NCBI GenBank assembly: GCA_003164815.1
Contig: PLUF01000051.1
Location: 18,533 to 82,532, forward strand
DNA from: Candidatus Gagatemarchaeum stordalenia
GTDB lineage: Archaea; Thermoproteota; Nitrososphaeria; Nitrososphaerales; Gagatemarchaeaceae
DNA length: 64,000 bases
Direction: 5' to 3'
Positions 1 through 64,000 of this stretch are shown piece by piece. The position numbers were made by a program, and so were the translations under genes. The notes under the pieces are model-generated. The model worked only from the letters and a program-made list of their open reading frames with translations. It made no database searches and was not told the origin of the DNA. Positions within the stretch are counted from its first letter, which is position 1; the number at the start of each line of letters is the position of its first letter.

Positions 1-1566
1 CGGCCTGATCCGCAGCACGGGCTTCAGGATGGTGTTCAACCTCTCCGCTATGCTCTTCATCCTCTCTAGCCTGTTCTGCGACGCGTAGAGGTAGATCATG
101 TCGTACGTGTTCTGGGCTGCGAGGATGACCACCCTGCCGGCCGTCTTCCTGCCCGTCCTCCCCCTCCTCTGTATGTACCTGATCTCGGAAGGTATCGGCT
201 CGTAGAACACGACGAGGTCCACCTGGGGTATGTCCAGTCCTTCCTCGGCTATCGAGGTGGCGACGAGGGTGTTCACGTACCCCTTCCTCAGGTCCCTTAT
301 CAGAGAGGCCTGCTGGTCCTGCGTCAGGCCCTTGTCGTGGAGCTTCGATGCCTGACCGACGAACCTCTCCACCCTGACTCCAGCTACCTTGTTCAGGACT
401 TCAACAAGGTGTGCGGCCGTGTCCCGGTACTGGGTGAAGACGAGGACCCTTGAATCCGGAATCGTCCTGAACTGTGCTTCGAGCAGGCTCTTCAGCGCGT
501 CGACCTTTGGATGCTCCACGAGGCCTCCGTCCTCCAGCAGGCCGCGGACGCTCGCGAACGCCCGGTCCTGCATCAGGGCCGTGTGGCTCCTCTTCCTCTC
601 GCTGTCCTCGACCATCCTGTCGATGAAAGCCTTGAGGGTGTAAGCGCCCTGGGTCTCGAGGAGCTCGATCATGTGGAACATGGTCAGGGCCGATGACTGC
701 CTTGAGATCACGGCGTAGATCGGCCCCCTCTCCTCCTCTACGCTCATCATCTCGGCTCTGTACCTCAGCTCTGCACCGAGGTCGATCAGCTGCATCCTTG
801 ACACGCTCTTGAAGACGCCCTTCAGGTGTCCCTTGGCCTGGAGCCATCTCACCCTGTCGTCCAGCATGCCCCTCAGCACGTCCTTTACCGGCTGGTAGGC
901 CGGGGGCAGGTCGACCGTCTTCGACTCTACGGTTATCTGCTGGATGTAGGGCCTGACGTCCGGGTCATCGTCGCTCCTGTGCTCGACGTGCTCTATGAAG
1001 AGCGACTCGCAGACCATCCTGACCTTCTCGAGGTCAGAGCCGGGAGAAGCGGTCATGCCCAGGATGAGGGGGTACCCCGAGCCCTTCGCATACTGGCTCG
1101 CGACCTCCGTGTAGGCGTAGTCCTTGACGGACCTGTGGCACTCGTCGAACACGAGGAGGCCGAAGGAGCTCAGCGACATCCTCTTTGCCAGAAGGTCGTT
1201 CCTGACGACCTGCGGGGTGGCGAAGACCATCCTCGACCTGCCGTTCCACACCGCCTCCCTGAATGCCGCTTCGGTCTTGCCAGTGAGGAGGACGAAGTCG
1301 TCCTCGGGCAGCCTGATGACCCCCCGGAACGTCTCGAAGTGCTGCATGCAGAGCGGCCGGGTCGGGGCCATGACGAGAACCCTCTTGTCCCTGTAGTTGT
1401 ACAGGGTATCGACAGCGACGAGCGCGGAGATCACCGTCTTGCCGAGAGCGGTGGGGAGGACCACGAGGGTGTTGCTGCCGCTCTTCGCGGCTTCAGCTAT
1501 CGTCCGCTGGTACTCCCTCTCCTCCACCGTGTCCGGGTAGATGAGAGGATGGGAGACAAACGACAA
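1..1566 (-). CDS. hef: Hef-like superfamily 2 DNA helicase, truncated by window edge
   Basis: ATP-dependent helicase of the Hef/FANCM family, acting on stalled replication forks. The protein starts LSFVSHPLIYPDTVEEREYQ. A Walker A-like PTALGKT, the DECH box (VFDECHRS) and the motif III-like LGMTASPG follow. After a helical insert come the second RecA domain (VLVFTQYRD, VATSIAEEGLDIPQVD) and motif VI (QRRGRTGR). The C-terminus runs off position 1, so an ERCC4-type nuclease domain cannot be seen or excluded. The start is TTG at 1566, the only standard start codon after the upstream in-frame stop. The family is clear; calling it Hef rather than another SF2 helicase is inference from overall motif order. 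Confidence 0.85.
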   Translation of the reverse strand, partial: MSFVSHPLIYPDTVEEREYQRTIAEAAKSGSNTLVVLPTALGKTVISALVAVDTLYNYRDKRVLVMAPTRPLCMQHFETFRGVIRLPEDDFVLLTGKTEAAFREAVWNGRSRMVFATPQVVRNDLLAKRMSLSSFGLLVFDECHRSVKDYAYTEVASQYAKGSGYPLILGMTASPGSDLEKVRMVCESLFIEHVEHRSDDDPDVRPYIQQITVESKTVDLPPAYQPVKDVLRGMLDDRVRWLQAKGHLKGVFKSVSRMQLIDLGAELRYRAEMMSVEEERGPIYAVISRQSSALTMFHMIELLETQGAYTLKAFIDRMVEDSERKRSHTALMQDRAFASVRGLLEDGGLVEHPKVDALKSLLEAQFRTIPDSRVLVFTQYRDTAAHLVEVLNKVAGVRVERFVGQASKLHDKGLTQDQQASLIRDLRKGYVNTLVATSIAEEGLDIPQVDLVVFYEPIPSEIRYIQRRGRTGRKTAGRVVILAAQNTYDMIYLYASQNRLERMKSIAERLNTILKPVLRIRP

Positions 1567-1632
1567 TTTGCTTCGTTCTTTCTTTCTCTATCTCTCTTGC
1601 TCCCTAGCGTGAGCTGGACCGCTACTTACTTT

Positions 1633-1956
1633 CTAGATGTCCAAGACTTCCCCGGCCTTCGACGCCTTCTTCTGCTTGGGGTTGAGGCCGTCGACCGCCC
1701 TGAGGAGCGGCTCGAGCTTGTCGTACTGAAATATCGCCTTGTACTCCCCGAGCTCGTCGAGCGACCTCAAGACCAGACCCCTTCTCTTGGTCGGGGATCC
1801 CGAATCGTCGGTCGGGTTCAGCTCGATGGCGAGCCTGGCAGGGCTGCTCTTGTAGTCCGGAAGCTTGAGGACGAATATCCCGGGCACACTCGTCTTCATC
1901 CTGCCCCAGTCGGAGCCCGTCTTCAGGAATGATGAGAGCTTGTCGTCCAATGACAT
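1633..1956 (-). CDS. Conserved-looking small protein, unknown function
   Basis: A 107-residue soluble protein starting MSLDDKLSSFLKTGSDWG, with a mixed beta-rich centre (GIFVLKLPDY, ARLAIELNP) and a charged C-terminus. I do not recognise a family. The ATG at 1956 is preferred to a longer frame upstream because a TATA-like TTATATATT lies about 27 bases before it, giving a leaderless transcript. It sits just upstream of the helicase gene on the same strand and may be expressed with it. No signal peptide or membrane segment is visible. Confidence 0.7.
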   Translation of the reverse strand: MSLDDKLSSFLKTGSDWGRMKTSVPGIFVLKLPDYKSSPARLAIELNPTDDSGSPTKRRGLVLRSLDELGEYKAIFQYDKLEPLLRAVDGLNPKQKKASKAGEVLDI

Positions 1957-1978
1957 GGGATGGGTGTCTGGCGAGGCG

Positions 1979-1988
1979 AATATATAAT
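1979..1988 (-). promoter_or_regulatory. TATA-like promoter element
   Basis: TTATATATT on the minus strand, centred about 27 bases before the ATG at 1956. This is the spacing expected for an archaeal leaderless transcript. Confidence 0.55.
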
Positions 1989-2081
1989 TAAGTTGAACAC
2001 TTCCAAGTAAGCCAACTGCTTGCGGCGTGCTCGGTGGACGGCCTTCGCAATGGATATTTCCAGGCGTGATCCTGCAAACCC

Positions 2082-2234
2082 ATGCCAAGGAAGAAGAGAG
2101 GAGGGGAGAAGTCGGAAGCCACGAAATTGAGCGGCCTCGACGTCTACGAGAGATGGCTGGAGAGGCAACCGGTCAAGCGCGTCAAAGCGAGGTCGGGTTT
2201 CATCAGCGCTGAGGAAAAAGGAGCAGGCTCGTAG
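2082..2234 (+). CDS. Small basic protein, 50 residues
   Basis: An ATG-initiated frame encoding MPRKKRGGEKSEATKLSGLD and then YERWLERQPVKRVKAR, ending GAGS. The lysine/arginine-rich ends and an amphipathic middle suggest a nucleic-acid- or ribosome-associated small protein, but no family is recognised. Third-position base use resembles the neighbouring genes. It lies divergent from the 1633-1956 gene. No TATA box is seen at leaderless distance, so the call rests only on the frame and composition. Confidence 0.45.
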   Translation: MPRKKRGGEKSEATKLSGLDVYERWLERQPVKRVKARSGFISAEEKGAGS

Positions 2235-2529
2235 CTCTATGTACTATTGGAGAGGTGCTCTTACACTACCCTAGCCACTTAGTCGGCGGTTGAAGGCGCA
2301 TACGGCCTTGTTAGATTCTCCAGCCGTGTGGGGACTTCTCATTTCCGCAGAGCCTCCTGATCTATCTCTTTGAGAGAGGTAGGACCATCACAGGCAACCT
2401 GGAGCTTTACATCGCCGGAGTCGCGATTGCATTGACGGCGGCCGCGACTACCGGAAGACCGGTCCTAGTGGAGGGTGCGAAAGACATCCATCCTAGCTCG
2501 ACTGGACAATAAAGGGACAAATTCAGACG
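2235..2529. other. Intergenic stretch with a possible coding remnant
   Basis: No complete gene is seen. On the plus strand a frame ending in TAA near 2514 reads LYIAGVAIALTAAATTGRPV and then VEGAKDI, preceded in a shifted frame by VWGLLISAE. This could be the degraded tail of a membrane protein, but there is no start and the link is weak. Confidence 0.3.
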
Positions 2530-4216
2530 TCAGGTCTGTTTCCCTATTCTTCGAAGTGCCGCTACCGAACAGAACAGCAAGATTACTCCGATCTGGACGG
2601 CCATGAGCAGCAAGTAGGAGGTAGGCAGAGATGTGCTGGATGCTCCGCTCGAGCTTGAGCTGGCAGACGACGTGGTGGAGGCGATGACAGAGGTGGACGA
2701 GGAGGCTGAGCTGGTTGCAGACGAGGTGTTGCTGGAGCTGGTTGTCGTGGATGTGACTGAACTCGTAGTCGCAGACGAGGTCGTGATGGTGCTGGAGCTG
2801 ATTGTCGTGAATGTGACTGAACTGGTTGTAGTGGATGTGGTCGACCCAGTCTGCGAACTCGTCGTTGTACTCGTTGACTGCGTTCCAGGGAGAGGCAGCG
2901 TATAGGACCCTGACTCGCGCCCCAAGTAGACATAGTTGGGGGTGCCCACTGATATGCTGGAGAACCCGTTGCCTGCATATGAGACCTGGAGGTTGTCGGC
3001 CGCTTCCCCTGTGTTTCCTCCGAAGCTGTAGCCGGACGGATATGCCGTCTGCGCGCCGGCGGTTGAGTTGCCGTAGAAGAGACCGAGGGAGGCGCTGAGC
3101 TGCGTGAACTGGGTGGACTCCCCGTTCCCTTCCCCACCGAAGACCAGCTCCGATTCATAGAAGAGGCCGTCAGGGACTGTGGCGTTCCCCGAGACCTCGA
3201 AGTACGCGCTCTGGACCGAGGGATCGTGTATCGTCGCGTTGTCGAACCAGTCGATAGCTTGCACCGGCGCCGGCCCGTTGTGAATCAGCTGGACGCCGAT
3301 CTGCACCGTGACTCCCACACCCGGCACGGCGGTCTCGCTCATGGTCAGCGCCAACTGTAGGGGGAGCCGGTAAGTGGTGTTCGAGGACTGGAAGGAATAG
3401 TAGTATCCGGGGTTCGCGGGGTAGGCATACCCCCATCCACCGAAGTAATCGTGTTGTTGCTCAGGAAGCCGGAGACGCTCCCGTTCCAGATGTTGTCAGC
3501 CCACGAGACCATCGAAGCCGCGGTGACGAAGTCGGGTGTGTTCTGAACCCAGTAGTTCTGCTGTTGACCTCCCTTCTCGTTGACCACGAGGATCGAGTTC
3601 AGTTGGAGTGTCGCACCCGAGACGGTGTCGCCGTAGGCTGCGGCCGAGGCGTTGTAGGCTTGCAACGATTCAATGTTGGCAACGCCCACCACGTCGGTGC
3701 TCTCTACCTTGAACGGGGTTACCTTCCCGGAGTCATTGTAGAGCCCGAAGGCGGCAACGCCCGAGGGCTCGGGCCGGGTGAGTGGGTAGGCGAAGTACGG
3801 GCTGATTGGGAAGGTCTGAACATCATAGCTCACGTTCGCGCTCCGTCCGTAGGCGAAGAAGACGAGGTAGTACAGACCCTCCGAGACCTTCAAGGAGCGT
3901 TGGACGGTGGTGCCGTTCTGAAGGAACAGCGAGGCCGAGATATCGCTCACGCCGTTGTTGAAGTTGTTGTACTGCGTGGTTGTCATTATGGCAGTTGAGA
4001 GCGTCGTGTTGCTGCTCACCGAGATGGAGATGGTCGTGGGGATCGACGGAGCGTCGATCTGCAGTGGTTCGTAGTAACCTGAGAGGAGGACAATCTGGTA
4101 GGGGAGGGGCATGGGACTGGGGAAGACGCGCTGGGAGAAGCTCCTGAGAGCGTAGGGGAGAGCAGGAGCAAGACGAGCGCGATGCTCACGACCCCTGCTT
4201 TACGGCGGCTTTCCAT
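2530..4216 (-). pseudogene. Thermopsin-family (A5) acid protease, frame broken twice
   Basis: Secreted or surface-anchored acid protease of the thermopsin family. From the ATG at 4216 the protein has a signal peptide (VVSIALVLLLLSPTLSG), an N-terminal beta domain, then thermopsin hallmarks: SGVAAFGLYNDSGKVTPF, LQLNSILVVNEK, QNYWVQNTPDF, SWADNIWNGSV and YSFGGNTGEAADN. A Ser/Thr-rich linker of about 85 residues and a C-terminal membrane anchor (LLLMAVQIGVILLFCSVAAL) complete it. The frame shifts between about 4100 and 4165 and again near 3440. Adding one base to the G run at the second site restores GGYAYPANPGYYYSF. The breaks may be sequencing indels or a decaying gene. A TATA-like CGTATATACG lies 25 bases before the ATG. 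Catalytic residues of this family are not assigned here. Confidence 0.75.
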
Positions 4217-4236
4217 TACTGTAGCTCCACCCTCAT

Positions 4237-4246
4237 CGTATATACG
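4237..4246 (-). promoter_or_regulatory. TATA-like promoter of the thermopsin gene
   Basis: CGTATATACG on the minus strand, centred about 25 bases before the ATG at 4216. It supports that ATG over the upstream in-frame GTG at 4249. Confidence 0.55.
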
Positions 4247-4249
4247 CAC

Positions 4250-4740
4250 GTCCTTACCTTCAGGGCGACCCTACGTCACCGTGTGATGCACCCCAGCGCA
4301 TTCGCCAAAGTCAGCTATGGCGTGGAAATATGTCGCCCCTTGTTCTTAGGATTTTGGATGGTTTGTCCCTTGGATGACCATGCCAAATAGTCAGACGAAC
4401 TTCACGGGTAAGCTCGGGTCACGCTTCCAGCTGTCGCAAGTGTAGTCTTGGAGTACGGGAACCTCATACATCAGGCATGATCCGGCCTTGTATAACCCGC
4501 AGATTCCGCAGAATGTATCAAAGCGGGCCTTTGCTTGATGATACCTCGGCGGTTCAGGCATGAATGACGAGGCTGGCGGCGTTAATCGGTCAATTTTCGA
4601 CCCTTTTGGCCCTCTGACAAGAGGCGCCCTGCCGGCCCCTGCGGGGGAGAACTTGGATGAGAGTAGCCCGACTAGGATTTGATAAAAATGCTTCGTATCT
4701 CGGCGCCGGGCCTAGGTTAGTTGTTGATACTGCTCTTCGA
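4250..4740. other. Long noncoding stretch
   Basis: About 490 bases with no supported gene on either strand and no recognisable tRNA cloverleaf, rRNA or CRISPR repeat. Stops are dense in all frames. It separates the thermopsin gene from the AT-richer accessory patch and may be the edge of an old insertion. Confidence 0.5.
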
Positions 4741-4746
4741 ACTCAC

Positions 4747-4756
4747 CTTTTATCAG
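4747..4756 (+). promoter_or_regulatory. TATA-like promoter of the HEPN-like gene
   Basis: ACCTTTTATC on the plus strand, about 27 bases before the TTG at 4780, consistent with leaderless transcription. Confidence 0.4.
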
Positions 4757-4779
4757 GGATTCCTGCTCGACAATAGGCA

Positions 4780-5649
4780 TTGACGAGAGAGAATCTGCTA
4801 ATTCAGGAGCTTCTTACGGAGGCTAAACGAGACCTCGAAGCATCGAATCTCCTTCTCAAGACCAATCTCATCGAGATTGCGGCGTGGCACACGGAGCAGG
4901 CCTTCGAAAAGTCGATAATGTATGTGTACGCAAGTTACAAGATCAAGTTCCAAAGGAGGCCCGTTGATTCAGTTCACGACAAGATGGAGGAAAAACTGCA
5001 TACCGACAAGCACATGCTAATGGTCAACATGCTTACCGAGATGATTAGCGACTTCAGAACTCTGGGAATCGAAAGGATGAATTCCGTGATTTCACAGCTC
5101 CCCTCGGACCAGTCCGCGGACCTGAGCGGGTTCCTGCAGAAGATCAAGCCTGCCCAAAATGCCTCGAAGGCAACAGAGCAACTGAGAATGATAAGATCAA
5201 CTCTGGATTCGAACGCAGTGAAATCAATGCCTTTGGAGAAGTTCCTCGACCTATGCACGGCAGCCAACTTCAAGAAAGACATTTCGAAGCTCAATGTGGG
5301 CTCCGCTGTCCAAGAAGGCCTCGTGTCGCTGACACGAGATGGAACGTTCGAGTTTGCTAGCAAGGATGTTGAAAGTGCTGTCAAGGCGGCTGGCTTGGAT
5401 CAGCCGGAGCTCTATATCGGGTTGTACCGTTTTCCGTCGCTCGCCCTAATCATGGCAAGATGGATTCTTACCGATCCAATTTCGACACGGTATCCATTAC
5501 GAAGACGCGACCATGCAAACCTCAAGTTGTACCGAGAAAGAGTTCCCGGCTTGCATGATTTCTACCTCGAGGTTAACCAACAAATCAAGAGTCTGATACA
5601 AGACGGGGAGGAATTTCTCCGGACGTTTCAACTATTCAGCATCCGGTAA
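4780..5649 (+). CDS. HEPN-domain-like protein, orphan
   Basis: A 289-residue all-helical protein. The N-terminus (LLTEAKRDLEASNLLLKTNL, EIAAWHTEQAFEKSIMYVYA) has the helix pattern of HEPN domains, where an A-x-x-x-x-E-x-A-x-E-K helix follows a first long helix. Near the C-terminus RVPGLH fits the R-x4-H motif of catalytic HEPN RNases, though it lies outside the N-terminal HEPN-like part, so nuclease activity is uncertain. No nucleotidyltransferase (MNT) partner is adjacent, which is unusual for HEPN toxins. Codon use is visibly less G+C-rich than the housekeeping genes, suggesting transfer. The TTG start at 4780 lies about 27 bases after a TATA-like CCTTTTATC. Confidence 0.55.
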   Translation: MTRENLLIQELLTEAKRDLEASNLLLKTNLIEIAAWHTEQAFEKSIMYVYASYKIKFQRRPVDSVHDKMEEKLHTDKHMLMVNMLTEMISDFRTLGIERMNSVISQLPSDQSADLSGFLQKIKPAQNASKATEQLRMIRSTLDSNAVKSMPLEKFLDLCTAANFKKDISKLNVGSAVQEGLVSLTRDGTFEFASKDVESAVKAAGLDQPELYIGLYRFPSLALIMARWILTDPISTRYPLRRRDHANLKLYRERVPGLHDFYLEVNQQIKSLIQDGEEFLRTFQLFSIR

Positions 5650-5824
5650 GTCATATCGCGGATGTGGCGCAGGGGATCAGGAACAATTCTATGCCCAATT
5701 TGGCGCATCTGGCACTCAAGTCCGAGCGTAACGTTGGGGAGCTTGACGTACCCCTTTTCACATGCTCGATTTCCAGCTTGTCTTCGGGGTCGAAGACCGT
5801 TCCTCTGGGAAACGTGTAGATGCG

Positions 5825-6471
5825 CTATGGGTGGCTGTAGTTAGGAGAAACTGTGAAGTCGTAGGTGGAGCTGATGGCCGTTGATTGGGGAAGTATGAAC
5901 TGCACGATGGCCTCATTGACGGAACTGCATGCCGGATTCGAGTAGTGGCCAGCCGCGACTGATTCCGAACTGAGAGTGAGATTCAATGGAACGGAAATGG
6001 TCTCCCGCGGTGTAAAGTTGTAAATCTGTGAAGTGTAGATGTACACGTCAAAGCTAGGACATGTGGTACTGTCGTCTCCCACAGTGGCACTAAGTTGGGC
6101 ATAGACGGTATAGTTCTGCGTATTCTTGACTGTGAAGGTGAAGGTAGCATCTCAGTATTGTACACGTCGTTGGTAATCACAAGAGTCGTTTGTGGTACCT
6201 GTGAGATTGTAGGTAGCTGTGTCTGAATGGAAGTCACTGAAGATTGTAGTGAAGAGATTGCACTTGAATCGGCAGATTCTTGTTGTTCAGCCGACGCTAG
6301 TTGTGTTTGAAGTGTAGAAATCTGACCTTGGAGCGCCGATATCTGCGTATCGTAGGCCGACTTCTGTTGAGCCAAGGCGGTCTGATTTGAAGAGTAAAGG
6401 TACACGCTAGCTGATGCCGTTACAATCAAGGATAGGATTGCAATGGCAACGGCAACTTTGGCGGTTTCCAC
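5825..6471 (-). pseudogene. Membrane-anchored coiled-coil surface protein, frame broken
   Basis: An N-terminal membrane segment (VAVAIAILSLIVTASASVYLY) is followed by a coiled coil of about 60 residues (QISALQGQISTLQTQLASAE) and an extracellular beta domain (ATFTFTVKNTQNYTVYAQLS, FDVYIYTSQIYNF). The coiled coil and the beta domain lie in different frames; the switch is near 6153. The beta half resembles archaeal surface domains of the CARDB/emp24 sort, though no family is assigned. GTG at 6471 lies about 24 bases after a TATA-like ATTAAATAG. It is either a sequencing indel or a real inactivation; both halves keep good codon structure, which favours a recent or artefactual break. Confidence 0.55.
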
Positions 6472-6491
6472 GAAATATATCTGGCTTGGCC

Positions 6492-7085
6492 CTATTTAAT
6501 ACAGGTATGTTTTACTTTTAGGAATCTTTCCGTGCCACATTGCGCACAGCGTATGTAAGTTCTCGACTCGGTGCACGACCTCTCAGTGATTCCATCAGCC
6601 AACGAATCGCTGTCGTTGCTTACAGCGGCTTGCGAACTCGCGCTGTCATATACCCTAGGGGGCACGGGACCGCTCGCAAGGCGGAAGTGTCCAAAGAGCG
6701 CGGAGTCGTTGGAGTCGTAGAACCCCCTGACCGCGGCCACGGTCACCATGCGCCGCGATTCCGACCTTCCGAGCACGACCAGGTACTCGTTCGCATACTC
6801 GTTCATCCAGTCCATGTGCGTCCGCTTCTTCGCCACGTCGACCGGGTCAGAGCCGAAGACGTTCTCGAGGTTGTCCCTGACCGGGGCGTCAAACGAGAAG
6901 TCGACTCCCTTCTTCTCTCTGAGCCAGCGGCGGTACAGGACCAGGCATTCGACGTACAGGGACTTGGTCCTCACCTTCCCGTAGCCGGAGAGGAACCTCT
7001 TCATCGCCGGGCGCTCTCCTATCTCGCCCAGGATCTTGCCTAGACGTCTCTCCGTCTGAGCTTCTATGCCGACTTTTCCTTCCAT
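6492..7085 (-). CDS. Recombinase core-binding-like domain fused to a zinc finger
   Basis: A protein of about 197 residues. Its first half (RFLSGYGKVRTKSLYVECLV, LYRRWLREKKGVDF, FYDSNDSALFGHF) has the helical pattern of the SAM-like core-binding domain of tyrosine recombinases. The catalytic R..H-x-x-R..Y domain that should follow is absent. Instead there is a Ser-rich linker and a C-terminal CAQCGTERFLKVKHTC, a possible C-x2-C...H-x-C zinc finger. It may be a truncated integrase or a repurposed DNA-binding protein. The start is set at the ATG at 7085 (MEGKVGIEAQ); the upstream in-frame start at 7112 overlaps a TTTTAA box. Confidence 0.5.
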   Translation of the reverse strand: MEGKVGIEAQTERRLGKILGEIGERPAMKRFLSGYGKVRTKSLYVECLVLYRRWLREKKGVDFSFDAPVRDNLENVFGSDPVDVAKKRTHMDWMNEYANEYLVVLGRSESRRMVTVAAVRGFYDSNDSALFGHFRLASGPVPPRVYDSASSQAAVSNDSDSLADGITERSCTESRTYIRCAQCGTERFLKVKHTCIK

Positions 7086-7190
7086 CCCATCATTAAAAGT
7101 GTGGTTTTGCACACCAGAAAGTTAATTAAGCGACCTCGATTCAAGGTCTTCATCCCACCGGGGAAACCTGTCGGGTTATCGTGAAACAAG

Positions 7191-7850
7191 TTGAATAAAC
7201 TGAGCCAGGAACAGCCAAACAACGCGACGTACCACGGAACGACGACCGTTGGTCTCGTCTGCTCAGACGGAGTCATACTGGCCACCGACACCCGGGTCAC
7301 CGCCGGCGGGTTCATCGCCCACAAGAGGGGCAAGAAGCTCCTGCAGGTCTCTGACAACCTCGCAGTGACGATCTCCGGAGGAGTCGCGGACGCGCAGAAC
7401 GTCATCGACACCCTGAAGTACTATTCGCGCAGCTATCAGATCGAGAAGGGGGTGCCGCTCCCCGTAAAGTCGGCGGCACGCATCGTCTCGAACATCCTCT
7501 TCTCATCGCGCTACTACCCGTACATCGCGGTCGTGATAGTCGGCGGGTACGACAAGGTCGGGGGGTCGATATACAACCTGGACTTCTTCGGGTCGGTCCT
7601 CAAGGAGAACGTGACCTCCACGGGCAGCGGTTCCCCGGTGGCGCTCGGCGTCCTCGAGGAGGGGTATCAGAAGGGCATGACGGTCGCAAAGGCGCTTCCG
7701 GTGGCGGCGAACGCGATCATCGCGGCCATGAGGAGGAACGTCTACACGGGAGACCACTTCGACATTGCCATAATTGACAAGTCGGGTTTCAGAGAGGTCT
7801 CGGAGCAGGATAAGGACAAGCTCCTGGCTCATTTCTCGGATCGCAGTTAG
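7191..7850 (+). CDS. psmB: Proteasome beta subunit
   Basis: Catalytic subunit of the 20S proteasome, cytoplasmic. A 16-residue propeptide ends in Gly and would be removed to expose Thr17 (GTTTVGLVCSDGVILATDTR), the N-terminal nucleophile. The Asp and Lys partners lie in TDTRVT and HKRGKK, and the conserved SGGVADAQ, GSGSP and GDHFDIAIID follow. At 219 residues the length is normal. Translation starts at TTG 7191. It is three bases upstream of fttA on the same strand, so the two probably share a transcript. Confidence 0.95.
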   Translation: MNKLSQEQPNNATYHGTTTVGLVCSDGVILATDTRVTAGGFIAHKRGKKLLQVSDNLAVTISGGVADAQNVIDTLKYYSRSYQIEKGVPLPVKSAARIVSNILFSSRYYPYIAVVIVGGYDKVGGSIYNLDFFGSVLKENVTSTGSGSPVALGVLEEGYQKGMTVAKALPVAANAIIAAMRRNVYTGDHFDIAIIDKSGFREVSEQDKDKLLAHFSDRS

Positions 7851-7853
7851 TCT

Positions 7854-9767
7854 TTGGCACAGAAGGCAAGTCAGGTCAGTCTCATGAGTACGATACTCAA
7901 CAGTATCCCAGCGGAAGCTCAGATCACTAGAATCGAGTACGAGGGCCCGCGGATCGCTCTCTACACCAAGAACCCAAGGTACCTTCACCAGAACAACTAC
8001 ATCATCTCGGAGATCGTCAACACGGTCAAGAAGAGGGTCGTGACCCGTACCGAGAAGTCGATAAGGAAGCCGGAACAGGACGTCAGGTCGATCCTCGACA
8101 AGGTTCTCCCCGTCGAGGCGGGCGCCACTAACTACTTCTTCGACGACGCTACCGGCGAGATAACGGTCGAAGCGAACGTTCCGAGGCTGCTGGCCTCCGA
8201 GAACGGTTACGACGTCGCCGGGCTCATGGAGCAGACCGGGTGGAAGGTCAAGGTCCGCAAGTCGCCCCACGTCGCCTCGAGCGCCATCCAGACGATCTAC
8301 TACGCCCTGAAGACGGGCGCCGACGAGAGGGAGAAGTTCTACAGGGACCTCGGGGAGACCATCTTCAGGCCGAGGTTCACCACGGCGGAGCAGGTCACGA
8401 TAAAATGTCTCGGCGGAGGTCAAGAGGTCGGAAGGTCCTGTTGGCTCGTGGAGACCTCTGAGTCGAAGGTCATCCTGGACGCCGGCATACATCCGGGCTC
8501 GAGGAACGCCTGGGACGCATACCCGAGGCTCGACTGGGCCGACGTCCAGCTCAACGAAATCGACGCCGTGATAATCAGCCACGCCCACCTCGACCACATG
8601 GGGTTCCTGCCCGCGCTCTTCAAGTTCGGGTACGCGGGGCCGGTCTACTGCACCGAGCCCACGCTGCCACTCATGACGCTCCTCCAGACCGACTACATCA
8701 AGATCGCACAGATAGAGGGGGGGAGGATACTCTACGACCAGAAGGACATCAGGGACATGATCCAGCACACGGTCACCCTTCAGTACGGTACCGTGACCGA
8801 CGTCTCCCCGGATATCAAGCTCGTCTTCAACAACGCGGGCCACATCCTGGGCTCGGCGACCGTCCATCTCCACATTGGGGAGGGCGTGCACAACATCGTC
8901 TACACCGGCGACTACAAGTACGGCCGCACGCAGCTCTTCGACTCGGCCAGCTGGAACTACCCGAGGGTCGAGACGCTCATCACGGAAGGCACCTACGGTA
9001 ACAAGGAGGACATCATGCCACCTCGCGAAGAGGTGGAGATGAACTTCGTGAACGCGATCAACCGGACCCTCTCTGAGGGAGGCAAGGTGATCATCCCGAT
9101 CCCCGCCGTGGGCAGGGCACAGGAGATAATCCTCGTGCTCGACCACTACATGAGGAACAAGGTCCTCACCGAGGCGCCGGTCTTCCTCGAGGGCATGATC
9201 TCAGAGGCGACGGCGATCCACGTATCGTATGCGGACTACCTCTCAAGGGAGCTCAGGACGAAGATGCTCGAGCAGGGGATCAACCCCTTCGTCTCCGAGT
9301 ACTTCACGTCGATAGAGCACCCGTCCGGGAGGGAGGAGGCGCTCAGGGAGGGCCCCGCCGTCATCATGGCTACGTCGGGTATGCTCGAGGGCGGCCCGGT
9401 TCTCCAGTACTTCGAGCACGTCGCGCCCTCGGAGAGGAACAAGATCCTCTTCGTCTCGTATCAGGTCCAGGGGACGCTCGGCAGGAGGGTGCTGGACGGG
9501 GCACACCAAGCGAGCATGCTAGGCGACAACGGCAAGATCAAGATCGTGGACGTCAGGTGCCAGGTCCAGAAGGTCGAGGGGTTCAGCGGGCACAGCGACT
9601 ACAACCAGATCATACGGTTCATAGGGAAGATGAGGCCGAAGCTGCAGCAGGTCATAGTGAACCACGGCGAGAAGAGGAAGCTCGAGAACCTCGCCTATGT
9701 GATCCAGAGGATCTACAGGGTCCCGACGCTGAGACCGGCCGTACAGGAAGCAATCAGGCTATACTAG
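7854..9767 (+). CDS. fttA: Transcription termination factor FttA (aCPSF1), beta-CASP RNase
   Basis: Archaeal CPSF73-like nuclease that cleaves nascent RNA and ends transcription. Two N-terminal KH-type RNA-binding domains (about residues 1-175) precede a metallo-beta-lactamase domain with GGGQEVGRSC and the zinc motif HAHLDHMG (near residue 243). The beta-CASP domain (IPAVGRAQE, ATSGMLEGGPV) follows, then GFSGHSD near 577 and the final VNHGEKRK. All catalytic motifs are intact and 637 residues is the usual length. The TTG start is three bases after psmB. Its stop codon overlaps the stop of convergent sepF at the palindrome CTAG (9764-9767). Confidence 0.95.
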   Translation: MAQKASQVSLMSTILNSIPAEAQITRIEYEGPRIALYTKNPRYLHQNNYIISEIVNTVKKRVVTRTEKSIRKPEQDVRSILDKVLPVEAGATNYFFDDATGEITVEANVPRLLASENGYDVAGLMEQTGWKVKVRKSPHVASSAIQTIYYALKTGADEREKFYRDLGETIFRPRFTTAEQVTIKCLGGGQEVGRSCWLVETSESKVILDAGIHPGSRNAWDAYPRLDWADVQLNEIDAVIISHAHLDHMGFLPALFKFGYAGPVYCTEPTLPLMTLLQTDYIKIAQIEGGRILYDQKDIRDMIQHTVTLQYGTVTDVSPDIKLVFNNAGHILGSATVHLHIGEGVHNIVYTGDYKYGRTQLFDSASWNYPRVETLITEGTYGNKEDIMPPREEVEMNFVNAINRTLSEGGKVIIPIPAVGRAQEIILVLDHYMRNKVLTEAPVFLEGMISEATAIHVSYADYLSRELRTKMLEQGINPFVSEYFTSIEHPSGREEALREGPAVIMATSGMLEGGPVLQYFEHVAPSERNKILFVSYQVQGTLGRRVLDGAHQASMLGDNGKIKIVDVRCQVQKVEGFSGHSDYNQIIRFIGKMRPKLQQVIVNHGEKRKLENLAYVIQRIYRVPTLRPAVQEAIRLY

Positions 9768-10066
9768 GAGAGGGAGCCTCTCCAGATGCGCACTCCGGGG
9801 GGAGTTATCACGATCCGCTCCTCGCCGAGCCTCGCCATGTCCCCGCCGATGGAAGTCGAGAACTCGTAGAGCTGCTCTACGGCCCCCTTGAGCTCCTCGA
9901 TGCTCTTCTGCGCTAGCGGCGTCACCCTGAGGATCACTATCACCTTATTCGAGACGTCCTCCTGGATCTTTGGAATATCGTCAAGGCTCTTGAGCTGCAG
10001 CGCCTTCAGTAGGATGTCGCTGCCCTTCTCCTGCGTACCTGTCCCTTCACTCAAACCTGATTCCAA
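9764..10066 (-). CDS. sepF: Cell division protein SepF
   Basis: Archaeal SepF, which links FtsZ rings to the membrane. The core VILRVTPLAQKSIEELKGAV, GGDMARLGEERIVITPPGVRIWRG is the SepF fold signature. The N-terminus is short and polar and a clear amphipathic membrane helix is not obvious (MESGLSEGTGTQEKGSDILL). The TTG start at 10066 lies about 35 bases after a GGTTTAAAAAGG box. FtsZ is not in this window. Confidence 0.88.
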   Translation of the reverse strand: MESGLSEGTGTQEKGSDILLKALQLKSLDDIPKIQEDVSNKVIVILRVTPLAQKSIEELKGAVEQLYEFSTSIGGDMARLGEERIVITPPGVRIWRGSLS

Positions 10067-10121
10067 CTAGTATTCCACCGCCAAAGAACGCCGCCCCCTT
10101 TTTAAACCTAGACCGGCCGCC

Positions 10122-10604
10122 TCATATCAGCTTGTAGGCCTCCCAGTACCCATCCCCGGCGTGGTGGAGGTTCTTTATGGAGACGCCCTTGGTCACTCCC
10201 GCCATCTCTTCACTCGCAATGTTCGCCCTGCCGACGGCAAGACCGCGGCCCTTCTTTTCGTCCCTGACGACCACGAGGGCGTCCTTCCCTCCCCACTGGT
10301 CGTACCTGACGATGCCTGGCCTCATCACGTCCGCCCCCTTCAGTATGTACTTGATCGCGCCGTCGTCGATGTAGGCGGAGGGGAGCAGGGCGAGGGTGGG
10401 CTGGGAGCCGACGAACGGGACGAGCAGACCGTCCTTCTCCAGGAACGTGTGCTTGCCGTCGATCACGAGAAACCTGAGGCCGTCCTGAGGCTCTATGATC
10501 TCGACCTGCGACGAACGCGACACGCCGAGCTTCATTCCCGAGGAATTCTGGACCCGTTCGATGTAATCACGTGAATCGTGCTTCGACGCGACCTGTCTCT
10601 TCAA
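10122..10604 (-). CDS. PUA-domain RNA-binding protein (MCT-1-like)
   Basis: A 160-residue protein with an N-terminal region like the pre-PUA domain of MCT-1/Tma20 (VEIIEPQDGLRFLVIDGKHT, TLALLPSAYID) and a C-terminal PUA domain (GADVMRPGIVRYDQWGGKDA, LAVGRANIASEEM). Eukaryotic relatives act in translation re-initiation and ribosome recycling; the archaeal role is inferred. It is divergent from the Sm-like gene, and the two start regions are close enough to share a control region (10605-10687). Confidence 0.8.
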   Translation of the reverse strand: MKRQVASKHDSRDYIERVQNSSGMKLGVSRSSQVEIIEPQDGLRFLVIDGKHTFLEKDGLLVPFVGSQPTLALLPSAYIDDGAIKYILKGADVMRPGIVRYDQWGGKDALVVVRDEKKGRGLAVGRANIASEEMAGVTKGVSIKNLHHAGDGYWEAYKLI

Positions 10605-10687
10605 CCTCGACGCTCGTCACCCATCAGTTTAATAAAGCCACCCTCGAAAGCACCGAAACAGATAGTGATTCTGTAGTGTCCGTCGAT

Positions 10688-10906
10688 ATGGCAATCAAGG
10701 TACTCGACCAGAGCCTCGGAAAGGTCGTCCTGATCAAGCTGAAAGGCAGCAAGATTATCCGCGGGTCGCTTCAGGGCTTCGATCAGCACATGAACCTCTC
10801 GCTCGAGAACGCCGAGGAGGTCTCGGAAGACGGCACCTCGACCACGCTCGGCACGCTGATCGTCAGGGGAGACAACATCATCATGATCTCTCCTCCTCCG
10901 GGTTAG
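10688..10906 (+). CDS. Sm-like archaeal RNA-binding protein
   Basis: A 72-residue Sm/Lsm protein that should form a ring binding U-rich RNA. Sm1 is LGKVVLIKLKGSKIIRGSLQGFDQHMNLSLENAEE and Sm2 is LGTLIVRGDNIIMISPP, with the signature Asp-x-x-x-Asn and the Arg-Gly in Sm2. I chose ATG 10688 over the longer frame from 10571 because Sm proteins begin just before this point. A TTTAATAAA box lies about 60 bases upstream. The divergent PUA-domain gene makes this a small RNA-biology pair. Confidence 0.93.
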   Translation: MAIKVLDQSLGKVVLIKLKGSKIIRGSLQGFDQHMNLSLENAEEVSEDGTSTTLGTLIVRGDNIIMISPPPG

Positions 10907-10995
10907 GCTTCCGAAACTTGATATTCCCAGCAAAGGCTCATCACGAGCGCAGTAATGCTACACCAGTCTTTCGTGCTCGGTGAGGAGGCCCGGAG

Positions 10996-11682
10996 TTGTC
11001 ATTAGACCCCACCACGCTTGCGGTCGGAATCGCCGGGGGCGCTTTCGCGGGCGTGGCAGTCTCGTACTTTGTGTTCTACCGCAGGGGGAGCAGGACGAAG
11101 GTCCAGGTAATCCAGCGCGACGAGTCAGGAAAGATGCGGAGGAAGACCGTCACCGTCGACGAGCTCGACGGCTCGAAGAGGGAGATGCGCACGCTAATGC
11201 TCGAGAGGGACCTTCTCTCGGCCGCCCTGAACAAGGTCTATGAGGCGGAGAGCGACGGACAGATCACACGAGAAGAGAGGGAGCTGATTGCCCGCAAGTA
11301 CAGCTCCCAGATAAGGGAGTTCGAGGCGAAGCTGAGGGACAAGGAACTCATCGTGGAGGTCGGGGAGCTCGAGAAGCTGAGGGACGAGCTCGTCTCACTC
11401 TTCAGGGAGAAGATCCAGAACATCGAGTCGCGCCTCGACCAGGCCAAGGAGAGGCTCCAGCCGGTCAGGCAGGAGGTCAGGCCAGAGCCGGCCAGGCCAC
11501 CGCGCGTCACATCGTCCCTCTCTCAGACCGAGGACCTAGAGAGGGTAGTCGAGAGGAAGGCGCCGGTCAGGAAGGACGACAGCGAGGGCGAGAAGAGGGT
11601 CAAGGCCCTCCGCGACGAGGTCATGGACGCGCTCGCCGAGCTTGAGCAGATCGACACCAGGAAAGAGAACGAGACCGCTTGA
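10996..11682 (+). CDS. Membrane-anchored coiled-coil protein, unknown function
   Basis: A single N-terminal membrane helix (TLAVGIAGGAFAGVAVSYFV) is followed by a basic stretch and long charged helices (ERDLLSAALNKVYEAESDGQ, KLRDKELIVEVGELEKLRDE) predicted to form a coiled coil, then a Pro/Arg-rich linker and a terminal helix. No enzyme motif is seen. The helix SDGQITREERELIARKY resembles the short SHOCT-like or tether segments of membrane-linked proteins. Start TTG 10996. Its stop overlaps the start of rpiA (TTGA), so the two are translationally coupled. The closeness to sepF is suggestive of cell-envelope work but not proof. Confidence 0.7.
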   Translation: MSLDPTTLAVGIAGGAFAGVAVSYFVFYRRGSRTKVQVIQRDESGKMRRKTVTVDELDGSKREMRTLMLERDLLSAALNKVYEAESDGQITREERELIARKYSSQIREFEAKLRDKELIVEVGELEKLRDELVSLFREKIQNIESRLDQAKERLQPVRQEVRPEPARPPRVTSSLSQTEDLERVVERKAPVRKDDSEGEKRVKALRDEVMDALAELEQIDTRKENETA

Positions 11683-12374
11683 AGGACCGCAGGGCGGAGA
11701 GCATGGAGAAGATCGGGAAGCTAATCACGTCTAGGATAGGGCGCGGCGCGCTCCTCGGTCTAGGAAGCGGAAGCACCATGGCGGCCCTCCTCCCGGTGAT
11801 GACCGCCGAGCTCAAGGAGAGGAAGGTGAGGCCGAGGTGGGTCCCCACTTCACTGCAGATACAGCTGGTCGCTCAGGGCCTGGACCAGGAGATAACGGCG
11901 ATAGACAGGCCGGCCGTGGACCTGGTCGTCGACGGGGCGGACCAGATAGACGCGGACCTGAACCTCATCAAGGGAGGGGGCGGGGCGCTCTTCAGGGAGA
12001 AAGTCATAATCGGGTGTGCGAAGAGGACCGTCATCGTCGCCGACGAGCGGAAGCTCTCGGAGAAGCTCTGCAGCGACGGGATGAGGGTCCCGGTCGAGGC
12101 CCACCCCTTCGCAAGGGTCCCCGTCGCCGAGAAGCTCCGTCTGCTCGGCGGGGAGCCGAAGATAAGGCTCGGAGAGAGGGGCTTCCCGCTCTACACCGAG
12201 AACGGCAACATCCTATTCGACGTCGGCTTCGAGCCCATCGAGAACCCCCCGGTCCTCGAGCGCGAGCTGAAGTCGATAGCGGGGGTTGTGGAATCGGGTG
12301 TCTTCACACCGAGCCCCGTCGAGGTCTACGTGATCCAGCAGGACGGCGGCTACAGAGTCCTCTCCAAGAACTGA
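11679..12374 (+). CDS. rpiA: Ribose-5-phosphate isomerase A
   Basis: Interconverts ribose-5-phosphate and ribulose-5-phosphate, feeding nucleotide synthesis. Conserved motifs are all present: LGSGSTM for phosphate, VDGADQID, the catalytic LIKGGGGALFREK and VIVADERK. Length 231 residues is normal. The TTG start overlaps the stop of the upstream coiled-coil gene by four bases. Confidence 0.95.
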   Translation: MKDRRAESMEKIGKLITSRIGRGALLGLGSGSTMAALLPVMTAELKERKVRPRWVPTSLQIQLVAQGLDQEITAIDRPAVDLVVDGADQIDADLNLIKGGGGALFREKVIIGCAKRTVIVADERKLSEKLCSDGMRVPVEAHPFARVPVAEKLRLLGGEPKIRLGERGFPLYTENGNILFDVGFEPIENPPVLERELKSIAGVVESGVFTPSPVEVYVIQQDGGYRVLSKN

Positions 12375-12435
12375 CGCGCGCGTTAGGGCCTACTGGGGCA
12401 GACGATTGTCGAAGAATTCGGACTCGCGCTGGGAC

Positions 12436-12445
12436 AAATTTATAA
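12436..12445 (+). promoter_or_regulatory. TATA-like promoter of the ferredoxin gene
   Basis: AAATTTATAA on the plus strand, centred about 38 bases upstream of the ferredoxin ATG at 12479. A short leader of roughly 10 bases would result. Confidence 0.5.
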
Positions 12446-12478
12446 CTGGGCGGAGGCAAGCGGCGCCAGACAATTGCA

Positions 12479-12907
12479 ATGGTTCATGAAGTCGATTACA
12501 AGACCAAGGCCATAGACCCAAACTTCCTCCAGAAACCCGACGAATTCCCTGTCACCGGTACCCACGCTGGCCACGAGGTCAGGGCTGCCGGAAAGGCAAG
12601 GATGGACGCGGACGGCAAGCCATATCCGACGACCAACGGCATCCACGGCAAAGCAGTGGCCGTCGACTTCGAGGCCTGCATCGCCGACGGGGTCTGCATG
12701 GACGTCTGCCCTGTCTTCGTCTTCGAGTGGCTGCTGAATCCGGGCCAGTCCGGGACTGGTAAGGAGAAGATCGTCGACAAGGGAACCCCTGAGTGGGACA
12801 CACTCAGGACGGACAAGTCTGATCCCGCGCGAGAGGCAGACTGCATCTTCTGCATGGCCTGCGAGACCTCGTGTCCGACCTTGAGCATAAAAATCACTCA
12901 GCCCTAG
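12479..12907 (+). CDS. Zinc-containing ferredoxin
   Basis: A 142-residue ferredoxin of the Sulfolobus/Thermoplasma type. The N-terminal extension carries THAGHEV and NGIHGKAV, whose three His plus a later Asp match the structural zinc site of that family. The first cluster motif CIADGVCMDVCP has Asp at a ligand position, typical of a 3Fe-4S site. The second, CIFCMACETSCP, fits a 4Fe-4S cluster. It probably serves 2-oxoacid oxidoreductases, which are not in the window. ATG start, with its own TATA box. Confidence 0.92.
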   Translation: MVHEVDYKTKAIDPNFLQKPDEFPVTGTHAGHEVRAAGKARMDADGKPYPTTNGIHGKAVAVDFEACIADGVCMDVCPVFVFEWLLNPGQSGTGKEKIVDKGTPEWDTLRTDKSDPAREADCIFCMACETSCPTLSIKITQP

Positions 12908-12981
12908 GACGAACTCGACGTTCTTCCGGAGGTCGGGAGGAAGAGCTTATGAATGCTGGCCATCAGTTGTAGTCGAGGTAA

Positions 12982-14502
12982 TCACGCCGATGCGGACGCC
13001 GGCTGGTTCGCTGCCCCGTTCTTCGGACCCCTGAATGTATAGTTCTTGCTCGCGGCAGCCAAGGCTATCACCAGAACCGTAAGGACTAGCCCAATCTCGA
13101 AAATCAGGTTGAAGGCCATGGCTGAGGGAAGCATCACCCCCGGAACGGGGTGTCCGTCCACGATCATGGGAGTGGTGTAGGTCGTCATTATCACGGTCGC
13201 GACGACAGGCCCTATCGCGCCCCCGAGGTTCCTGAGCATGGTGTTGATTCCGAGGCCGACCGCTATGGTCTGGCGAGGCAGCGACACCGAGATCATGTTG
13301 ACGATGGGGATTATAGTGCACACGACCCCTATGAGCGCGAAGATCATGTCAACGGTGAGGTCTGTTGTGTTCCCCCTATTCACGATGAACAGGACCAGTC
13401 CTATCAACATGGCGCCCGCGCTGACAAAGAGAATGGGTTTGGGCCCCTGCCTGGCCACCATTCTTCCTGCGAACGGTCCCACTATGAGCATCGCGAGCGT
13501 GGCAGGCGCCATGGTCAGACCGGTCGAGATTATGCCCAGACCGAACCCGAACGGCTTCGGAAGCTCGGCATAGTAGACGACCGCGAAGAACACCAAGAAC
13601 ATCAGCATACCCGAGACGATCCCGATGAGGTTCGCCACGAGCACGTTCCTTATCCGGAGCAGGTCCAGTCGAATGAGCGGTTCTACCAGGCCTCTCTCGA
13701 AGACGAAGAAGAACACCGTCAGCACACCGCCCGGCACGAGGAAGAGGATTTCCTCGGGGGCCAACCATCCGAGCGAAGGTCCCTCGGTCAGGTAGACGAG
13801 CAGAAGCGTGACTCCGGACATGAGAATCGCGGCCCCGGTGTAGTCGATTTTCCCCTTCGGACCGGGAGTGTCCCGTTTGATGACGCGCCAGACTATGGCG
13901 AAGAGGACGATGCTAAGCACGAACGCGCTGTGGAACGCGTACTGCCACCCGAGGTCCTGTATCACGTAGGAGCCCACTATCAGGCCCGCCGCCGCGCCGA
14001 TTGCGAAGGTCGCGCTGATGATTCCCTGCGCGGGGGCTACCTTCTCCCGCGGGAAGGTATCTGTTATTATGGCCAGTGAGAGCGGGACTATCGCGAACCC
14101 TACCCCCTGGACGGCCCTCGAGAAGAGCAGGAAGTAGATTGAGGGAGAGAACCCCGCGATCCCTACCCCGAACGTGTAGAAGGTGAGGGAGATCAAGACC
14201 ATCCGCTTCTTCCCGTAGGCGTCTCCGAGTTTCCCGAAGAGGGGTGCCACGGCGCTCCCGACGATGAGAAAGGCCGATGTGATCCAGGAGGCGATGGTGG
14301 ACGTCGTCGAGAAGTCCTTCTGGATGATCGGCACGCCGGGGATCACCATGGTCTCGACGTAGTTGACGAGAAGCGCCACGGCCGTGACCGTGATGAGAAC
14401 CCTAGTCGCGTATTTCGAGTCCCGTACGGGTTCGTTAACACCCCGCGCACGACCCGAGGGGACGAGCGGGGAAACAGGGCTGGGCGGACTCGACATACCC
14501 AA
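12982..14502 (-). CDS. MFS multidrug exporter, DHA2 (EmrB/QacA) type
   Basis: A 506-residue integral membrane protein with about 14 hydrophobic helices, the DHA2 count. Motif A is FGKLGDAYGKKRMVLIS in the loop after helix 2. The motif C-like region GIISATFAIGAAAGLIVGSY follows, typical of proton antiporters. Substrate is unknown. A GTTAAATG box lies about 25 bases before the ATG at 14502, giving a leaderless transcript. It is convergent with the ferredoxin gene and divergent from the zinc-ribbon gene at 14617. Confidence 0.85.
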   Translation of the reverse strand: MGMSSPPSPVSPLVPSGRARGVNEPVRDSKYATRVLITVTAVALLVNYVETMVIPGVPIIQKDFSTTSTIASWITSAFLIVGSAVAPLFGKLGDAYGKKRMVLISLTFYTFGVGIAGFSPSIYFLLFSRAVQGVGFAIVPLSLAIITDTFPREKVAPAQGIISATFAIGAAAGLIVGSYVIQDLGWQYAFHSAFVLSIVLFAIVWRVIKRDTPGPKGKIDYTGAAILMSGVTLLLVYLTEGPSLGWLAPEEILFLVPGGVLTVFFFVFERGLVEPLIRLDLLRIRNVLVANLIGIVSGMLMFLVFFAVVYYAELPKPFGFGLGIISTGLTMAPATLAMLIVGPFAGRMVARQGPKPILFVSAGAMLIGLVLFIVNRGNTTDLTVDMIFALIGVVCTIIPIVNMISVSLPRQTIAVGLGINTMLRNLGGAIGPVVATVIMTTYTTPMIVDGHPVPGVMLPSAMAFNLIFEIGLVLTVLVIALAAASKNYTFRGPKNGAANQPASASA

Positions 14503-14523
14503 CAGAGCCGGTCAGCCCTTGGC

Positions 14524-14531
14524 CATTTAAC
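14524..14531 (-). promoter_or_regulatory. TATA-like promoter of the DHA2 exporter
   Basis: GTTAAATG on the minus strand, about 25 bases before the ATG at 14502. Confidence 0.5.
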
Positions 14532-14616
14532 TGAGGTGGTCTGCACTCAATCTCGAGAACGCCCATTTTAATTCCGCCAACTTGATTAGCCGTCTCTCAG
14601 ATGTCTTCGAGCTGTC

Positions 14617-14802
14617 GTGCGCGCGAGAGGGAATAGGAAAGGCTTTGAGACCGTCCAGGGAAACTGCGTCAGGTGCAACCGGAGGACTCGCCACGCGATC
14701 AGGTCCCTGGATGAGCGCGCGGAGTACTTCGAGTGCTTGAGGTGCGGCAACAAGGTGGATGTCAAGGCCTTCGTCTACGACAACCTGGACGCGCTGGACT
14801 AG
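14617..14802 (+). CDS. Small zinc-ribbon protein, 61 residues
   Basis: Two Cys pairs, NCVRCNRRTRH and ECLRCGNKVDVK, make a zinc ribbon; the flanks are basic. Function unknown; such small ribbons are often subunits of transcription or RNA-processing machines. The GTG at 14617 is the only start that keeps the whole ribbon, and a CATTTTAATTC box lies about 50 bases upstream. Confidence 0.75.
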   Translation: MRARGNRKGFETVQGNCVRCNRRTRHAIRSLDERAEYFECLRCGNKVDVKAFVYDNLDALD

Positions 14803-14819
14803 GGCGGACGGACCCCCGT

Positions 14820-15051
14820 TCACTGACCCCAGCCCGATCCGGCGTCCGAGGGGTAACCGGCCCCGAACCTAGACCCGCCCTCGGCGAGCTCTATCCCGCA
14901 CTCGGGGCAGACCGGTTTCTTGAATATCCATCCCGCCTTCTTCTTGCAGCATCTCTCGCAGTAGAGGTTCCTGCACCTGTGGCACTGCCACGGAGTAGGG
15001 TTTCTGAACCCCCCTCCCCTTCCTGCATCGGACGCAGTAACCGCGGATCAT
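14820..15051 (-). pseudogene. Cys-rich zinc-ribbon protein, broken by one base in a G run
   Basis: From the ATG at 15051 the frame reads MIRGYCVRCRKGRG, then enters a run of six G. Removing one G continues as FRNPTPWQCHRCRNLYCERC, CKKKAGWIFKKPVCPECGIE and a Gly-rich end, giving three Cys pairs in one protein of about 76 residues. The downstream frame alone has no start codon. A TATA-like CTTATAC lies about 28 bases before the ATG, so the promoter is intact. A homopolymer sequencing error is the simplest explanation. Confidence 0.6.
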
Positions 15052-15179
15052 CAAGGATAGAGCCCGGTAGGGCGTATAAGCGCCAAGGAATCGCGAGGCG
15101 GCTCCGCCTGGCAAGAGTGCGGGACGGCCACGCCCCCAGAAAGGGATTTAACTGCAGGTTGGACGGTCCTTCGACCGCG

Positions 15180-15572
15180 TTGGAAGAGGACGCCGAGCTC
15201 CGGAGAATCAATGCAAAGAAGATGGCCCTGCTGAAGAGGAGGGTCCAGCTAGCGACGGCTCCGAAGCCACTGGAGAAGGCGAACCGGGAGATAGTCCTGG
15301 ACACCCTCTACGACAGGGGGGACGAAGTGCTCCAGGCCGCGTACTCCTACTACCCCAAGGAGACGCCCATCGTCGTGGACTACCTTGCGAAGTACATCAA
15401 GGAGCACAAGGAGACCGAGAAGATCAGCGGAGGCGAGCTACTGGAGGTCTTCAGGTCCCTCGGCCTGAGGTTCAGCCTCAAGACGTCCATCAAGGTCCAG
15501 GAGAAGGGCAAGTTCATCGACCTCAAGGACAAGTTCAAGTTCAACAAGGAAGAAGGGCAAGTTGGAGAGTAG
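15180..15572 (+). CDS. PDCD5-related DNA-binding protein
   Basis: A 130-residue basic helical protein. The opening EEDAELRRINAKKMALLKRR matches the N-terminal helix of PDCD5/TFAR19 proteins, followed by REIVLDTLYDRGDEVLQAAY and a C-terminal basic strand region (LKTSIKVQEKGKFIDLKDKF). The middle is more divergent than canonical archaeal PDCD5, so 'related' is used. The TTG at 15180 sits about 32 bases after GATTTAAC, favouring it over upstream in-frame TTG codons. It overlaps the start of the PAC2 gene by 11 bases. Confidence 0.65.
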   Translation: MEEDAELRRINAKKMALLKRRVQLATAPKPLEKANREIVLDTLYDRGDEVLQAAYSYYPKETPIVVDYLAKYIKEHKETEKISGGELLEVFRSLGLRFSLKTSIKVQEKGKFIDLKDKFKFNKEEGQVGE

Positions 15573-16335
15573 ACAGGAAGAGATCGCCCCCAGGAACCTC
15601 TTCGAGCCGAAGGTGAAGAGCCCCATCCTGATCTGCGGGCTTCCGGGGAGTGGGTACGTCGGGAAGCTGGCCGTCGACCACCTGGTAGCGTCGTTCAAGG
15701 GGAAGCCATTCGAGGAGTTCTACTCCGGAAGCTTTCCACCGCACGCGAACGTGGATGAGGGGGGGATCGGCCGCGCGATAAGGGGCGAGCTCTACCACTG
15801 CGAGACTGGGCAGCGGAACGACCTTCTCGTGTTCACCGCCGACGCTCAGCCCACCACCTCAGAGGGTGAGTACGAGCTCTCGGAGATGGTCCTCCGGGGG
15901 GCGATGAAGCGGGGCGCGACGACCGTCTTCTCGCTGGCCGCATACATAACCGAAGGGTTCACCGCGGAGCAGCGGGTCTTCGGCGCCGCGACCTCGCAGG
16001 AGCTGCTCTCCGAACTCACCGAGAACGGTGTCAGGGCGATGAAGGAGGGCGGGATAAGCGGTATGAACGGCATAATCATCGGGATGGCCGGGCTCCTCGG
16101 ACTTGACGGCGCGTGCCTCCTGGGGGAGACTTCTGGGTACCTCGTCGACCCGGTCGCGTCCCAGGTCGTTTTGGAGGCGCTCTCCAAGATCCTGAAGCTC
16201 GACATCGACCTCACGGCGCTCAAGGACAGGGCGAGCGAAGCGAAGGAACTTATCGGAAAAATCCAAGGAATGTCCGACGAGGGCGCGGACACCCGCGGGG
16301 CAGTGCGCTCAGGCCAACCCGGTTACATCGGCTAG
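15562..16335 (+). CDS. PAC2-family protein (proteasome-assembly-chaperone-like)
   Basis: A 257-residue member of the PAC2 family. The glycine-rich opening ILICGLPGSGYVGKLAVDHL, the central LLVFTADAQPTTSEGEYELS, VFSLAAYITEG and the GMNGIIIGMAGLLGL segment are family features. Eukaryotic relatives help assemble 20S proteasomes; the archaeal role is unproven, though psmB lies 8 kb away. TTG start inside the end of the PDCD5-related gene. Its stop shares CTAG (16332-16335) with the stop of convergent rtcB. Confidence 0.85.
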   Translation: MESRQEEIAPRNLFEPKVKSPILICGLPGSGYVGKLAVDHLVASFKGKPFEEFYSGSFPPHANVDEGGIGRAIRGELYHCETGQRNDLLVFTADAQPTTSEGEYELSEMVLRGAMKRGATTVFSLAAYITEGFTAEQRVFGAATSQELLSELTENGVRAMKEGGISGMNGIIIGMAGLLGLDGACLLGETSGYLVDPVASQVVLEALSKILKLDIDLTALKDRASEAKELIGKIQGMSDEGADTRGAVRSGQPGYIG

Positions 16336-17789
16336 CCCTTGATGTTGCCGATAGGCCTCAGGGCAGCTACCTTCAGGGATATCCCGGCCGTGTGCATAGT
16401 CTCCACGACCTCCGAGATGTCCTTGTAGGCAATGCCAGCCTCCTCGGCGAGGCCGTCGTAGGTCGCGGCCTTCACGTAGATCCCCCTCTTCTCCATGCTC
16501 TTCTGGAGGGCCTCGCCGTTCACGTCCCTCCTCGCGGCCGTCCTGGACATGGTCCTCCCCGAGCCGTGGGCCGTAGACCCGAACGTGTCGGCCATGGCCT
16601 TGGCAGTCCCCAGGAGCAGGTAGGACCCGGTCTCCATGGAGCCCCCGATGATGACGGGCTGTCCGATCTGACGATATGGAGCGGGGATGTCCGGGTGGCC
16701 GGGCCCGAAGCTCCTCGTCGCGCCCTTGCGGTGCACGACCAGCTCCCGGGTCGCCCCGTCAAGAGCATGCTTCTCCACCTTGGCGATATTGTGACAGACG
16801 TCGTAGATGATGTGCATGTCCAGCGCCTCTGGGTCTCGGTGGAAGACCTTCTGGAACGCCTCCCTCACCCTGTGGACGATCACCTGGCGGTTCGCGAAGG
16901 CCATGTTCGCCGCGCAGGCCATAGCGCCGTAGTAGTCCTGGCCCTCGTTCGAGGAGAACGGGGCACAGGCGAGCTCCCTGTCCCGCACCTCGATTCCGTA
17001 GCGCTTCATCGCGCCGTCGAAGATCCGCAGATAGTCGGACCCGATCTGGTGCCCGAACCCCCTCGACCCGCAGTGGATCATGATGACGACCTGGTCGTCG
17101 TGGACGAGCCCGAAGTTCTTCCCCATCTTCGCGTCGAAGAACCTGGACGGGTCGACGACCTGAATCTCCAGATAGTGGTTGCCCGAGCCCAGCGTCCCGA
17201 GCTGCTGGATGCCTCGGCTCGAGGCCTGCCGGCTGACCTTCGCCGGGTCTGCGCCCTTGATGAACCCGCCCTCCTCCACCATCTTCGCGTCCTCGTCCCA
17301 GCCGTAGCCGTTCTCGCTGCACCACTTGACCCCCCAGCGCATTACTTCCTCGAAGCCCGGCTGGTTGACCTTCACGAACCCCTTGACGCCCACGCCGGTC
17401 GGGACGAGCTGGAAGAGCAGGTCGATGAGCTCCTTTACCTTCGGCTTGACCTCCTTTAGCCGCAGATTGGTGCGGATGAGGCGCATGCCGCAGTTGATAT
17501 CGAAACCGATCCCTCCGGGCGAGATGACCCCCTTTTCCGGGTCAAACGCCGCGACGCCGCCTATCGGGAACCCGTAGCCCCAGTGGGCGTCGGCCATGGC
17601 ATAGGAGTATCGCTGGATCCCCGGGAGCGAGGCCACGTTGGTCACCTGCTCGATGACGCCCTGGTCCATCCCCTCGAGGAGCTTCTTGGTCGCGTAGATT
17701 CGGGCGGGGACGTTCATCCCTTGCTTGTAGCTCACCGGGATTTCCCAGATGACCTCTGAGACCTGCTTAGTTTGTGGAGGCACTGGCAT
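16332..17789 (-). CDS. rtcB: RNA-splicing ligase RtcB
   Basis: GTP- and Mn-dependent ligase joining a 2',3'-cyclic phosphate or 3'-phosphate end to a 5'-OH. It seals tRNA and other RNA exons after EndA cutting. Metal ligands and motifs are intact: DINCGMRLI, GSGNHYLEIQ, HCGSRGFGHQIG, DVCHNIAK, HRKGATRSFGPGHP. The guanylated His lies in AHGSGR (His408). Length 485 residues, no intein. A GACTTAAACTCC box lies about 43 bases upstream. Archease, its activator, is the next gene upstream on the same strand. It is the expected ligase for the predicted carB intron in this window. Confidence 0.97.
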   Translation of the reverse strand: MPVPPQTKQVSEVIWEIPVSYKQGMNVPARIYATKKLLEGMDQGVIEQVTNVASLPGIQRYSYAMADAHWGYGFPIGGVAAFDPEKGVISPGGIGFDINCGMRLIRTNLRLKEVKPKVKELIDLLFQLVPTGVGVKGFVKVNQPGFEEVMRWGVKWCSENGYGWDEDAKMVEEGGFIKGADPAKVSRQASSRGIQQLGTLGSGNHYLEIQVVDPSRFFDAKMGKNFGLVHDDQVVIMIHCGSRGFGHQIGSDYLRIFDGAMKRYGIEVRDRELACAPFSSNEGQDYYGAMACAANMAFANRQVIVHRVREAFQKVFHRDPEALDMHIIYDVCHNIAKVEKHALDGATRELVVHRKGATRSFGPGHPDIPAPYRQIGQPVIIGGSMETGSYLLLGTAKAMADTFGSTAHGSGRTMSRTAARRDVNGEALQKSMEKRGIYVKAATYDGLAEEAGIAYKDISEVVETMHTAGISLKVAALRPIGNIKG

Positions 17790-17849
17790 CTAAATCGACT
17801 GGGTTCGGTCGCGTCGGCTCCGTAGGGAGTTTAAGTCTTTGTCGGGAGG

Positions 17850-18281
17850 TCAGATATCTAGGACCACGGTGGCCCTCCAGACTCCGCCCTCGTGCTTCAC
17901 TCCGAACATGTGCATCGTCACCGCCTTGACGTCGTTCCGGAGGCGGTGGTTCTCCCTGTCTATGGTGTCGCCCTTCATATCGCAGACCAGGGAGCGCCCG
18001 TCGCGGGAGACGTGCACCTCGAAGCTCTTGAAGAGGAGCGAGTCGACGTCCTTCAGGACTATCAGCTGGGTAAGGAAATCGTACAGGAGCCCGTCGATGT
18101 CGCTGGTCTTCATCTTCAGCCGCTTCTCGACCACGGGTCTCACGCTCCTCCGGTCGACCATCACCTCGGTGAGGGCCTTGGCGCAGGCCTCGAAGAGGCC
18201 GCCGGGCGAGTCGGCCTTTGCGGCGAAGGCCACGTCCGCCAGTGCGATGTCAGGGAGGAAGCGGTAGGCGGGTCTCTTCAA
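17850..18281 (-). CDS. Archease, RtcB cofactor
   Basis: A 143-residue archease that promotes RtcB guanylylation and multiple turnover. It shows the conserved opening YRFLPDIALADVAFAAKADS, the central LLYDFLTQLIVLKDVDSLLF and the C-terminal VTMHMFGVKHEGGVWRATVV ending in LDI, which carry the acidic metal residues. The start is ATG 18281, about 30 bases after CTTTAAAG. It lies upstream of rtcB with about 60 bases between them, as a functional pair. Confidence 0.95.
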   Translation of the reverse strand: MKRPAYRFLPDIALADVAFAAKADSPGGLFEACAKALTEVMVDRRSVRPVVEKRLKMKTSDIDGLLYDFLTQLIVLKDVDSLLFKSFEVHVSRDGRSLVCDMKGDTIDRENHRLRNDVKAVTMHMFGVKHEGGVWRATVVLDI

Positions 18282-18305
18282 GAACGGTGGAGGGCCGGCC
18301 CGGTC

Positions 18306-18315
18306 CCTTTAAAGA
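18306..18315 (-). promoter_or_regulatory. TATA-like promoter of archease
   Basis: CTTTAAAGGG on the minus strand, about 30 bases before the ATG at 18281. The core is palindromic and could also serve the plus-strand lipoate ligase, though that gene has its own AATTCTTTT box closer to its start. Confidence 0.45.
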
Positions 18316-18367
18316 TGCGACGGGCGAGAAATTCTTTTGAGGGCGTCCGCCCCGGGAGGCCACCCTC

Positions 18368-19126
18368 TTGGAGTCGAGGCTAATCCTGGACGGGGCTGAA
18401 GGGACCCAAGCCAACCTCGCTCTCGAGGAGGCCCTGCTCCGGGGGAACGACGGGCTGCTGCTGAGGCTCTGGGGGAACGAGCGGTCCGTAATCATAGGGA
18501 GGGCGCAGCTCGCCCGCTTCGAGACGGACGTGGAGAGGTGCGCAAGGGAGGAGATTCCGATAGTCCGGAGGGTGACCGCGGGCGGGGCGATATACAACGG
18601 CAGCGGGAACATCAACTGGTCCCTCTTCGTCGGGAGGGAGTTCAAGGGCGGCGGGATAAGGTACACCTGGGGGGTCCGCGAGGTCTTCAGGATGGCCGCC
18701 GATGTGGTAGTGGAGGCGGCGGCCGCCTGTGGTGTCAAGACCTGGCTGGACGCGCCGAACAGGATCCTCTCGGCCGAGGGAAAGGTCAGCGGCATGGCCG
18801 CGTACCTTTCCAGGGGAGGGCTGCTCTGCCACGGCACTCTTCTGCTCGACGCGGACCTTGAGGAGGCCGCAGCGCTGACCCAGCCCTCGGGGGTCGAGCT
18901 CGAGAGGAGGTACACCAGGTCCAGGGCGATGAAGGTCGCGAACACTGGTATAGGGTCAGATGCATTTATCGCCTCGATGCGAAGTGTGGTTGAGGGAGAG
19001 ATTGGCGAGGAGATTAAGCCCCAGCAGCCCACCGACTCAGAGCGCCGGATGGCGGAGTCGCTCTTGCCGAAGTACAACGACCCGGTGTGGAACCTGGGCG
19101 ACCCGTTCGAGTGGAAATCAACTTGA
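18368..19126 (+). CDS. Lipoate-protein ligase A family protein
   Basis: A biotin/lipoate-transferase-fold protein of 252 residues, presumed to attach lipoate (or a related acyl group) to lysines of 2-oxoacid dehydrogenase or glycine-cleavage carriers. Motifs are RRVTAGGAIYNGSGNINWSL (lipoyl-AMP site), APNRILSAEGKVSGMAAYLS with the conserved Lys, and LLCHGTLLLDADL. A small C-terminal helical part follows, but archaeal enzymes often need a separate LplB, which is not seen here. TTG start. Its stop overlaps the ilvA start (TTGA). Confidence 0.85.
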   Translation: MESRLILDGAEGTQANLALEEALLRGNDGLLLRLWGNERSVIIGRAQLARFETDVERCAREEIPIVRRVTAGGAIYNGSGNINWSLFVGREFKGGGIRYTWGVREVFRMAADVVVEAAAACGVKTWLDAPNRILSAEGKVSGMAAYLSRGGLLCHGTLLLDADLEEAAALTQPSGVELERRYTRSRAMKVANTGIGSDAFIASMRSVVEGEIGEEIKPQQPTDSERRMAESLLPKYNDPVWNLGDPFEWKST

Positions 19127-20343
19127 GTGAGCAGGAGGTCACGCTGAAGGACGTCGAAGAGGCCGCGAAGGTCCTCGAGGGCGTCACGAGGAGGACCCCT
19201 CTGGATACGTCGCGGACTCTGAGCGAGCTCTCCGGGATGGACCTCTACCTCAAGATGGAGAACCTGCAGCGGACGGGCTCGTTCAAGCTTAGGGGAGCGT
19301 ACAACAAGATCTACTCGCTCTCGGACTCCGAGAGGAGGAAAGGGGTGGTCGCCTCTTCGGCGGGGAACCACGCCCAGGGAGTGGCGCACGCCGCGACGCT
19401 CCTGGACACCAAGTCCACGATCGTCATGCCCGAGAGCGCGTCGCCGGCGAAGATAGACGCGACCAAAGGATACGGGGCGAGGGTGATCCTGCACGGTTCG
19501 ACCTTCGACGAGACCCTGGAGATGGCAAGGAGGATATCCTCGAAGGAGGGGAGCACTTTCGTCCATCCGTTCGACGACCCGAAGGTGATCGCAGGACAGG
19601 GGACGGTGGGTCTGGAGATGCTCGAGGCCCAGCCGGACCTCGGGACGCTCATCGTTCCGGTAGGAGGCGGGGGCCTGATCGCGGGCGTCTCAGTCGCGGC
19701 GAAGGCGATCAACCCGAAGGTGAGGGTCGTCGGGGTGCAATCCCAGGCGTTCCCGGGGATGTACATGGCGTTCAAGACCGCCCGTCTGGTCCCGTTCAAG
19801 GCCGAGGAGACGATCGCGGACGGCATCGCGGTGAAGCACCCGGGGAAGCTCGACTACAAGCTCATCAGGCGGCTCGTCGACGACTTCGTCCTCGTCAGCG
19901 ACACCGAGATAGCCGGCGCCGAGTTCATAATGCTGGAGAGGATGAAGACGGTTGCTGAGCCGGCCGGAGCGGTCGGCGTCGCCGCGTGCCTCGCCGGGCT
20001 GGTCAAGGCGAAGGGAGAGAAGTGCGGGGTCGTGGTCAGCGGAGGGAACATCGACATGTACATCCTCGACCAGATTGTAGCAAAGGGCCTCGAGAGGGCG
20101 CACCGCCTCCTCAGGGTGAGGATCACGCTCTCGGACAAGCCCGGGGCTCTGAGCGACATCCTGGCCGTGGTCGCCCAGGCGAGGGCCAACGTCGTAAGCG
20201 TGGTTCACGAGCGGGTGGGGCGCGACGTTCCGATCGGGAGGGCCGAGGTCACCCTGAACCTCGAGACCCAGAACATGGAGCACACCAAATCACTTGTCTC
20301 GGCGCTGGCGCAGGCGCGCCTGAAGTACAAGCTGATCAGCTAG
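19123..20343 (+). CDS. ilvA: Threonine ammonia-lyase (threonine dehydratase) with ACT domain
   Basis: PLP enzyme turning threonine into 2-oxobutanoate for isoleucine synthesis or threonine breakdown. PLP Lys is in TGSFKLRGAYNK (about residue 55), the phosphate loop is VPVGGGGLIAGVS, and SSAGNHAQGVA is the substrate loop. A C-terminal ACT domain of about 75 residues (RVRITLSDKPGALSDILAVV) suggests amino-acid control of the biodegradative/short-regulatory type. The start is TTG 19123, overlapping the previous stop; an in-frame GTG at 19111 is possible. Confidence 0.93.
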   Translation: MSEQEVTLKDVEEAAKVLEGVTRRTPLDTSRTLSELSGMDLYLKMENLQRTGSFKLRGAYNKIYSLSDSERRKGVVASSAGNHAQGVAHAATLLDTKSTIVMPESASPAKIDATKGYGARVILHGSTFDETLEMARRISSKEGSTFVHPFDDPKVIAGQGTVGLEMLEAQPDLGTLIVPVGGGGLIAGVSVAAKAINPKVRVVGVQSQAFPGMYMAFKTARLVPFKAEETIADGIAVKHPGKLDYKLIRRLVDDFVLVSDTEIAGAEFIMLERMKTVAEPAGAVGVAACLAGLVKAKGEKCGVVVSGGNIDMYILDQIVAKGLERAHRLLRVRITLSDKPGALSDILAVVAQARANVVSVVHERVGRDVPIGRAEVTLNLETQNMEHTKSLVSALAQARLKYKLIS

Positions 20344-21682
20344 CGGGCGGGGCCGGTCCCGCGTCCTTCGAGCGGCGCTTCGTGTAACCGAAGCTCTTGA
20401 GCGAAGCCTCCAGCACGAAGAAGGAGACCAGCATCACCGCGGCCGCCGTTGTGAAGGTCGTCGAGTAGCCCTGGTAGTACGAGATGTACCCCGTGAAGAG
20501 GGAGCCAACAACGGTGCCGAGGGCGCCCAGCGCCGCGTAGCCGCCGAGGACGTTACCCTGTTTCGCCTGGCCGAGGTTCGACATCAGGGTGACCGAGGTC
20601 GCTGAGTTCCAAAATGCGTACACGACGCCGATCATCCCGTAGAAGACCGCGGCCACTAGGAAGAGGGGGGTGCCGCGGAAGACGAGGGCCGAGGCGGCGA
20701 AGACCATGTAGAGCGCCGCTCGGACCAAGACGGCGTAGGAACCGATCCTAACTCCGCCGAATCGGTTTATGATATCGCCCACCCACCGGTAGACCCCCGT
20801 CTGGATGACGATGTTGACCAGGGACACGGCGAAGATTTCACTGTCCACCACCCCTGACTCCGACAGGAAGGGAGTGAACGATGTGTTCAGGAGGGCGCTT
20901 GAGGTGGTGAAGAGGAACATCGAGAGAAAGAGGAGCGCCCGCCCGGTCATGGCTCCGGCCTTCGTGGCGCGGAGGGCCCTCAGGATGCCCTTCGGCGACG
21001 GCGGCGAGAGCACGATGTGTCCCAGGACGAAGGTCATGCTCTGGTATACCCTGGAGAGGTAGCCGGAAGGGTGGAAGGAGAGCTGGGTCGTCTCGAGGGT
21101 GACCGCGGGCTCTGGGATGCGGTAGTACGACAGCACGATACCCACCCCGGTGGCGCCCGCGCAGAAGAGCAGGAACGCCTCGAGCGGGAGCGCGCTGGTC
21201 CAGACGAAGCCGACGGCGAGGCCTATTATCGACCCCGCGCTCGCGACCAGGTTCAGCCTCGAGAAGGAGGAGATCCATTTCTTCTTCTCCGAGGTCTCCA
21301 TGACGAGGAGGTTCGTGGAGGCCGAGTTCGCGCTTATCACGAACCCGAGCGCCGCATAGAGGACGGTCAGCGCCCTGAGGTCCGGGAGCAGGAACATGGC
21401 GACGAAGATCAGCGTGCACCCGACGCAGGTCACGACGAAGAAGAACCTCCTCCTGGCCAGGCGGTCGGTCATCCTTCCCCAGAAGATGGACGAGGGTATG
21501 AGCACGAAGTTGTAGAGGGTCGTCATCAGGGCGACGTCGATGACGGTCCCCCCGAGGCTGAGGATGTACAGCGGGACCATGGTGCTGAAGCCCTGGACTC
21601 CTGCGTTCAGCGGCAGGAGCGTCAGAGCCCAAGAACCTCTGCCAGGTTTCTTCTCGGGGATTCTTGGTTCGGTGCTACTCAT
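20336..21682 (-). CDS. MFS transporter, unknown substrate
   Basis: A 448-residue membrane protein with about 12 hydrophobic helices. MTDRLARRRFFFVV is a motif A-like loop. The order (LLPLNAGVQGFSTMVPLYIL, IGLAVGFVWTSALPLEAFLL, YAALGALGTVVGSLFTGYIS) is that of an archaeal MFS clade often lacking assigned substrates. The ATG is at 21682. It is convergent with ilvA with an eight-base overlap, and lies just downstream of lysK on the same strand, so read-through from the lysine unit is possible. Confidence 0.82.
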   Translation of the reverse strand: MSSTEPRIPEKKPGRGSWALTLLPLNAGVQGFSTMVPLYILSLGGTVIDVALMTTLYNFVLIPSSIFWGRMTDRLARRRFFFVVTCVGCTLIFVAMFLLPDLRALTVLYAALGFVISANSASTNLLVMETSEKKKWISSFSRLNLVASAGSIIGLAVGFVWTSALPLEAFLLFCAGATGVGIVLSYYRIPEPAVTLETTQLSFHPSGYLSRVYQSMTFVLGHIVLSPPSPKGILRALRATKAGAMTGRALLFLSMFLFTTSSALLNTSFTPFLSESGVVDSEIFAVSLVNIVIQTGVYRWVGDIINRFGGVRIGSYAVLVRAALYMVFAASALVFRGTPLFLVAAVFYGMIGVVYAFWNSATSVTLMSNLGQAKQGNVLGGYAALGALGTVVGSLFTGYISYYQGYSTTFTTAAAVMLVSFFVLEASLKSFGYTKRRSKDAGPAPPAS

Positions 21683-21763
21683 CTGGGTGGGACTCTGGGG
21701 GCACGGTGGCCCCGGCCCGGGGCGGCTATCTCCTTTTCTGTGTTTGAGACGGGAGGCGCCTCA

Positions 21764-22849
21764 TCACAGCGTCGCGAACTCGTGGATCACGCCCTTGAGG
21801 ACCTTGATGGAGCTGAGGTAGTCACCGACCTCCACGTACTCCCCCTCGGTGTGCTCGAGCTTCGAGTCACCCGGGCCGTACGTGACGCATGGAATCCCCA
21901 TGAGCTGCGCGAGCGTGTTCATGTCCCCCGTGCCCGTCTTGTGGGTCAGAACCGGCCGGGTCGAGAGGCCCTTGATTATGGAGCGCTGGAAGGCCCTGAC
22001 GACGAGCGAGTCCTTCGGCGCCTCGTACGCCTCGGTGGCCTCCTCGAAACGGAGCCTGAACGCGACGTCCGACCTCGTCCGTGCGTGGTCCTCAAGAACC
22101 CCCGCCAGATCCGATTCGATCGCCGCCGATGTCGCGCCAGGGGGCAACCTCACGTCTAGGGTCACGGTGCAGGACTTCGGGATGACGTTAGAGTAGGAGC
22201 CTCCCCTGATCATCGTTACCGAGACGTTGACCGAGCGATAGTGGTCTTCCCCCACCGCGTTGGACTTCTCGTACTCGCGCATCTTCAGGACGACAGCCAG
22301 AGCCTCGTCGACCGCGCTGGCGTGGGCCCAGGAGGAGGATGCGTGCCCCCCGTGGGTCTTTGCGGTGAGCACCCCCTCCACCCTGCCGCGATACCCGAGC
22401 GCGACGCGGTTCGCCCCACCGGGCTCGCCGAAGACCGCGGCCTCGTAGTCACCCCCGTCTTCGATTAGCGTCTTGACCCCAAGGCTGTCCCCCTCCTCCC
22501 TGGTCACGCATGCCATCGTCACTCGCACGGATGGGTTCTTCGCGGCCGCGGCGGCAGAGATCATGGCGCACATCGGGGACTTGGCGTCGGCGGCCCCTCG
22601 CCCGTAGATTCTGTCGCCTTCCCTCCTGACCCTTATGACGCCCGGCACGGTGTCCATGTGCCCGCAGAACAGCAGGTGCCGCTTCCCGGTCCCCATCTCG
22701 CCAATCGAGTTCCCGGCGCGGTCGGTGCGGACGTTCTTGAATCCCAGCTCCTGCATCCTCGATTGGAGTAGCCGGGAGAGCCTAGATTCATTGTTGGTGG
22801 GAGAGTAGATCCGGAGCGAATCTAGCAGGAGCCGGACCTCGTCCTCCAC
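21764..22849 (-). CDS. lysK: [LysW]-lysine / [LysW]-ornithine hydrolase
   Basis: M20-family metallopeptidase releasing lysine or ornithine from the LysW carrier, the last carrier-bound step. Zinc motifs are LLFCGHMDTVPG, YGRGAADAKSPM and the catalytic ACVTREEGDS. The C-terminal His is in HKTGTGDMN. Length 361 residues is usual. It starts five bases after lysX ends and closes the lysW-lysX-lysK unit. It probably acts on both lysine and ornithine, as only one copy is seen. Confidence 0.93.
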   Translation of the reverse strand: MEDEVRLLLDSLRIYSPTNNESRLSRLLQSRMQELGFKNVRTDRAGNSIGEMGTGKRHLLFCGHMDTVPGVIRVRREGDRIYGRGAADAKSPMCAMISAAAAAKNPSVRVTMACVTREEGDSLGVKTLIEDGGDYEAAVFGEPGGANRVALGYRGRVEGVLTAKTHGGHASSSWAHASAVDEALAVVLKMREYEKSNAVGEDHYRSVNVSVTMIRGGSYSNVIPKSCTVTLDVRLPPGATSAAIESDLAGVLEDHARTRSDVAFRLRFEEATEAYEAPKDSLVVRAFQRSIIKGLSTRPVLTHKTGTGDMNTLAQLMGIPCVTYGPGDSKLEHTEGEYVEVGDYLSSIKVLKGVIHEFATL

Positions 22850-22853
22850 GGGC

Positions 22854-23702
22854 TCATCTCTTCTCCAGGGAGACGAGGTAGTCCACCATCAGGCCCGGGA
22901 TGTCGACTCCGGTCGCTGGAACGGTGTTCTTGAACTCGGTCGTGCTGTTGACCTCGTGGACGACGAGGCCGTCTGGGGACTCCATGAGGTCGACCCCGAC
23001 GATCTCCCCCTCGACGGCCCTCGCGGACCGGAGCGAGAGCTCGTTCAGCTCTGGGGTTATCGGGCAGGGCTCCGCCTTGCCGCCCCTGGCTGTGTTCGTC
23101 CGCCAGTCTGAAGCAGAAAGTCGATAGATCGCGGCCACCGTCTGGTCTCCCACGACGAACGACCTTATGTCCCTGGGCGGGCGCTTGACGAACTCCTGGA
23201 GGTAGTAGACCTGGTACATGGGATACATGTACTCCCTGTCCTCCAGTATCGCGGTGGCGAAGTCGCTGTCCTTGAGAAGGGCGGACAGTCGCCCCCAGCT
23301 CCCGACCACCGGCTTGATTACCGCCGGGTAACCCAGCTCTTCGAGGGACTTGAGCGCCGCCTCCTCGGTGAACGCGACGAACGTCCGGGGCGTGGGAATC
23401 CCGGCGCGCGCTAGAGCGAGGCTCCCGAAGAGCTTGTCGCTCGAGATGTTGGCTGACTGGAAGTTGTTGACCACGCGGTGCCCGAGCGACTCCAGCGTCG
23501 CAGTCGCATGGATATTCCTGTAGTGGCTGACGCACCTCTCCAGGACCAGGTGGTCGGGGATCCCTTTGCTCTTCCCGGTCGCCTCAAGTGTGAGCTCCCT
23601 GGCGTCGACTAGGTTCGCCTGAACGCCCTTCTTCTTGGCGGCGTCAACGATGGCCTTCTCCTCCCATCGTATCAGGTCGTAGAGGAGTGTGAAGGATGCC
23701 AT
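22854..23702 (-). CDS. lysX: LysX-type ligase: LysW to alpha-aminoadipate
   Basis: ATP-grasp ligase joining the C-terminal Glu of LysW to the amino group of alpha-aminoadipate. ATP-grasp features: VIKPVVGSWGRL, VYYLQEFVKRPPRDIRSFVV and VVHEVNSTTEFKN. The tail TEFKNTVPATGVDIPG resembles bacterial LysX as I recall it. That and its place directly behind a lysW favour the lysine branch over the glutamate-using ArgX at 27406-28260. Substrate choice is inference. Confidence 0.8.
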   Translation of the reverse strand: MASFTLLYDLIRWEEKAIVDAAKKKGVQANLVDARELTLEATGKSKGIPDHLVLERCVSHYRNIHATATLESLGHRVVNNFQSANISSDKLFGSLALARAGIPTPRTFVAFTEEAALKSLEELGYPAVIKPVVGSWGRLSALLKDSDFATAILEDREYMYPMYQVYYLQEFVKRPPRDIRSFVVGDQTVAAIYRLSASDWRTNTARGGKAEPCPITPELNELSLRSARAVEGEIVGVDLMESPDGLVVHEVNSTTEFKNTVPATGVDIPGLMVDYLVSLEKR

Positions 23703-23704
23703 TG

Positions 23705-23875
23705 CTACTCTCCCCAGTCCTCTTCCTCGAGCTCGGCCGGGCGGACGGAGAGCGCACCTGACTCCTTGTCCTTGACTACCTCATAGGAGGCGCCGCAGTC
23801 CTTGCAGGACACGACCTCTCCCTGTATGGCGTCCGGCGGAATCGGCAGCGCGGCGTCGCATTCTGGACAGTTCAT
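23705..23875 (-). CDS. lysW: Amino-group carrier protein LysW (first copy)
   Basis: A 56-residue acidic zinc-ribbon carrier that protects amino groups during lysine/arginine synthesis. MNCPECDAALPIPPDAIQGE and VVSCKDCGASYEVV hold the two Cys pairs, and the invariant C-terminal EEDWGE supplies the Glu that is ligated to substrate. It begins the lysW-lysX-lysK unit with a TATA-like CATTAAATAACG about 40 bases upstream. A second LysW lies at 28261-28434 and differs clearly in sequence. Confidence 0.95.
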   Translation of the reverse strand: MNCPECDAALPIPPDAIQGEVVSCKDCGASYEVVKDKESGALSVRPAELEEEDWGE

Positions 23876-23911
23876 GGGATTATCTTCAAACTTCGGCGTG
23901 TCGAGGTTCCA

Positions 23912-23923
23912 CGTTATTTAATG
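23912..23923 (-). promoter_or_regulatory. TATA-like promoter of lysW-lysX-lysK
   Basis: CATTAAATAACG on the minus strand about 40 bases before the lysW ATG at 23875. It suggests the three-gene unit can be transcribed separately from the long arg/lys unit that ends at 23939. Confidence 0.5.
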
Positions 23924-23938
23924 ATATTCGTCGGAAAA

Positions 23939-24352
23939 TCACCGCAGCGTCCGCAGGACTATCGTCGTGTTCGTGTTGAGGACGCCGCTTATCCTGCGGA
24001 TCTCCTCCACGGACTTGTTAACTTCAGCGATATCAGCACCGCTAATTATCGCCGCGATGTCGAACGGCCCCGTCGTCTCGTAGATCGTCTCCACGCCCTT
24101 GACCGACATAATCTTCCTGCTGACTTCGGACGTCGGGTTAGAGGGACTCACGGAGACGTACGTGATCGCGCTGGTGAGCTTGGGCTCGCTGACCTCGATC
24201 GTGAACTTGGTGATCGTCCCATCCTTCTCGAGGTTCTTGATCCTCCGCCTTACCGCTGCGTCCGAGAGGCCGATCTTCTTGGCTACGTCCACGAACGAGA
24301 CCCGAGAGTCCTTCCGCAGCTGTTCGAGTATCCGCTCGTCGGTCTTATCCAG
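23939..24352 (-). CDS. lysM: Lrp/AsnC-type regulator LysM, CTG start
   Basis: Lrp-type regulator with an N-terminal helix-turn-helix (LDKTDERILEQLRKDSRVSF, VDVAKKIGLSDAAVRRRIKN) and a C-terminal RAM/ACT-like effector domain (AITYVSVSPSNPTSEVSRKI, ETTGPFDIAAIISGAD). Only GTG 24292 is a standard start, and using it would delete helix 1 of the DNA-binding domain. The domain is complete from a CTG at 24352, the only plausible start after the in-frame TGA. It overlaps the lysJ stop by eight bases. In Sulfolobus, LysM controls the lysW operon in response to lysine; the same is likely here. Confidence 0.82.
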   Translation of the reverse strand: MDKTDERILEQLRKDSRVSFVDVAKKIGLSDAAVRRRIKNLEKDGTITKFTIEVSEPKLTSAITYVSVSPSNPTSEVSRKIMSVKGVETIYETTGPFDIAAIISGADIAEVNKSVEEIRRISGVLNTNTTIVLRTLR

Positions 24353-25535
24353 AAGGCTTCATCTCCTCTGATGTAAGTACCCTGTCCAGAACCTCTGCGA
24401 CCCGCCGGATCTGCTGCTCTGTGATCACGAGGGGCGGGAGGAGCCTGAACACAGTCCGTCCGGAGTAGGTGAACAGGACGCGTTCCTTGATCGATCTCAG
24501 GAGCATGTTCTGGATGTCCACCCTCATCTCGAGGGCGAGCATCAGGCCGAGGCCCCTCGCCTCCCTGGCCGTCTTGTGCCTGCCTACGACGTCCTTGAGT
24601 AGGTCGAGGAAGAGGGCCCCCTTGGTGACCGCCTGGCCGGGCAGGTCGTTCTTGATGATGTAGTCGAGAGTGGCGGTTCCCGCAGCGCACGAGAGGGGGT
24701 TGCCGCCGAACGTGCTCGTCTGCTCGCCCTTCTTGAGCGAGTGGAGCACCTCCCGCCGGGCTATGGTCGCCCCGATGGGGACCCCGCCTGCGAGGCCCTT
24801 CGCGGAGACCAGGACGTCGGGCACGACCCCCCAGTTCTCGACGGCCCAGAGCTTCCCGGTGCGGCCGAGCCCGGTCTGGACCTCGTCGGCGATCATGAGG
24901 ATTCCCCGTCTGTCGCACAGCTCCCGGACGCCCTTCAGGTAGTCCGGAGGAGGGAGTATGATCCCGCCTTCGCCCTGGATCGGCTCGAGCATGACTCCCG
25001 CCGTGTCCGCGTCTATCGCCGCCTCGAGCTCTAGGAGGTTCCCGAACTCGACGTGCTTGAAGTACGGGAGCAGCGGCTCGAAGGGATCCTTGTACTTCTT
25101 GCTCCATGTGGCGGAGAGCGCGCCGGCGGTCTTCCCGTGAAAGCCGCCCTTCATCGCTATCAGCCCCTTCTTACCCGTGAACTTCTTGGCGAGTTTTATC
25201 GCGACCTCGTTGGCCTCCGCCCCGCTGTTCGAGAGGAACGCGGCGTCGAGCCCCTTCGGCGTGCACGAAGTGAGCTTCTCCAGGAAGGTCGCGCGCGCGT
25301 CGTTGTAGAGGGAGCTGTGGCATGTGATCAGGCGCTCCGCTTGGCTCTTGACCGCGGCCACGACCTCGGGGTTGCAGTGCCCTACGATCGCCACCCCATA
25401 TCCCCCCATGCAGTCCACGTACGGGTTGTTCTGGTCGTCCCACACCTCCGCCCCTGAGCCCCGCACGATCACGACCGGGAACTTCTGGTAGGTCTGCGGC
25501 CCGTGGAGTTCCTCAGCTTCCATTATGTTCATCAT
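24345..25535 (-). CDS. lysJ: [LysW]-aminoadipate/glutamate semialdehyde transaminase
   Basis: Class III PLP transaminase giving LysW-lysine and LysW-ornithine. Conserved features: LSNSGAEANEVAIKLAKKFT, FHGKTAGALSATW, LIADEVQTGLGRTGKLWAVE and the PLP lysine in DVLVSAKGLAGGVPIGA. Length 396 residues is normal. Four-base overlap with lysZ upstream and eight-base overlap with lysM downstream show tight translational coupling. One copy presumably serves both pathways. Confidence 0.95.
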   Translation of the reverse strand: MMNIMEAEELHGPQTYQKFPVVIVRGSGAEVWDDQNNPYVDCMGGYGVAIVGHCNPEVVAAVKSQAERLITCHSSLYNDARATFLEKLTSCTPKGLDAAFLSNSGAEANEVAIKLAKKFTGKKGLIAMKGGFHGKTAGALSATWSKKYKDPFEPLLPYFKHVEFGNLLELEAAIDADTAGVMLEPIQGEGGIILPPPDYLKGVRELCDRRGILMIADEVQTGLGRTGKLWAVENWGVVPDVLVSAKGLAGGVPIGATIARREVLHSLKKGEQTSTFGGNPLSCAAGTATLDYIIKNDLPGQAVTKGALFLDLLKDVVGRHKTAREARGLGLMLALEMRVDIQNMLLRSIKERVLFTYSGRTVFRLLPPLVITEQQIRRVAEVLDRVLTSEEMKPSG

Positions 25536-26347
25536 GAGCTAATCACGGTGCAACCTTCGTGTGCCATCGCGGCCGTGAGAGGGGACGGCCCGAACCCCGA
25601 GGCGATTATCACCTCCCTGACGCCTCCCTCCATCGCCTCGATCCCGGCGAGGACCTTCTTCTGCATGCCGAAACCAATCTTCGGAAGGGAGGATCGTGCC
25701 TCCTGGACGGTCAGGCCCTCGACCACGTTCCCGTCCAGCTTCAGCCCCTTCACGTCGGTGAGGAACAGTACGGCGTCGGCGTGCGTCCCTACCGCCAGAT
25801 AGGCCGCGGCCCTGTCAGAGTCGACGTTGAGAGGTTCGGCCTCGTCGCCCATCGCGACGGGCGAGACGACCGGGATGAAGCCTCTTTCTAGCAGCGCGTC
25901 TATTACCGCCCCGTCGGCGGACTGCATCTTTCCCGTGTAACCGCCGTCTATCACGACCTTCCGGGACCGCTCGTCGACGATCAGGAGCTTCTTCTTCCGG
26001 GTGGCTCTGAGCACCCCTCCGTCCAGCCCGGAGAGCGAGACGGCCCTGATCCCGTTCCTGGCGAGGGTCTCTAGGAGCCTCTTGGCAATCATGCCGCACA
26101 TGACCATCGTGTAGATGTCCATCGTCTCCCTGTCCGTGTAACGGCTCTTGATCCCGTCCGGAGAGACGACGAACCTCTGTTCCTTCCCGAGCTTCGTGGC
26201 GATCTCGGTGACGGTGTCTCCTCCCCCGTGTACCAGTATGAGTTGGTTCGAGGAGCTGACCGTCTTTATGTCAGCCAACAGCCCCGGCGGAAACTCTCCC
26301 TTCACGATGTCGCCCCCCAGCTTGATTACAATCCTCACTGCGGTCAC
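25532..26347 (-). CDS. lysZ: [LysW]-aminoadipate / [LysW]-glutamate kinase
   Basis: Amino-acid-kinase-fold enzyme phosphorylating the side-chain carboxylate of carrier-bound aminoadipate or glutamate. IVIKLGGDIVKG opens the nucleotide site, LILVHGGGDTV the substrate site, and LNVDSDRAAAYLAVGTHADA with FLTDVKGLKLDGNVV is the ArgB-like core. 271 residues. It overlaps lysY and lysJ by four bases each. Confidence 0.95.
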   Translation of the reverse strand: MTAVRIVIKLGGDIVKGEFPPGLLADIKTVSSSNQLILVHGGGDTVTEIATKLGKEQRFVVSPDGIKSRYTDRETMDIYTMVMCGMIAKRLLETLARNGIRAVSLSGLDGGVLRATRKKKLLIVDERSRKVVIDGGYTGKMQSADGAVIDALLERGFIPVVSPVAMGDEAEPLNVDSDRAAAYLAVGTHADAVLFLTDVKGLKLDGNVVEGLTVQEARSSLPKIGFGMQKKVLAGIEAMEGGVREVIIASGFGPSPLTAAMAHEGCTVISS

Positions 26348-27405
26348 ACCGGGTGCAGCGGGGCATCATAGATCCCCTGCTTCTCGTCCAAGCCGAGCAT
26401 TAGGTTCATCACCTGGACTGCATTGCCGGCCGCCCCCTTCAGGAGGTTGTCGATCGCCCCGATCGCCACAATCCGGTGCCCCCTCTCGTCCAGCTCGAAA
26501 CCGACGTCGCAGAAGTTGGAGCCTATCACTACCTTGGGGTCCGGGAGCCTGAAAGGGCCCTTCCTGTCCTTTATCATCCGGATGAACGGCTCGTCCCCGT
26601 ACTGGGCCCGGTAGATCTTCCACAGGGTGGAGTTCTGAATGTCTCCCTCGTAGAAGACGTGGCAGGTCGAGAGTATCCCCCTGACCATGTTGATGGCGTG
26701 GGCGGACATCGAGACGGTGACCTTGCTCTCTCCGAGCCAGGACAGCTGCTGTTCGATCTCCCCTGTGTGCCTGTGCCCAACCGGCTTGTAGGGCCTGATC
26801 ACACCGTACCTCTCAGAGAAGTGGGTCGAGAGCGACGGCTTGCCGCCAGCGCCGGACGAGGCGATCTTGGCGTCCACGACCACGTGGTTCCTGTCGACGG
26901 GGAACTCCTTCTGCTTGAAGAGGGGTGCCATGGCTAGGATGGAGGTTATCGCCATGCATCCCGGCGACGCCGCGAGGCTCGTCTTCGCAATCTCGTCCCT
27001 GTTGAGCTCCGGGATCGCATAGACGAACTTGGCAAGGAGCTCCGGGTCGGGGTGCTTGAAGCCGTACCACGTCTCGTAATCGGCCGCGTTCTTGAGCCGG
27101 AAGTCGGCGCTGAGGTCGACGACCTTCAGGCCCGACGCCGCGAGCTGGGAGATCATGCCGAGGGACTTGCCGTGGGGCATGGCGGTCAGCACGAGGTCCG
27201 CCATCTCCGTTATCTTCGAGACGTCGTTGTCGATGAACTGCATCTCCGTCATCCCCCTGAGGTTCGGATGTACCCTGAACAAGTACTCGCCAGCGTTCTT
27301 CCTAGAGGTCGCGAAGGTGAGGTCGACCTTCCCGTGCTTCAGGAGGAGTCTGACCAGCTCGCCGCCGGCGTAGCCTGAGGCGCCCACTACGCCCACGCGG
27401 ACCAT
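26344..27405 (-). CDS. lysY: [LysW]-aminoadipate-6-phosphate / glutamate-5-phosphate reductase
   Basis: NADPH-dependent semialdehyde dehydrogenase of the ArgC family. The Rossmann opening is VGVVGASGYAGGELVRLLL, the catalytic Cys is in AASPGCMAITSILAM, and the conserved His in RHTGEIEQQLS. Length 353 residues is typical. It follows argX directly (one base apart) and overlaps lysZ by four bases. Confidence 0.95.
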   Translation of the reverse strand: MVRVGVVGASGYAGGELVRLLLKHGKVDLTFATSRKNAGEYLFRVHPNLRGMTEMQFIDNDVSKITEMADLVLTAMPHGKSLGMISQLAASGLKVVDLSADFRLKNAADYETWYGFKHPDPELLAKFVYAIPELNRDEIAKTSLAASPGCMAITSILAMAPLFKQKEFPVDRNHVVVDAKIASSGAGGKPSLSTHFSERYGVIRPYKPVGHRHTGEIEQQLSWLGESKVTVSMSAHAINMVRGILSTCHVFYEGDIQNSTLWKIYRAQYGDEPFIRMIKDRKGPFRLPDPKVVIGSNFCDVGFELDERGHRIVAIGAIDNLLKGAAGNAVQVMNLMLGLDEKQGIYDAPLHPV

Positions 27406-28260
27406 CTACTTCTTCGCGCTCCTAATCACGAAGTCCATCATCTTCTTGGCGATCTTCGTCTTCGATGCAGCCTGTGCTCCCTTGAACTCGACCGTGTTGT
27501 TCACCTCGTGCACCACGTACCCTTCCTTAGACTCCATCACGTCGACCCCTAGAATCCCGCCCCCGACGGCGTGCGCCGCCTTGTGGACGATCTCAGTGAG
27601 TTCCTTGTCGGGCTTGAAGGACGTGGTCGTGGCTCCGCGGGCAACGTTCGTCCTCCACTCGTTCTCCGACGCGTGTCTGTAGATCGTCGCGATTATCTCT
27701 TCCCCGGCGACTATTGCGCGAATGTCTCTTGGGGGCCTCTGCACGAACTCCTGGAGGTAGTACATGTGCTCTATCGGGTTCGGTATCGACTCCCTAAGCT
27801 CGACTATCGTGTCGAGGATCTGGGGGTCCTTTGCGATGCTGATCATCCTCCCCCAGCTCCCGACGAAGGGCTTCATGACGACAGGGTATCCTACCTGCTC
27901 GGCGGTCTGGTCCACCGAATCTGACGAGAGGGCGACGAATGTCCTGGGGGTGGGGACTCCGGCCTTGGCCAGCACCATCGAGCACATCAGCTTGTTCCCG
28001 CAGATGTCCGAGACCTTGGAGCTGTTAATCACGTAGGCGCCGAAGTTCTCCATGATCCGTGTCAGGAAGCTGGAGCGGTAGTAGCTGATGCAGCGCTGAA
28101 GAACGACGTCCCCGAAGCGGTTCTTGGCGTCCCGGTCGGTGACCTCAAAGGAGAGCAACCTACCGTCGACGAGCTCCGTGGTGTGCCCCGACTTCTTGGC
28201 TTCGTGCACCAGCCACTTCTCCTCGCCCCGGATCCTATCGAAGACGATTGTGATCTTCAT
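27406..28260 (-). CDS. argX: Second LysX-family ligase, probable ArgX (LysW to glutamate)
   Basis: ATP-grasp ligase paralogous to the 22854-23702 gene. Shared features are MKPFVGSWGRM, MYYLQEFVQRPPRDIRAIVA and the metal/substrate loop VVHEVNNTVEFKG. The tail after EFKG differs (AQAASKTKIAKK rather than a TGVDIPG-like tail). Its position between argH-lysW and lysY favours the glutamate/arginine branch. Specificity is inferred from context and the tail; roles could be reversed. Confidence 0.72.
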   Translation of the reverse strand: MKITIVFDRIRGEEKWLVHEAKKSGHTTELVDGRLLSFEVTDRDAKNRFGDVVLQRCISYYRSSFLTRIMENFGAYVINSSKVSDICGNKLMCSMVLAKAGVPTPRTFVALSSDSVDQTAEQVGYPVVMKPFVGSWGRMISIAKDPQILDTIVELRESIPNPIEHMYYLQEFVQRPPRDIRAIVAGEEIIATIYRHASENEWRTNVARGATTTSFKPDKELTEIVHKAAHAVGGGILGVDVMESKEGYVVHEVNNTVEFKGAQAASKTKIAKKMMDFVIRSAKK

Positions 28261-28434
28261 CTACTCGCCCCAGTCCTCTTCGGCGACCTCTGCAGGCTTG
28301 AGCGTGACCTTCCCCCCGTTCATCGAGGCGACCTCGTACTCGCCGCTGCATTCCTTGCACTGGACTATCTCGCCGACGATGGCGTCCTCTGGGATGGTTA
28401 TGTCTGCGTCGCACTCTTCGCACTTTGCTATCAT
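28261..28434 (-). CDS. lysW: Amino-group carrier protein LysW (second copy)
   Basis: A 57-residue carrier: MIAKCEECDADITIPEDAIV, GEIVQCKECSGEYEVASMNG, then KVTLKPAEVAEEDWGE with the required C-terminal Glu. Both Cys pairs are present. Its start overlaps the argH stop (ATGA) and its stop abuts the argX start, so it is embedded in the arginine part of the operon. It is only moderately similar to the first LysW, which suggests an old duplication with specialised carriers for lysine and arginine. Confidence 0.94.
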   Translation of the reverse strand: MIAKCEECDADITIPEDAIVGEIVQCKECSGEYEVASMNGGKVTLKPAEVAEEDWGE

Positions 28435-29918
28435 CTAATCACCTCGCCTTCGGTCTTGCTCACCTGGTCTCTGAGTCGGCCGTCGGCCTCCTTCAGCGAA
28501 CTCCTCGCTCGAGCTATCCATGAGAGATTCTGTTTGAGGGAGCGAGAGTCCTTGAGGAGGAGACGGGGCACTGCGTGTGGGTTTGCCCCACCTGCGGTGC
28601 GTGTCAATTCAAGGGTTTTGAGTGCATCGAGCACGTTTCGAAGCTGGTCTTTATCAATCTTTACCGCCCTTCCGGTCACGCGGCCCGAGACCGATGGCAT
28701 CTCCTTCAGAGCCGTCTCCTCAAGGGTCGAGCCGTTCTCGACCGATTTCCTCACGATCTCTCCGACGATGGCATGTGCCTGACGGAACGGGACGCCCTGC
28801 TCCTTCACGAGGTGGTTGGCGAGCTCCGTAGCCGTGGACATGTCGCCTCGGACCGAGAGGAGGAGGCGGTCAGGGTTGAGCTTCAGGGAAGAGAGGACCT
28901 CCGCCATCAGCACAGCTGAAGCCAGCGCGTCGTCGGTGGCCCTCCAGAGGTGCGGCGTGACCTCCTGTAGGTCAAGATTGTAGGAGTTCGGCAGAGCCTT
29001 TGTTATCGTGAAAGCGGCGGTCAGCTCCCCCAGCACGGAGCCACACTTGGCCCTGACCGTCTCTGGGACCACAGGATTCTTCTTCTGGGGCATGATGCTG
29101 CTCGTCGCGCTGAACTCGTCGGCGACCTCGGCGAAGCCGAACTCGGAGGTGCTCCACAGGATCACCTCCTCTGCCATCCGGCTTAGGTTCACCATCGCCA
29201 TCGCGGCGACCGAGATGGTCTCCAGCGCGAAGTCCCGTGACGAGACGGCGTCCATTGCGTTCTCCGCCAGACCCTCGAACCCGAGAAGGGAGGCGACGTA
29301 CTCCCTGTCGATCTTGATGGACGTCCCCGCGAGCGCCGCGGCTCCCATGGGCGAGAGGTTGACGCGGGCGTAGGCCTGGGCGGCCCGCTCCAGATCCCGC
29401 TGGACCGCCTCGAAGTACCCCTGGAAGTGGTGCGCGACGGTGATCGGCTGGGCGTGCTGGAGGTGCGTGTACCCCGGCATCGGCAGCTTCCCGTACCTGC
29501 GGATGAGGAGGGCAAGGGAGTCCTGGACCTTGCAAAGCGCGGTCGAGAGCTCGAGCAGACGCGCCCTGGTCTCCATGCGCAGCGCCGTGGCCACCTGGTC
29601 GTTCCGGCTCTTGCCGAGGTTGAGGTAGCCCGCCTTGTCCATCCCTATCGCCTTGATCGCCTCCTGTTCAATCATGTGGTGAACGTCCTCGGTGTCCCTG
29701 TCAAGGTCTAACTGCGCAGGGAGTCCGCTGAGGAACTTCAGAGACGACGAGGCTACCTCCCGGGTAACCTCCTTCGACTTGTACAGCGCAAGCATGTGAG
29801 CCATGTTTATCGACACGACGTGCTTCGTGATGGGGGTGTCGAAGCCTATCGAGGAGATGAAGTCGTTCGCTCTCTTGCTTGCTCTTCTAACTCGACTTCC
29901 TCGCAGTATGTTTGGCAT
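28431..29918 (-). CDS. argH: Argininosuccinate lyase
   Basis: Last arginine-pathway enzyme, splitting argininosuccinate into arginine and fumarate. Family motifs: LNLGKSRNDQVATALRMETR, MPGYTHLQHAQPITVAHHFQ, GTSIKIDREYVASLLGF and the signature FSATSSIMPQKKNPVVPE with the catalytic Ser. Length 495 residues. ATG at 29918 lies inside the end of argG (32-base overlap). It shares a four-base ATGA junction with the second lysW. Confidence 0.96.
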   Translation of the reverse strand: MPNILRGSRVRRASKRANDFISSIGFDTPITKHVVSINMAHMLALYKSKEVTREVASSSLKFLSGLPAQLDLDRDTEDVHHMIEQEAIKAIGMDKAGYLNLGKSRNDQVATALRMETRARLLELSTALCKVQDSLALLIRRYGKLPMPGYTHLQHAQPITVAHHFQGYFEAVQRDLERAAQAYARVNLSPMGAAALAGTSIKIDREYVASLLGFEGLAENAMDAVSSRDFALETISVAAMAMVNLSRMAEEVILWSTSEFGFAEVADEFSATSSIMPQKKNPVVPETVRAKCGSVLGELTAAFTITKALPNSYNLDLQEVTPHLWRATDDALASAVLMAEVLSSLKLNPDRLLLSVRGDMSTATELANHLVKEQGVPFRQAHAIVGEIVRKSVENGSTLEETALKEMPSVSGRVTGRAVKIDKDQLRNVLDALKTLELTRTAGGANPHAVPRLLLKDSRSLKQNLSWIARARSSLKEADGRLRDQVSKTEGEVIR

Positions 29919-31122
29919 TTCTTCCCCTCTTCCCTCCTGATGCCATCTTCGCGGCTATCCTCGACTGCAGGCCCCAGAGCTCGATGAAGCCGACCGCTGA
30001 TGACTGGTCGAAAGTCGACCCCTTCTGGTACGTGGCCTGGCGGACCTTGTAGAGCGAGTTGGGCGACGTTCTGCCGACGACACGCATGCCTCCCTTGTAC
30101 AGCTTCAGGCGGACGCTCCCGGTAACCCTTCCCTGCGTGGCGTCTACGAAGCTGTCCAGCGCGGAGCGAAGGGGATCCATCCACAGGCCCGAGTAGACGA
30201 GCCAAGACCACTCCCTCTCGACGCCGGCCTTGAACGCGAGCTCGTGCCTCGTCAGGACGAGCTGCTCCAGGTCCCTGTGCGCCTCGATGATTGAGACGGC
30301 GGCGGGGGCTTCGTAGACCTCCCGCGACTTGATCCCGACCAGCCGGTCCTCGATGTGGTCGATGATCCCGACTCCGTGCTTCCCTGCGAACGCGTTTACC
30401 TGTCGGATGAGCGCGAGACCGTCCTTCTGCACCCCGTTCAGTGATCTCGGTACGCCATCCACGAAGCCTATCTCGATATATCCGGGCGTGTCGGGCGCGT
30501 CCTTGGGCTGCGTCACCCACTCGAACGCGCTGGCCGGGGGCTCCGTGTTCGGGTCCTCGAGCGGTCCGCTCTCTATCGCCCGACCCCAGAGGTTCTGGTC
30601 GATGCTGAAGATGGAGTTCGAGGGCTTTAACATTATGTTGTGCTTCTTGGCGTAGACCAACTCCTGGTCCCTGCTCATGTTCCACTCCCTCACCGGCGCG
30701 ATGACCCTGAGAGACGGGTTGAGCGCCCTGACGGTGACGTCGATCCTCACCTGGTCGTTACCCTTCCCCGTACACCCGTGCGAGACCGCCGTGGCGCCTT
30801 CCTTCTCAGCGACCTCCACGAGCTTCGTCGCAATCAGGGGTCGACCCAGCGCGGTCGCGAGGGGGTACTTCCCCTCGTACATCCCGTTTGCGCGGATGGA
30901 AGGGAGGATGTAGTCCTTGATGAACTCCTCCTTGACGTCGATCTCGTAGTGCTTTGCCGCGCCTGTGGCCTTGGATCTAGCCGCGATCTCCTTGAAATCC
31001 TCCTTCTGCCCCAGGTCGAGCGTCAGGGTGATCACCTCGGCATCGTACTTCTCCTGCAGCCAGCTGATGATTACTGAGGTGTCCAGGCCGCCTGAGTAAG
31101 CGAGGACTATCTTCTCTTTCAA
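29887..31122 (-). CDS. argG: Argininosuccinate synthase
   Basis: Joins citrulline and aspartate using ATP. The PP-loop is IVLAYSGGLDTSVIISWLQE, followed by ATALGRPLIATKLVEVA and SHGCTGKGNDQVRIDV. A longer frame begins at an ATG at 31167, but a TATA-like CTATAAAAAC lies inside it (31147-31156), 30 bases before TTG 31122. ArgG proteins normally begin right at KEKIVLAYSGG, so 31122 is chosen. The C-terminus has a short basic tail (GGKRGRNAKHTARKSS). First gene of the arg/lys operon. Confidence 0.95.
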   Translation of the reverse strand: MKEKIVLAYSGGLDTSVIISWLQEKYDAEVITLTLDLGQKEDFKEIAARSKATGAAKHYEIDVKEEFIKDYILPSIRANGMYEGKYPLATALGRPLIATKLVEVAEKEGATAVSHGCTGKGNDQVRIDVTVRALNPSLRVIAPVREWNMSRDQELVYAKKHNIMLKPSNSIFSIDQNLWGRAIESGPLEDPNTEPPASAFEWVTQPKDAPDTPGYIEIGFVDGVPRSLNGVQKDGLALIRQVNAFAGKHGVGIIDHIEDRLVGIKSREVYEAPAAVSIIEAHRDLEQLVLTRHELAFKAGVEREWSWLVYSGLWMDPLRSALDSFVDATQGRVTGSVRLKLYKGGMRVVGRTSPNSLYKVRQATYQKGSTFDQSSAVGFIELWGLQSRIAAKMASGGKRGRNAKHTARKSS

Positions 31123-31146
31123 GCTTTTTTTGAGCCTCAATGAAAC

Positions 31147-31156
31147 GTTTTTATAG
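31147..31156 (-). promoter_or_regulatory. TATA-like promoter of the argG-lysM operon
   Basis: CTATAAAAAC on the minus strand, 30 bases before the TTG at 31122. The complementary TTTTTATAG could also face the plus-strand ACT-domain gene, so the 31123-31195 region may be a two-way control region. Confidence 0.55.
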
Positions 31157-31195
31157 ATTTTGGCCATAAAGCACCCAAATTAGGGGTCTCTTGTT

Positions 31196-31921
31196 ACGAA
31201 ATCGGTCACTCCCGGCGGTATTATCGCGGCGGTCAGAGACGAGATAGACTACGATCTGTCACTGCAGGACGCGTTGGCGAGGGACTACGCGAACATCAGC
31301 GCGGTCTCAAGGATGCTGCAGCCGCGCATATCGGAGAAGCTGGGCAGGGAGGTGAACATCGAGAGCATAATCACCTCGATGAAGCGGCTCAGGGGGGTGT
31401 ACACGCCGGCCTCGAAGGAGATCAGGGAGGTGATTGGCGAGAGCGTCGTCAACGTGAGGACCAATGTCTCCAAGGTCTCGGTCGAGAAGACGCGGAAGAC
31501 GGTCGAGGCAGTCAGCGTCATGCTCGCCAGCTATCAGCACGACTTCCTCCACGTCTCCGAGAGCATCTCTTCGATCACCCTGATCTTCGACCAGAAGCTC
31601 CACAAGAGGATACGGGACAGACTGCCAGACTCGGTCATCCTTGAGGAGGGAGACGACTACGCGGCAATTATCGTCCAGAGCCCGACCAAGATCAGGACCA
31701 CGCCCGGATGCCTGATCAACTTCTACAACCAGATTGCCCGGAGGCATGTCAACATCGAGGACACGGTGAGCTGTCACACCGACACCATAATCGTGGTAAA
31801 GATGAAGGAGGTGGGGAAGGCATTCACGGCGCTGACGGACCTGATATCGGAGGAGAGGAAATGGCTCGAATCAAGCGAGTCCGCGCGCCACCAAGAGGCG
31901 CTAATTCGTCAAAGCGTTTAA
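31196..31921 (+). CDS. ACT-domain-like regulatory protein without a standard start
   Basis: The frame has a helical N-terminal part (SLQDALARDYANISAVSRML, EVNIESIITSMKRLRG), probably a winged-helix-like DNA-binding domain. A C-terminal ACT-like part follows (YAAIIVQSPTKIRTTPGCLI, NIEDTVSCHTDTIIVVKMKE). Coding pattern runs upstream through PGGIIAAVRDEIDYD to about 31196, but the first ATG/GTG/TTG is TTG 31274, inside the first domain. A GTT, ATT or other unusual start, or a one-base error linking it to the TTG at 31191, would explain this. It is divergent from argG and precedes carA, so a role in amino-acid control is plausible, not shown. Confidence 0.6.
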   Translation, partial: TKSVTPGGIIAAVRDEIDYDLSLQDALARDYANISAVSRMLQPRISEKLGREVNIESIITSMKRLRGVYTPASKEIREVIGESVVNVRTNVSKVSVEKTRKTVEAVSVMLASYQHDFLHVSESISSITLIFDQKLHKRIRDRLPDSVILEEGDDYAAIIVQSPTKIRTTPGCLINFYNQIARRHVNIEDTVSCHTDTIIVVKMKEVGKAFTALTDLISEERKWLESSESARHQEALIRQSV

Positions 31922-31923
31922 AA
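31912..31923 (+). promoter_or_regulatory. TATA-like promoter of carAB
   Basis: AGCGTTTAAAAA on the plus strand, centred about 43 bases before the carA ATG at 31961, overlapping the end of the upstream gene. Confidence 0.45.
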
Positions 31924-31960
31924 ACACACCGTCCTGAACATATCTTCTTTAAGAGACGTA

Positions 31961-33130
31961 ATGGAGAAAACTGAGGGGAGCAATCCGGCCGTCCTTCTTC
32001 TTGAGGATGGTTCGCTCTTCCTCGGAAAGGGTTTCGGTGCCGAGACGACGACGGTCGCCGAGGTCGTCTTCACCACGGGCATGGTTGGATATCCCGAATC
32101 AATGACCGATCCCTCCTTCGCGGGACAGGTCCTCACGTTCACCTACCCGCTCATAGGGAACTACGGAGTCTCGAGCATGCAGGACCTCGATCTCATGGGC
32201 CTTCCCCAGCAGTTCGAGTCGGAGTCGATCAAGGTAAGCGGGATCGTGGTGCAGGAGAACTGCGAGCGTCCGAGCCACTGGTCCTCCAGACGGACGCTCT
32301 CGGAGTGGATGCGCAACGAGGGCGTCCCTGGCATAAGCGGCGTTGACACGAGGTCGCTGGTCACCAAGCTCAGGGAGAGGGGAGTGATGATGGGCATCCT
32401 CGCCAACGGGGTCGAGCTCTCATCCAAGAGCGAGCTGTTGAAGCTTCTCAAGCGGTCCACGAAGTACGGTTCGATCGATTTCGTGAAGAAGGTCTCCCCG
32501 AAGAAGGCTCAGGTCTACGGCGACTCCGAGAGGTCGGTCGTCCTCCTCGACTGCGGGACCAAGCTCAGCATAATCCGCAACCTCCTCACGAGGGGCTACA
32601 AGGTGGTGAGAGCGCCCTACGACTACTCATACGCGGACGTAGTGAAGCACGATCCCGTGGGTGTGGTCGTAAGCAACGGGCCCGGTGACCCCGTCCTCTG
32701 CGGGGCGACGATCGCGACGGCAGCGAGGCTCATCGAGTCGGAGATGCCCACGCTGGGCATCTGTCTCGGCCAGCAGCTCGTGGCCATCTCGCAGGGCGCG
32801 ATCACGTACAAGCTGAAGTACGGCCACCGGGGACAGAACAAGCCGATCGTAGACCTCGCCTCGGGGAGGGGTTTCGTAGCGAGCGAGAACCACGGTTACT
32901 CGGTCGACGGGGCGAGCCTCGACCGGACGGACCTCAAGCCCTGGTTCGTGAACGCGGACGACAAGAGCATCGAGGGGCTCATCCACACGAAGAAGCCGTG
33001 CATGTCGGTCCAGTTCCATCCCGAGGCATCTCCAGGGCCCTACGACGCCCAGTTCGTCTTCGACAGGTTTGCCTCCCTCATGGACGGCAGGAAGATGGTA
33101 GGTGAGAAAGTTCGAACCATGAAAATGTGA
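31961..33130 (+). CDS. carA: Carbamoyl-phosphate synthase small subunit
   Basis: Glutaminase subunit feeding ammonia to CarB for arginine and pyrimidine synthesis. The class I amidotransferase site is LGICLGQQLVA with Cys268, and the His/Glu pair lies in QFHPEASPGPYD. The N-terminal domain shows LEDGSLFLGKGFGAE and EVVFTTGMVGYPESMTDPSF. 389 residues is normal. Its TGA overlaps the carB GTG by three bases (GTGA at 33127-33130). Confidence 0.96.
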   Translation: MEKTEGSNPAVLLLEDGSLFLGKGFGAETTTVAEVVFTTGMVGYPESMTDPSFAGQVLTFTYPLIGNYGVSSMQDLDLMGLPQQFESESIKVSGIVVQENCERPSHWSSRRTLSEWMRNEGVPGISGVDTRSLVTKLRERGVMMGILANGVELSSKSELLKLLKRSTKYGSIDFVKKVSPKKAQVYGDSERSVVLLDCGTKLSIIRNLLTRGYKVVRAPYDYSYADVVKHDPVGVVVSNGPGDPVLCGATIATAARLIESEMPTLGICLGQQLVAISQGAITYKLKYGHRGQNKPIVDLASGRGFVASENHGYSVDGASLDRTDLKPWFVNADDKSIEGLIHTKKPCMSVQFHPEASPGPYDAQFVFDRFASLMDGRKMVGEKVRTMKM

Positions 33131-36100
33131 AGAAAGCGATAGTTCTGGGAAGCGGGGCAATAAAGATCGGAGAAGCCGGCGAGAGCCGCTAAAGCGGCCG
33201 CCAATTCGACTACTCCGGCAGCCAGTGCCTCAAGGCCCTGAGGGAGGAAGGAGTCGGCTCCCTCTTGGTCAACCCGAACATCGCGACCATCCAGACCGAC
33301 TCAAGGATGGCCGACAAGATCTACTTCCTGCCCGTCAACCCAGACTTCGTCACGGCGGTGATCGAGAAGGAGCGGCCGGATGCCATCATGCTGGGGTTCG
33401 GAGGGCAGACCGCGCTGAACTGCGGGGTTGGTCTCGCGAGGAGGGGGATACTCGAGAAGTACGGTCTGAAGGTCCTCGGCACTCCGATCTCCGGGATCGA
33501 GATAACGGAGGACAGGGAGCTCTTCAAGGAGGCCATGCAGGACGTCGGGATTTCCGTTCCCAGGAGCAAGCCGGCTTACTCCCTCGAGGACGCGAAGCGG
33601 ATAGTCAAGGAGATTGGTTATCCGGTCATCCTAAGGGTCGCGTACACGCTCGGGGGGAGGGGAGGCGGCGTCGCGCGGAACGACAGGGAGCTCACCGAGA
33701 TCGTCCAGAGGGGGCTCAACCTCAGCATAGCGCACCAGGTCCTGATTGAGGAGTACATCGGGCACTGGAAGCAGATCGAGTACGAGGTGATGCGCGACAG
33801 GATCGAGAACAGCATGGTCGTCTGCAACATGGAGAACGTCCTCAGCATGCGGGTCCACACGGGGGACAACATCGTCGTCGCGCCCTCGCAGACGATCACC
33901 AACAGGGAGTACCACATGCTCCGGTCCCTCTCCCTCAAGGCAGCCGCCAAGTGCGGGATACTGGGCGAGTGCAACATGCAGTTCGCGCTCGAGCCGGGTT
34001 CGGAGCGGTACAACGCCATCGAGATCAACGCCCGGCTCTCGCGGTCATCGGCCCTCGCGTCCAAGGCCACCGGCTATCCCATCGCATACATCGCCGCGAA
34101 GCTCTGTCTCGGATACACCCTCGAGGAGCTCAAGAACAAGGTCACGGGCGTGACCACGGCCCTCTTCGAGCCCTCGCTCGACTACGTCGTCGTCAAGATG
34201 CCGCGGTGGGACACGAAGAAGTTCGAGGGGGCGTCGAGGAACATCGGGACGGCCATGAAGTCCATAGGGGAGGTCATGGCGATAGGCAGGACCTTCGAGG
34301 AGTCCATCCAGAAGGCGGCCAGGATGCTCAACATCAGGTACGACGGCGCGATAAGAAGGTTCGTGGAGACCGACGACCTGGCGGTCCTGAGGGAGAGGCT
34401 GAAGAACCCGACGGACCAGATAATCTTCGACGTCGTGGAGGCGCTGATGGTGGGCCTCCCCGAGGACGAGGTGAGCAGGCTCAGCGTCATCGACCCATGG
34501 TTCGTGAACAAGCTCAAGAACATCGTGGAGATGTACGGGCTCATTACCAAGAGCGGGAAGGAGGGGATTGAGAGGGACCCCACGCTCGTGCGCGACGCGA
34601 AGAGGCTTGGGTTCTCCGACAAGCAGATCGCCGCAGCCGTGGGCATGGACGAAGACCACGCGAGGTCGCTCAGGGAGAGGATGGAGATAAGGCCAGTCAC
34701 GAAGGTCATAGACACGCTCGCCGCGGAGTGGCCCGCGCGCACAAACTACCTCTACATGACCTTCAACGGCAGCGAGGATGAGGCCAAGCCCACGAAGGCG
34801 CGGAAGGTCATGGTCCTGGGGGCCGGCCCGTACCGCATCGGTAGCTCCGTGGAGTTCGATTGGGGGACCATGAACATGGCGTGGGCGCTGAAGGCCAACG
34901 GGGTGGAGGAGGTCGTGGTCGTCAACTGCAACCCCGAGACGGTCTCCACTGACTTCGACATGAGCGACAGGCTCTACTTCGAGGAGCTGACCGTCGAGAG
35001 GCTGCTGACGATATACGAGAGGGAGAGGCCGATCGGGGTCGTCCTCTGCGTCGGCGGACAGATACCGAACGACCTGGCCCTTGAGCTCGACCAGAACGGG
35101 GTCAGCATCCTCGGGACCACCGCGGAGTCAATCGAACGAGCGGAGGACAGGGAGAGGTTCAGCTTCCTGCTGGACAAGCTCGAGATCCCGCAGCCGAAGT
35201 GGGGGAGCTTCAGGTCGACGAAGCAGGCCAGGGACTTCTGCGAAGGGGTCGGGTACCCCGTGATCGTCCGGCCGTCCCACGTCCTCAGCGGGTCGGCCAT
35301 GAGGGTGATCTGGGACAGCAGCGAGCTCGACACCTTCCTTGCCAAGGCGGTCGAGGTCAACCCCAACTACCCGGTGACGATAAGCAAGTTCATCGAGGAC
35401 GCCAAGGAGGTCGAGGTCGACGGCATCTCGGACGGGGAGACCACGGTCATCGGCGCCATCATGGAGCACGTGGAGAGGGCCGGCGTCCACTCGGGAGACG
35501 CTATCATGACCATCCCCACAATCACCGTGAACCCCGCGGCCAAGCAGAAGATGCGCGACTACAGCCGCGCGATAGCCCGCGAGCTCGGGGCCAAGGGGCC
35601 GTTCAACATCCAGTACCTCGTCGTGGGGGACGACGTGCAGGTCATCGAGTGCAACCTCAGGGCCTCCCGGTCGATGCCCTTCGTCTCGAAGGCCACCGGG
35701 ATGAACCTCATCGAGCTCGTCGCGCCCGTGCTGCTCGGAGGGAAGCTCACGGGCCTAGTGGACGCGCCGGAACCGAAGGGGTTCGCTGTGAAGGCGCCCC
35801 AGTTCTCATTCATGCAGATGGAGGGCGCGGAGCCCACGGTCGGGGTTGAGATGAGGTCGACCGGCGAGGTCGCATGCTTCGGCGACACGCTCCCCGAGGC
35901 GATGAGCAGGGCCCTCATCGCGTCCGGGCTCAGGATCCCTCAGAAGGGCGAGACCGGGATAATACTCGCTGACGAGAAGTCCGACATGAAGAGGATGCGG
36001 TCGCTGGTGGAGGGCTTCGCCGGGGCGGGGATCGTTTTCGTGACCACACAGTCCCTCGCGAACGGCCTCGGGTCAGGCATGGCCAGGGCCTCGACGACGG

Positions 36101-36297
36101 ACGAGATGGCCGAGATGCTCGCCAGCGGGAAGGCGTCGTTCGTCATCTCACTCAGCACGAACCTGAACAAGATGAGGAGAGACCTCTTCAAGGTAAGGAG
36201 GAAGGCGGTCGAGCTCCAGATCCCGTTCCTGACGACGCTCGAGGAGGGCGAGGTCATCCTCATGTGCGTCCTGTCACCGCTGAAGAGCCTCATCTAG
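33127..36297 (+). CDS. carB: Carbamoyl-phosphate synthase large subunit, interrupted by a predicted 21-base intron
   Basis: Makes carbamoyl phosphate from bicarbonate, ammonia and two ATP. Read as join(33127..33183, 33205..36297) it gives 1049 residues, the normal length. Without splicing it stops at TAA 33190-33192 after 21 residues. Exon 1 is VKKAIVLGSGAIKIGEAGE; exon 2 begins FDYSGSQCLKALREEG, together the conserved CarB N-terminus. The rest has both ATP-grasp halves (VAYTLGGRGGG, EIEVDG-like and KVMVLGAGPYRIGSSVEFDW), the oligomerisation domain between them and a C-terminal MGS-like allosteric domain. GTG start overlaps the carA stop. If the intron is not removed, translation could only restart at TTG 33265, losing about 46 residues of the first domain. 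Confidence 0.93.
33184..33204 (+). other. Predicted 21-nt archaeal micro-intron (bulge-helix-bulge) in carB
   Basis: Seen directly: GGCG (33178-33181), bulge AGA (33182-33184), GCCGC (33185-33189), loop TAAA (33190-33193), GCGGC (33194-33198), CGCC (33199-33202), bulge AAT (33203-33205). GGCG pairs fully with CGCC and GCCGC with GCGGC. This is the 4-bp central helix, two 3-nt bulges and intron hairpin of an archaeal splicing site. An outer helix between 33167-33175 and 33210-33218 (one mismatch) encloses it through an asymmetric internal loop, so it is a relaxed form. Cutting after base 2 of each bulge removes 21 nt with the TAA and joins GAG to TTC, restoring Glu-Phe of the invariant CarB motif. 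Splicing itself is inference. Confidence 0.8.
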
Positions 36298-37558
36298 TGC
36301 GGACGTGCGAGAGGAAGTCGTTCGCAGGGACGAGCGCCTCGGCCCCGTCCCTCAGATCCCTCAGCAGGAAGTTCCCGGAGTCGAACTCCCTCCTCCCGAC
36401 GAGCAGCACCCACCTGAAACCGGTCGAGCTCGCGTCCTCCATCTGCTTCCTCAGGTTCTTGCCGCGGGCACCGACCTCGCTCCGAATCCCCTCCGCTCTC
36501 AGCTTGGCGAGGGCCCCGAAGGCAGTCTCCATGAGGAGCGGTTCCGTGTAGGCGACGTAGACCGAGACCGAGTCCCTGGCCTGCGGGCCCAGCGAGAGGG
36601 CTATCCTCTCGACGCCTCCGGCCGCGCCGGTTGCCGAGAGCTCGGGCCTCCCGAAGAGCTTCGGGAGGACGTCGTAGCGCCCTCCCCCGCAGAGGGACCC
36701 CAGGTCCGGACGGGCCCCGTCCTTGACCTCGAACACTATCGCAGTGTAATAGTCCAGGCCGCGGACGATGCTAAGGTTGTACTGGACGTTCGAGACCCCC
36801 CTCTGCCTGAGGGCGTCCCTGAGGTCGCCGAGTCCGCCGGCCGACTCCAGCCCCGCCTCCCCCAGCCGGGCGAGGACCGCGTCGGGGGAGCCCGTCGTCC
36901 TCCCGAAGTCGAAGAGGCGCTGCATCTCTTCGCGTCCGATTCCCTTGGCCTCGTACTCCCTGACGAGCTCCTCCTCGGTCTTCTTGCCGACCTTGTCGAG
37001 GGCCCTCATCATCTCGTTGGCCTTCTCCTCCGATGTTACCTTGAGCGTCTTCCTGATGTACTCCTCGACGACCCTCCTGTCGCCCACGTGGAGGATGACG
37101 TCGCTCAGGCCCACCCGCTTGAAGAGGTTGTAGGAGAGGTCCATCACCTCGGCGTCGGAGTCAATTGTCGCGTCCCCGAATATCTCGATGTCCCACTGGT
37201 AGAACCAGCGGTACCGTGCGTGCTGCGGCTCGTCGTACCGCCAGACGCCGCCGTAGGATGCCAGCTTGATCGGGGGCTTGAGACCCTTCTTCCCGGCGAC
37301 GTAGCGGGTCATCCCCACGGTCAGGTCGAACCTGAGTCCGATGTCCCGGTCGGCCTTGTCCTTGAAGTGGTAGATCTGCTCGTCGACCTGGCTCCCGCTC
37401 TTCGCCCGGAGCACCGAGAGCGTCTCGATGGGTGCGGGCTCCATCGACCGGAAGTTGTAGGCCCGGACCAGCTCGTCGAAGGCCGCCCTTATCTTCGCGT
37501 GTAGGTCGTACTCGTCTGGATCGATGTCCCTGATGCCCCGCGGAAGGGAGAGGTCCAT
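36290..37558 (-). CDS. hisS: Histidine-tRNA ligase
   Basis: Class II aminoacyl-tRNA synthetase, 422 residues. Motif 1 region PRGIRDIDPDEYDLH, motif 2 HARYRWFYQWDIEIFGD, histidine motifs GLDYYTAIVFEV and LCGGGRYDVL, and the anticodon-binding domain (SVYVAYTEPLLMETAFGALA) are present. ATG start at 37558. It lies five bases after rfcS on the same strand, so the two are co-transcribed, and its end overlaps the carB stop region by eight bases. Confidence 0.96.
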   Translation of the reverse strand: MDLSLPRGIRDIDPDEYDLHAKIRAAFDELVRAYNFRSMEPAPIETLSVLRAKSGSQVDEQIYHFKDKADRDIGLRFDLTVGMTRYVAGKKGLKPPIKLASYGGVWRYDEPQHARYRWFYQWDIEIFGDATIDSDAEVMDLSYNLFKRVGLSDVILHVGDRRVVEEYIRKTLKVTSEEKANEMMRALDKVGKKTEEELVREYEAKGIGREEMQRLFDFGRTTGSPDAVLARLGEAGLESAGGLGDLRDALRQRGVSNVQYNLSIVRGLDYYTAIVFEVKDGARPDLGSLCGGGRYDVLPKLFGRPELSATGAAGGVERIALSLGPQARDSVSVYVAYTEPLLMETAFGALAKLRAEGIRSEVGARGKNLRKQMEDASSTGFRWVLLVGRREFDSGNFLLRDLRDGAEALVPANDFLSHVRTR

Positions 37559-37562
37559 GCCC

Positions 37563-38519
37563 TCACTTGCCCTTGAGGGCCGCCAACTCGGCGAGCATCG
37601 CGGTTAGCTGTATCTCGGGGTTAGCACCCAGCACCAGCCGGTAGTCGTACTCGGCGAGAATCTTGATCGCTTCGGCCATGTGCGGGGCGCCGGCTGTGAT
37701 TGTCTCGTTGGAGTAGCGGAGGAAGTCCGACTCAGGTATGCCGTAGACCTTCGTGAGCTCGACGAGCTTCTGGCGGGCCCCGGCAAAGTCGCCGTCGAGG
37801 GCGAGGTTGACTATCTCCGCGGCCCTTCCTCTCACCAGCGCGCCGGTCACCGCGTCGACCCTCTCCATGGTCACCTCGCCGTCCGCCGCGGCGGCCTGCA
37901 GCAGGTTGATCGCCTGCCTCAGGTCTCCGTTCGTGGCCTCGTAGACGGACTCCAGGACCTTCTCGGTGGTCTTCACCTTCTCGTTCTTCGCTATCTTCCT
38001 GAGGTAACCAACCACCTCGTCAGAGCCGACCCTCTGGAACCTGAAGATCGCACACCTGCTCTGTATAGGCTCGATGATGTTCGAGGAGTAGTTGCAGACG
38101 AGGATGAATCTGGTGAACCTCGAGCTCTCCTCCATTATCCGCCTGAGCGCGGTCTGCGCGTCGCGCGTCATCTCGTCGGCCTCGTCCAGGATCACGAGCC
38201 TGAAGGGGACGCCCTCCCTCCGGTCAGAGTAGCTCGCGAAGACCTTCACGCGCTCCCGGACCGTGTTGATGCCCCTCTCGTCGCTCGCGTTCAGGGAGAG
38301 GGTATAGTCGGACTTGAGGTCTCCGAGGATCTTCTCGGCGACTATCTGTGCGAGCGTCGTCTTGCCGGACCCGGGAGGACCTGCGAAGAGCAGGTGGGGC
38401 ATCTGCTGCTGCTTCTCGAGGAGCGGCCTGAGCCTCTCCTTCACATCGGTCTGGTTGATGACGTCCTCTAGGTTGTGAGGCCTGTATTTCTCGACCCACA
38501 TCAGGTCTTCTATCGGCAT
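37563..38519 (-). CDS. rfcS: Replication factor C small subunit
   Basis: Clamp-loader AAA+ ATPase that opens PCNA with the large subunit. Walker A FAGPPGSGKTTLAQI, Walker B LVILDEADEMTRDAQ, the SRC motif IQSRCAIFRF and the C-terminal collar domain are present. 318 residues, no intein although rfcS is a common intein site. ATG 38519 lies 28 bases after a TATA-like ATATAAT. Confidence 0.96.
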   Translation of the reverse strand: MPIEDLMWVEKYRPHNLEDVINQTDVKERLRPLLEKQQQMPHLLFAGPPGSGKTTLAQIVAEKILGDLKSDYTLSLNASDERGINTVRERVKVFASYSDRREGVPFRLVILDEADEMTRDAQTALRRIMEESSRFTRFILVCNYSSNIIEPIQSRCAIFRFQRVGSDEVVGYLRKIAKNEKVKTTEKVLESVYEATNGDLRQAINLLQAAAADGEVTMERVDAVTGALVRGRAAEIVNLALDGDFAGARQKLVELTKVYGIPESDFLRYSNETITAGAPHMAEAIKILAEYDYRLVLGANPEIQLTAMLAELAALKGK

Positions 38520-38543
38520 CCGGGTTTACACCGCGGCTGGAGC

Positions 38544-38550
38544 ATTATAT
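38544..38550 (-). promoter_or_regulatory. TATA-like promoter of rfcS-hisS
   Basis: ATATAAT on the minus strand, centred 28 bases before the rfcS ATG, consistent with a leaderless transcript. Confidence 0.55.
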
Positions 38551-38598
38551 CACCACGCCCCAAATCCGGATATAATAATGTCAGGGTCTCGGCTTCGC

Positions 38599-39321
38599 CT
38601 AGGCGACCTGCAGGCCGAGGTAGAGCCGGCCCAGCTCCTTGTGGTCGAGCAGCTCCCTGCACGTTCCGCTGAAGACGTTCCTGCCGCTGACCAGGAGGTG
38701 GGCGGTGTCGCCCATCTCGAGGGCGCGCTTTGCGTTCTGCTCGACGAGGACGGTGGTCAGGTTCATGCTCTTGGTTATCGACGCGATCGTGTCGAGCACC
38801 TGGGTGGCCACCTTCGGCGAGAGGTTGGCCGTCGGCTCGTCGAACATGACCACCGATGGCTTCCGCATCAGAGCCATCGCCATGGCGACCATCTGCCTCT
38901 CCCCCCCGCTGAGGTTCGAGGACTTGGTGGCTAGGTACTTCGAGAGTTGGGGAAATAGCTCGAGCGCGGCCTTCACCCGCTGTGGATAGTCGTCCTCCTT
39001 CAATGTGTACCCGGCAAGGCGCAGGTTCTCGCGGACGCTCAGGTTGGTGAAGACGTTCTCTGTCTGGGGGAGGTACGCGACACCCGACCGGGCGACCTCG
39101 GTCGGAGATTTCTTCGAGAGAAGCAGCCCATCGAGCTCGATGGTCCCACCGCTGACGGACGCTATTCCCGAGATGGACTTGAGGAGGGTGCTCTTTCCCG
39201 ACCCGTTTGGGCCCACGATCACGGTAATTTTTCCGGGGAAGGCCTGAATCGAGACCCCGTTGAGTATCTGGAGGTTCCCGTAGCCGGCGTAGAGGTCTGT
39301 GACTTTGAGCAAGCTAGGCAC
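38599..39321 (-). CDS. livF: Branched-chain amino acid ABC transporter, ATPase LivF
   Basis: Second ATP-binding subunit of a LivFGHMK-type importer. Walker A IVGPNGSGKSTLLKSISG, signature LSGGERQMVAMAMALMRKPS and Walker B VVMFDEPTANLSPKV are intact. 240 residues, ATG start, overlapping livG by eight bases. With livG and the binding protein it forms a minus-strand unit divergent from livH-livM. Confidence 0.94.
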   Translation of the reverse strand: MPSLLKVTDLYAGYGNLQILNGVSIQAFPGKITVIVGPNGSGKSTLLKSISGIASVSGGTIELDGLLLSKKSPTEVARSGVAYLPQTENVFTNLSVRENLRLAGYTLKEDDYPQRVKAALELFPQLSKYLATKSSNLSGGERQMVAMAMALMRKPSVVMFDEPTANLSPKVATQVLDTIASITKSMNLTTVLVEQNAKRALEMGDTAHLLVSGRNVFSGTCRELLDHKELGRLYLGLQVA

Positions 39322-40081
39322 CTAGGTAGGCTTCTATCACGTGAGGGTCGCTGATCACCACGTCCGGAGACCCGTTCGAGATTATCTTCCCGTAGGCCAT
39401 CGCGATCACGTGGTCGACGTAGCCCAGAGCGATGTCTAGTCTGTGCTCGATTATGAGGAACGTCACCCCGAGCTCAGTGCTGAGCCTCTCGATGGTCGAG
39501 AAGATCTCGTGGGCAAGAGTGGGGTTGACACCGGAGATCGGCTCGTCGAGAAGGAGGACATCGGCGCCGCTCATGAGGGCCCTGCCCATCTCCAGCAGCT
39601 TCATCTGCCCCCCGCTGAGCGTGCTGGCCTGTTTCTCCCAGAGCCGATCAAGATTGAGCAGCTCTAGAAGCTTGGCCGCTCTCTCCGTCGAGGCCTCTTC
39701 CGGTCTCTTCCAGAGGGCACGTATGGGAGCCCTGAGGAATCCCTCGCCGGGATTCTTCTTCTCCGCGACCAGCACGTTCTCCAGCACGTTCAGTTTTGAG
39801 AAGAGGGCGGGGATCTGGAACGTCCTGGCTATGCCGGCGTGATAGACCCGGTGGGGAGCCCAGCCTGTTATGCGCTGCGACTTGTAGTAGACCTCCCCCC
39901 TGTCCGGCTTGTAGAAACCGGAGATCACGTTCACTAATGTGGTCTTTCCGGACCCGTTCGGGCCTATCAAGATGGTGATCTTGTTGGTCTCGAGTCCGAA
40001 GGAGACGCCATCAATCGCCTGGAGCCTGCCGAAAGACTTCTCGATTTGCTGGACCTGTAAGATCTCGGCGGCCGCGGGCAT
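39314..40081 (-). CDS. livG: Branched-chain amino acid ABC transporter, ATPase LivG
   Basis: First ATP-binding subunit. Walker A LIGPNGSGKTTLVNVISGFY, signature LSGGQMKLLEMGRALMSG, Walker B VLLLDEPISGVNPTL and the LivG-type extended C-terminus are present. The start is ATG 40081 (MPAAAEILQVQQIEKSFG), since the domain begins there; the longer frame from 40177 would run back into the binding-protein gene. A box near CTTAAAAGG (40106-40115) may be an internal promoter. Confidence 0.92.
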   Translation of the reverse strand: MPAAAEILQVQQIEKSFGRLQAIDGVSFGLETNKITILIGPNGSGKTTLVNVISGFYKPDRGEVYYKSQRITGWAPHRVYHAGIARTFQIPALFSKLNVLENVLVAEKKNPGEGFLRAPIRALWKRPEEASTERAAKLLELLNLDRLWEKQASTLSGGQMKLLEMGRALMSGADVLLLDEPISGVNPTLAHEIFSTIERLSTELGVTFLIIEHRLDIALGYVDHVIAMAYGKIISNGSPDVVISDPHVIEAYLGA

Positions 40082-40110
40082 CGCGAAAGAGGTCCGGGAC
40101 CAGGCGCCTT

Positions 40111-41553
40111 TTAAGGCATTCCTGGTTGCCAGGTTATCGCGTCTGTTGCGGAGGAGTACGACCCGGCGAGAACCCACTGCGTGGACCCGCTGACCGTCTG
40201 CACCTCGTAGATGTCGTAGCCGACTGGAGCCTCGTCACCAGAGGGCTGGAGCTGGGTCCATCCTGAGGCACCGTAGTAGGTGTTGGCCACGCCGGGGAGC
40301 GCCTTCTGGATTGCCTGTCCGTTGTTCTGACCTGCTGCTATGACGGAGAGTGCGGCGACCCAGGTTGCGTCATAGGCGTTTATCGCGTAGGAGTCGGGCG
40401 TCTGGCCAGGCGCAGCTGCGGTGAACTCGGCCACGAAGGCGTTGGTCTTCGCCGAGGGAGTCGGAGACTCTCCGATCGTGCTGATCAGCTTGACCTGCGC
40501 CGAGACTGGAGCGGCCGCGCTCGTGGAGTTGGTGAAGTCAGTGTTCTGGGCCTCACCGTCCGATCCGTACCAAGTGGCTGACAGCAGGCTTGGGAAGCTG
40601 CTCTTCGCCTGGATGAGCATCTGCCCGACCTCCTGGTACCCGATTGCGACTACTGCAACGCTGCTGGCACCGTACTTGGCCACACCCGATTGATATTCGC
40701 TCTGCGCCGTCGTCAGAGTCGGTGTGAAGTCGGTTGCTGTGGAAGAGTACTGAACCTCTGACTCGGTGTGGCCGCCTAGGGCGACGAACCTGTTCATGGT
40801 TGCGTTCGCCAGGCCGGTGCCGTACACCGACTGCTGGTTGATCACGACGATGTCCTTGACGTTCTCACCTACCAGCGCGCGGGCGATTGCGAAGCTCTGA
40901 GCGGCGTCGTTCGGCACGAGCCTGAACAGATAGTCGTTCGGGATGGCCAAGCTGATGGCGGTCGAGGACGGGCTGATCAGGACGATGCGGTTGGTGTTTG
41001 CGTACTGGAGGATGTTGCTGGCCTCGCCGCTGCTCAGAGGCCCGACGACCACTTGGACGCCGTCCGCAGACAGGGTCTGCAGGTCGGTGAGTGCCGTCGC
41101 GGGGTTGAGGCCGGTATCCTCGGTGATGGTGGCGAACTTGTAGCTCGTCACCCCTTCGGCCAGCAAGTAGTTGTTGATGTCAGTGATCGCGAGTCCTACG
41201 GCTATCTTCTGCTGGGAGCCGATGGCTTGCAGCTGACCGGAGAGGTCAGTCAGGTCTCCAATCGTGATGGTGCCCGTGAGCCCGCCGGAGCCGCTGGCCG
41301 TAACAGTGTTGGTCACGGTCGCGGTCGCGCCCGCGCCGACCGTCGTGGTCGATGTCGAAGTGCTTGTAACAGTCGATGCCATCGATGAACTCGAGAGCGC
41401 GTAAGTGATTCCTGCGCCCACAATCAGACCGACGACCAGCAACGCGATAGCTATTCCCGTAGATGTAGCCTTACGAGTAGTAAGTTTCGTAGGGCTCCGG
41501 AAGGCTCTCAATCTATTTAAATCTTGACTCCTGTTTACGCCCGTCGGGTGCAA
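40111..41553 (-). CDS. livK: Branched-chain amino acid ABC transporter, substrate-binding protein
   Basis: Periplasmic-binding-protein fold (Peripla_BP_6), membrane-tethered outside the cell. An N-terminal hydrophobic anchor (GIAIALLVVGLIVGAGITYA) precedes a Ser/Thr-rich stalk, then the binding domain: GTITIGDLTDLSGQLQAIG, VVVGPLSSGEASNILQYANT, AYDATWVAALSVIAAGQNN. The 5' end is uncertain: TTG at 41553 or 41511 are in frame, but the TTTAAA box at 41516-41521 sits between them. Amino-acid or peptide-like ligands are expected; exact substrate unknown. Confidence 0.88.
   Translation of the reverse strand: MHPTGVNRSQDLNRLRAFRSPTKLTTRKATSTGIAIALLVVGLIVGAGITYALSSSSMASTVTSTSTSTTTVGAGATATVTNTVTASGSGGLTGTITIGDLTDLSGQLQAIGSQQKIAVGLAITDINNYLLAEGVTSYKFATITEDTGLNPATALTDLQTLSADGVQVVVGPLSSGEASNILQYANTNRIVLISPSSTAISLAIPNDYLFRLVPNDAAQSFAIARALVGENVKDIVVINQQSVYGTGLANATMNRFVALGGHTESEVQYSSTATDFTPTLTTAQSEYQSGVAKYGASSVAVVAIGYQEVGQMLIQAKSSFPSLLSATWYGSDGEAQNTDFTNSTSAAAPVSAQVKLISTIGESPTPSAKTNAFVAEFTAAAPGQTPDSYAINAYDATWVAALSVIAAGQNNGQAIQKALPGVANTYYGASGWTQLQPSGDEAPVGYDIYEVQTVSGSTQWVLAGSYSSATDAITWQPGMP
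41513..41522. promoter_or_regulatory. Palindromic TATA-like box between livK and livH
   Basis: CTATTTAAAT contains the palindrome TTTAAA and could drive both divergent transport units. It is 46-50 bases before the likely livH start on the plus strand. Confidence 0.45.
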
Positions 41554-41566
41554 AGGAATCCTCGAC

Positions 41567-42490
41567 CTGCCTCCGTACGCGATTAGCGCGATAGTCTACG
41601 GCTCGATCTTCGCGCTCATGAGCGTAAGCCTGACACTCACGTACATCACCACCAAGGTCCCCAACTTCGCGCAGGGCGCGTTGGTCACCGCTGGACTCTA
41701 CACGGGCTTTGCGCTACTTAGCATAAACAAGATCAATCCGTACGAGTCGCTGCCCCTCTCTTTTCTGGTCGGCGGGGCGATTGCGGTAGGGATGTACTTG
41801 ATCGTTCTGAGCCCGCTTTCGCGGCGCGGCGCCCCCGTAATCTCTCTCATGATCGCGACGCTGGCGGTAGACATAATATTCATCGGGATCTTCGGGATAT
41901 ACTCGGACTACCTCTACCAGACGAAGAAGGTCTACGACGCCAAGCTCTTCTACGCGCTCACCTCGGCGGACTTCAGGTTCCTCGGCGTGGACGGGGTCGT
42001 CGTAGTCGCCCCAGTCGCCCTCGCGCTGATGACCTTCGGGCTTTACCTGATGCTCACGAGGACCCGGTTCGGGCTCGCCATGAGGGCAACCGTCGAGAAC
42101 CCGAACCTCGCCAGGGTCGTCGGGGTGAACACCCGGACGGTCTACGTCGTGTCGTGGTTCCTGGCGGGGGGCCTCGCGGCCATGGCAGGCGTCTTCTATT
42201 CGTTCTGGCAGGGCGGGGAGCCAGACATCGGGTCCATCCTGCTAATCTCGATGTTCGCCGGGAGCATACTAGGAGGACTGAAGAGCATCTACGGAGCTGT
42301 CGTTGGAGGTCTTGTGGTCGGGGGCAGCGAGATCATAATTACGACTCTCGGTGCCCAGTATATCGGCGCCTGGGTTACCCCCTACGAACCAGGTATACCA
42401 CTGCTGGTCATGGTCATAACCCTCCTCGTCATCCCGGGAGGATTAACCTCGGTCGACTGGAGACGGCTCTTCTCGGGAGGGAAGAGGTAG
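41567..42490 (+). CDS. livH: Branched-chain amino acid ABC transporter, permease LivH
   Basis: Membrane permease with 8-9 helices. YITTKVPNFAQGALVTAGLY is the LivH signature after the first helix, and MRATVENPNLARVVGVNTRT is the cytoplasmic EAA-like loop. The first standard start, ATG 41618, cuts the first helix in half. The frame from CTG 41567 (LPPYAISAIVYGSIFALMSV) supplies the missing half. Alternatively GTG 41548 was the start and one base has been gained between it and 41567. livM follows with its ATG immediately after the stop codon. Confidence 0.88.
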   Translation: MPPYAISAIVYGSIFALMSVSLTLTYITTKVPNFAQGALVTAGLYTGFALLSINKINPYESLPLSFLVGGAIAVGMYLIVLSPLSRRGAPVISLMIATLAVDIIFIGIFGIYSDYLYQTKKVYDAKLFYALTSADFRFLGVDGVVVVAPVALALMTFGLYLMLTRTRFGLAMRATVENPNLARVVGVNTRTVYVVSWFLAGGLAAMAGVFYSFWQGGEPDIGSILLISMFAGSILGGLKSIYGAVVGGLVVGGSEIIITTLGAQYIGAWVTPYEPGIPLLVMVITLLVIPGGLTSVDWRRLFSGGKR

Positions 42491-43594
42491 ATGCTCCCGC
42501 CTCTGGCGATACTGGGCATAACGAACTGGCCCAACTTCCTGACTTCGCTGCTCGCCCTCTTCGCCCTCTACCTGATCATCACAATCAGCCTGAATCTCGA
42601 GATGGGCTACGCGGGGATCCCCAACTTCGGCAAGGTGCTCTACTTCATGGGAGGGGCCGCTTTCTCGGGCAGCGTCGCAATACGAGCCTCGGCCTGGCTC
42701 CTGAACGCCAAGGGCGACCCTGTGGGGCTGGACAACTTCATCATCGCGAGCCAGCTTACGACCCGGCTCCAGTCTGACATCCCAGCCTCGGTCCTCCTCA
42801 TAGCGGTTACCGTAGCCGTAGGCGCCTTCGTGGGAGGGGTGCTCGGCTACATCTCGATCTTCCCGGCGATAAGGCTCCGTGAGGACTACCTCGCCATGCT
42901 CCTCCTCGGAGCAGCCGCGTTCTTCCAGATCTTCCTGGGCAACTACTCGCCGATCATAAACGGCACGCTCGGTATCGGGATTCCCAACTTCTTCGCCTGG
43001 GCGGGAGGGTACGGGACACTCGCCGCGACCCTGCTGATCGCCGGCGTCGCGCTGGTAGTCTACGTGTACGCGGAGAGGATGGTACGGTCCCCCCTTGGCC
43101 GGACTCTGCGCGCCATGCGGGACAACGAGGCCGCGTCCGAGGCCCTCGGCAAGGACACCGTGGCCATAAGGAGGAACGTCCTAATAATCGCCTCGGTGAT
43201 CACCGGGATCGCCGGGGCCCTCTACACGATCTACACGGGTGACACAAACCCCGCGATCTATGATAGGGTGACGTGGACGTTCTGGCCCTGGCTGATGGTC
43301 ATCCTCGGGGGGGTCGCGAGCAACTCGGGCGTCGCCCTCGGGACCTTCGTCTTCGTCTTCCTCCTCCAGTACATCAACGCGACGAAGTACCTCCTTCAGA
43401 ACATACTGCCCTTCGACGTCACCTGGCTGGAGTACCTGCTCTTCGGCTCCATGCTCATAGTCATAATGTACGTGAGGCCGCAGGGGCTCATAAAGGAGAA
43501 ACCGAGCGCCACCCTGAACCACTCGGAGATCTCAGGGATAATGGAGAACCTGGAGGGGAAGGCCCCTCCGAAGGATTCCGAGAAGGGCGGATAG
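42491..43594 (+). CDS. livM: Branched-chain amino acid ABC transporter, permease LivM
   Basis: Second permease, 367 residues with about 9-10 helices. ITISLNLEMGYAGIPNFGKV is the LivM signature, and LGRTLRAMRDNEAASEALGK is the loop that contacts the ATPases. The C-terminal tail is cytoplasmic and charged. It starts directly after the livH stop. Complete transporter: livK, livG, livF on minus, livH, livM on plus. Confidence 0.93.
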   Translation: MLPPLAILGITNWPNFLTSLLALFALYLIITISLNLEMGYAGIPNFGKVLYFMGGAAFSGSVAIRASAWLLNAKGDPVGLDNFIIASQLTTRLQSDIPASVLLIAVTVAVGAFVGGVLGYISIFPAIRLREDYLAMLLLGAAAFFQIFLGNYSPIINGTLGIGIPNFFAWAGGYGTLAATLLIAGVALVVYVYAERMVRSPLGRTLRAMRDNEAASEALGKDTVAIRRNVLIIASVITGIAGALYTIYTGDTNPAIYDRVTWTFWPWLMVILGGVASNSGVALGTFVFVFLLQYINATKYLLQNILPFDVTWLEYLLFGSMLIVIMYVRPQGLIKEKPSATLNHSEISGIMENLEGKAPPKDSEKGG

Positions 43595-43654
43595 CTCTAC
43601 GCCGCGGGCCGCATAAATAGGCGGCCCCGCCCGCAATCGGCTTAAGGGCCAATC

Positions 43655-44635
43655 ATGAGAATCCTCACCCTCACGGACGAGCAGGTGCTTTCACTCGCAG
43701 ACATGCGTCAGGCGGTTGACGAAGTGGAAAAAGCATTCCTACTCGTGCCAGGCGGAAGCGTCGAGTCACCGATCAGGACGAGGTTCCGGATGACTGACGT
43801 CCGGAACGTCCTCCTAATGCCATCGCTCATCCGGGAGAAGCGCGACACGCTCAGCCTCAAGCTGGTGAGCGTCTACCCGGACCTCGGGGTGAACGTCGCC
43901 TCGACCCGGGCGGTCGTCTTGCTGATTGACGGAAAGGACGGCGAACTCAAGTGCATGATGGGAGGCACCAGCCTGACGGGCCTGCGCACCGGAGCCGTCT
44001 CTGGGCTCTCCTGCAGGTACCTCGCCAGGAAGGGCTCGGAGAGCCTCGCGATGATCGGCGCGGGCGGCCAGGGATTCTACCAGATCGGCGGGGTCGCGTC
44101 CCAGCTAGGGATCAAGAGGGTCGCGGTCTTCGACGTCGACAGGGCGAGGCAGAAGAGGCTCATCGAAAGGTGCGAAAAGGAGCTGCACCTGGAGGCGACC
44201 GCCAGCGAGACGGTCAGGGCCGCGACCTCCGGGGCTGACGTGGTAGTCACTGCGACCACCGCGAAGACGCCGTTCCTGGACGCTGACGACGTGCGCCCGG
44301 GCACCCACGTCATCGCGATAGGGGCGTACACGCCCGAGTCGAGGGAGCTTGGGACGGACCTCGTCTCGAAGGCATCACTCTACGTCGACTCGGTCGAGGC
44401 GGCAATGGAGGAGGCAGGCGACGTCTTGATTCCAATCAAGGAGGGTGCAATCACGGAGTCCAGCGTGAGGGGGGACCTCGCGGGGCTCGTCTCCGGCAAG
44501 GCGAAGGGAAGGTCGAGCGAGTCAGAGATCACGATCTTCAAGGCGGTCGGGCTGGCCTTCGAGGACAACGCGGTGGGATGGATGGTCTACTCCCGCGCCG
44601 TCCAGTCCGGTACCGGCGCCTGGGTCCAGCTCTGA
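43655..44635 (+). CDS. Ornithine cyclodeaminase / mu-crystallin family dehydrogenase
   Basis: A 326-residue NAD(P)-dependent enzyme. The N-terminal half has SLKLVSVYPDLGVNVASTRA and MGGTSLTGLRTGAVSGLSCR with the family's Lys/Arg substrate site. The Rossmann half has LAMIGAGGQGFYQIGGVASQ and VVVTATTAKTPFLDADDVRP. Members include ornithine cyclodeaminase, archaeal alanine dehydrogenase and ketimine reductase; sequence alone does not decide. Position next to an amino-acid importer fits amino-acid catabolism. ATG start with a CATAAATAGG box about 40 bases upstream. Confidence 0.88.
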   Translation: MRILTLTDEQVLSLADMRQAVDEVEKAFLLVPGGSVESPIRTRFRMTDVRNVLLMPSLIREKRDTLSLKLVSVYPDLGVNVASTRAVVLLIDGKDGELKCMMGGTSLTGLRTGAVSGLSCRYLARKGSESLAMIGAGGQGFYQIGGVASQLGIKRVAVFDVDRARQKRLIERCEKELHLEATASETVRAATSGADVVVTATTAKTPFLDADDVRPGTHVIAIGAYTPESRELGTDLVSKASLYVDSVEAAMEEAGDVLIPIKEGAITESSVRGDLAGLVSGKAKGRSSESEITIFKAVGLAFEDNAVGWMVYSRAVQSGTGAWVQL

Positions 44636-44743
44636 GCAGCGAGGAAGACGAAGGAGGGGCCCGCAGCGTTCGGCGAGCGGAAGCGATCGAGGCAAAACGC
44701 CCGACCCGTGCTGGCACTGCGCGAAGGGGCGCGACTACTTGAA

Positions 44744-44758
44744 TAGACTTAATTAATC
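44744..44758 (+). promoter_or_regulatory. TATA-like promoter of the GINS-mcm-hel308 unit
   Basis: GACTTAATTAATCCC on the plus strand, about 57 bases before the GINS start, with a second GGTTAAAC box at 44769-44776 nearer the expected distance. Which one is used cannot be told. Confidence 0.4.
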
Positions 44759-44807
44759 CCATAGAACGGTTAAACAGTCCCCTCCTAGGAGAATGAGATG
44801 GTCATAG

Positions 44808-45365
44808 TTGGAGACAGCGGGAAAGGTCATCACTGAACTCTTCATGCAGCGCGAGCGTGAGTTCCTGCTCTCCCCCGTCAGGGTAATGGTCAAGTCTTCG
44901 TTCGACGGGATGGAGGTGGGCGACGTCGTGGTTCCAAAGATGAAGACGGGGGAGGCTGCCGAGCTACCGAGGTGGGTCGCCGAGGAGCTGGCGGAGCTCA
45001 GCATCGCCGAGATCCAAGAGGAGCCCTTCGAGGGCGAGATATTCAAGGCGCTCACCAGGGAGAAGATGCTCGGTTCCCCGCAGCTCTCGCCCCTGCAGGC
45101 AAACTTCTACCTGCAGATGCGCAGGAGGCTCGCGACCATAAAGGCCGGCTCCCAGACCGGGAAGTACCGGAGGGAGGACTATGAGAAGCTGAAGGGCACA
45201 TGCTACGACCTCATCGGGCGCCGGCTAAGCAAGCTCCTTTCGATGAGCTCCTCCTCCAGCCTTCAGACGATTGGGGACAAGATAACCCCCGAAGAGAGGG
45301 TGTTCTTCACAAGGTCTAGGACGCTCTCAGACGAGTGGAAGAGCGCGCTGCTGGGGGAGTCCTAG
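44808..45365 (+). CDS. GINS-type DNA replication protein
   Basis: A 185-residue archaeal GINS subunit (Sld5/Psf-like), part of the CMG-like replicative helicase. The beta-strand VRVMVKSSFDGMEVGDVVVP lies near the N-terminus, and the helical A-domain includes LQANFYLQMRRRLATIKAGS and YEKLKGTCYDLIGRRLSKLL. Which paralogue (Gins15 or Gins23) is not certain; the order and the mcm neighbour favour Gins15-like. TTG start. It stops one base before mcm. Confidence 0.82.
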   Translation: METAGKVITELFMQREREFLLSPVRVMVKSSFDGMEVGDVVVPKMKTGEAAELPRWVAEELAELSIAEIQEEPFEGEIFKALTREKMLGSPQLSPLQANFYLQMRRRLATIKAGSQTGKYRREDYEKLKGTCYDLIGRRLSKLLSMSSSSSLQTIGDKITPEERVFFTRSRTLSDEWKSALLGES

Positions 45366-47414
45366 ATGGCTGTAATCACACGCAAGCTCTCGGAACTCTT
45401 CGAGGAGTTCCTCAGGACCTGGCAGGACAAGAGCGGCTCCTACAAGTACAGGGAGAGAATCGCGCAGCTGGCGGCGACCGGCGACAAGTCGGTCGTGGTA
45501 GACTACGAGGACATCATTCAGTTCAACACCGACCTTGGAGAGAGGCTGCTCTCACAGCCCGACGAGTCGCTGAGGGAGTTCAAGATGGCGGCATTCGAGG
45601 TGCTCAGCACCGAGAACTCCTCCTACGCAGGCCAGGTGAAGAACGCGCTCACCGTCAGGATAAGGGGCATAACCGACAAGATCCCCCTGCGTAAGGTCAA
45701 CACATCGCATCTCGACAAGATGATCGCGGTTGCCGGGATGGTCGTACGCAGCTCGGAGCTCAGGCCCCTGTTGACGGACGCGGCCTTCATCTGCCCGAAC
45801 GGGCACGTGACCAAGCTCATCCAGGAAGGTGAGGTAATCAAGAGGCCCTTGAAGTGCGAGGGGTGCGAGGAAGTTAGGAACCTCGAGCTCGACGAGAAGA
45901 GGAGCACATTCATCGACAGCCAGATTCTGAGGGTTCAGGAGCTCCCCGAAGAACTGCCTCCCGGCCAGCTGCCCAGGTTCTTCGACGTGGACGTCGTGGG
46001 TGACATTGTGAACGCTGCCAGGCCCGGGGACAGGATAGTGCTCAGCGGGGTAGTCAGGGCCGTGCTCGACATCACCCCTGGACAGGCGAGGACGAGGGTC
46101 TTCAGGTCGAAGATCGACAGCAACCTGATTGAGGTCGCCGGCAAGGACCCCGGCCAGATTCAGATTACCAAGGAGGACGAGTTCCTCATCAGGAGCGTCG
46201 CGGCGAACCCGGACGCCTATCAGAGGCTGATCAGGTCGGTCGCTCCGGCCATCCTCGGGCACGAGGCCGTGAAGGAGGCGATCCTCCTGCTCCTCGTCGG
46301 CGGCCCGCAGACCGTGCTCCCGGACGGGACGAAGCTAAGGGGAGACATCAACGTCTTCATCGTGGGAGACCCAGGCGTCGCCAAGTCCGAGATGCTGAAG
46401 TTCGCCGCCCAGGTCGCGCCTAGAGGGATGTTCGCCTCAGGCAAGGGGTCCACCGCGGCCGGTCTTTCCGCTGCTGTCATCAGGGAGAAGAACACCTTCA
46501 TGCTCGAAGCTGGCGTCGTTGTGCTGGCAGACCAAGGAATCGCCTGCATCGACGAATTTGACAAAATGAAAGAGGACGACCGCAGCGCCCTGCACGAGCA
46601 GATGGAACAGCAGACGATAACGATAGCGAAGGGAGGGATCTACGCGACCCTGAACGCCCGCACTTCCATCCTGGCGGCCGCCAACCCGATCTTCGGCAAG
46701 TATGACCCGTACAAGAACCTGACCGACAACATAACGCTCCCCATCCCTCTGCTGACCAGGTTCGACCTCATCTTCGTCGTGAAGGACACTCCCACACCCG
46801 CGCAGGACGAAAAGCTCGCGACCCACATACTCGACGTCCACAGGAAGAGGGGATACACCGACCCGCCCCCGGTCCAGTTCGACCTCATGAAGAAGTACAT
46901 CACCTACGCCAAGAAGATCTCCCCTACGATCACCATCGAGGCACAGAACCGCATGAAGGAGTACTACCTCCAGCTCAGGCGGAGCGTCGCTGAGGGGCAG
47001 ATCGGGGCGACCCCGAGGACGCTCGAGTCGCTAATCCGCCTCTCGAGCGCCAAGGCGAGGCTGATGCTCAGGGACCTCGTCCTCGAGGAGGACGCGCTCA
47101 CCGCCATCTCGCTCATGAACAGGATGGTCGAGGACGTCCTCACCGACACGGAGACGAAGACCAAGGCAGACTTCGGGATACTCCTAGGGCAGCCAGCCGG
47201 CGAGAGGGGTAAGCTCTCGACATCGATGGATATCTTCAGGACGATGGAGGGCGCGGAGAAGAAGCCTGTGGAGCTCAAGCTCTTCAGGGACGAGCTCGTC
47301 AAGAGCGGCAGGTTCAAGGGGGACGACGAGATCGACAAGATGATCCAGAAGCTCATCAAGGAAGGCATAATCTGGGAGAACAAGCCCGGGTTCTACAGGC
47401 GCGTCCAGGCCTAG
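45366..47414 (+). CDS. mcm: Replicative DNA helicase MCM
   Basis: 682 residues, one full MCM. The N-terminal domain has a zinc site (FICPNGHV and KCEGCEE), then the DNA-binding OB region. AAA+ motifs: Walker A IVGDPGVAKSEMLKF (about residue 335), Walker B GIACIDEFDKMKED, sensor 1 ILAAANPIFG and Arg finger PLLTRFDLIF. A winged-helix domain ends the protein. No intein. ATG directly after the GINS stop. Confidence 0.97.
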   Translation: MAVITRKLSELFEEFLRTWQDKSGSYKYRERIAQLAATGDKSVVVDYEDIIQFNTDLGERLLSQPDESLREFKMAAFEVLSTENSSYAGQVKNALTVRIRGITDKIPLRKVNTSHLDKMIAVAGMVVRSSELRPLLTDAAFICPNGHVTKLIQEGEVIKRPLKCEGCEEVRNLELDEKRSTFIDSQILRVQELPEELPPGQLPRFFDVDVVGDIVNAARPGDRIVLSGVVRAVLDITPGQARTRVFRSKIDSNLIEVAGKDPGQIQITKEDEFLIRSVAANPDAYQRLIRSVAPAILGHEAVKEAILLLLVGGPQTVLPDGTKLRGDINVFIVGDPGVAKSEMLKFAAQVAPRGMFASGKGSTAAGLSAAVIREKNTFMLEAGVVVLADQGIACIDEFDKMKEDDRSALHEQMEQQTITIAKGGIYATLNARTSILAAANPIFGKYDPYKNLTDNITLPIPLLTRFDLIFVVKDTPTPAQDEKLATHILDVHRKRGYTDPPPVQFDLMKKYITYAKKISPTITIEAQNRMKEYYLQLRRSVAEGQIGATPRTLESLIRLSSAKARLMLRDLVLEEDALTAISLMNRMVEDVLTDTETKTKADFGILLGQPAGERGKLSTSMDIFRTMEGAEKKPVELKLFRDELVKSGRFKGDDEIDKMIQKLIKEGIIWENKPGFYRRVQA

Positions 47415-47429
47415 ACGCAGGCGTGTCTC

Positions 47430-49568
47430 ATGAAGTTCGATGAGCTGGACCTCCCCAGCGAGTTCTCGGCGTTTCTCGCAGAAGAGGGCTTCGTGGACCT
47501 TTACCCTCCCCAGGCGGCAGCGGTCAAGGCAGGGCTGCTGGAGGGGAAGAGCCTCGTGATCTCGTCCCCGACGGCTTCGGGGAAGACCCTCATCGCCATG
47601 ATGGCTGCGTACAAGAAGCTGAAGGAGGGGAGGAAGGTGGTCTATCTCAGCCCGCTCCGCGCGCTCGCCTCAGAGAAGTACGCCGAGTTCAGGAAGCTCG
47701 AGCGCTTCGGGGTGCGCTGCGCCATCGCGACCGGGGACTTCGACGGGAGCGGAGAGGTCCTCGGGAAGTTCGACTTCCTGGTGCTCACGAACGAGAAGTT
47801 CGACTCGATCCTACGCCACGGTGTGAGCTGGCTCCGCTCCGTCGGCCTCTTCATCTCCGACGAGGTCCACCTCGCAGGCAGCGGGGACAGGGGCCCGACC
47901 CTTGAGATGATCCTGACCAAGGTGATCCACCTGGGCCTGGACGCTCAGCTGATCTCGCTCTCGGCCACGATAAACAACGCCGACGAGATCGCCAAGTGGC
48001 TGAGGTCGGACCTGGTCGCCGTCGACTGGAGACCGGTCCCCCTGAGAGAGGGGGTCTACGACTACGGCAGGATTGTCTTCCACCCCGAGGGGGAGGTCGA
48101 GCTCCTCAGGTCCAACCAGGGGGCGCCGATAGACGTCGCCATCGACTCGGTCAAGGGCGGGGGCCAGTCCCTGATCTTCGCGGGAACGAGGCGCAGGGCG
48201 GTGAGCCTGGCGACGAAGGGGTCGGAGCTGACGGAGAGGTTCCTCAGCGAGGCCGAGAAGGGGCTCTGCCGCGAGGCGGCGTCGAGGATCCGCGAGAGCG
48301 GGGAGGAGACGGGACTGAGCAGGCTCCTAGCCGAGATAGTCGAGCGGGGCTCGGCCTTCCACCACGCGGGCCTGTCCTACGAGCACCGGAAGATAGTCGA
48401 GGACTACTATCGCATGAGGGCGATCAAGATACTCTCGAGCACGCCGACGCTCGCCGCGGGGGTCAACCTCCCGGCGAGGCGTGTGGTCGTAGCCGACCTG
48501 AGCAGGTACGACGGCGAGACGGGGATGAACGCGATGATCTCCGTCCTGGACTACCGCCAGATGGCGGGTAGGGCCGGGAGGCCCCAGTACGACGACCACG
48601 GCGAGACGGTCATCGTCCCACCATCGACCTACGTCCCGGCCGACGTCCTCAGGCACTTCATCGAGACCGAGCCCGAGCCGATCGAGTCCAGGCTCGGAGG
48701 AGAGAGGGGGATGCGGGTCCACCTCCTCGCGGCGATAGCCAGCACATTCGGATCCTCGAGGCTCGACATCGAAGCGCTCTTCTCGAAGACCCTCCTCGCG
48801 GCCCAGATCGGGAGCGAGAGGGTATCCAGGCACATCGACACCGCGCTCGGATACCTCCTCAGCGAGCAGCTGGTCGTCGAGAAGGGAGGCCTCTTCCAGG
48901 CGACGGGCTTTGGGAAGAGGGTCTCCACGCTCTACATCGACCCCATGACGGGCGTCCTCTTCAAGAAGAACCTCTCGGCGATCGCGCGGTCCGGGGACCA
49001 CACGCTTGCGCTCATCCACCTGGTCACGAGGAGCCCCGATTTTGAGCCGAAGTTCCCCCTCCGCGAGAAGCAGTACGACCAGGCCTACCAGTTCCTCGAC
49101 GCCAACCGCGGGGCGTTCATCAACTCCGGCGAGAAGGGGTCGCGCCTGGACCTCGACGACCTGCTCCAGGAGATGCGGACGGTGATGGTGATCGACTCCT
49201 GGGTCCAGGAGTGGAGGGACGACGCGATACTCGAGAAGCACGGGGTGGAACCGGGTGACCTGCACAGGGCCGTCGAGAACGCCGACTGGCTCCTGTACTG
49301 CCTCTCGGAGCTCGCCAGGCTCTACTCCAAGTTCGAACTGATCAAGGAGACCGAGTTCCTCCGAAAGAGGGTCCAGAGCGGGATCAGGGCAGAGCTAGTC
49401 GAGCTCACACGGCTCGACGGGATAGGGAGGGCGAGGGCGCGCTCGCTCTACTCAGCCGGCTTCACGAACCTGAAGTCGATCAGGGACGCGAGCGAGGAGA
49501 GACTCGCGAGGGTCGAGAAGATCGGGCCGACCGTCGCCAAGAAGATCAAGGAACAGGCAGTGAGATGA
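47430..49568 (+). CDS. hel308: Ski2-like DNA helicase Hel308
   Basis: ATP-dependent 3'-5' helicase for fork repair and recombination control. Q-motif FVDLYPPQAAAVKAG, Walker A SSPTASGKTLIAMMA (about residue 45), LFISDEVHLAG (about 143), ATPTL-like SSTPTLAAGVNLPARR and motif VI YRQMAGRAGRPQYD. The ratchet domain follows, and a C-terminal helix-hairpin-helix (LDGIGRARARSLYSAGF) ends the protein. 712 residues. Fifteen bases after mcm; its stop overlaps the next gene by four bases (ATGA). Confidence 0.96.
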   Translation: MKFDELDLPSEFSAFLAEEGFVDLYPPQAAAVKAGLLEGKSLVISSPTASGKTLIAMMAAYKKLKEGRKVVYLSPLRALASEKYAEFRKLERFGVRCAIATGDFDGSGEVLGKFDFLVLTNEKFDSILRHGVSWLRSVGLFISDEVHLAGSGDRGPTLEMILTKVIHLGLDAQLISLSATINNADEIAKWLRSDLVAVDWRPVPLREGVYDYGRIVFHPEGEVELLRSNQGAPIDVAIDSVKGGGQSLIFAGTRRRAVSLATKGSELTERFLSEAEKGLCREAASRIRESGEETGLSRLLAEIVERGSAFHHAGLSYEHRKIVEDYYRMRAIKILSSTPTLAAGVNLPARRVVVADLSRYDGETGMNAMISVLDYRQMAGRAGRPQYDDHGETVIVPPSTYVPADVLRHFIETEPEPIESRLGGERGMRVHLLAAIASTFGSSRLDIEALFSKTLLAAQIGSERVSRHIDTALGYLLSEQLVVEKGGLFQATGFGKRVSTLYIDPMTGVLFKKNLSAIARSGDHTLALIHLVTRSPDFEPKFPLREKQYDQAYQFLDANRGAFINSGEKGSRLDLDDLLQEMRTVMVIDSWVQEWRDDAILEKHGVEPGDLHRAVENADWLLYCLSELARLYSKFELIKETEFLRKRVQSGIRAELVELTRLDGIGRARARSLYSAGFTNLKSIRDASEERLARVEKIGPTVAKKIKEQAVR

Positions 49569-50773
49569 GGACCAACGGGTTCGCGATCTTCAGGGGCCCC
49601 GGGGCGCGGGCGAAGGCCGAGGGAGCCGTTGCCCGGGTCGACAGGCACCGCCTGAAGGTGCTGACGGGCCCTGTGGGAGACCTCGGAACGGAGGGCCGCG
49701 CGGCGGAGGACGGGGCCCGTTTCGTGGCCTACTCGCTCGAAGAGAAGGAGACGCTTCCGCTGATCCACGGCTTTGCCGAGGATCCCGATGGTCTCTTGGA
49801 GGGTCACGCGCTGGGCGAGTTCGCGTTCGTCGCCGAGGCCGGAGGCCGCATGATCGCGGGCAGGGACTCGATGGGGACGAGACCGCTCTACGCCGACGAA
49901 GGGAGGACCTGCGTAGCCAGCGACCACCGGTTCTTCGCCAGGTCGCCCGTCCTGCTCTCCCGCGGCGCGCGCCTCGACATCGGCTCGGGTGAGGAGTCCA
50001 TCTCTCTCCGGCCTGTACCGGCCTCAGCCGACCTTGGGATCGAGGAGGCCGCGGACCGCCTCAGCAGGCTGCTGGAGGAATCGGTCGCACGCCGGGTGAA
50101 GGGCCGGACGAAGGTAGCCGTCTCATTCTCGGGGGGATTGGACAGCTCGCTCATCGCACTGCTCGCCTCAAGGCACACGGAGGTGGTCCTCTGCAGCGCC
50201 TATACCACGGGATCGAGGGACGAAGGGACTACACTCAGGGCGGCGGGGGAGCTCGGGCTGGAGCACGAGGGAGCGGTGGTCGGAAGCGCCGACGCGGCGC
50301 GAGAGGTCCGCACGCTTGACCTCCCGTTCGAGGCCGGGCCGATGGACAGGGCTCTCTGGTGTCTCTACTCGACCACAAGCAGGATGGCTGCCGAGAACGG
50401 GGCTGGGCTCATCCTCCTGGGCCAACTGGCAGACGAACTCTTCGGGGGCTACATGAAGTACTCTCTGCAGGCCAAGGAGAACGAGGCCTCGGCCGTGCAG
50501 ATGATGGAACGGGACGTCGCCGGCGCGGCCGATCGGGCGTTCGTGCGGGACGAGCTCGCCTGTGCCAGGTTCGTCGAGGCCAGGTTCCCGTTCGCCGACC
50601 AGGGCGTCGCCGGATTCGCCCGGAGCCTCCCTCTCTCCCACAAGATCAGAGGAGGCGAACGAAAGGCGGTCCTCAGGATGGCCGCGACGAAGCTAGGGCT
50701 TCCCGATGAGCTTGTCAGGGCTCCTAAGAAGGCCGCGCAGTACAGCACCGGGCTCTCGAAGCTTTTCAGCTGA
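49565..50773 (+). CDS. Asparagine-synthetase-like protein lacking the glutaminase Cys
   Basis: A 402-residue protein with an Ntn-hydrolase-like N-terminal domain (ALGEFAFVAEAGGRMIAGRD, SMGTRPLYAD) and an AsnB-type synthetase domain. The PP-loop is VAVSFSGGLDSSLIALLAS and the second site is LILLGQLADELFGGYMKYSL. The protein starts MRTNGFAIF, so the Cys2 nucleophile needed for glutamine hydrolysis is missing. It is also shorter than true AsnB (about 500-600). It could use free ammonia or adenylate another substrate. Coupled to hel308 by a four-base overlap, which is functionally unexplained. Confidence 0.82.
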   Translation: MRTNGFAIFRGPGARAKAEGAVARVDRHRLKVLTGPVGDLGTEGRAAEDGARFVAYSLEEKETLPLIHGFAEDPDGLLEGHALGEFAFVAEAGGRMIAGRDSMGTRPLYADEGRTCVASDHRFFARSPVLLSRGARLDIGSGEESISLRPVPASADLGIEEAADRLSRLLEESVARRVKGRTKVAVSFSGGLDSSLIALLASRHTEVVLCSAYTTGSRDEGTTLRAAGELGLEHEGAVVGSADAAREVRTLDLPFEAGPMDRALWCLYSTTSRMAAENGAGLILLGQLADELFGGYMKYSLQAKENEASAVQMMERDVAGAADRAFVRDELACARFVEARFPFADQGVAGFARSLPLSHKIRGGERKAVLRMAATKLGLPDELVRAPKKAAQYSTGLSKLFS

Positions 50774-50818
50774 GGCGGAAGGGTTTACTACGCTACGCAC
50801 CTCAGACGCCCGTTCCCC

Positions 50819-51364
50819 TTGGACCGCGAAGGCTCAGGGACGTACGTCCCCTCTGACGACACCGCGCTAATGGTCCGGGCCCTCTCCTCGGTCGAGGGAG
50901 GCAGCTGCCTCGAGATAGGCTTCGGGAGCGGGGCCGTGCTGCACGCGCTCCGTCCAAGGTTCTCCCTGGTCGTCGGTACCGACATAACCAGCGTGGGTCA
51001 GGCCAGGGTCGCCAAGGGCTCGTCGGAGGCCGTCCTGGCGGACAGGGCCACCTGTTTCAGAGACGGAACCTTCGATGTGGTCGCGTTCAACCCCCCGTAT
51101 CTACCGTCCGGGCTGGTCGAGGACCGGGTGGTGGACGGCGGCCGGGGAGGGGTCGAGGTGCCGATGAGATTCCTCGAGGACGCGCTCAGGGTCGTGAAGG
51201 CCGCAGGCAGGATCTACGTCCTGCTCTCGGACCAAGGAGACCTAGACGGCTTCGTCTCTCACTGTGTCGGGTCGGGGCTCTCGATCCGCGAGGCGGCGAG
51301 GGCCAAGCTCTTCTTCGAGTCGCTATTGGTCTACGAGATTACCAGAGAAAAGACTTCTAGTTGA
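50819..51364 (+). CDS. HemK/PrmC-family glutamine methyltransferase
   Basis: SAM-dependent methyltransferase, 181 residues, like archaeal/eukaryal HemK2 (Mtq2), which methylates the GGQ glutamine of release factor aRF1. SAM site SCLEIGFGSGAVLHALRPRF, catalytic VAFNPPYLPSG (NPPY), and the short N-terminus (TYVPSDDTALMV) match the one-domain form. TTG start at 50819. It converges on the zinc-ribbon gene with an eight-base overlap. Confidence 0.88.
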   Translation: MDREGSGTYVPSDDTALMVRALSSVEGGSCLEIGFGSGAVLHALRPRFSLVVGTDITSVGQARVAKGSSEAVLADRATCFRDGTFDVVAFNPPYLPSGLVEDRVVDGGRGGVEVPMRFLEDALRVVKAAGRIYVLLSDQGDLDGFVSHCVGSGLSIREAARAKLFFESLLVYEITREKTSS

Positions 51365-52406
51365 GGCCCATCACGTTCACCGGGGTGCCCGTATTCGCGT
51401 CCAGTATCAGAATGATGTCCTGTCCCTTGTGCGTGTACTTGGCGAACCAGATGGGCGCGTGGAGGAGCTCGCCGTCCCCGACGTCCATCTCGGTGTTCAT
51501 CTGCTGAATCATGTGGTACTGTGAGTGGGCCTTGTCGGACTGGACCTGCGAGACGAACGTCCGTGCCTGATTCTTCGCGTCCTCCTCTCCGATGTCGCCG
51601 TTGAGCACCGGTATCCCTTTCGGGACCTTCGTCAGGTCGAAGAGCGCCCTCTCGGCGAGGTTGAAGGTGTAGTTCTTCGGCTGGTACTCGCTCAGCGCCT
51701 TCAGGGCAACGACCGGAAAGTTGTAGTTGTTGTCCAGCTCCGCGGTCTTGCGATTCCCGCCGCCACCGCCCATCATTCCGAATCCGCCCAACATCATCCC
51801 GAGGCGAGACGCGCCGCCGAGGCCCAGGCCGAATGGCATCCCGAACCGGACAGCCGGGGCGACGGGGAACGACCTCCGGAAGCCTCCGGCCATGACGCCG
51901 AAGAGAGCCGCGGTCGTCGCGATGTTGGCGGTTTCCATCACCATGCTGGTGGCCACGATCGAGGTCCTGGCCGAGACCGGGACGATCCAGTACGGGACGA
52001 GCGACAGGTTCAGGTCCACGAGAGTGGAACTCTCCTGCAGGTGCCGGTGCAGGAGTCCCTGGTCCATGAGCTGGCGGATGCGATCGGTCATCTGGTCCTT
52101 GTCCGTGAACTTGGCGAGCAGCATCGTCTGCTTCTGGATGCTCGACCATCCGTCGTTGCCCAGGGTTATCCCGCTCCCGCAGTACTCGCAGGTGATGACC
52201 ATCTCTCCGAACTTCGGTGAGATGGGAGCCCCGCAGTCGGGGCACTTCATGGAGGTAGCACCCATCGGCGCGATCACGGGAGCCCTTGGCGCCGCCTGAG
52301 CTTGGGGTTGTGCGGCCGATCCCGTGGGGTTGACGCTAGCGCCGCACTTTATGCAGTAGACCGCGTCGTCGGGGAGCTGGGTGCCGCACCTCGGGCAGTA
52401 TACCAT
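51357..52406 (-). CDS. Double zinc-ribbon protein with Gly-rich hydrophobic region
   Basis: A 349-residue protein. Two N-terminal zinc ribbons (YCPRCGTQLPDDAVYCIKCG, KCPDCGAPISPKFGEMVITC then EYCG) precede a beta-rich domain (STLVDLNLSLVPYWIVPVSA), a glycine/methionine-rich stretch (GMPFGLGLGGASRLGMMLGG) that could touch the membrane, and a second beta domain ending LILDANTGTPVNVMG. No known enzyme motif. Its ribbons resemble those of the adjacent SPFH protein, 15 bases upstream, so they may be partners. Confidence 0.75.
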   Translation of the reverse strand: MVYCPRCGTQLPDDAVYCIKCGASVNPTGSAAQPQAQAAPRAPVIAPMGATSMKCPDCGAPISPKFGEMVITCEYCGSGITLGNDGWSSIQKQTMLLAKFTDKDQMTDRIRQLMDQGLLHRHLQESSTLVDLNLSLVPYWIVPVSARTSIVATSMVMETANIATTAALFGVMAGGFRRSFPVAPAVRFGMPFGLGLGGASRLGMMLGGFGMMGGGGGNRKTAELDNNYNFPVVALKALSEYQPKNYTFNLAERALFDLTKVPKGIPVLNGDIGEEDAKNQARTFVSQVQSDKAHSQYHMIQQMNTEMDVGDGELLHAPIWFAKYTHKGQDIILILDANTGTPVNVMGLN

Positions 52407-52421
52407 CGACTATGACCGGCT

Positions 52422-53624
52422 CTACATCGGCTTTCCGCACTGTGGGCAGAACTTCGGGCTGCCCGAGACGCTGGCCCCGCAACTGGGACAGGTCTTGGTC
52501 TGGACTGGCGCGCTCGCCTGGGGGGCCTGCGCGACTGCGGCGCCACAGTTCGGGCAGAACTTGGCGCCCACCTGCAGAGGAGAGCCGCACTGGGCACAGG
52601 TCTGTGCCTTGGCCTGCGCTGGGGGCTGTTGCTGCTGCAGCGAGGTCCCGCAGTTCGGACAGAAGGTGCTCGAGGCCGCAATGAGAGAACCGCAGTTCGG
52701 GCAGGACCTGTTGGGCTGCATCCCTCCCGCCATCCCCTGTGCCATCTGGCCGCCGAAGGCGTAGCCCATCCCGGCGCCGGCACCGATGCCGACACCGAGG
52801 CCCGCCCCGATGCCCGCTGTCCCGCTCTGGTTGTTTGCGGCATCGACCATCGCCTGTCCAGCCTGGTACTGCATGTAGTTGACGCCGAGGACCTGGATCT
52901 GCGACCTGGTGTCGATTGCCTTCTGCACCTCGTCGGGGAGGCTGATCGTGAGGCCCGAGATCTTGTTGATCTCAACGCCATACTGCCCGAAGTTGTCCGG
53001 GGCTAGCGCGAGCACCGCCTGTTCGATCGTTGTGAGGTTCGCAGCCAGGTCGGTGACCTTCAGCCCCTGGGCCTTCATCTTGCCCATCGCGTTGTAGACC
53101 AGGATGACCATCTGCTCCTTCAACCGTGACTCCACGTCGTCGGAAGACTCTGCCGCGAAGGTGCCCACGAACTGGTTGATGAAGTTCTCAGGGGACGACA
53201 CCTTCCACCTGTACTCGCCGAAGACCCTCAGGTTGACAAGCCCGAAGGTGGGGTCGGTGAACTGGTAGGGCTGGGTGCTCCCGAACTTCCCGTCGAGGTA
53301 CCTTTTCTGGAGGTAGTAGACCTCGGCCTGCTGCTGGACGCCCGTGAAGAACTTGAGGAGGTTCCCCACGATGGGGGCGTTGAAGTCCGTGAGGGCGTAC
53401 CTGTTCGGCTGGTCGAAGTAGGTGAGGACCTTTCCGTCCCTGTAGAAGACCGCGATCTCGTCCTCCCTGACCACGATGTTGTCGTTGAGCCTGATGTTTC
53501 GGGGGACCTTCCACATCACGTTGTTCTGCTTGTCCTGGTCCTCCCAGTTGATCGTTATCGACCCGAGGACGCTCCCGCCCGTAGGGGGGATGTCCGTCGT
53601 CTTCTTCGAGAATAGGCCGGTCAT
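52422..53624 (-). CDS. SPFH-domain protein with three C-terminal zinc ribbons
   Basis: A 400-residue member of the SPFH 'virion core protein'/YdjI-like group. SPFH domain: WKVPRNIRLNDNIVVREDEI, AVFYRDGKVLTYFDQPNRYA, LRVFGEYRWKVSSPENFINQ and YGVEINKISGLTISLPDEVQ. A Gly-rich hinge (GLGVGIGAGAGMGYAFGGQM) leads to three zinc ribbons of the form C-P-x-C-G...F-C-P-x-C-G. Such proteins scaffold membranes under stress in bacteria; the archaeal role is inferred. Four-base overlap with the coiled-coil gene upstream. Confidence 0.83.
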   Translation of the reverse strand: MTGLFSKKTTDIPPTGGSVLGSITINWEDQDKQNNVMWKVPRNIRLNDNIVVREDEIAVFYRDGKVLTYFDQPNRYALTDFNAPIVGNLLKFFTGVQQQAEVYYLQKRYLDGKFGSTQPYQFTDPTFGLVNLRVFGEYRWKVSSPENFINQFVGTFAAESSDDVESRLKEQMVILVYNAMGKMKAQGLKVTDLAANLTTIEQAVLALAPDNFGQYGVEINKISGLTISLPDEVQKAIDTRSQIQVLGVNYMQYQAGQAMVDAANNQSGTAGIGAGLGVGIGAGAGMGYAFGGQMAQGMAGGMQPNRSCPNCGSLIAASSTFCPNCGTSLQQQQPPAQAKAQTCAQCGSPLQVGAKFCPNCGAAVAQAPQASAPVQTKTCPSCGASVSGSPKFCPQCGKPM

Positions 53625-54187
53625 GCTTTCACTTCACTGCTGGGCTGGACTGATATATTCTCTATCGTTTCCATCCGAATCACCCACTTCTGCTTGAAGT
53701 CGGTGATGGCAGACCCTACGAGGGACAGGGAGGTCTGGATGGAGTTGGGCGCTGTGGTGTCGTACACGAGGCTGGGCGATGTCGTGAGGGACTGGAGTTG
53801 GAACGCCGAGTTGACGAACCCGTAGTCGTACTCATACAGCTTGTTCAGCTTGTCCTGGTTGATCGAGATGGTGGCGACCCAGCCCGAATATCCCTGCGCG
53901 GCGTGCCTGACCTCGCCGCCGATCTGCTGGACCTGAGAGATTAGCGATCCCACTGATGTCAGGTTCGTGTAATCGCCGGCTGTGGCCATCTGCTTGCGCA
54001 ATGCTTCGAGATTGCCCTTCGACTGGTCAAGCTTGTCGGCCACCTGATTGCGCAGGAGGTTATCGGCGACCCGAAGGTCCTCGAGTGTCCTGTATCCCCT
54101 GAGACCCGGAACGAGCAGCTCAAGCTTCTTCTGAAAACCCCTATTTTCATCGACCTGCTGACGGATATCCGGATTGTCTTGTGACAT
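53621..54187 (-). CDS. Coiled-coil protein linked to the SPFH gene, unknown function
   Basis: A helical protein of about 188 residues (MSQDNPDIRQQVDENRGFQK, LRNQVADKLDQSKGNLEALR, LISQVQQIGGEVRHAAQGYS) with a conserved-looking YSGWVATISINQDKLNKLYE YDYG core. No membrane helix. ATG 54187 is preferred to an upstream TTG at 54196. A TATA-like TTTTATATGAG lies about 45 bases upstream and would drive the three-gene unit 53.6-51.4 kb. Confidence 0.65.
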   Translation of the reverse strand: MSQDNPDIRQQVDENRGFQKKLELLVPGLRGYRTLEDLRVADNLLRNQVADKLDQSKGNLEALRKQMATAGDYTNLTSVGSLISQVQQIGGEVRHAAQGYSGWVATISINQDKLNKLYEYDYGFVNSAFQLQSLTTSPSLVYDTTAPNSIQTSLSLVGSAITDFKQKWVIRMETIENISVQPSSEVKA

Positions 54188-54274
54188 TATTTCCAATTAC
54201 CCTAGATGAGAAATTCAGCCGTGGTTCTCATATAAAACTGTTGAACGGAGGACGGTTCCGGAGGCCCGGACGGA

Positions 54275-55399
54275 CTAGGAATGTCTGGAAATCCGGCGCT
54301 GAGTCGGGACCGTCGATGCATCACCTTCCAGCCAGGCCCTCGCATTTGCCTGGGCGACGTCATCGTTCATCGGCATAGGCGGGTGCTTCATGAGCCACGC
54401 GCTGGGCGCGAGCAGGGGTCCGCCTATCTTTCTGTCGAGCGCGACCTTGCAGTATCTGATTGCGTCGACGACCACCCCGGCAGAGTTGGCCTTGTCATCG
54501 ACCTCGAGCCTGACCTCCATGTTGAACGGCACGCCGGGGAACATCTTCCCCTCTACCCTGATGAAAGCGAGCTTGGTGTTCCCGAGGAACGGTATGAAGT
54601 CGCTGGGACCGACGTAAATCCTGTCGTCGGGGAGCCGCTCCCGGAGCACGTCCTGCACCGCCTCGGTCTTGGATATCTTCTTGGATTCCAGCCTTGACGC
54701 CTCCTTCATGTTGAGGAAGTCGGTGTTACCTCCCACGTTGATCTGGTAGGTCTTGGTGATCTCCACACCCCTGTCCGCACACAGCTGGGCGAGCGTGCGG
54801 TGGACGATCGTGGCGCCGACCACGCCCTTCACGTCGTCGCCGACTATCGGGAGGTTTCTCTCGGTGAAACGGTCTGCCCATTCCCTCCGGGATGCGATGA
54901 AGACGGGCATGCAGTTGACCATCCCGACTCCCGCTTCGAGGGCGACGTCCGCCCAGAATTCGGTCGCCTTCTGGCTGCCGACCGGCAGGTAGTTCACCAG
55001 CACCTCAGTTTTGGTATCCTTGAGTTGGTCGAGGATTGCGCCCCGCAGCTTCGCTGCCGACTTGCCGTCTTTCAGAGGCTTGACCTTGTTGTCGACGAAA
55101 ATCCCGACGCCGTCGAGAGCTGGCGACTCCATGACCACTGCTTCGGTGCCTGGGATGGAATCGACCCAGTCTACCACGTTGGGAGGCTGGTAGATAGCCA
55201 TGGAGAGGGGCTTGCCGATCTTGTTCGCCCCGACGTCGAACGCGCTCACAAACTCGAGGTCCTCTATGCCGTACTTGCCTATCTTGTCGTTACCGTACTT
55301 CGCCGCCTCCCTGTCTCCCGACTTTCGAAGATACACACCCTGGATTATCCCTGAGGCACAGTTACCCACCCCTACGACACCGACTTTTACACCGGACAT
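54275..55399 (-). CDS. ino1: myo-Inositol-1-phosphate synthase
   Basis: NAD-dependent enzyme turning glucose-6-phosphate into inositol-1-phosphate, for archaeal phosphoinositol lipids. NAD site VGVVGVGNCASGIIQGVYL, then EVLVNYLPVGSQKATEFWAD, ADRFTERNLPIVGDDVKGVV, YQINVGGNTDFLNMKEASRL and PFNMEVRLEVDDKANSAGVV. 374 residues fits the short archaeal/actinobacterial type. ATG at 55399. The divergent PadR regulator shares the upstream region and may control it. Confidence 0.95.
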   Translation of the reverse strand: MSGVKVGVVGVGNCASGIIQGVYLRKSGDREAAKYGNDKIGKYGIEDLEFVSAFDVGANKIGKPLSMAIYQPPNVVDWVDSIPGTEAVVMESPALDGVGIFVDNKVKPLKDGKSAAKLRGAILDQLKDTKTEVLVNYLPVGSQKATEFWADVALEAGVGMVNCMPVFIASRREWADRFTERNLPIVGDDVKGVVGATIVHRTLAQLCADRGVEITKTYQINVGGNTDFLNMKEASRLESKKISKTEAVQDVLRERLPDDRIYVGPSDFIPFLGNTKLAFIRVEGKMFPGVPFNMEVRLEVDDKANSAGVVVDAIRYCKVALDRKIGGPLLAPSAWLMKHPPMPMNDDVAQANARAWLEGDASTVPTQRRISRHS

Positions 55400-55484
55400 A
55401 TTTTATACCAGTAAAATATTCAGGGATAAAGGTTTCTCTTGACTCCCGGCGCGCCAAATATGACCACAGGGGAAGATTCGTAAA

Positions 55485-55778
55485 ATGGGCTTCGTGGAAA
55501 GGCTCAAGGACAAGGTCCAGAAGGAGAACCTCTGGTTCTTCCTCTTGCTCCTGCTCTCGACCGAGTCCCGGTACGGTTACGAGCTCAGGGGACTGGTGAA
55601 GGAGCGGTTTGGGTTCTGGAGCGGGACTGTCACCGCGTACAGGGTGCTGTACAGCCTCGAGGCGGCAGGGATGGTGAAGAGCCGAACGGTCGAGAGGCGC
55701 AGGTACTACGAGATTACCGAGAAAGGCAGAAAGGAGTTGGAGGAGGGGAAGACCTTCCTCAAGGGCGTCATCAGCTAG
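55485..55778 (+). CDS. PadR-family transcriptional regulator
   Basis: A 97-residue winged-helix protein: NLWFFLLLLLSTESRYGYEL, RGLVKERFGFWSGTVTAYRV LYSLEAAGMVKSRTVERRRY and YEITEKGRKELEEG give the PadR fold without the long C-terminal dimerisation helix. The effector is unknown. ATG start. Divergent from ino1 with 85 bases between them, and its stop overlaps the convergent cytosine-deaminase-like gene, so either neighbour could be a target. Confidence 0.85.
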   Translation: MGFVERLKDKVQKENLWFFLLLLLSTESRYGYELRGLVKERFGFWSGTVTAYRVLYSLEAAGMVKSRTVERRRYYEITEKGRKELEEGKTFLKGVIS

Positions 55779-57070
55779 GAAGCCTTACCGGTCTGCATCA
55801 GTTCTTCCAGGTCCAGCCTCTCCGTCCCCCTGGGACCTATCAGTTCGGTTACGCTGGGGGTCCGCCTGACGATCACCTTCCCCCTCCTCACGACGTAGAG
55901 AGGAGGAGCCAGCCGCGCCAGCGCCTGGATCTCGGATTTGGCCTCCAGAACGACCAGGTTAGCCGGTTTGCCGGCCTCCACCCCGTACCTTCTCTCCATC
56001 CTGAGGGCCTTCGCTGGGTTGGTGGTGATCAGGTCGAAGGAGTTCGCCAGCTCCCGGTAGCCCGTTAGCTGGCCGACGTGGACGCCCATGAAGAGGGCCT
56101 GCATCATGTCGCCCTTCCCAAGGGGATACCACGGGTCCATGACACAGTCGTGCCCGAGCGCGACGTTGACACCCCACTCCAAGAGCTCCTTGACCCGAGC
56201 CATCCCCCTCCTCTTCGGGTAGGAGTCGAACCGTCCCTGGATCGTTATGTTGATGAGTGGATTGACGACGATTGTGACTCCTGCTCTGCGCAGGATTCGG
56301 TAGAGCTTGGCCGCGTAGGCGTCGTTGTAGGAGCCCATGGCAGTGGCGTGCCCCGCCGTGACCCGTCCCTCGTAGTGCCTCTTGATCGACTGGGCCGCGA
56401 CCACCTCGAGGAACCTCGACTGGTCGTCGTCGGTCTCGTCGACGTGGCCGTCGATGTCTTTCCCGTACTTCTGCGCGAGGTCGAACGCGAACTCGATGGA
56501 CCTCACCCCGTCCTCCCTGGTGAACTCGTGGTGGGGTATCATCCCCACGTTGTCGGCCCCGAGTTCGACCGATTTTTCGAGGAACTCCTGGTTGCGCGGG
56601 TCCGTCATTATCCCGTCCTGGGGGAACGCGGTCACCTGGACGTCCATCAGGTCCTTGAACTCCTCCTTCACCCCTAGCAGGGCCCGCAGAGGCCTCTGTT
56701 TGGGCTCGGTGGTGTCCGCGTTTGTCCTAAGTACCTGCGTCCCGTTCGCGAGCATCAGCTTCAGCATCTTCACCGCCCTACCATGAATCTCATCCTCGCT
56801 GATCTTCCTCTTCTTATCGGCCCAGATCTCGATGCCTTCGAGCAGGGTGCCTGACTTGTTGAACCTCGGATCTCCGTAGGCCAGGGCCGAATCAAGATGG
56901 AAGTGCATGTCCATGAAAGGCGGGACGACGAGGTTCCCGTGAGCGTCTAGCTCCTCCTCCCCCCTCTGGGCCAAGCTCTTGGAGACCTTTCTGATGATCC
57001 CTCCGTCGACCGCCAGGTCGAAGGTTCCGCTCCTTCCACGAAGTCTGGCGTTGCGTACGACTAGCTGCAT
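55775..57070 (-). CDS. Cytosine-deaminase-like amidohydrolase
   Basis: Amidohydrolase-fold enzyme, probably deaminating cytosine or a related base. Metal motif PPFMDMHFHLDSALAYGDPR, substrate loop IDGHVDETDDDQSRFLEVVA, metal His in RVTAGHATAMGSYND and the Asp in NVALGHDCVMDPWYPLG. The C-terminal beta sandwich has VVRRGKVIVRRTP. The start is ATG 57070 (MQLVVRNARL), where the amidohydrolase fold begins. With the APC permease and upp nearby, pyrimidine salvage is a reasonable inference; related enzymes act on creatinine or isoguanine. Confidence 0.82.
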   Translation of the reverse strand: MQLVVRNARLRGRSGTFDLAVDGGIIRKVSKSLAQRGEEELDAHGNLVVPPFMDMHFHLDSALAYGDPRFNKSGTLLEGIEIWADKKRKISEDEIHGRAVKMLKLMLANGTQVLRTNADTTEPKQRPLRALLGVKEEFKDLMDVQVTAFPQDGIMTDPRNQEFLEKSVELGADNVGMIPHHEFTREDGVRSIEFAFDLAQKYGKDIDGHVDETDDDQSRFLEVVAAQSIKRHYEGRVTAGHATAMGSYNDAYAAKLYRILRRAGVTIVVNPLINITIQGRFDSYPKRRGMARVKELLEWGVNVALGHDCVMDPWYPLGKGDMMQALFMGVHVGQLTGYRELANSFDLITTNPAKALRMERRYGVEAGKPANLVVLEAKSEIQALARLAPPLYVVRRGKVIVRRTPSVTELIGPRGTERLDLEELMQTGKAS

Positions 57071-57159
57071 CGAGCCCGCGGCCGGGGATTTCCTATTTAA
57101 CACCGATTGGCGAGCGGGACACGCCGCTTCCGCCGTCGCCCCGCAGTCCATCGCCTCGG

Positions 57160-58497
57160 CTACTTGATGTTCGACCAGACCTGCTCGGCGGCCTGCTGGG
57201 CCGCGTCTACGGCCTCGTCCTCGTCGACGGTCTTGACGGCGCCGTCCTGCACGATAATCCTCCCATCGACTATCACGGTCCTGACGTCTCCGCCGTTGGC
57301 GTAGTAGACCGTGTTCTGGAGCGGGTTGCGCAGGGGAGCCATGTGCGCGCTGTGCCTGTCTATTATCGTGATGTCGGCCTTCTTTCCAGCGGTGAGCGAA
57401 CCTATGCTCTGGGCCATCCCGAGGGCCCTGGCGCTGCCCATGGTCGCGAGGTGGAAGACCGTGCTGGCGTCCATGGTCCTCTTCCCGTGGTCGAGGATTC
57501 TGTTGATCGCGATCGCCTGTCGCATGTTCTCCCAGATGTCCATGGAGAGCCAGTCCACCCCCAGTCCGACTCGGATCCCCTTCGCGAGCATCATCTCGAG
57601 GTTCGGGTAGGCGCCGACCTTGCCATAGATGACGGGGCAGTGGCCTATGGCCGTCCCCCTCTGTCTGATGATCTCCAGGTCCTCTTCGTTCGCGAGGAGC
57701 AGGTGCGCGGCCAGGACGTTCTCGTCGAAGAAACCTAGGCCGTCCAGGTACCCTACCGAGGTCTTCCCGTGGGTGCGTCGGATGTACGCCGCCTCCCTGT
57801 CCGATTGGGCGACGTGGATGTGGATCCCTACGTTGCGCTTCACGGCCTCCTCCTTGGCCGCTTTCAGGAGCTCAGGGCTGCAGGTGTCGGTCGCATGGGT
57901 CCCGATCCTGCAGGTTATGCGGCCCTCCGACTTGCCGTGCCAATCCTCGATCAGTTTGATGTTCGTCTTGAGCTTCTGGTATCCCTGGTCCTCGTCGCGG
58001 CTGTAGTCGTCGTGCTCCAGGTTCCTCAGGTTGACGTCGAAGACCTTGTGGGCTATGACTCCCCTCAGGCCGACCTCGGAGACACCCCGAGCCATCGAGT
58101 CGGCGTAGTGGTAAATGTCGTTGATGCAGGTTATTCCGTACTTCACGCACTCTATCGCGCCCAGTACGTCTATTCGGTAGCTGATCTCGTCGGTGAGGTA
58201 GTCCTCGAGCGGGAGCGCGAAGCCGTAGAAGTGGTTGTCGATGTCCTCGGTCAGACCTCTCAGGAAGTCTCCCGTGATGTGCGTGTGCGCGCTGACGAGG
58301 CCCGGCATGACGATCGACCTGGACCCGTCGATCACCACGTCGCTCTGAGGGTAGCCCTTGAGGACGTCGTCGCTCTCCCCGACCGCGACGATCCTTCCTT
58401 CCTCGACGACCACCGACCCGTCGGAGATGAACGAATCGGGACGCGGGTCCGACGGCATCACAATCGCGTGCTTGACGACTATCGTGGGACGGCTCAT
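57160..58497 (-). CDS. Amidohydrolase of the SAH/MTA deaminase-chlorohydrolase group
   Basis: A 445-residue amidohydrolase. Metal motif PGLVSAHTHITGDFLRGLTE, NVGIHIHVAQSDREAAYIRR, GHCPVIYGKVGAYPNLEMML and VGLGVDWLSMDIWENMRQA are in the order seen in adenosine-derivative deaminases and AtzA-type chlorohydrolases. The tail TVYYANGGDVRTVIVDGRII is also family-typical. ATG 58497, nine bases after the permease stop. Substrate unassigned; S-adenosylhomocysteine, 5'-methylthioadenosine or other amino-purines are candidates. Confidence 0.85.
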   Translation of the reverse strand: MSRPTIVVKHAIVMPSDPRPDSFISDGSVVVEEGRIVAVGESDDVLKGYPQSDVVIDGSRSIVMPGLVSAHTHITGDFLRGLTEDIDNHFYGFALPLEDYLTDEISYRIDVLGAIECVKYGITCINDIYHYADSMARGVSEVGLRGVIAHKVFDVNLRNLEHDDYSRDEDQGYQKLKTNIKLIEDWHGKSEGRITCRIGTHATDTCSPELLKAAKEEAVKRNVGIHIHVAQSDREAAYIRRTHGKTSVGYLDGLGFFDENVLAAHLLLANEEDLEIIRQRGTAIGHCPVIYGKVGAYPNLEMMLAKGIRVGLGVDWLSMDIWENMRQAIAINRILDHGKRTMDASTVFHLATMGSARALGMAQSIGSLTAGKKADITIIDRHSAHMAPLRNPLQNTVYYANGGDVRTVIVDGRIIVQDGAVKTVDEDEAVDAAQQAAEQVWSNIK

Positions 58498-58505
58498 CTG
58501 ACAGC

Positions 58506-60056
58506 CTACTCGGGTGGCAGTTCCTTGAACGTCATCGAGATGTCGATACCGCGCTTCAGGTGGTACCACCTCGATGCGAAGAAGATCAGCACACCGGCGA
58601 CCAGCGCGCCGACGTTGTACCCGTAGGCCAGGGAGTTGCCTCCCCAGATGCCCGGATAGGCGAGGAATAGGTAGTCGAAGATCAGGAAGACCACGGTCGT
58701 CAGCGCCCCTGCGACGGCCATTATGACCTTGGAGCTCCCCTTCTCGTGCTTGCGGGCGTAGAATATCGCCGCGAGGCCAACCGTGGCGAAGTAGAGCATG
58801 GTCAGCGCCGCGGTGCCGTACAGGGCGACGAGGGACCCATAGTATGCTATGACGGCGGCGACGAGGCCGACTCCGATGCCGAGCTCTATCATGTAGGCTG
58901 TCACCGGCGACCCCCACCTCGTATTGAGGGAGGCGATCCTGGTCGGGAGATACCTGTCGAAGGCCTGGGCGAAGAGGTACCTGGACATCACGATGACGAG
59001 GTACGCCAGAATCTGGACGTTCCAGAGAATCCAGCCGAGACCCAGCAGGAACCTGATCACGGAGTTCCCTGACACCCCCATCGCGAGAGTCCAGAAGTTG
59101 AACGAGTAGTTGTAGACCAGCGTGGAGTTGCTCAGGGCGCTGTTGATGAACGCTATCCCGCCGGCGTAGTACATCGCGGCGAAGGCTCCCGTCACCAGCA
59201 GGAAGACCGCGACCGCGCCTATGGGGACGTTCCACTTCTTCGTACGGCCACCCCCCTTCAGCTCAGAGGAGACCGCAGGACCGGCGCTCAGATAGGGGTA
59301 GATGAAGAGGGCGAAAAACGGAAGGACGAGGAACGTGTTCCCGAAGTTGAAGTTTCCTCCCGTGTAGGCGCTCGCGACCGACGAGTAGGTGAGGCCGGAA
59401 CCCTGGGCGTTAAGCGAGTTCATGTAGTTGACCACGCCGGTCTGCCCGCCCAGAACGAGCGAGAGTATTCCCGCGACCACCGAGACGACGCCGACCACAG
59501 TGAGGACCGAGACGAGCTTGAACCCCGCGCTCGGCTTGAAGATGTTGACCAGTATCAGGGCGAGGATCATGACGGTCGCGACCACGAACTGGAGCACCGG
59601 CGCAGAGCCCACCGTCGTCGAAGGAAGCGAGAGCTGGAGGAAGCTGCTGTTCCCGAGGATGACCCCGACGGAGCCCAAGGCGAACACCGCAGATAGCGCC
59701 GTCAGCGAGAAGTAGGGCATGTTGCCCATCGTCCAGCCCGCGAACGTCATCACTGACCCTACTGCGCCGTTCACGTTCCTCGAGACCCAAACATAGTCGC
59801 CGCCCGTGCGCGCGAGGCGCGTCGAGAGCATAGAGTAGACGACGATCTGAGGGATAGACAGGGCGAACGCGATCATGGAAGCATAGACCATGTTCACCCC
59901 GCTGACCGAGGGAAGCAGTATCAGGGTGAATCCGACGGTGCCGAGCGCAACCCCGGCAGACATGTTGCTGATGTTGAGAGCGATGGCGTCAAAGAGGCTT
60001 GCGTTCTTTACGAGGCCCGTACTCTCCCTCACGTAAACGGGTACCTTGGACCCCAA
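58506..60056 (-). CDS. APC-superfamily permease
   Basis: A 516-residue secondary transporter with about 12 hydrophobic helices. The opening LFDAIALNISNMSAGVALGT and the motif GGDYVWVSRNVNGAVGSVMT after helix 2 are amino-acid/polyamine/organocation family features. It is upstream of two amidohydrolases on the same strand; their substrate is probably what it imports. ATG 60056 with a CAGTTAAATAAG box 28 bases upstream, giving a leaderless transcript. Confidence 0.85.
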   Translation of the reverse strand: MGSKVPVYVRESTGLVKNASLFDAIALNISNMSAGVALGTVGFTLILLPSVSGVNMVYASMIAFALSIPQIVVYSMLSTRLARTGGDYVWVSRNVNGAVGSVMTFAGWTMGNMPYFSLTALSAVFALGSVGVILGNSSFLQLSLPSTTVGSAPVLQFVVATVMILALILVNIFKPSAGFKLVSVLTVVGVVSVVAGILSLVLGGQTGVVNYMNSLNAQGSGLTYSSVASAYTGGNFNFGNTFLVLPFFALFIYPYLSAGPAVSSELKGGGRTKKWNVPIGAVAVFLLVTGAFAAMYYAGGIAFINSALSNSTLVYNYSFNFWTLAMGVSGNSVIRFLLGLGWILWNVQILAYLVIVMSRYLFAQAFDRYLPTRIASLNTRWGSPVTAYMIELGIGVGLVAAVIAYYGSLVALYGTAALTMLYFATVGLAAIFYARKHEKGSSKVIMAVAGALTTVVFLIFDYLFLAYPGIWGGNSLAYGYNVGALVAGVLIFFASRWYHLKRGIDISMTFKELPPE

Positions 60057-60079
60057 TCCGGAATCAGAAATTTCCTCGA

Positions 60080-60092
60080 AGCTTATTTAACT
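60080..60092 (-). promoter_or_regulatory. TATA-like promoter of the permease-amidohydrolase unit
   Basis: AGTTAAATAAGCT on the minus strand, centred about 28-30 bases before the permease ATG at 60056. Confidence 0.5.
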
Positions 60093-60208
60093 GTTATTAT
60101 CGGGGATTTTATCCGAGAAAACCGCAATCCACGCGCTATCTTTGCGTCCCCAGCCGAAGAACGCCTCCTTTTGCGTCCTTGCAGGGCGGAAGAGTCCACA
60201 CAACCACG

Positions 60209-60217
60209 ATTTTATAG
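60209..60217 (+). promoter_or_regulatory. TATA-like promoter of the phosphoesterase gene
   Basis: ATTTTATAG on the plus strand, about 29 bases before the TTG at 60242. Confidence 0.5.
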
Positions 60218-60241
60218 AGCGACTGAGGCTCGGCGACGCGG

Positions 60242-61186
60242 TTGACCCGGCTCTTCTTCATCACCGACGTCCACGGCTCCGACAGGTGCTTCCGCAAGTT
60301 CCTCAACGCCGCCAAGGCGTACAAGGCCGACACGCTAATCCTCGGAGGAGATGTCACGGGGAAGGTGCTCGTCCCGATTGTGGAGCAGGGCAATGGCAAA
60401 TACGCGCTCACGCTCTTCGGAGAGTCCGTCACCCTAGGGAAGTCCGACCTCGAAGAGACCCAGAAGAAGATCAGGGACGCCGGGGAGTACTACTACATGA
60501 CGAACCCTCAAGGGATAGAGGAGATGAACGCCTCGGACGAGAAGAGGGAGAGGGTTTTCACCGACTGCATGCTCGAAATGCTCAGGTCGTGGCTCGCCCT
60601 CGCCGAGGAGCGGCTCAGCGGCACCAACATCAAGTGCTACATCTCCCCTGGGAACGACGACAAGCTCGAGATAGACGACCTCCTCGTCGATTCAGGCCAC
60701 CTGGTCAACCCGGAGAACAGGGTGGTGCAGCTGGACGGAGGATACGAGATGATAACTCTCGGGTACGCCAACCAGACTCCCTGGAAGAGCCCCCGCGAGG
60801 TGACGGAGGAGAGGCTGGGGGAGATGATCGAGCGGCTCGCCTCGGGCCTCTCCCATCCTGAGAACGCCATCTTCAACCTCCACGTCCCTCCGTTCGGGAC
60901 CGAGCTCGACAAGGCCCCGGCCGTCGATTCCGAGTTCAGGTACGTCAAGGACGGCCTAAGGGTCAAGATGATCCATGCGGGAAGCACGGCGGTGCGGGCC
61001 TCGATCGAGAAGCATCAGCCCCTCGTCGGACTGCACGGACACATCCACGAGTCGAAGGGGTTCGTGAGGATCGGAAGGACGCTCTGCCTGAACCCAGGGA
61101 GCGAATACGGAGACGGGATCCTTCGCGGCGCCATAGTGAGCCTGGAGGGGAATAGGGTGAAGGAGTTCCTCCTGACGAGCGGGTAG
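60242..61186 (+). CDS. Calcineurin-like metallophosphoesterase
   Basis: A 314-residue phosphoesterase. The metal motifs are RLFFITDVHGSDRCFRKFLN, ILGGDVTGKVLVPIVE, ISPGNDDKLEI and LVGLHGHIHESKGFVRIG; all ligands are present, so it should be active. The C-terminus LCLNPGSEYGDGILRGAIV is typical of the YfcE/Icc-like archaeal branch. Substrate unknown (phosphodiester or nucleotide). TTG start set by the TATA box. Confidence 0.88.
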   Translation: MTRLFFITDVHGSDRCFRKFLNAAKAYKADTLILGGDVTGKVLVPIVEQGNGKYALTLFGESVTLGKSDLEETQKKIRDAGEYYYMTNPQGIEEMNASDEKRERVFTDCMLEMLRSWLALAEERLSGTNIKCYISPGNDDKLEIDDLLVDSGHLVNPENRVVQLDGGYEMITLGYANQTPWKSPREVTEERLGEMIERLASGLSHPENAIFNLHVPPFGTELDKAPAVDSEFRYVKDGLRVKMIHAGSTAVRASIEKHQPLVGLHGHIHESKGFVRIGRTLCLNPGSEYGDGILRGAIVSLEGNRVKEFLLTSG

Positions 61187-61252
61187 GGTCGGAGAAGAGG
61201 CGTTCGACGCCACACCCTGGATGTCAGCAGCCGTCCACGCGGCTTCCACCCC

Positions 61253-61260
61253 TTATATAC
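61253..61260 (+). promoter_or_regulatory. TATA-like promoter of upp
   Basis: TTATATAC on the plus strand, 33 bases before TTG 61290. It lies inside the longer upstream frame and argues for the shorter protein. Confidence 0.5.
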
Positions 61261-61289
61261 GAACTAATTTCACGCGAGGAACGGGGACC

Positions 61290-61937
61290 TTGAAAGGGCC
61301 GAAAGTGACGGTGGTACGGCACCCTATGGTTCTGGAGCAGCTGACGCTAGCGAGGAACAAGACGACCAATCAGATCGCGTTCCGCAAGGCAATCTTCCGG
61401 CTCGGCCGCCTTATGGCGCACGAGTTCCTCCGGACGCTCGAGACCCAGGAGTTCCCCGTCGAGACTCCGTTCGGGAAGACGACGGGCTACAAGGTCAAGG
61501 GCAACGATAAAATCGAGATAATCCTGATCCTCCGCGCCTCGATCCCCTTTGTCGATGGGATGTACAAGGAGCTCCCGATGGCGAGGACCGGGATAATCAG
61601 TGCCTGGAGGGGGAAGGCGCCCGCCTTCCAAATCGAAATCAACTACTCGAAGATCCCCGACATCCATCCGGACGACATCGTGATCATAGCCGACCCCATG
61701 CTCGCGACCGGACACACGCTACTGAAGGTCGCGAGGAAGACCTTGGAGAGAGGGAAGCCAAAACGGCTCGTCTTCTTCTCCGTTATCTCGACGAAGAAGG
61801 GAATCCGCCACGTGGGAAAGGAGTTCCCGGAGGCCGAGTTCTACACCTGCGCAATCGACCCGAAAGTCGACGAGCATGGCTACATAGTGCCCGGTCTGGG
61901 TGATGCTGGGGACAGGGCCTTCGGGTCGCCTCACTGA
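61290..61937 (+). CDS. upp: Uracil phosphoribosyltransferase
   Basis: Salvages uracil to UMP with PRPP. TLARNKTTNQIAFRKAIFRL, EIILILRASIPFVDGMYKEL, and the PRPP motif VIIADPMLATGHTLLKVAR are intact; YIVPGLGDAGDRAFGSPH is the uracil-binding C-terminus. About 215 residues from TTG 61290. The frame opens earlier (61221), but the TATA box and the family length support 61290. Fits a salvage route with the cytosine-deaminase-like gene. Confidence 0.93.
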   Translation: MKGPKVTVVRHPMVLEQLTLARNKTTNQIAFRKAIFRLGRLMAHEFLRTLETQEFPVETPFGKTTGYKVKGNDKIEIILILRASIPFVDGMYKELPMARTGIISAWRGKAPAFQIEINYSKIPDIHPDDIVIIADPMLATGHTLLKVARKTLERGKPKRLVFFSVISTKKGIRHVGKEFPEAEFYTCAIDPKVDEHGYIVPGLGDAGDRAFGSPH

Positions 61938-62569
61938 CGCCCAAACCCGGACGCTCCACCCACTCGGTCGAGACCACCTCATCCGCTTCCGAGCGAGCGC
62001 CCCCGGTCCTAGTCAGAAACTGCAGCTGTCCTTCGTGCGTTGCGCAAACTCTGTCGAATTCCAATTGACAGTTGAACAGCGCTCCATTATGGGCCAGTCA
62101 GGTCTACAACGCAAGTAGTAAGTCAAACTACATGATGATCGTCGACCCTTTGCCAATCGGCATGATTCAAGCGCTATCCTGCACACCCTTTCTCGTCGGA
62201 GAGAGAATCTTCATTGGTGTAGCCGGCCCTCCCGGACCCAGTAACAATGAACAAGTCCGATTCATGCCCTTTCATTCCAAATAAGGACGGACCGGCCTCT
62301 CCCACCAAATTCAGCCACATCACCCCGTTACCCTACTCCAACCGCCCTCTGTTTGTGCGTTTTCGACAGAATATGAGTGAATATAAGGCCCTTTTTTGCG
62401 GCCGGGGCTTGGAAACTTTGGAATCTGGAGCGCTTGACTCGTTTCATCGAGAAGCCCGTTTGGACCAAACCAATGAATTCTCTGAAATCCTGAGCGTTTC
62501 TCAAAGTGGACAGATACCGAGAAGTGTTCACCCAGTAACTGAGAGGCCATCCCTGCAACAAAGAGCGAG
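61938..62569. other. Long noncoding stretch before the beta-propeller gene
   Basis: About 630 bases with lower G+C than the flanks. No frame with convincing codon use, no tRNA or rRNA. A TATA-like GAATATAAGG occurs at 62380-62389, followed by a T run, but it is 180 bases from the next start, so it could promote a leader or an unrecognised small RNA. Confidence 0.45.
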
Positions 62570-64000
62570 ATGCGCATGAACAAGATATCAAGCGCAGCCG
62601 CAATTGTATGCCTGGTCTTTCTGGCCACAGCTCTCACCCCATTTCCATTTGTGAGTGCAGATTGGCCAACCTTCCATGGTAATCCATCCCACAGCGGCGC
62701 CGGGACAGATAACATGACCGCGACATCCACGTTGCTTTGGAACTTCAGCACCGGCGGACAGGTTTGGTCGTCCCCCGCCGTCGTGGGAGGCGTAGTTTAC
62801 TTCGGATCGAATGATGCTAACGTCTATGCTCTAAATGCTACCACCGGCGCCAGAATATGGAGATTCACGACCGGTTCCGCGGTCGTTTCTTCTCCCACCC
62901 TAGTCAACGGCGTGGTCTACATAGGGTCTGGGGACGGCAGAGTCTACGCCCTGCTAGCTGATGACGGCGCCGCGGTCTGGAACTTCTCTACCGGCGCCGC
63001 AATCAACTCGTCTCCTACGGTCGTTGGAGGCGTGGTCTACATCGGATCCGATAGTGGCAGCATCTATGCTCTAAGCGCCAACACCGGCGCAAAAATCTGG
63101 AGCTACCCAACCGGCGAGCCGGTCGCTTCGATTCCTGCTGTAGTGGGGGGCGTAGTCTACGTAGGCTCTGAGAACGGCATCGTCTATGCGTTGAATGCCA
63201 ATACCGGCACAGAAGTCTGGAGCTACACCACTGGAAATGCGATCTGGTCACCGCCCGCTGTCGTTGGCGGCGTAGTCTACGTGGGCTCTTGGGATGACAA
63301 TGTCTATGCCTTGAGCGCCAACACCGGCGCCAAGATATGGAGCTACACTACTGGCGGCTATGTTGATTCCTCTCCTGCCGTTGTCGGGGGGACAGTCTAC
63401 GTAGGCTCGCTGGACGGCAACGTCTATGCCTTGAGCGCCAACAATGGCGCGAGGATTTGGGAATTCACTACAGGCAATGGCGTCGGGTCATCTGCCGCAG
63501 TTGTCGGGGGTGTAGTCTACATAGGCTCTCACGATGGCAGTGTTTATGCCTTGAATGCGAGCACGGGTGCCAAAGTCTGGAGTTATGCCACCGGTAACGA
63601 GATCAGGTCATCTCCAGCTCTTGTTGGTGGTGTGCTCTTTGTTGGTTCTTGGAGCGGCGACGTCTATGCCATCGGCAGTTCTTCTACGTCAAGTTCATCC
63701 ACTACGGGCAGTAGCACATCCCCAACGAATAGCACTTCATCTGTGAGCAGTTCATACACCACCAGTTCATCTTCGAGCAACTCGACTGCGGTAGATCTCC
63801 TGCAGCAAGTCTGGGTACCAAAGCCAGCGAGCGCGGTGGCGGCGGTGGCGATATTCGCAGTGTTAGCAGAAGCAGTTTCACTTGCTTACTCTTTTGTTGA
63901 TAATCCACTTGGGGAACTTGATGGGAAAGCCGGCGGAAAGACCAAGGGATTTCTTCCCGACAACATAAAAGACTGGCTTGAGGAGAACATTTCTTCCAGG
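62570..64000 (+). CDS. Secreted PQQ-type beta-propeller protein with C-terminal membrane segment, truncated by window edge
   Basis: A signal peptide (AAAIVCLVFLATALTPFPFV followed by SADW) leads to eight repeats of about 39 residues with the pattern SSPAVVGGVVYVGS-DG-VYALNA-TGA-IW-TG, an eight-bladed propeller of the PQQ/BamB kind. A Ser/Thr-rich linker, a hydrophobic segment (SAVAAVAIFAVLAEAVSLAY) and a further soluble part (FLPDNIKDWLEENIS) follow and run off the edge. PQQ-enzyme active-site residues are not visible, so it is more likely a surface scaffold or binding protein. ATG 62570; ATG 62576 is an alternative. Confidence 0.82.
   Translation, partial: MRMNKISSAAAIVCLVFLATALTPFPFVSADWPTFHGNPSHSGAGTDNMTATSTLLWNFSTGGQVWSSPAVVGGVVYFGSNDANVYALNATTGARIWRFTTGSAVVSSPTLVNGVVYIGSGDGRVYALLADDGAAVWNFSTGAAINSSPTVVGGVVYIGSDSGSIYALSANTGAKIWSYPTGEPVASIPAVVGGVVYVGSENGIVYALNANTGTEVWSYTTGNAIWSPPAVVGGVVYVGSWDDNVYALSANTGAKIWSYTTGGYVDSSPAVVGGTVYVGSLDGNVYALSANNGARIWEFTTGNGVGSSAAVVGGVVYIGSHDGSVYALNASTGAKVWSYATGNEIRSSPALVGGVLFVGSWSGDVYAIGSSSTSSSSTTGSSTSPTNSTSSVSSSYTTSSSSSNSTAVDLLQQVWVPKPASAVAAVAIFAVLAEAVSLAYSFVDNPLGELDGKAGGKTKGFLPDNIKDWLEENISSR
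62738..63668 (+). repeat. Tandem beta-propeller blade repeats (about 117-120 bp unit)
   Basis: Eight imperfect direct repeats in the coding sequence, each with a segment like GGCGTAGTCTACGTAGGCTC and a GTCTATGCC..AACACCGGCGC segment. Near identity at DNA level between several units suggests recent duplication or gene conversion. Confidence 0.7.

Follow-up and report, generated by a model that had tools for sequence, protein, structure and literature searches.

The carB gene in the window (the whole 64,000-nucleotide stretch of archaeal DNA analysed here) is interrupted by a short insert that is very probably a bulge-helix-bulge (BHB) mRNA intron, which would be cut by EndA and whose exons would be joined by RtcB. 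carB occupies 33127-36297, directly 3' of carA. The insert lies between GAG (33181-33183) and TTC (33205-33207), and an in-frame TAA at 33190-33192 shuts the reading frame. When 33184-33204 are deleted, a continuous CarB ORF is obtained whose first 160 residues align without gaps to E. coli CarB, with the junction at E25|F26. No second carB was found on searching the window's genome, and CarB production must require removal of the predicted intron from the mRNA. The genes and gene segments concerned are as follows.

31961-33130, forward strand: carA (389 aa), from the ORF list and sequence; named from its sequence and its position before carB
33127-33183, forward strand: carB 5' exon, VKKAIVLGSGAIKIGEAGE, aligning to E. 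coli CarB residues 7-25
33184-33204, forward strand: predicted 21-nt intron, AGCCGCTAAAGCGGCCGCCAA, from the sequence and comparison with relatives
33205-36297, forward strand: carB 3' exon, beginning FDYSGSQ (TIGR01369, 1336.9 bits, scored on the carB portion 3' of the in-frame stop only)
16335-17648, reverse strand: RtcB RNA ligase gene (PF01139, E=1.7e-169 at G000:C64:34867-36180)

The GTG start of carB overlaps the TGA stop of carA (33127-33130), so carB is probably translated by coupling, and an unspliced mRNA would yield CarA together with a stub of 21 residues. The longest carB ORF that can be called (33265-36297) opens at an internal TTG; automatic annotation of intron-bearing genomes therefore probably yields a truncated CarB.

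An earlier sequence-only reading had described the bases, coordinates and frame of this site, the TAA, a central 4-bp helix, an AGA bulge, a hairpin and an outer helix, all of which we find as described; a further outer helix, P2, had been missed. The elements of the predicted structure are these.

33154-33159, forward strand: outer exon-exon helix P2, 5' strand GGGGCA, pairing with 33226-33231 (pairing counts, folds)
33167-33175, forward strand: exon-exon helix P1, 5' strand, pairing with 33210-33218 (pairing in intron-bearing versus intron-free genes)
33178-33181, forward strand: central helix, 5' strand GGCG, pairing with 33199-33202 (covariation and consensus fold)
33182-33184, forward strand: 5' bulge AGA, predicted cut AG|A (insert comparison; standard EndA cleavage rule, PMC2738675)
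33185-33198, forward strand: intron hairpin GCCGC-TAAA-GCGGC (covarying stem)
33199-33202, forward strand: central helix, 3' strand CGCC (covariation and consensus fold)
33203-33205, forward strand: 3' bulge AAT, predicted cut AA|T, the consensus loop extending to 33207 (insert comparison, consensus fold)
33210-33218, forward strand: exon-exon helix P1, 3' strand (pairing in intron-bearing versus intron-free genes)
33226-33231, forward strand: outer exon-exon helix P2, 3' strand TGCCTC (pairing counts)

EndA cleaves each bulge on the 3' side of its second base (PMC2738675). Cuts at AG|A and AA|T would excise 33184-33204, exactly the 21 nt that had been predicted, keeping the frame and leaving one ORF of 1,049 residues; this junction is also the one seen in intron-free relatives and in E. 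coli CarB. Two bulges flank the 4-bp helix at the exon-intron borders. The earlier claim that both are of 3 nt stood for the 5' AGA and failed on the 3' side, where an internal loop of 5 nt, AAUUC, precedes the resumption of exon pairing in the consensus fold; with this larger loop the motif departs from the strict 3-4-3 form and is a relaxed BHB. A single-sequence fold of the window site recovers the structure at an unexceptional energy (z -0.52), and energies were modest over the sites folded (z -0.5 to -2.5). The strength of the structural case is comparison, not single-sequence folding energy.

Across carB loci the inserts range from 20 to 32 nt. Half of the 42 distinct inserts (21) have lengths indivisible by three, and each of the remaining 21 contains a stop codon in frame, so that translation cannot pass through any form of the insert. 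All are flanked by GGCGA(A/G) on the 5' side and TT(C/T) on the 3' side, and they share the layout A, stem, loop, stem, CG(C/T)(C/T/A), A(A/G), with T in place of the first A in L051. In the insert alignment, four of the five hairpin stem pairs show changes on both sides (45 such cells); shuffles gave a mean of 15.9 double-change cells and reached 45 in none of 500, while sliding the stem partners lowered pairing from 96.5% to at most 56%. The central helix varies only from G-C to G-U; the exception is the outer pair, where 8 of the 42 distinct sequences have G.A. Two odd introns, one with a 3-bp stem (L050:2963-3015) and one a 32-nt insert with a long loop (L070:1763-1827), keep the central helix and the junction.

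The exons themselves are constrained at the RNA level. Amino acids of the 5' exon are conserved despite its separation from the rest of the gene by a stop or frameshift, and third bases of the pairing exon codons are nearly fixed in intron-bearing genes, in AT-rich and GC-rich genomes alike, whereas the same third bases drift in intron-free carB. Codon -2 is GGC in 58/58 intron-bearing versus 3/32 intron-free genes, codon -5 is GGA in 57/58 versus 5/32, and codon +3 is TAC in 58/58 versus 21/32. All eight pairs of P1 are kept in 58/58 versus 6/32, and P2 is fully paired in 47/58 versus 0/32; as the two groups share descent, Fisher values for these contrasts overstate independence and are not to be taken literally. 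P2 also came up when the window site and several other loci were folded. On this comparison, P1, P2 and the frozen synonymous sites are an RNA-level constraint laid upon protein-coding bases. To our knowledge, exon pairing as long as P2 is not a requirement for BHB cutting, and P2 is kept only in intron-bearing carB.

We also looked at the enzymes that such an intron would need. RtcB, encoded in the window, is the likely exon-joining enzyme. Most genomes of the window's family carry two paralogs of EndA (PF01974). In the window's genome one of them matches the catalytic Aeropyrum pernix alpha subunit, including the histidine in DHAPF (structure 3AJV is the H133A mutant of the Aeropyrum pernix subunit; PMC6379350), and the second lacks that histidine. 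The latter lies about 5 kb beyond the window end on the same contig (G000:C64:87383-87637). Thaumarchaeota EndA has been reported as the (alpha-beta)2 type (PMC4090602), which has broad specificity and accepts relaxed motifs (PMC6379350); the two paralogs fit this type and would then assemble as a heterotetramer.

Members of the window's genus and family, among them the complete single-contig genome G013, carry an insert of 21, 22 or 24 nt at the identical codon boundary, and in the rest of the family the exons are contiguous with no insert, so the check on related carB genes suggested by the sequence-only reading came out in its favour. A scan of genome contigs gave 80 Nitrososphaeria carB loci. 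The insert was present in 64 and absent in 33 of 97 readable Nitrososphaeria carB sites (drawn from the first 100 loci, a few of which repeat one genome). Of 400 genomes of the order, 212 were matched by a covariance model of the site at E <= 1e-10; they belong to several families, and 22 of them consist of a single contig. With few exceptions there was one locus per genome, and all 31 match loci fetched were carB with the insert. Twelve weaker matches were left out, and the one inspected (G052) was intron-free carB. No strong match outside the order was found in 300 genomes drawn from the phylum. Weak matches there had 33-nt spans, the length of the joined exons without an intron, and a 46-nt weak match in G490 was not at a carB site. 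Named organisms with the insert include Ca. Nitrosotenuis chungbukensis MY2 (L038) and Nitrosotalea sp. TS (L068). Judging from these genomes, a carB intron of 20-32 bases is present at a fixed point in many ammonia-oxidising archaea and their relatives.

On the CarB tree, intron presence needs 6 changes, compared with 26.8 in shuffles. This fits vertical descent with repeated exact losses better than frequent transfer, although the count alone cannot separate gain from loss. Losses were placed in a single lineage (L040), in some members of the window's family and inside Nitrosopumilus. The order probably had the intron early on and then lost it several times by exact deletion. When the complete, intron-bearing G013 was compared with 1.2 Mb of the intron-free G017 by tblastn both ways, an analysis that detects introns differing between the two and would let shared ones escape, carB alone stood out as a conserved gene clearly broken by a frameshift or a stop. 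Other candidates resembled the ends of ORFs, upstream sequence or spurious frames on the antisense strand, the top one having been read at sequence level.

The BHB intron proposed at these boundaries is supported by intron-free relatives, frame-breaking variants, compensatory stem changes, synonymous constraint and the presence of EndA and RtcB. An assembly or sequencing error, a vector or linker remnant (a NotI-like GCGGCCGC lies within the insert) or a dying gene might be suspected, given that the assembly holding the window is in 115 contigs. At the same base, differing inserts with compensatory changes recur in genomes obtained independently by many projects, some of these genomes being single-contig (complete G013 has a frame-breaking 22-nt insert); they already refute such an artefact, whose probability we regard as practically nil, and agree with the earlier statement that a sequencing error cannot create a structured 21-nt insert. 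A group I or II self-splicing intron was rejected, its ribozyme core alone being hundreds of bases and the whole insert 20-32 nt.

Two further readings accept the insert as real. A stop-bearing hairpin within a coding gene superficially resembles translational bypassing, in which ribosomes would hop across the hairpin; T4 gene 60 and the byps of yeast mitochondria are examples of bypassing. Known bypassing needs matching take-off and landing codons; here take-off would be at GAR, whereas the triplet before TTY is CAA, TAA, AAA, AAG or CAG, never GAR, in the 42 distinct inserts. The BHB layout, conserved central helix and long-range exon pairing suit EndA and are unnecessary for hopping, which makes bypassing highly improbable. 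Alternatively, CarB might be made in two pieces or from an internal start such as TTG 33265, with a dispensable N-terminal piece, and gene callers would indeed choose this TTG, which opens the longest listed ORF. We find this scarcely credible, as the 5' exon keeps its amino-acid constraint, the residues lost would be a conserved CarB motif, and synonymous exon sites are frozen with their pairing preserved.

Under the BHB intron reading, we infer the following route. Once carAB is transcribed, its carB exons would pair around the insert through P1 and P2, so that the central 4-bp helix (GGCG/CGYN) is presented between two bulges. An (alpha-beta) EndA would cut once in each bulge, between the second and third bases, and set free a hairpin of 20-32 nt; RtcB would then join GA(A/G) to TT(C/T), restoring the N-terminal ATP-grasp sequence IGEAGE-FDYSGSQ of CarB. 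Since unspliced carAB mRNA would give CarA and only the stub, EndA and RtcB activity could in principle set the amount of complete carbamoyl-phosphate synthase, with P1 and P2 as a switch; we consider such a regulatory step unlikely.

Archaeal pre-mRNA splicing has been shown for cbf5, with introns of 16-44 bp, unconventional BHB motifs and lineage-specific loss (PMC2738675). The earlier remark that known archaeal mRNA introns are longer is therefore wrong, and 21 nt is not unusually short for the carB intron. The cbf5 introns of Desulfurococcales and Sulfolobales (Watanabe 2002; Yokobori 2009, PMC2738675) resemble that of carB in being BHB-like and often relaxed, in their 16-44 bp size, and in often breaking the frame, with vertical descent, lineage-specific losses and a heteromeric EndA. 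They differ in gene and class, and in having been shown to splice where splicing of the carB intron is predicted; the class here is Nitrososphaeria, of which Cenarchaeum and Nitrosopumilus were given a score of 0 for the cbf5 intron (PMC2738675). According to a 2020 study, which described a further intron in a Haloferax 5' UTR, cbf5 had until then been the sole mRNA example (PMC7714728). The Haloferax intron, in HVO_1309, is also a BHB element in an mRNA and is cut by EndA, but lies outside the reading frame and meets a euryarchaeal EndA. Archaeal tRNA and rRNA BHB introns share the motif and the predicted enzymes with the carB intron, which differs in its protein-coding mRNA host and has no tRNA body for recognition. 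No earlier report of a carB or thaumarchaeal mRNA intron was found in the open-licence literature, and one may exist elsewhere.

In the literature searched, confirmed introns within archaeal reading frames come from essentially one gene, crenarchaeal cbf5. carB is a new gene, in a new lineage and class, for this kind of intron, its splicing being predicted, and it encodes a central enzyme of arginine and pyrimidine synthesis. The host class includes abundant ammonia-oxidising archaea and offers dozens of natural variants and many exact losses. In intron-bearing genomes carB is likely mis-annotated, with a late start or as a pseudogene, and the carB inserts would form a natural series of mRNA substrates for EndA.

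Follow-up and report, generated by a model that had tools for sequence, protein, structure and literature searches.

Three genes, referred to here as CC, SPFH and ZR, lie closely packed on the minus strand of the window, i.e. the whole stretch of 64,000 nucleotides that was analysed. CC comes first and overlaps SPFH by four bases (53621-53624), and a gap of 15 bases (52407-52421) separates SPFH from ZR; the coordinates thus agree with the tight packing claimed in the earlier note. Because of their overlap, CC and SPFH are probably co-transcribed and translationally coupled. The features are as follows:

54230..54237, minus strand: TATA-like box TTTTATAT, with 42 bases between the box and the CC start codon
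53621..54187, minus strand: CC, helical protein, first gene (ATG start, 188 aa; protein P0003)
54050..54109, minus strand: conserved N-terminal motif of CC, P27-R46 (alignment of 59 members)
52422..53624, minus strand: SPFH/Band_7_1 protein of the YdjI type (400 aa; protein P0002; PF13421, 5.3e-34)
52893..53501, minus strand: SPFH domain, residues 42-244 (Pfam)
52425..52712, minus strand: triplet of zinc ribbons at the C-terminus of SPFH (residues ~305-400), preceded by a hydrophobic, Gly-rich linker
51357..52406, minus strand: ZR (349 aa; protein P0001), with two zinc ribbons and a beta-rich domain, the latter tentatively PepSY-like
52335..52400, minus strand: ZR zinc ribbon 1, residues 3-24 (Pfam)
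52179..52244, minus strand: ZR zinc ribbon 2, residues 55-76 (alignment)
51762..51944, minus strand: hydrophobic, Gly-rich stretch inserted into the domain of ZR (residues ~155-215)

The gene order recurs in many genomes and is therefore not a matter of chance. Similar TATA-like boxes were seen by eye, without a chance control, ahead of CC in 19 relatives (the weakest in L208). In the window, the Sigma-70 promoter scan returned no promoter-like site, the terminator scan gave one terminator-like site, located inside the upstream gene and below chance level, and no tRNA was found. The upstream inositol-phosphate-synthase-like gene was considered as a partner and rejected: it is not conserved, and was found near CC in one searched locus (L192), in a search where the flank available at many loci is 1.5 kb or less.

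Domains and folds of the three proteins

The profile analysis confidently assigned residues 42-244 of P0002 to PF13421 (Band_7_1; 118.1 bits against a cut-off of 24), and Pfam also bears out the earlier count of three zinc ribbons in SPFH and two in ZR. The C-terminal ribbons are a trait of the YdjI type and not a Pfam requirement for Band_7_1; the SPFH relatives, some of them repeats, number 167, and 142 have such a ribbon. The preceding Gly-rich linker was discarded as a general SPFH trait, since at least 9 Gly per 30 residues occur in just 40 of 161 relatives. No clear transmembrane segment was found in P0002 (best 19-aa Kyte-Doolittle mean 1.28), and phmmer matched it to no PDB entry at 0.01. 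PF13421 also matches in the Bacillus subtilis control, in a protein that we take to be the membrane-stress protein YdjI, which upholds the proposed kinship to bacterial SPFH-ribbon proteins.

CC had been described as a coiled-coil protein; its helical nature stands, and the model (pLDDT 86) corrects the picture from an extended coiled coil to a compact four-helix bundle, with helices at residues 35-69, 76-94, 111-136 and 149-177. The motif has the family consensus PGYRGYKxKExRRExDxLxR, and the residues invariant in all 59 aligned members are Y32, R39 and R46 within it as well as G99, D121 and R171. The best 19-aa Kyte-Doolittle mean is 0.53, below the usual transmembrane score, and CC is presumably soluble. 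Taken together, the 59 members match 23 families at E<=0.01, and these include neither PspA_IM30 nor Snf7; the identification of CC as PspA or ESCRT-III was therefore rejected on sequence, whereas a kinship in fold may still exist. The reference fold of the ESCRT-III/PspA superfamily is a long open helical hairpin, the CC model is the compact bundle, and ESCRT-III does not appear among the listed PDB matches to this model, which is no proof. The attempts to assign CC to a known fold were likewise rejected: the best Foldseek match (talin R10, E 0.11) is unconvincing; the VIA matches (an IncA mutant at the top, with Z 11.8 and an rmsd of 3.9 over 147 aligned residues, followed by c-type subunits of V-ATPase and by HIP1R) may reflect just a common arrangement of helical bundles; and the best hit of the profile search against the PDB (nucleoporin NSP1, E 1.5e-4), which covers a short coiled-coil stretch, was taken as chance.

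A distant relative of CC was found in the Leptospira family LIMLP_15305 (NCBIfam NF047596), matched at E<=0.01 by 51 of the 59 members (best 3.6e-18). Residues 17-171 of P0003 align with positions 20-169 of this model (E 3.5e-9) at 36.8 bits, far under the equivalog cut-off of 210, and CC is, judging from these profile matches, homologous to the family, yet not an equivalog member. NCBIfam gives no function for LIMLP_15305, and the literature mention found by its locus tag is, in the accessible part of the source, an entry in a table that gives the positions of non-coding RNAs. PF13421 matches in the Lactococcus lactis control and the PspA and LIMLP_15305 models do not; therefore, this type of SPFH protein can exist without either. 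Sulfolobus acidocaldarius likewise gives a PF13421 match and none to the LIMLP_15305 model. Tblastn found no match to CC among plasmids, and no relatives behind the 78 pattern matches in viral_contigs.

In ZR, the cysteines of the second ribbon (C55, C58, C73 and C76) are invariant in 44 aligned members. The Gly-rich hydrophobic region pointed out earlier is real and is also present in the ZR relatives of the window's family, though it scores below the usual transmembrane level (best 19-aa Kyte-Doolittle mean of ZR 1.30; no clear transmembrane segment); residues 168-213 of the model, inside this stretch, are below pLDDT 50. The beta-rich domain is tentatively described as PepSY-like from the model's structural matches to YpeB (5boi; Z 6.0, rmsd 2.6, 67 aligned) and YpmB (9a5z_A; Z 5.9, rmsd 2.2, 62 aligned), both within the range that the tool calls common and, with Z ~6, under its safe level; the best Foldseek match had an E of 1.9. 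ZR proteins with C-terminal hydrophobic segments occur in other lineages of the phylum; those of the window's family lack these segments. A role in anti-phage defence was not supported, as PADLOC gave weak hits only: P0001 had three, of which Cas12f (6.1e-5, across the ribbon) was the best, P0002 had a single one (0.55) and P0003 had none.

Co-occurrence and linkage across the phylum

The earlier note had named a lack of co-occurrence in related genomes as the result that would speak against a functional set; the counts clearly show the opposite. CC is matched in 79 of 151 genomes of the phylum, own included, and a strong Band_7_1 match is present in 78 of these 79 versus none of the 72 CC-negative genomes (Fisher p ~5e-43, ignoring phylogeny). 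Here, "strong" means E 8.6e-9 or better, a threshold chosen after viewing the list. Some of the strong matches are fragments, truncated at contig ends or by frame (e.g. G007, G077, G105); weaker ones, at E 1e-7 and below in rank, lie mostly in the C-terminal part of the model and were provisionally taken as other SPFH paralogs. Eleven families mix CC-positive and CC-negative genomes, and within them the two genes go together except in G041, which has CC, just a weak PF13421 match in the genome and no SPFH in the 14 kb read. The profiles used to scan the relatives' loci and in this co-occurrence analysis were built from those same loci.

Of the 69 phylum loci, 60 have SPFH after CC on the same strand at a distance of no more than 200 nt. 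The same holds for 70 of 80 loci from genome_contigs, which are the top 80 among 287 and partly stem from the same genomes as the phylum loci, and for 25 of the 28 loci of relatives in which a hit was obtained (one more gave none); the median gap is 4-5 nt. The 69 loci represent as many of the 78 other CC-positive genomes; those left out are G026, G034, G041 (read later), G058, G081, G086, G087, G093 and G099. The genes are non-adjacent in the remaining 9 of the 69 loci. They lie apart in family f13, at L084 and in G012, where they are on different contigs and a different ORF comes after CC; an assembly break as the cause in G012 was dropped, because the contig edge lies at the downstream, not the upstream, end of SPFH and because of this other ORF. 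Two complete Pyrobaculum genomes (L169, L175) carry the pair with the genes 1.3 and 0.8 kb apart. Many of the genomes look like MAGs, in which unlinked copies could be mis-binned, and the window's own genome has 5.22% contamination.

The CC and SPFH distances correlate (r 0.85 over 74 rows; the largest value in 500 shuffles was 0.09), which is partly due to shared descent. In both trees, which are quick and have many open forks and long branches, CC and SPFH of G014, a genome of another family (f5), fall near the window's genes, as if they had moved as a block. ZR was found in 49 of the 79 CC-positive and in 2 of the 72 CC-negative genomes, and in the sister genome G152 it is missing from the syntenic locus and present elsewhere. 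Thus, the core is the CC-SPFH pair, and ZR is an accessory that can be unlinked; of the trio proposed earlier, the conserved set holds and the obligate trio does not. A small multi-TM gene, by a simple hydropathy rule, stands beside the pair in 38 of the 69 loci.

Conservation of the genes across Thaumarchaeota, which the earlier note proposed to check, was not sustained. Among the 21 same-order genomes listed, own excluded, CC is found in one (G089), with 52 further genomes without a CC match standing outside that listing. With the window's family set aside, 24 genomes of the order remain, of which 3 match P0002 at E<=1e-20. The CC-SPFH set is spread over the phylum (79/151, own included) rather than conserved in Thaumarchaeota. 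PspA over the cut-off was found in none of the 151 phylum genomes; 20 of them have weak matches below it (best 26.6 vs 33.9 bits), and the window's genome has no PspA_IM30 match at E<=0.01.

Possible function and relation to known systems

We give an even chance to the reading that the locus is a PspA-less relative of the bacterial pspA-ydjGHI module, i.e. a membrane scaffold of the SPFH type in which CC takes over the position of PspA. By analogy with other SPFH proteins, SPFH would oligomerise into a scaffold at the cell membrane, on its cytosolic side. CC would be its dedicated partner, docking via the conserved N-terminal motif and taking the place that PspA has in Bacillus, and ZR would act as an accessory adaptor with its zinc ribbons. 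In other lineages, the C-terminal hydrophobic segments of ZR or the small multi-span membrane protein by the pair may supply an anchor of the YdjG/YdjH type. The job of such an assembly would most likely be to organise or protect a damaged or stressed membrane; a role in membrane remodelling or stress is suggested by the relatives, and the pair is a candidate for a separate system of membrane scaffolding or repair. A bolder version, which we regard as rather unlikely, is that CC is an unrecognised family doing the work of PspA or ESCRT-III in a phylum without PspA, assembling on the SPFH scaffold at the damaged membrane; if true, CC would be a non-homologous effector replacement on the same ancient SPFH platform. 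The available text of a survey of 915 archaeal genomes (PMC9239133) reports Psp domains of any kind to be absent from more than half of them, which raises the question of how Psp-less archaeal cells guard their membranes. With its SPFH protein and its closely linked, uncharacterised partner, the module, found in complete Pyrobaculum genomes too, offers a concrete gene pair for the study of this question.

Or perhaps the set serves the quality control of membrane proteins, with an SPFH cage that gates a protease, as HflKC does for FtsH, and with CC and ZR as substrate or protease adaptors? Zinc ribbons are common adaptors, CC in its model resembles a generic helical docking module, and one neighbour cluster (c17, 4 loci) is by eye presumably TldD/PmbA-like. 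An interaction with the FtsH protease is stated for members of other SPFH subfamilies in the accessible part of one report (PMC2636767); however, inspection of the listed neighbour clusters by eye turned up no protease of the Lon or FtsH type, and the SPFH type found here has no clear transmembrane segment. We consider this explanation unlikely.

Clearly less probable is a cargo-sorting or vesicle machinery, in which the cassette would pick membrane cargo in connection with archaeal ESCRT-like systems. It is suggested by an arrestin-like N-terminal domain in ZR proteins of family f5 (Arrestin_N 2.8e-5 in L102 and 0.011 in L097, Arrestin_C 5.5e-5 in L103), all under the Pfam cut-offs, and by the SPFH/zinc-ribbon protein of archaeal Meth_adaptin loci (PMC11188069, in the part accessible). 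Against it, the arrestin-like domain was seen in f5 only, and even there it is missing at L106, which begins close to a contig end and may be truncated, and Snf7 or PspA matches occur in 0 of 59 CC members. To a sensor or regulatory complex, whose ribbons would bind nucleic acid or a transcription factor and be freed by the membrane-bound scaffold under stress, we assign a similarly low probability: two of the three proteins carry zinc ribbons, but short C4 ribbons of this type are often structural, and no regulator was recognised by eye beside the gene set. DNA binding has been suggested for the YdjG ribbon in the text available of PMC9239133. An ordinary operon of three genes without shared function, with which the occasional absence of ZR from the locus and the non-conserved upstream neighbour would agree, is very improbable, being already contradicted by the joint presence or absence of CC and SPFH over 151 genomes and inside 11 families.

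Returning to the reading as a relative of pspA-ydjGHI, two other systems share parts of the locus. A Vibrio coralliilyticus plasmid (L222) has an SPFH gene followed directly by a protein matching the ZR domain model (4e-16); CC is absent from all six bacterial plasmid SPFH loci considered (of 21 records found), L222 included, and the ZR-model match from the five others. The Meth_adaptin loci, as far as the accessible text of PMC11188069 goes, resemble ours in an archaeal SPFH protein with a coiled coil and a zinc ribbon, which there belongs to a membrane-trafficking context; what defines those loci is an ATPase of the Vps4 clade together with adaptin-appendage-like proteins. Of the known systems, pspA-ydjGHI of Bacillus subtilis comes closest; there, YdjI is reported to be required to recruit PspA to the membrane and YdjG and YdjH to be membrane proteins (PMC8581546, in part), and YdjG is described as combining two ribbons with a YpeB-related domain and one TM segment (PMC11237479, in part). 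In contrast to this system, the 151 genomes have no PspA over the cut-off and CC stands in its place, by position only, with no detectable sequence relation or telling structural match, and ZR of the window, unlike YdjG, has no clear TM segment. The common ground is a compact operon that encodes a Band-7 SPFH protein with C-terminal zinc ribbons, likened to YdjI by its domain description, and a second, double-ribbon protein, which by the published description, in the part available, can be set beside YdjG.

The cassette and its neighbors

The earlier note described CC (P0003, a helical protein of 188 aa), SPFH (P0002, 400 aa) and ZR (P0001, a double zinc-ribbon protein of 349 aa) as tightly packed; the coordinates, on the minus strand for all three, bear this out:

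54187..53621, minus strand: CC, first gene of the cassette
53624..52422, minus strand: SPFH, overlapping CC by four bases
52406..51357, minus strand: ZR, beginning 15 bases after SPFH
54275-55399, minus strand, just upstream of CC and on the same strand: a gene that is presumably inositol-1-phosphate-synthase-like
50819-51364, plus strand: methyltransferase-like ORF, which we take to be HemK-like, with its 3'-terminal 8 bases overlapping the end of ZR

The Pfam scan clearly assigned P0002 to the Band_7_1 (PF13421) SPFH proteins; three zinc ribbons lie at its C terminus and two in P0001, while P0003 had no significant match in Pfam. A TATA-like box lies 42 bases ahead of the CC start and, judged by eye and without a chance control, the 19 printed relatives have similar boxes ahead of CC (the weakest in locus L208); therefore CC appears to head a unit of its own. 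The promoter scan found no bacterial-type promoter. The inositol-1-phosphate-synthase-like gene is found near CC in only one close relative. Where the window has its ATG, the aligned CC start codon is TTG in 18 of the 19 printed relatives (L192-L213) and ATG in L192; CC of L190 and L198, which are not among the 19, also aligns from residue 1, and the gene of L190, from genome G152, has an ATG start (L225).

Co-occurrence and order of CC and SPFH

With P0003 as the query, CC was matched at E<=0.01 in 79 of the 151 genomes of the phylum sample, the window's own included; the sample comprises also genomes labelled Bathyarchaeia, Nezhaarchaeota and Pyrobaculum. The Band_7_1 model matched 115 of the 151 at E<=0.001, and in 78 of these the match is strong (E 8.6e-9 or better). 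The remaining matches, probably to other SPFH proteins, fall for the most part on the C-terminal portion of the model. CC and a strong Band_7_1 match occur together in 78 genomes, CC alone in one (G041), SPFH alone in none and neither in 72, and within each of the 11 mixed families the two are present or absent jointly, G041 excepted. In G041, CC resides on a contig of 46 kb; the 14 kb read contain no SPFH, and elsewhere there is only a weak PF13421 match.

CC and SPFH share a strand, with SPFH no more than 200 nt downstream of CC, in 60 of 69 loci from other genomes of the phylum sample (median gap 5 nt), in 70 of 80 loci of the genome_contigs set, which overlaps the former, and in 25 of 28 near-relative loci, a 29th being without a hit. 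Eight of the nine exceptions among the 69 loci hold both genes in the fetched stretch, some on opposite strands; the ninth (L065, genome G012) lacks SPFH, the two genes of G012 being on separate contigs and not shown to be neighbors. Judged by a simple rule on hydropathy, 38 of the 69 loci have a small multi-span membrane protein next to the pair. By impression from translation, a TldD/PmbA-like gene recurs as a neighbor in four loci (cluster c17) and an ATPase-like gene lies in or beside the cassette in three (cluster c22), examples of the two clusters being L067 and L046:3315-4592.

Among closer relatives, P0002 was matched at E<=1e-20 in 6 of 7 other genomes of the genus and 20 of 29 others of the family, but outside the family in only 3 of 24 genomes of the order, many of these genomes being incomplete; thus the conservation across Thaumarchaeota raised in the earlier note turned out to be patchy. 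In G014, a genome of another family (f5), CC and SPFH are among the nearest to those of the window in both trees and ZR is 60% identical to the window's, against 25-26% for other f5 ZR proteins, which suggests transfer of the genes as a block, or mis-binning.

ZR as the third gene

A ZR domain model built without the zinc ribbons matched 51 of the 151 genomes: 49 of the 79 CC-positive ones and 2 of the 72 CC-negative ones (G017, G056). All three genes share one strand in 19 of 29 relative loci; ZR of L218 is on the other strand, and several of the remaining loci end at contig ends. Genomes G152, G172 and G178 possess CC-SPFH with no adjacent ZR and carry ZR on another contig; in G152 the methyltransferase gene, an ORF similar to the window's, is still in place where ZR is missing. 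The window's own genome has a second ZR on another contig (L235:3430-4542, G000:C88), 61% identical and likewise with a Gly-rich insertion; the ORFs listed for its surroundings include neither CC nor SPFH. ZR thus accompanies the pair and also exists as unlinked copies, and is therefore part of the system yet not tied to the locus. Co-occurrence, overlap and gene order indicate that CC and SPFH are likely to form one working unit, with ZR as an accessory.

The ZR model (mean pLDDT 80.6, with the Gly-rich stretch 168-213 under 50) contains a beta-rich domain whose nearest structures are YpeB (Z 6.0) and YpmB (Z 5.9), tentatively a PepSY-like domain. Alignment revealed hydrophobic C-terminal segments in ZR of other lineages, in place of which the window's family has the Gly-rich insertion; in a set of 149 ZR proteins that includes repeats, 78 reach a hydropathy of 1.6 or more over 19 residues. 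Some f5 ZR proteins are fused to an N-terminal arrestin-like domain, with all matches under the Pfam cut-offs:

L102:4412-5911: f5 ZR, Arrestin_N 2.8e-5, under cut-off
L103:9574-11034: f5 ZR, Arrestin_C 5.5e-5, under cut-off
L097:6593-8053: f5 ZR, Arrestin_N 0.011, under cut-off

No such domain was found in f5 ZR of L106, whose start is close to the end of a contig. In the ZR reading frame of L228:3993-6098, about 700 aa long, roughly 330 additional residues separate two ZR-like parts. The ORF at L225:2812-6492 (1226 aa) is MCM-like helicase and, by impression from translation, seems to contain an intein-type insertion.

Relationship to the Bacillus PspA module

The AlphaFold model of CC (mean pLDDT 86) has its main helices at 35-69, 76-94, 111-136 and 149-177. 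The 59 members compared share an N-terminal motif (consensus PGYRGYKxKExRRExDxLxR) and the invariant residues Y32, R39, R46, G99, D121 and R171, and none of them matches PspA or Snf7. The NCBIfam model LIMLP_15305 (NF047596), a family named after Leptospira with no stated function, is matched by 51 of the 59, P0003 scoring far below its cut-off. Among the 14 control genomes this model gave a match, below cut-off, in Bacteroides ihuae, and therefore CC-like proteins seem, from sequence, to be present in bacteria; the other 13 had no match. These include Sulfolobus acidocaldarius, in which the model therefore detects no CC; it is a weak detector of archaeal CC.

The window's genome gave no PspA match, and none of the 151 phylum genomes had one above cut-off (in 20, weak matches fell short of it); the same search was positive in 9 of the 14 controls. 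Because its defining protein was sought and not found above cut-off, the cassette is not classed as a Psp system. Lactococcus lactis, with this SPFH type and no match to PspA or LIMLP_15305, counts against a simple rule. On a Vibrio plasmid, SPFH adjoins a ZR relative (E 4e-16), thus the SPFH-ZR association occurs in a bacterium too; of the 21 bacterial plasmid records found, the SPFH loci of six were read, and none of these has CC.

The portions consulted of the open-licence literature searched yielded no earlier description of the CC-SPFH pair. With P0002 assigned from its sequence to Band_7_1, we class the cassette with the YdjI-type SPFH module, as a variant that lacks PspA. The earlier note proposed membrane remodelling or envelope stress; by analogy, our best guess is that the cassette may protect or organise the membrane, a reading about as likely to hold as to fail. 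According to excerpts of the published accounts, membrane recruitment of PspA in B. subtilis requires the SPFH protein YdjI and the membrane proteins YdjG and YdjH (PMC8581546), and YdjG combines two ribbons with a domain related to YpeB and one TM segment (PMC11237479). In Bacillus, PspA holds the position that CC takes in the archaeal cassette.
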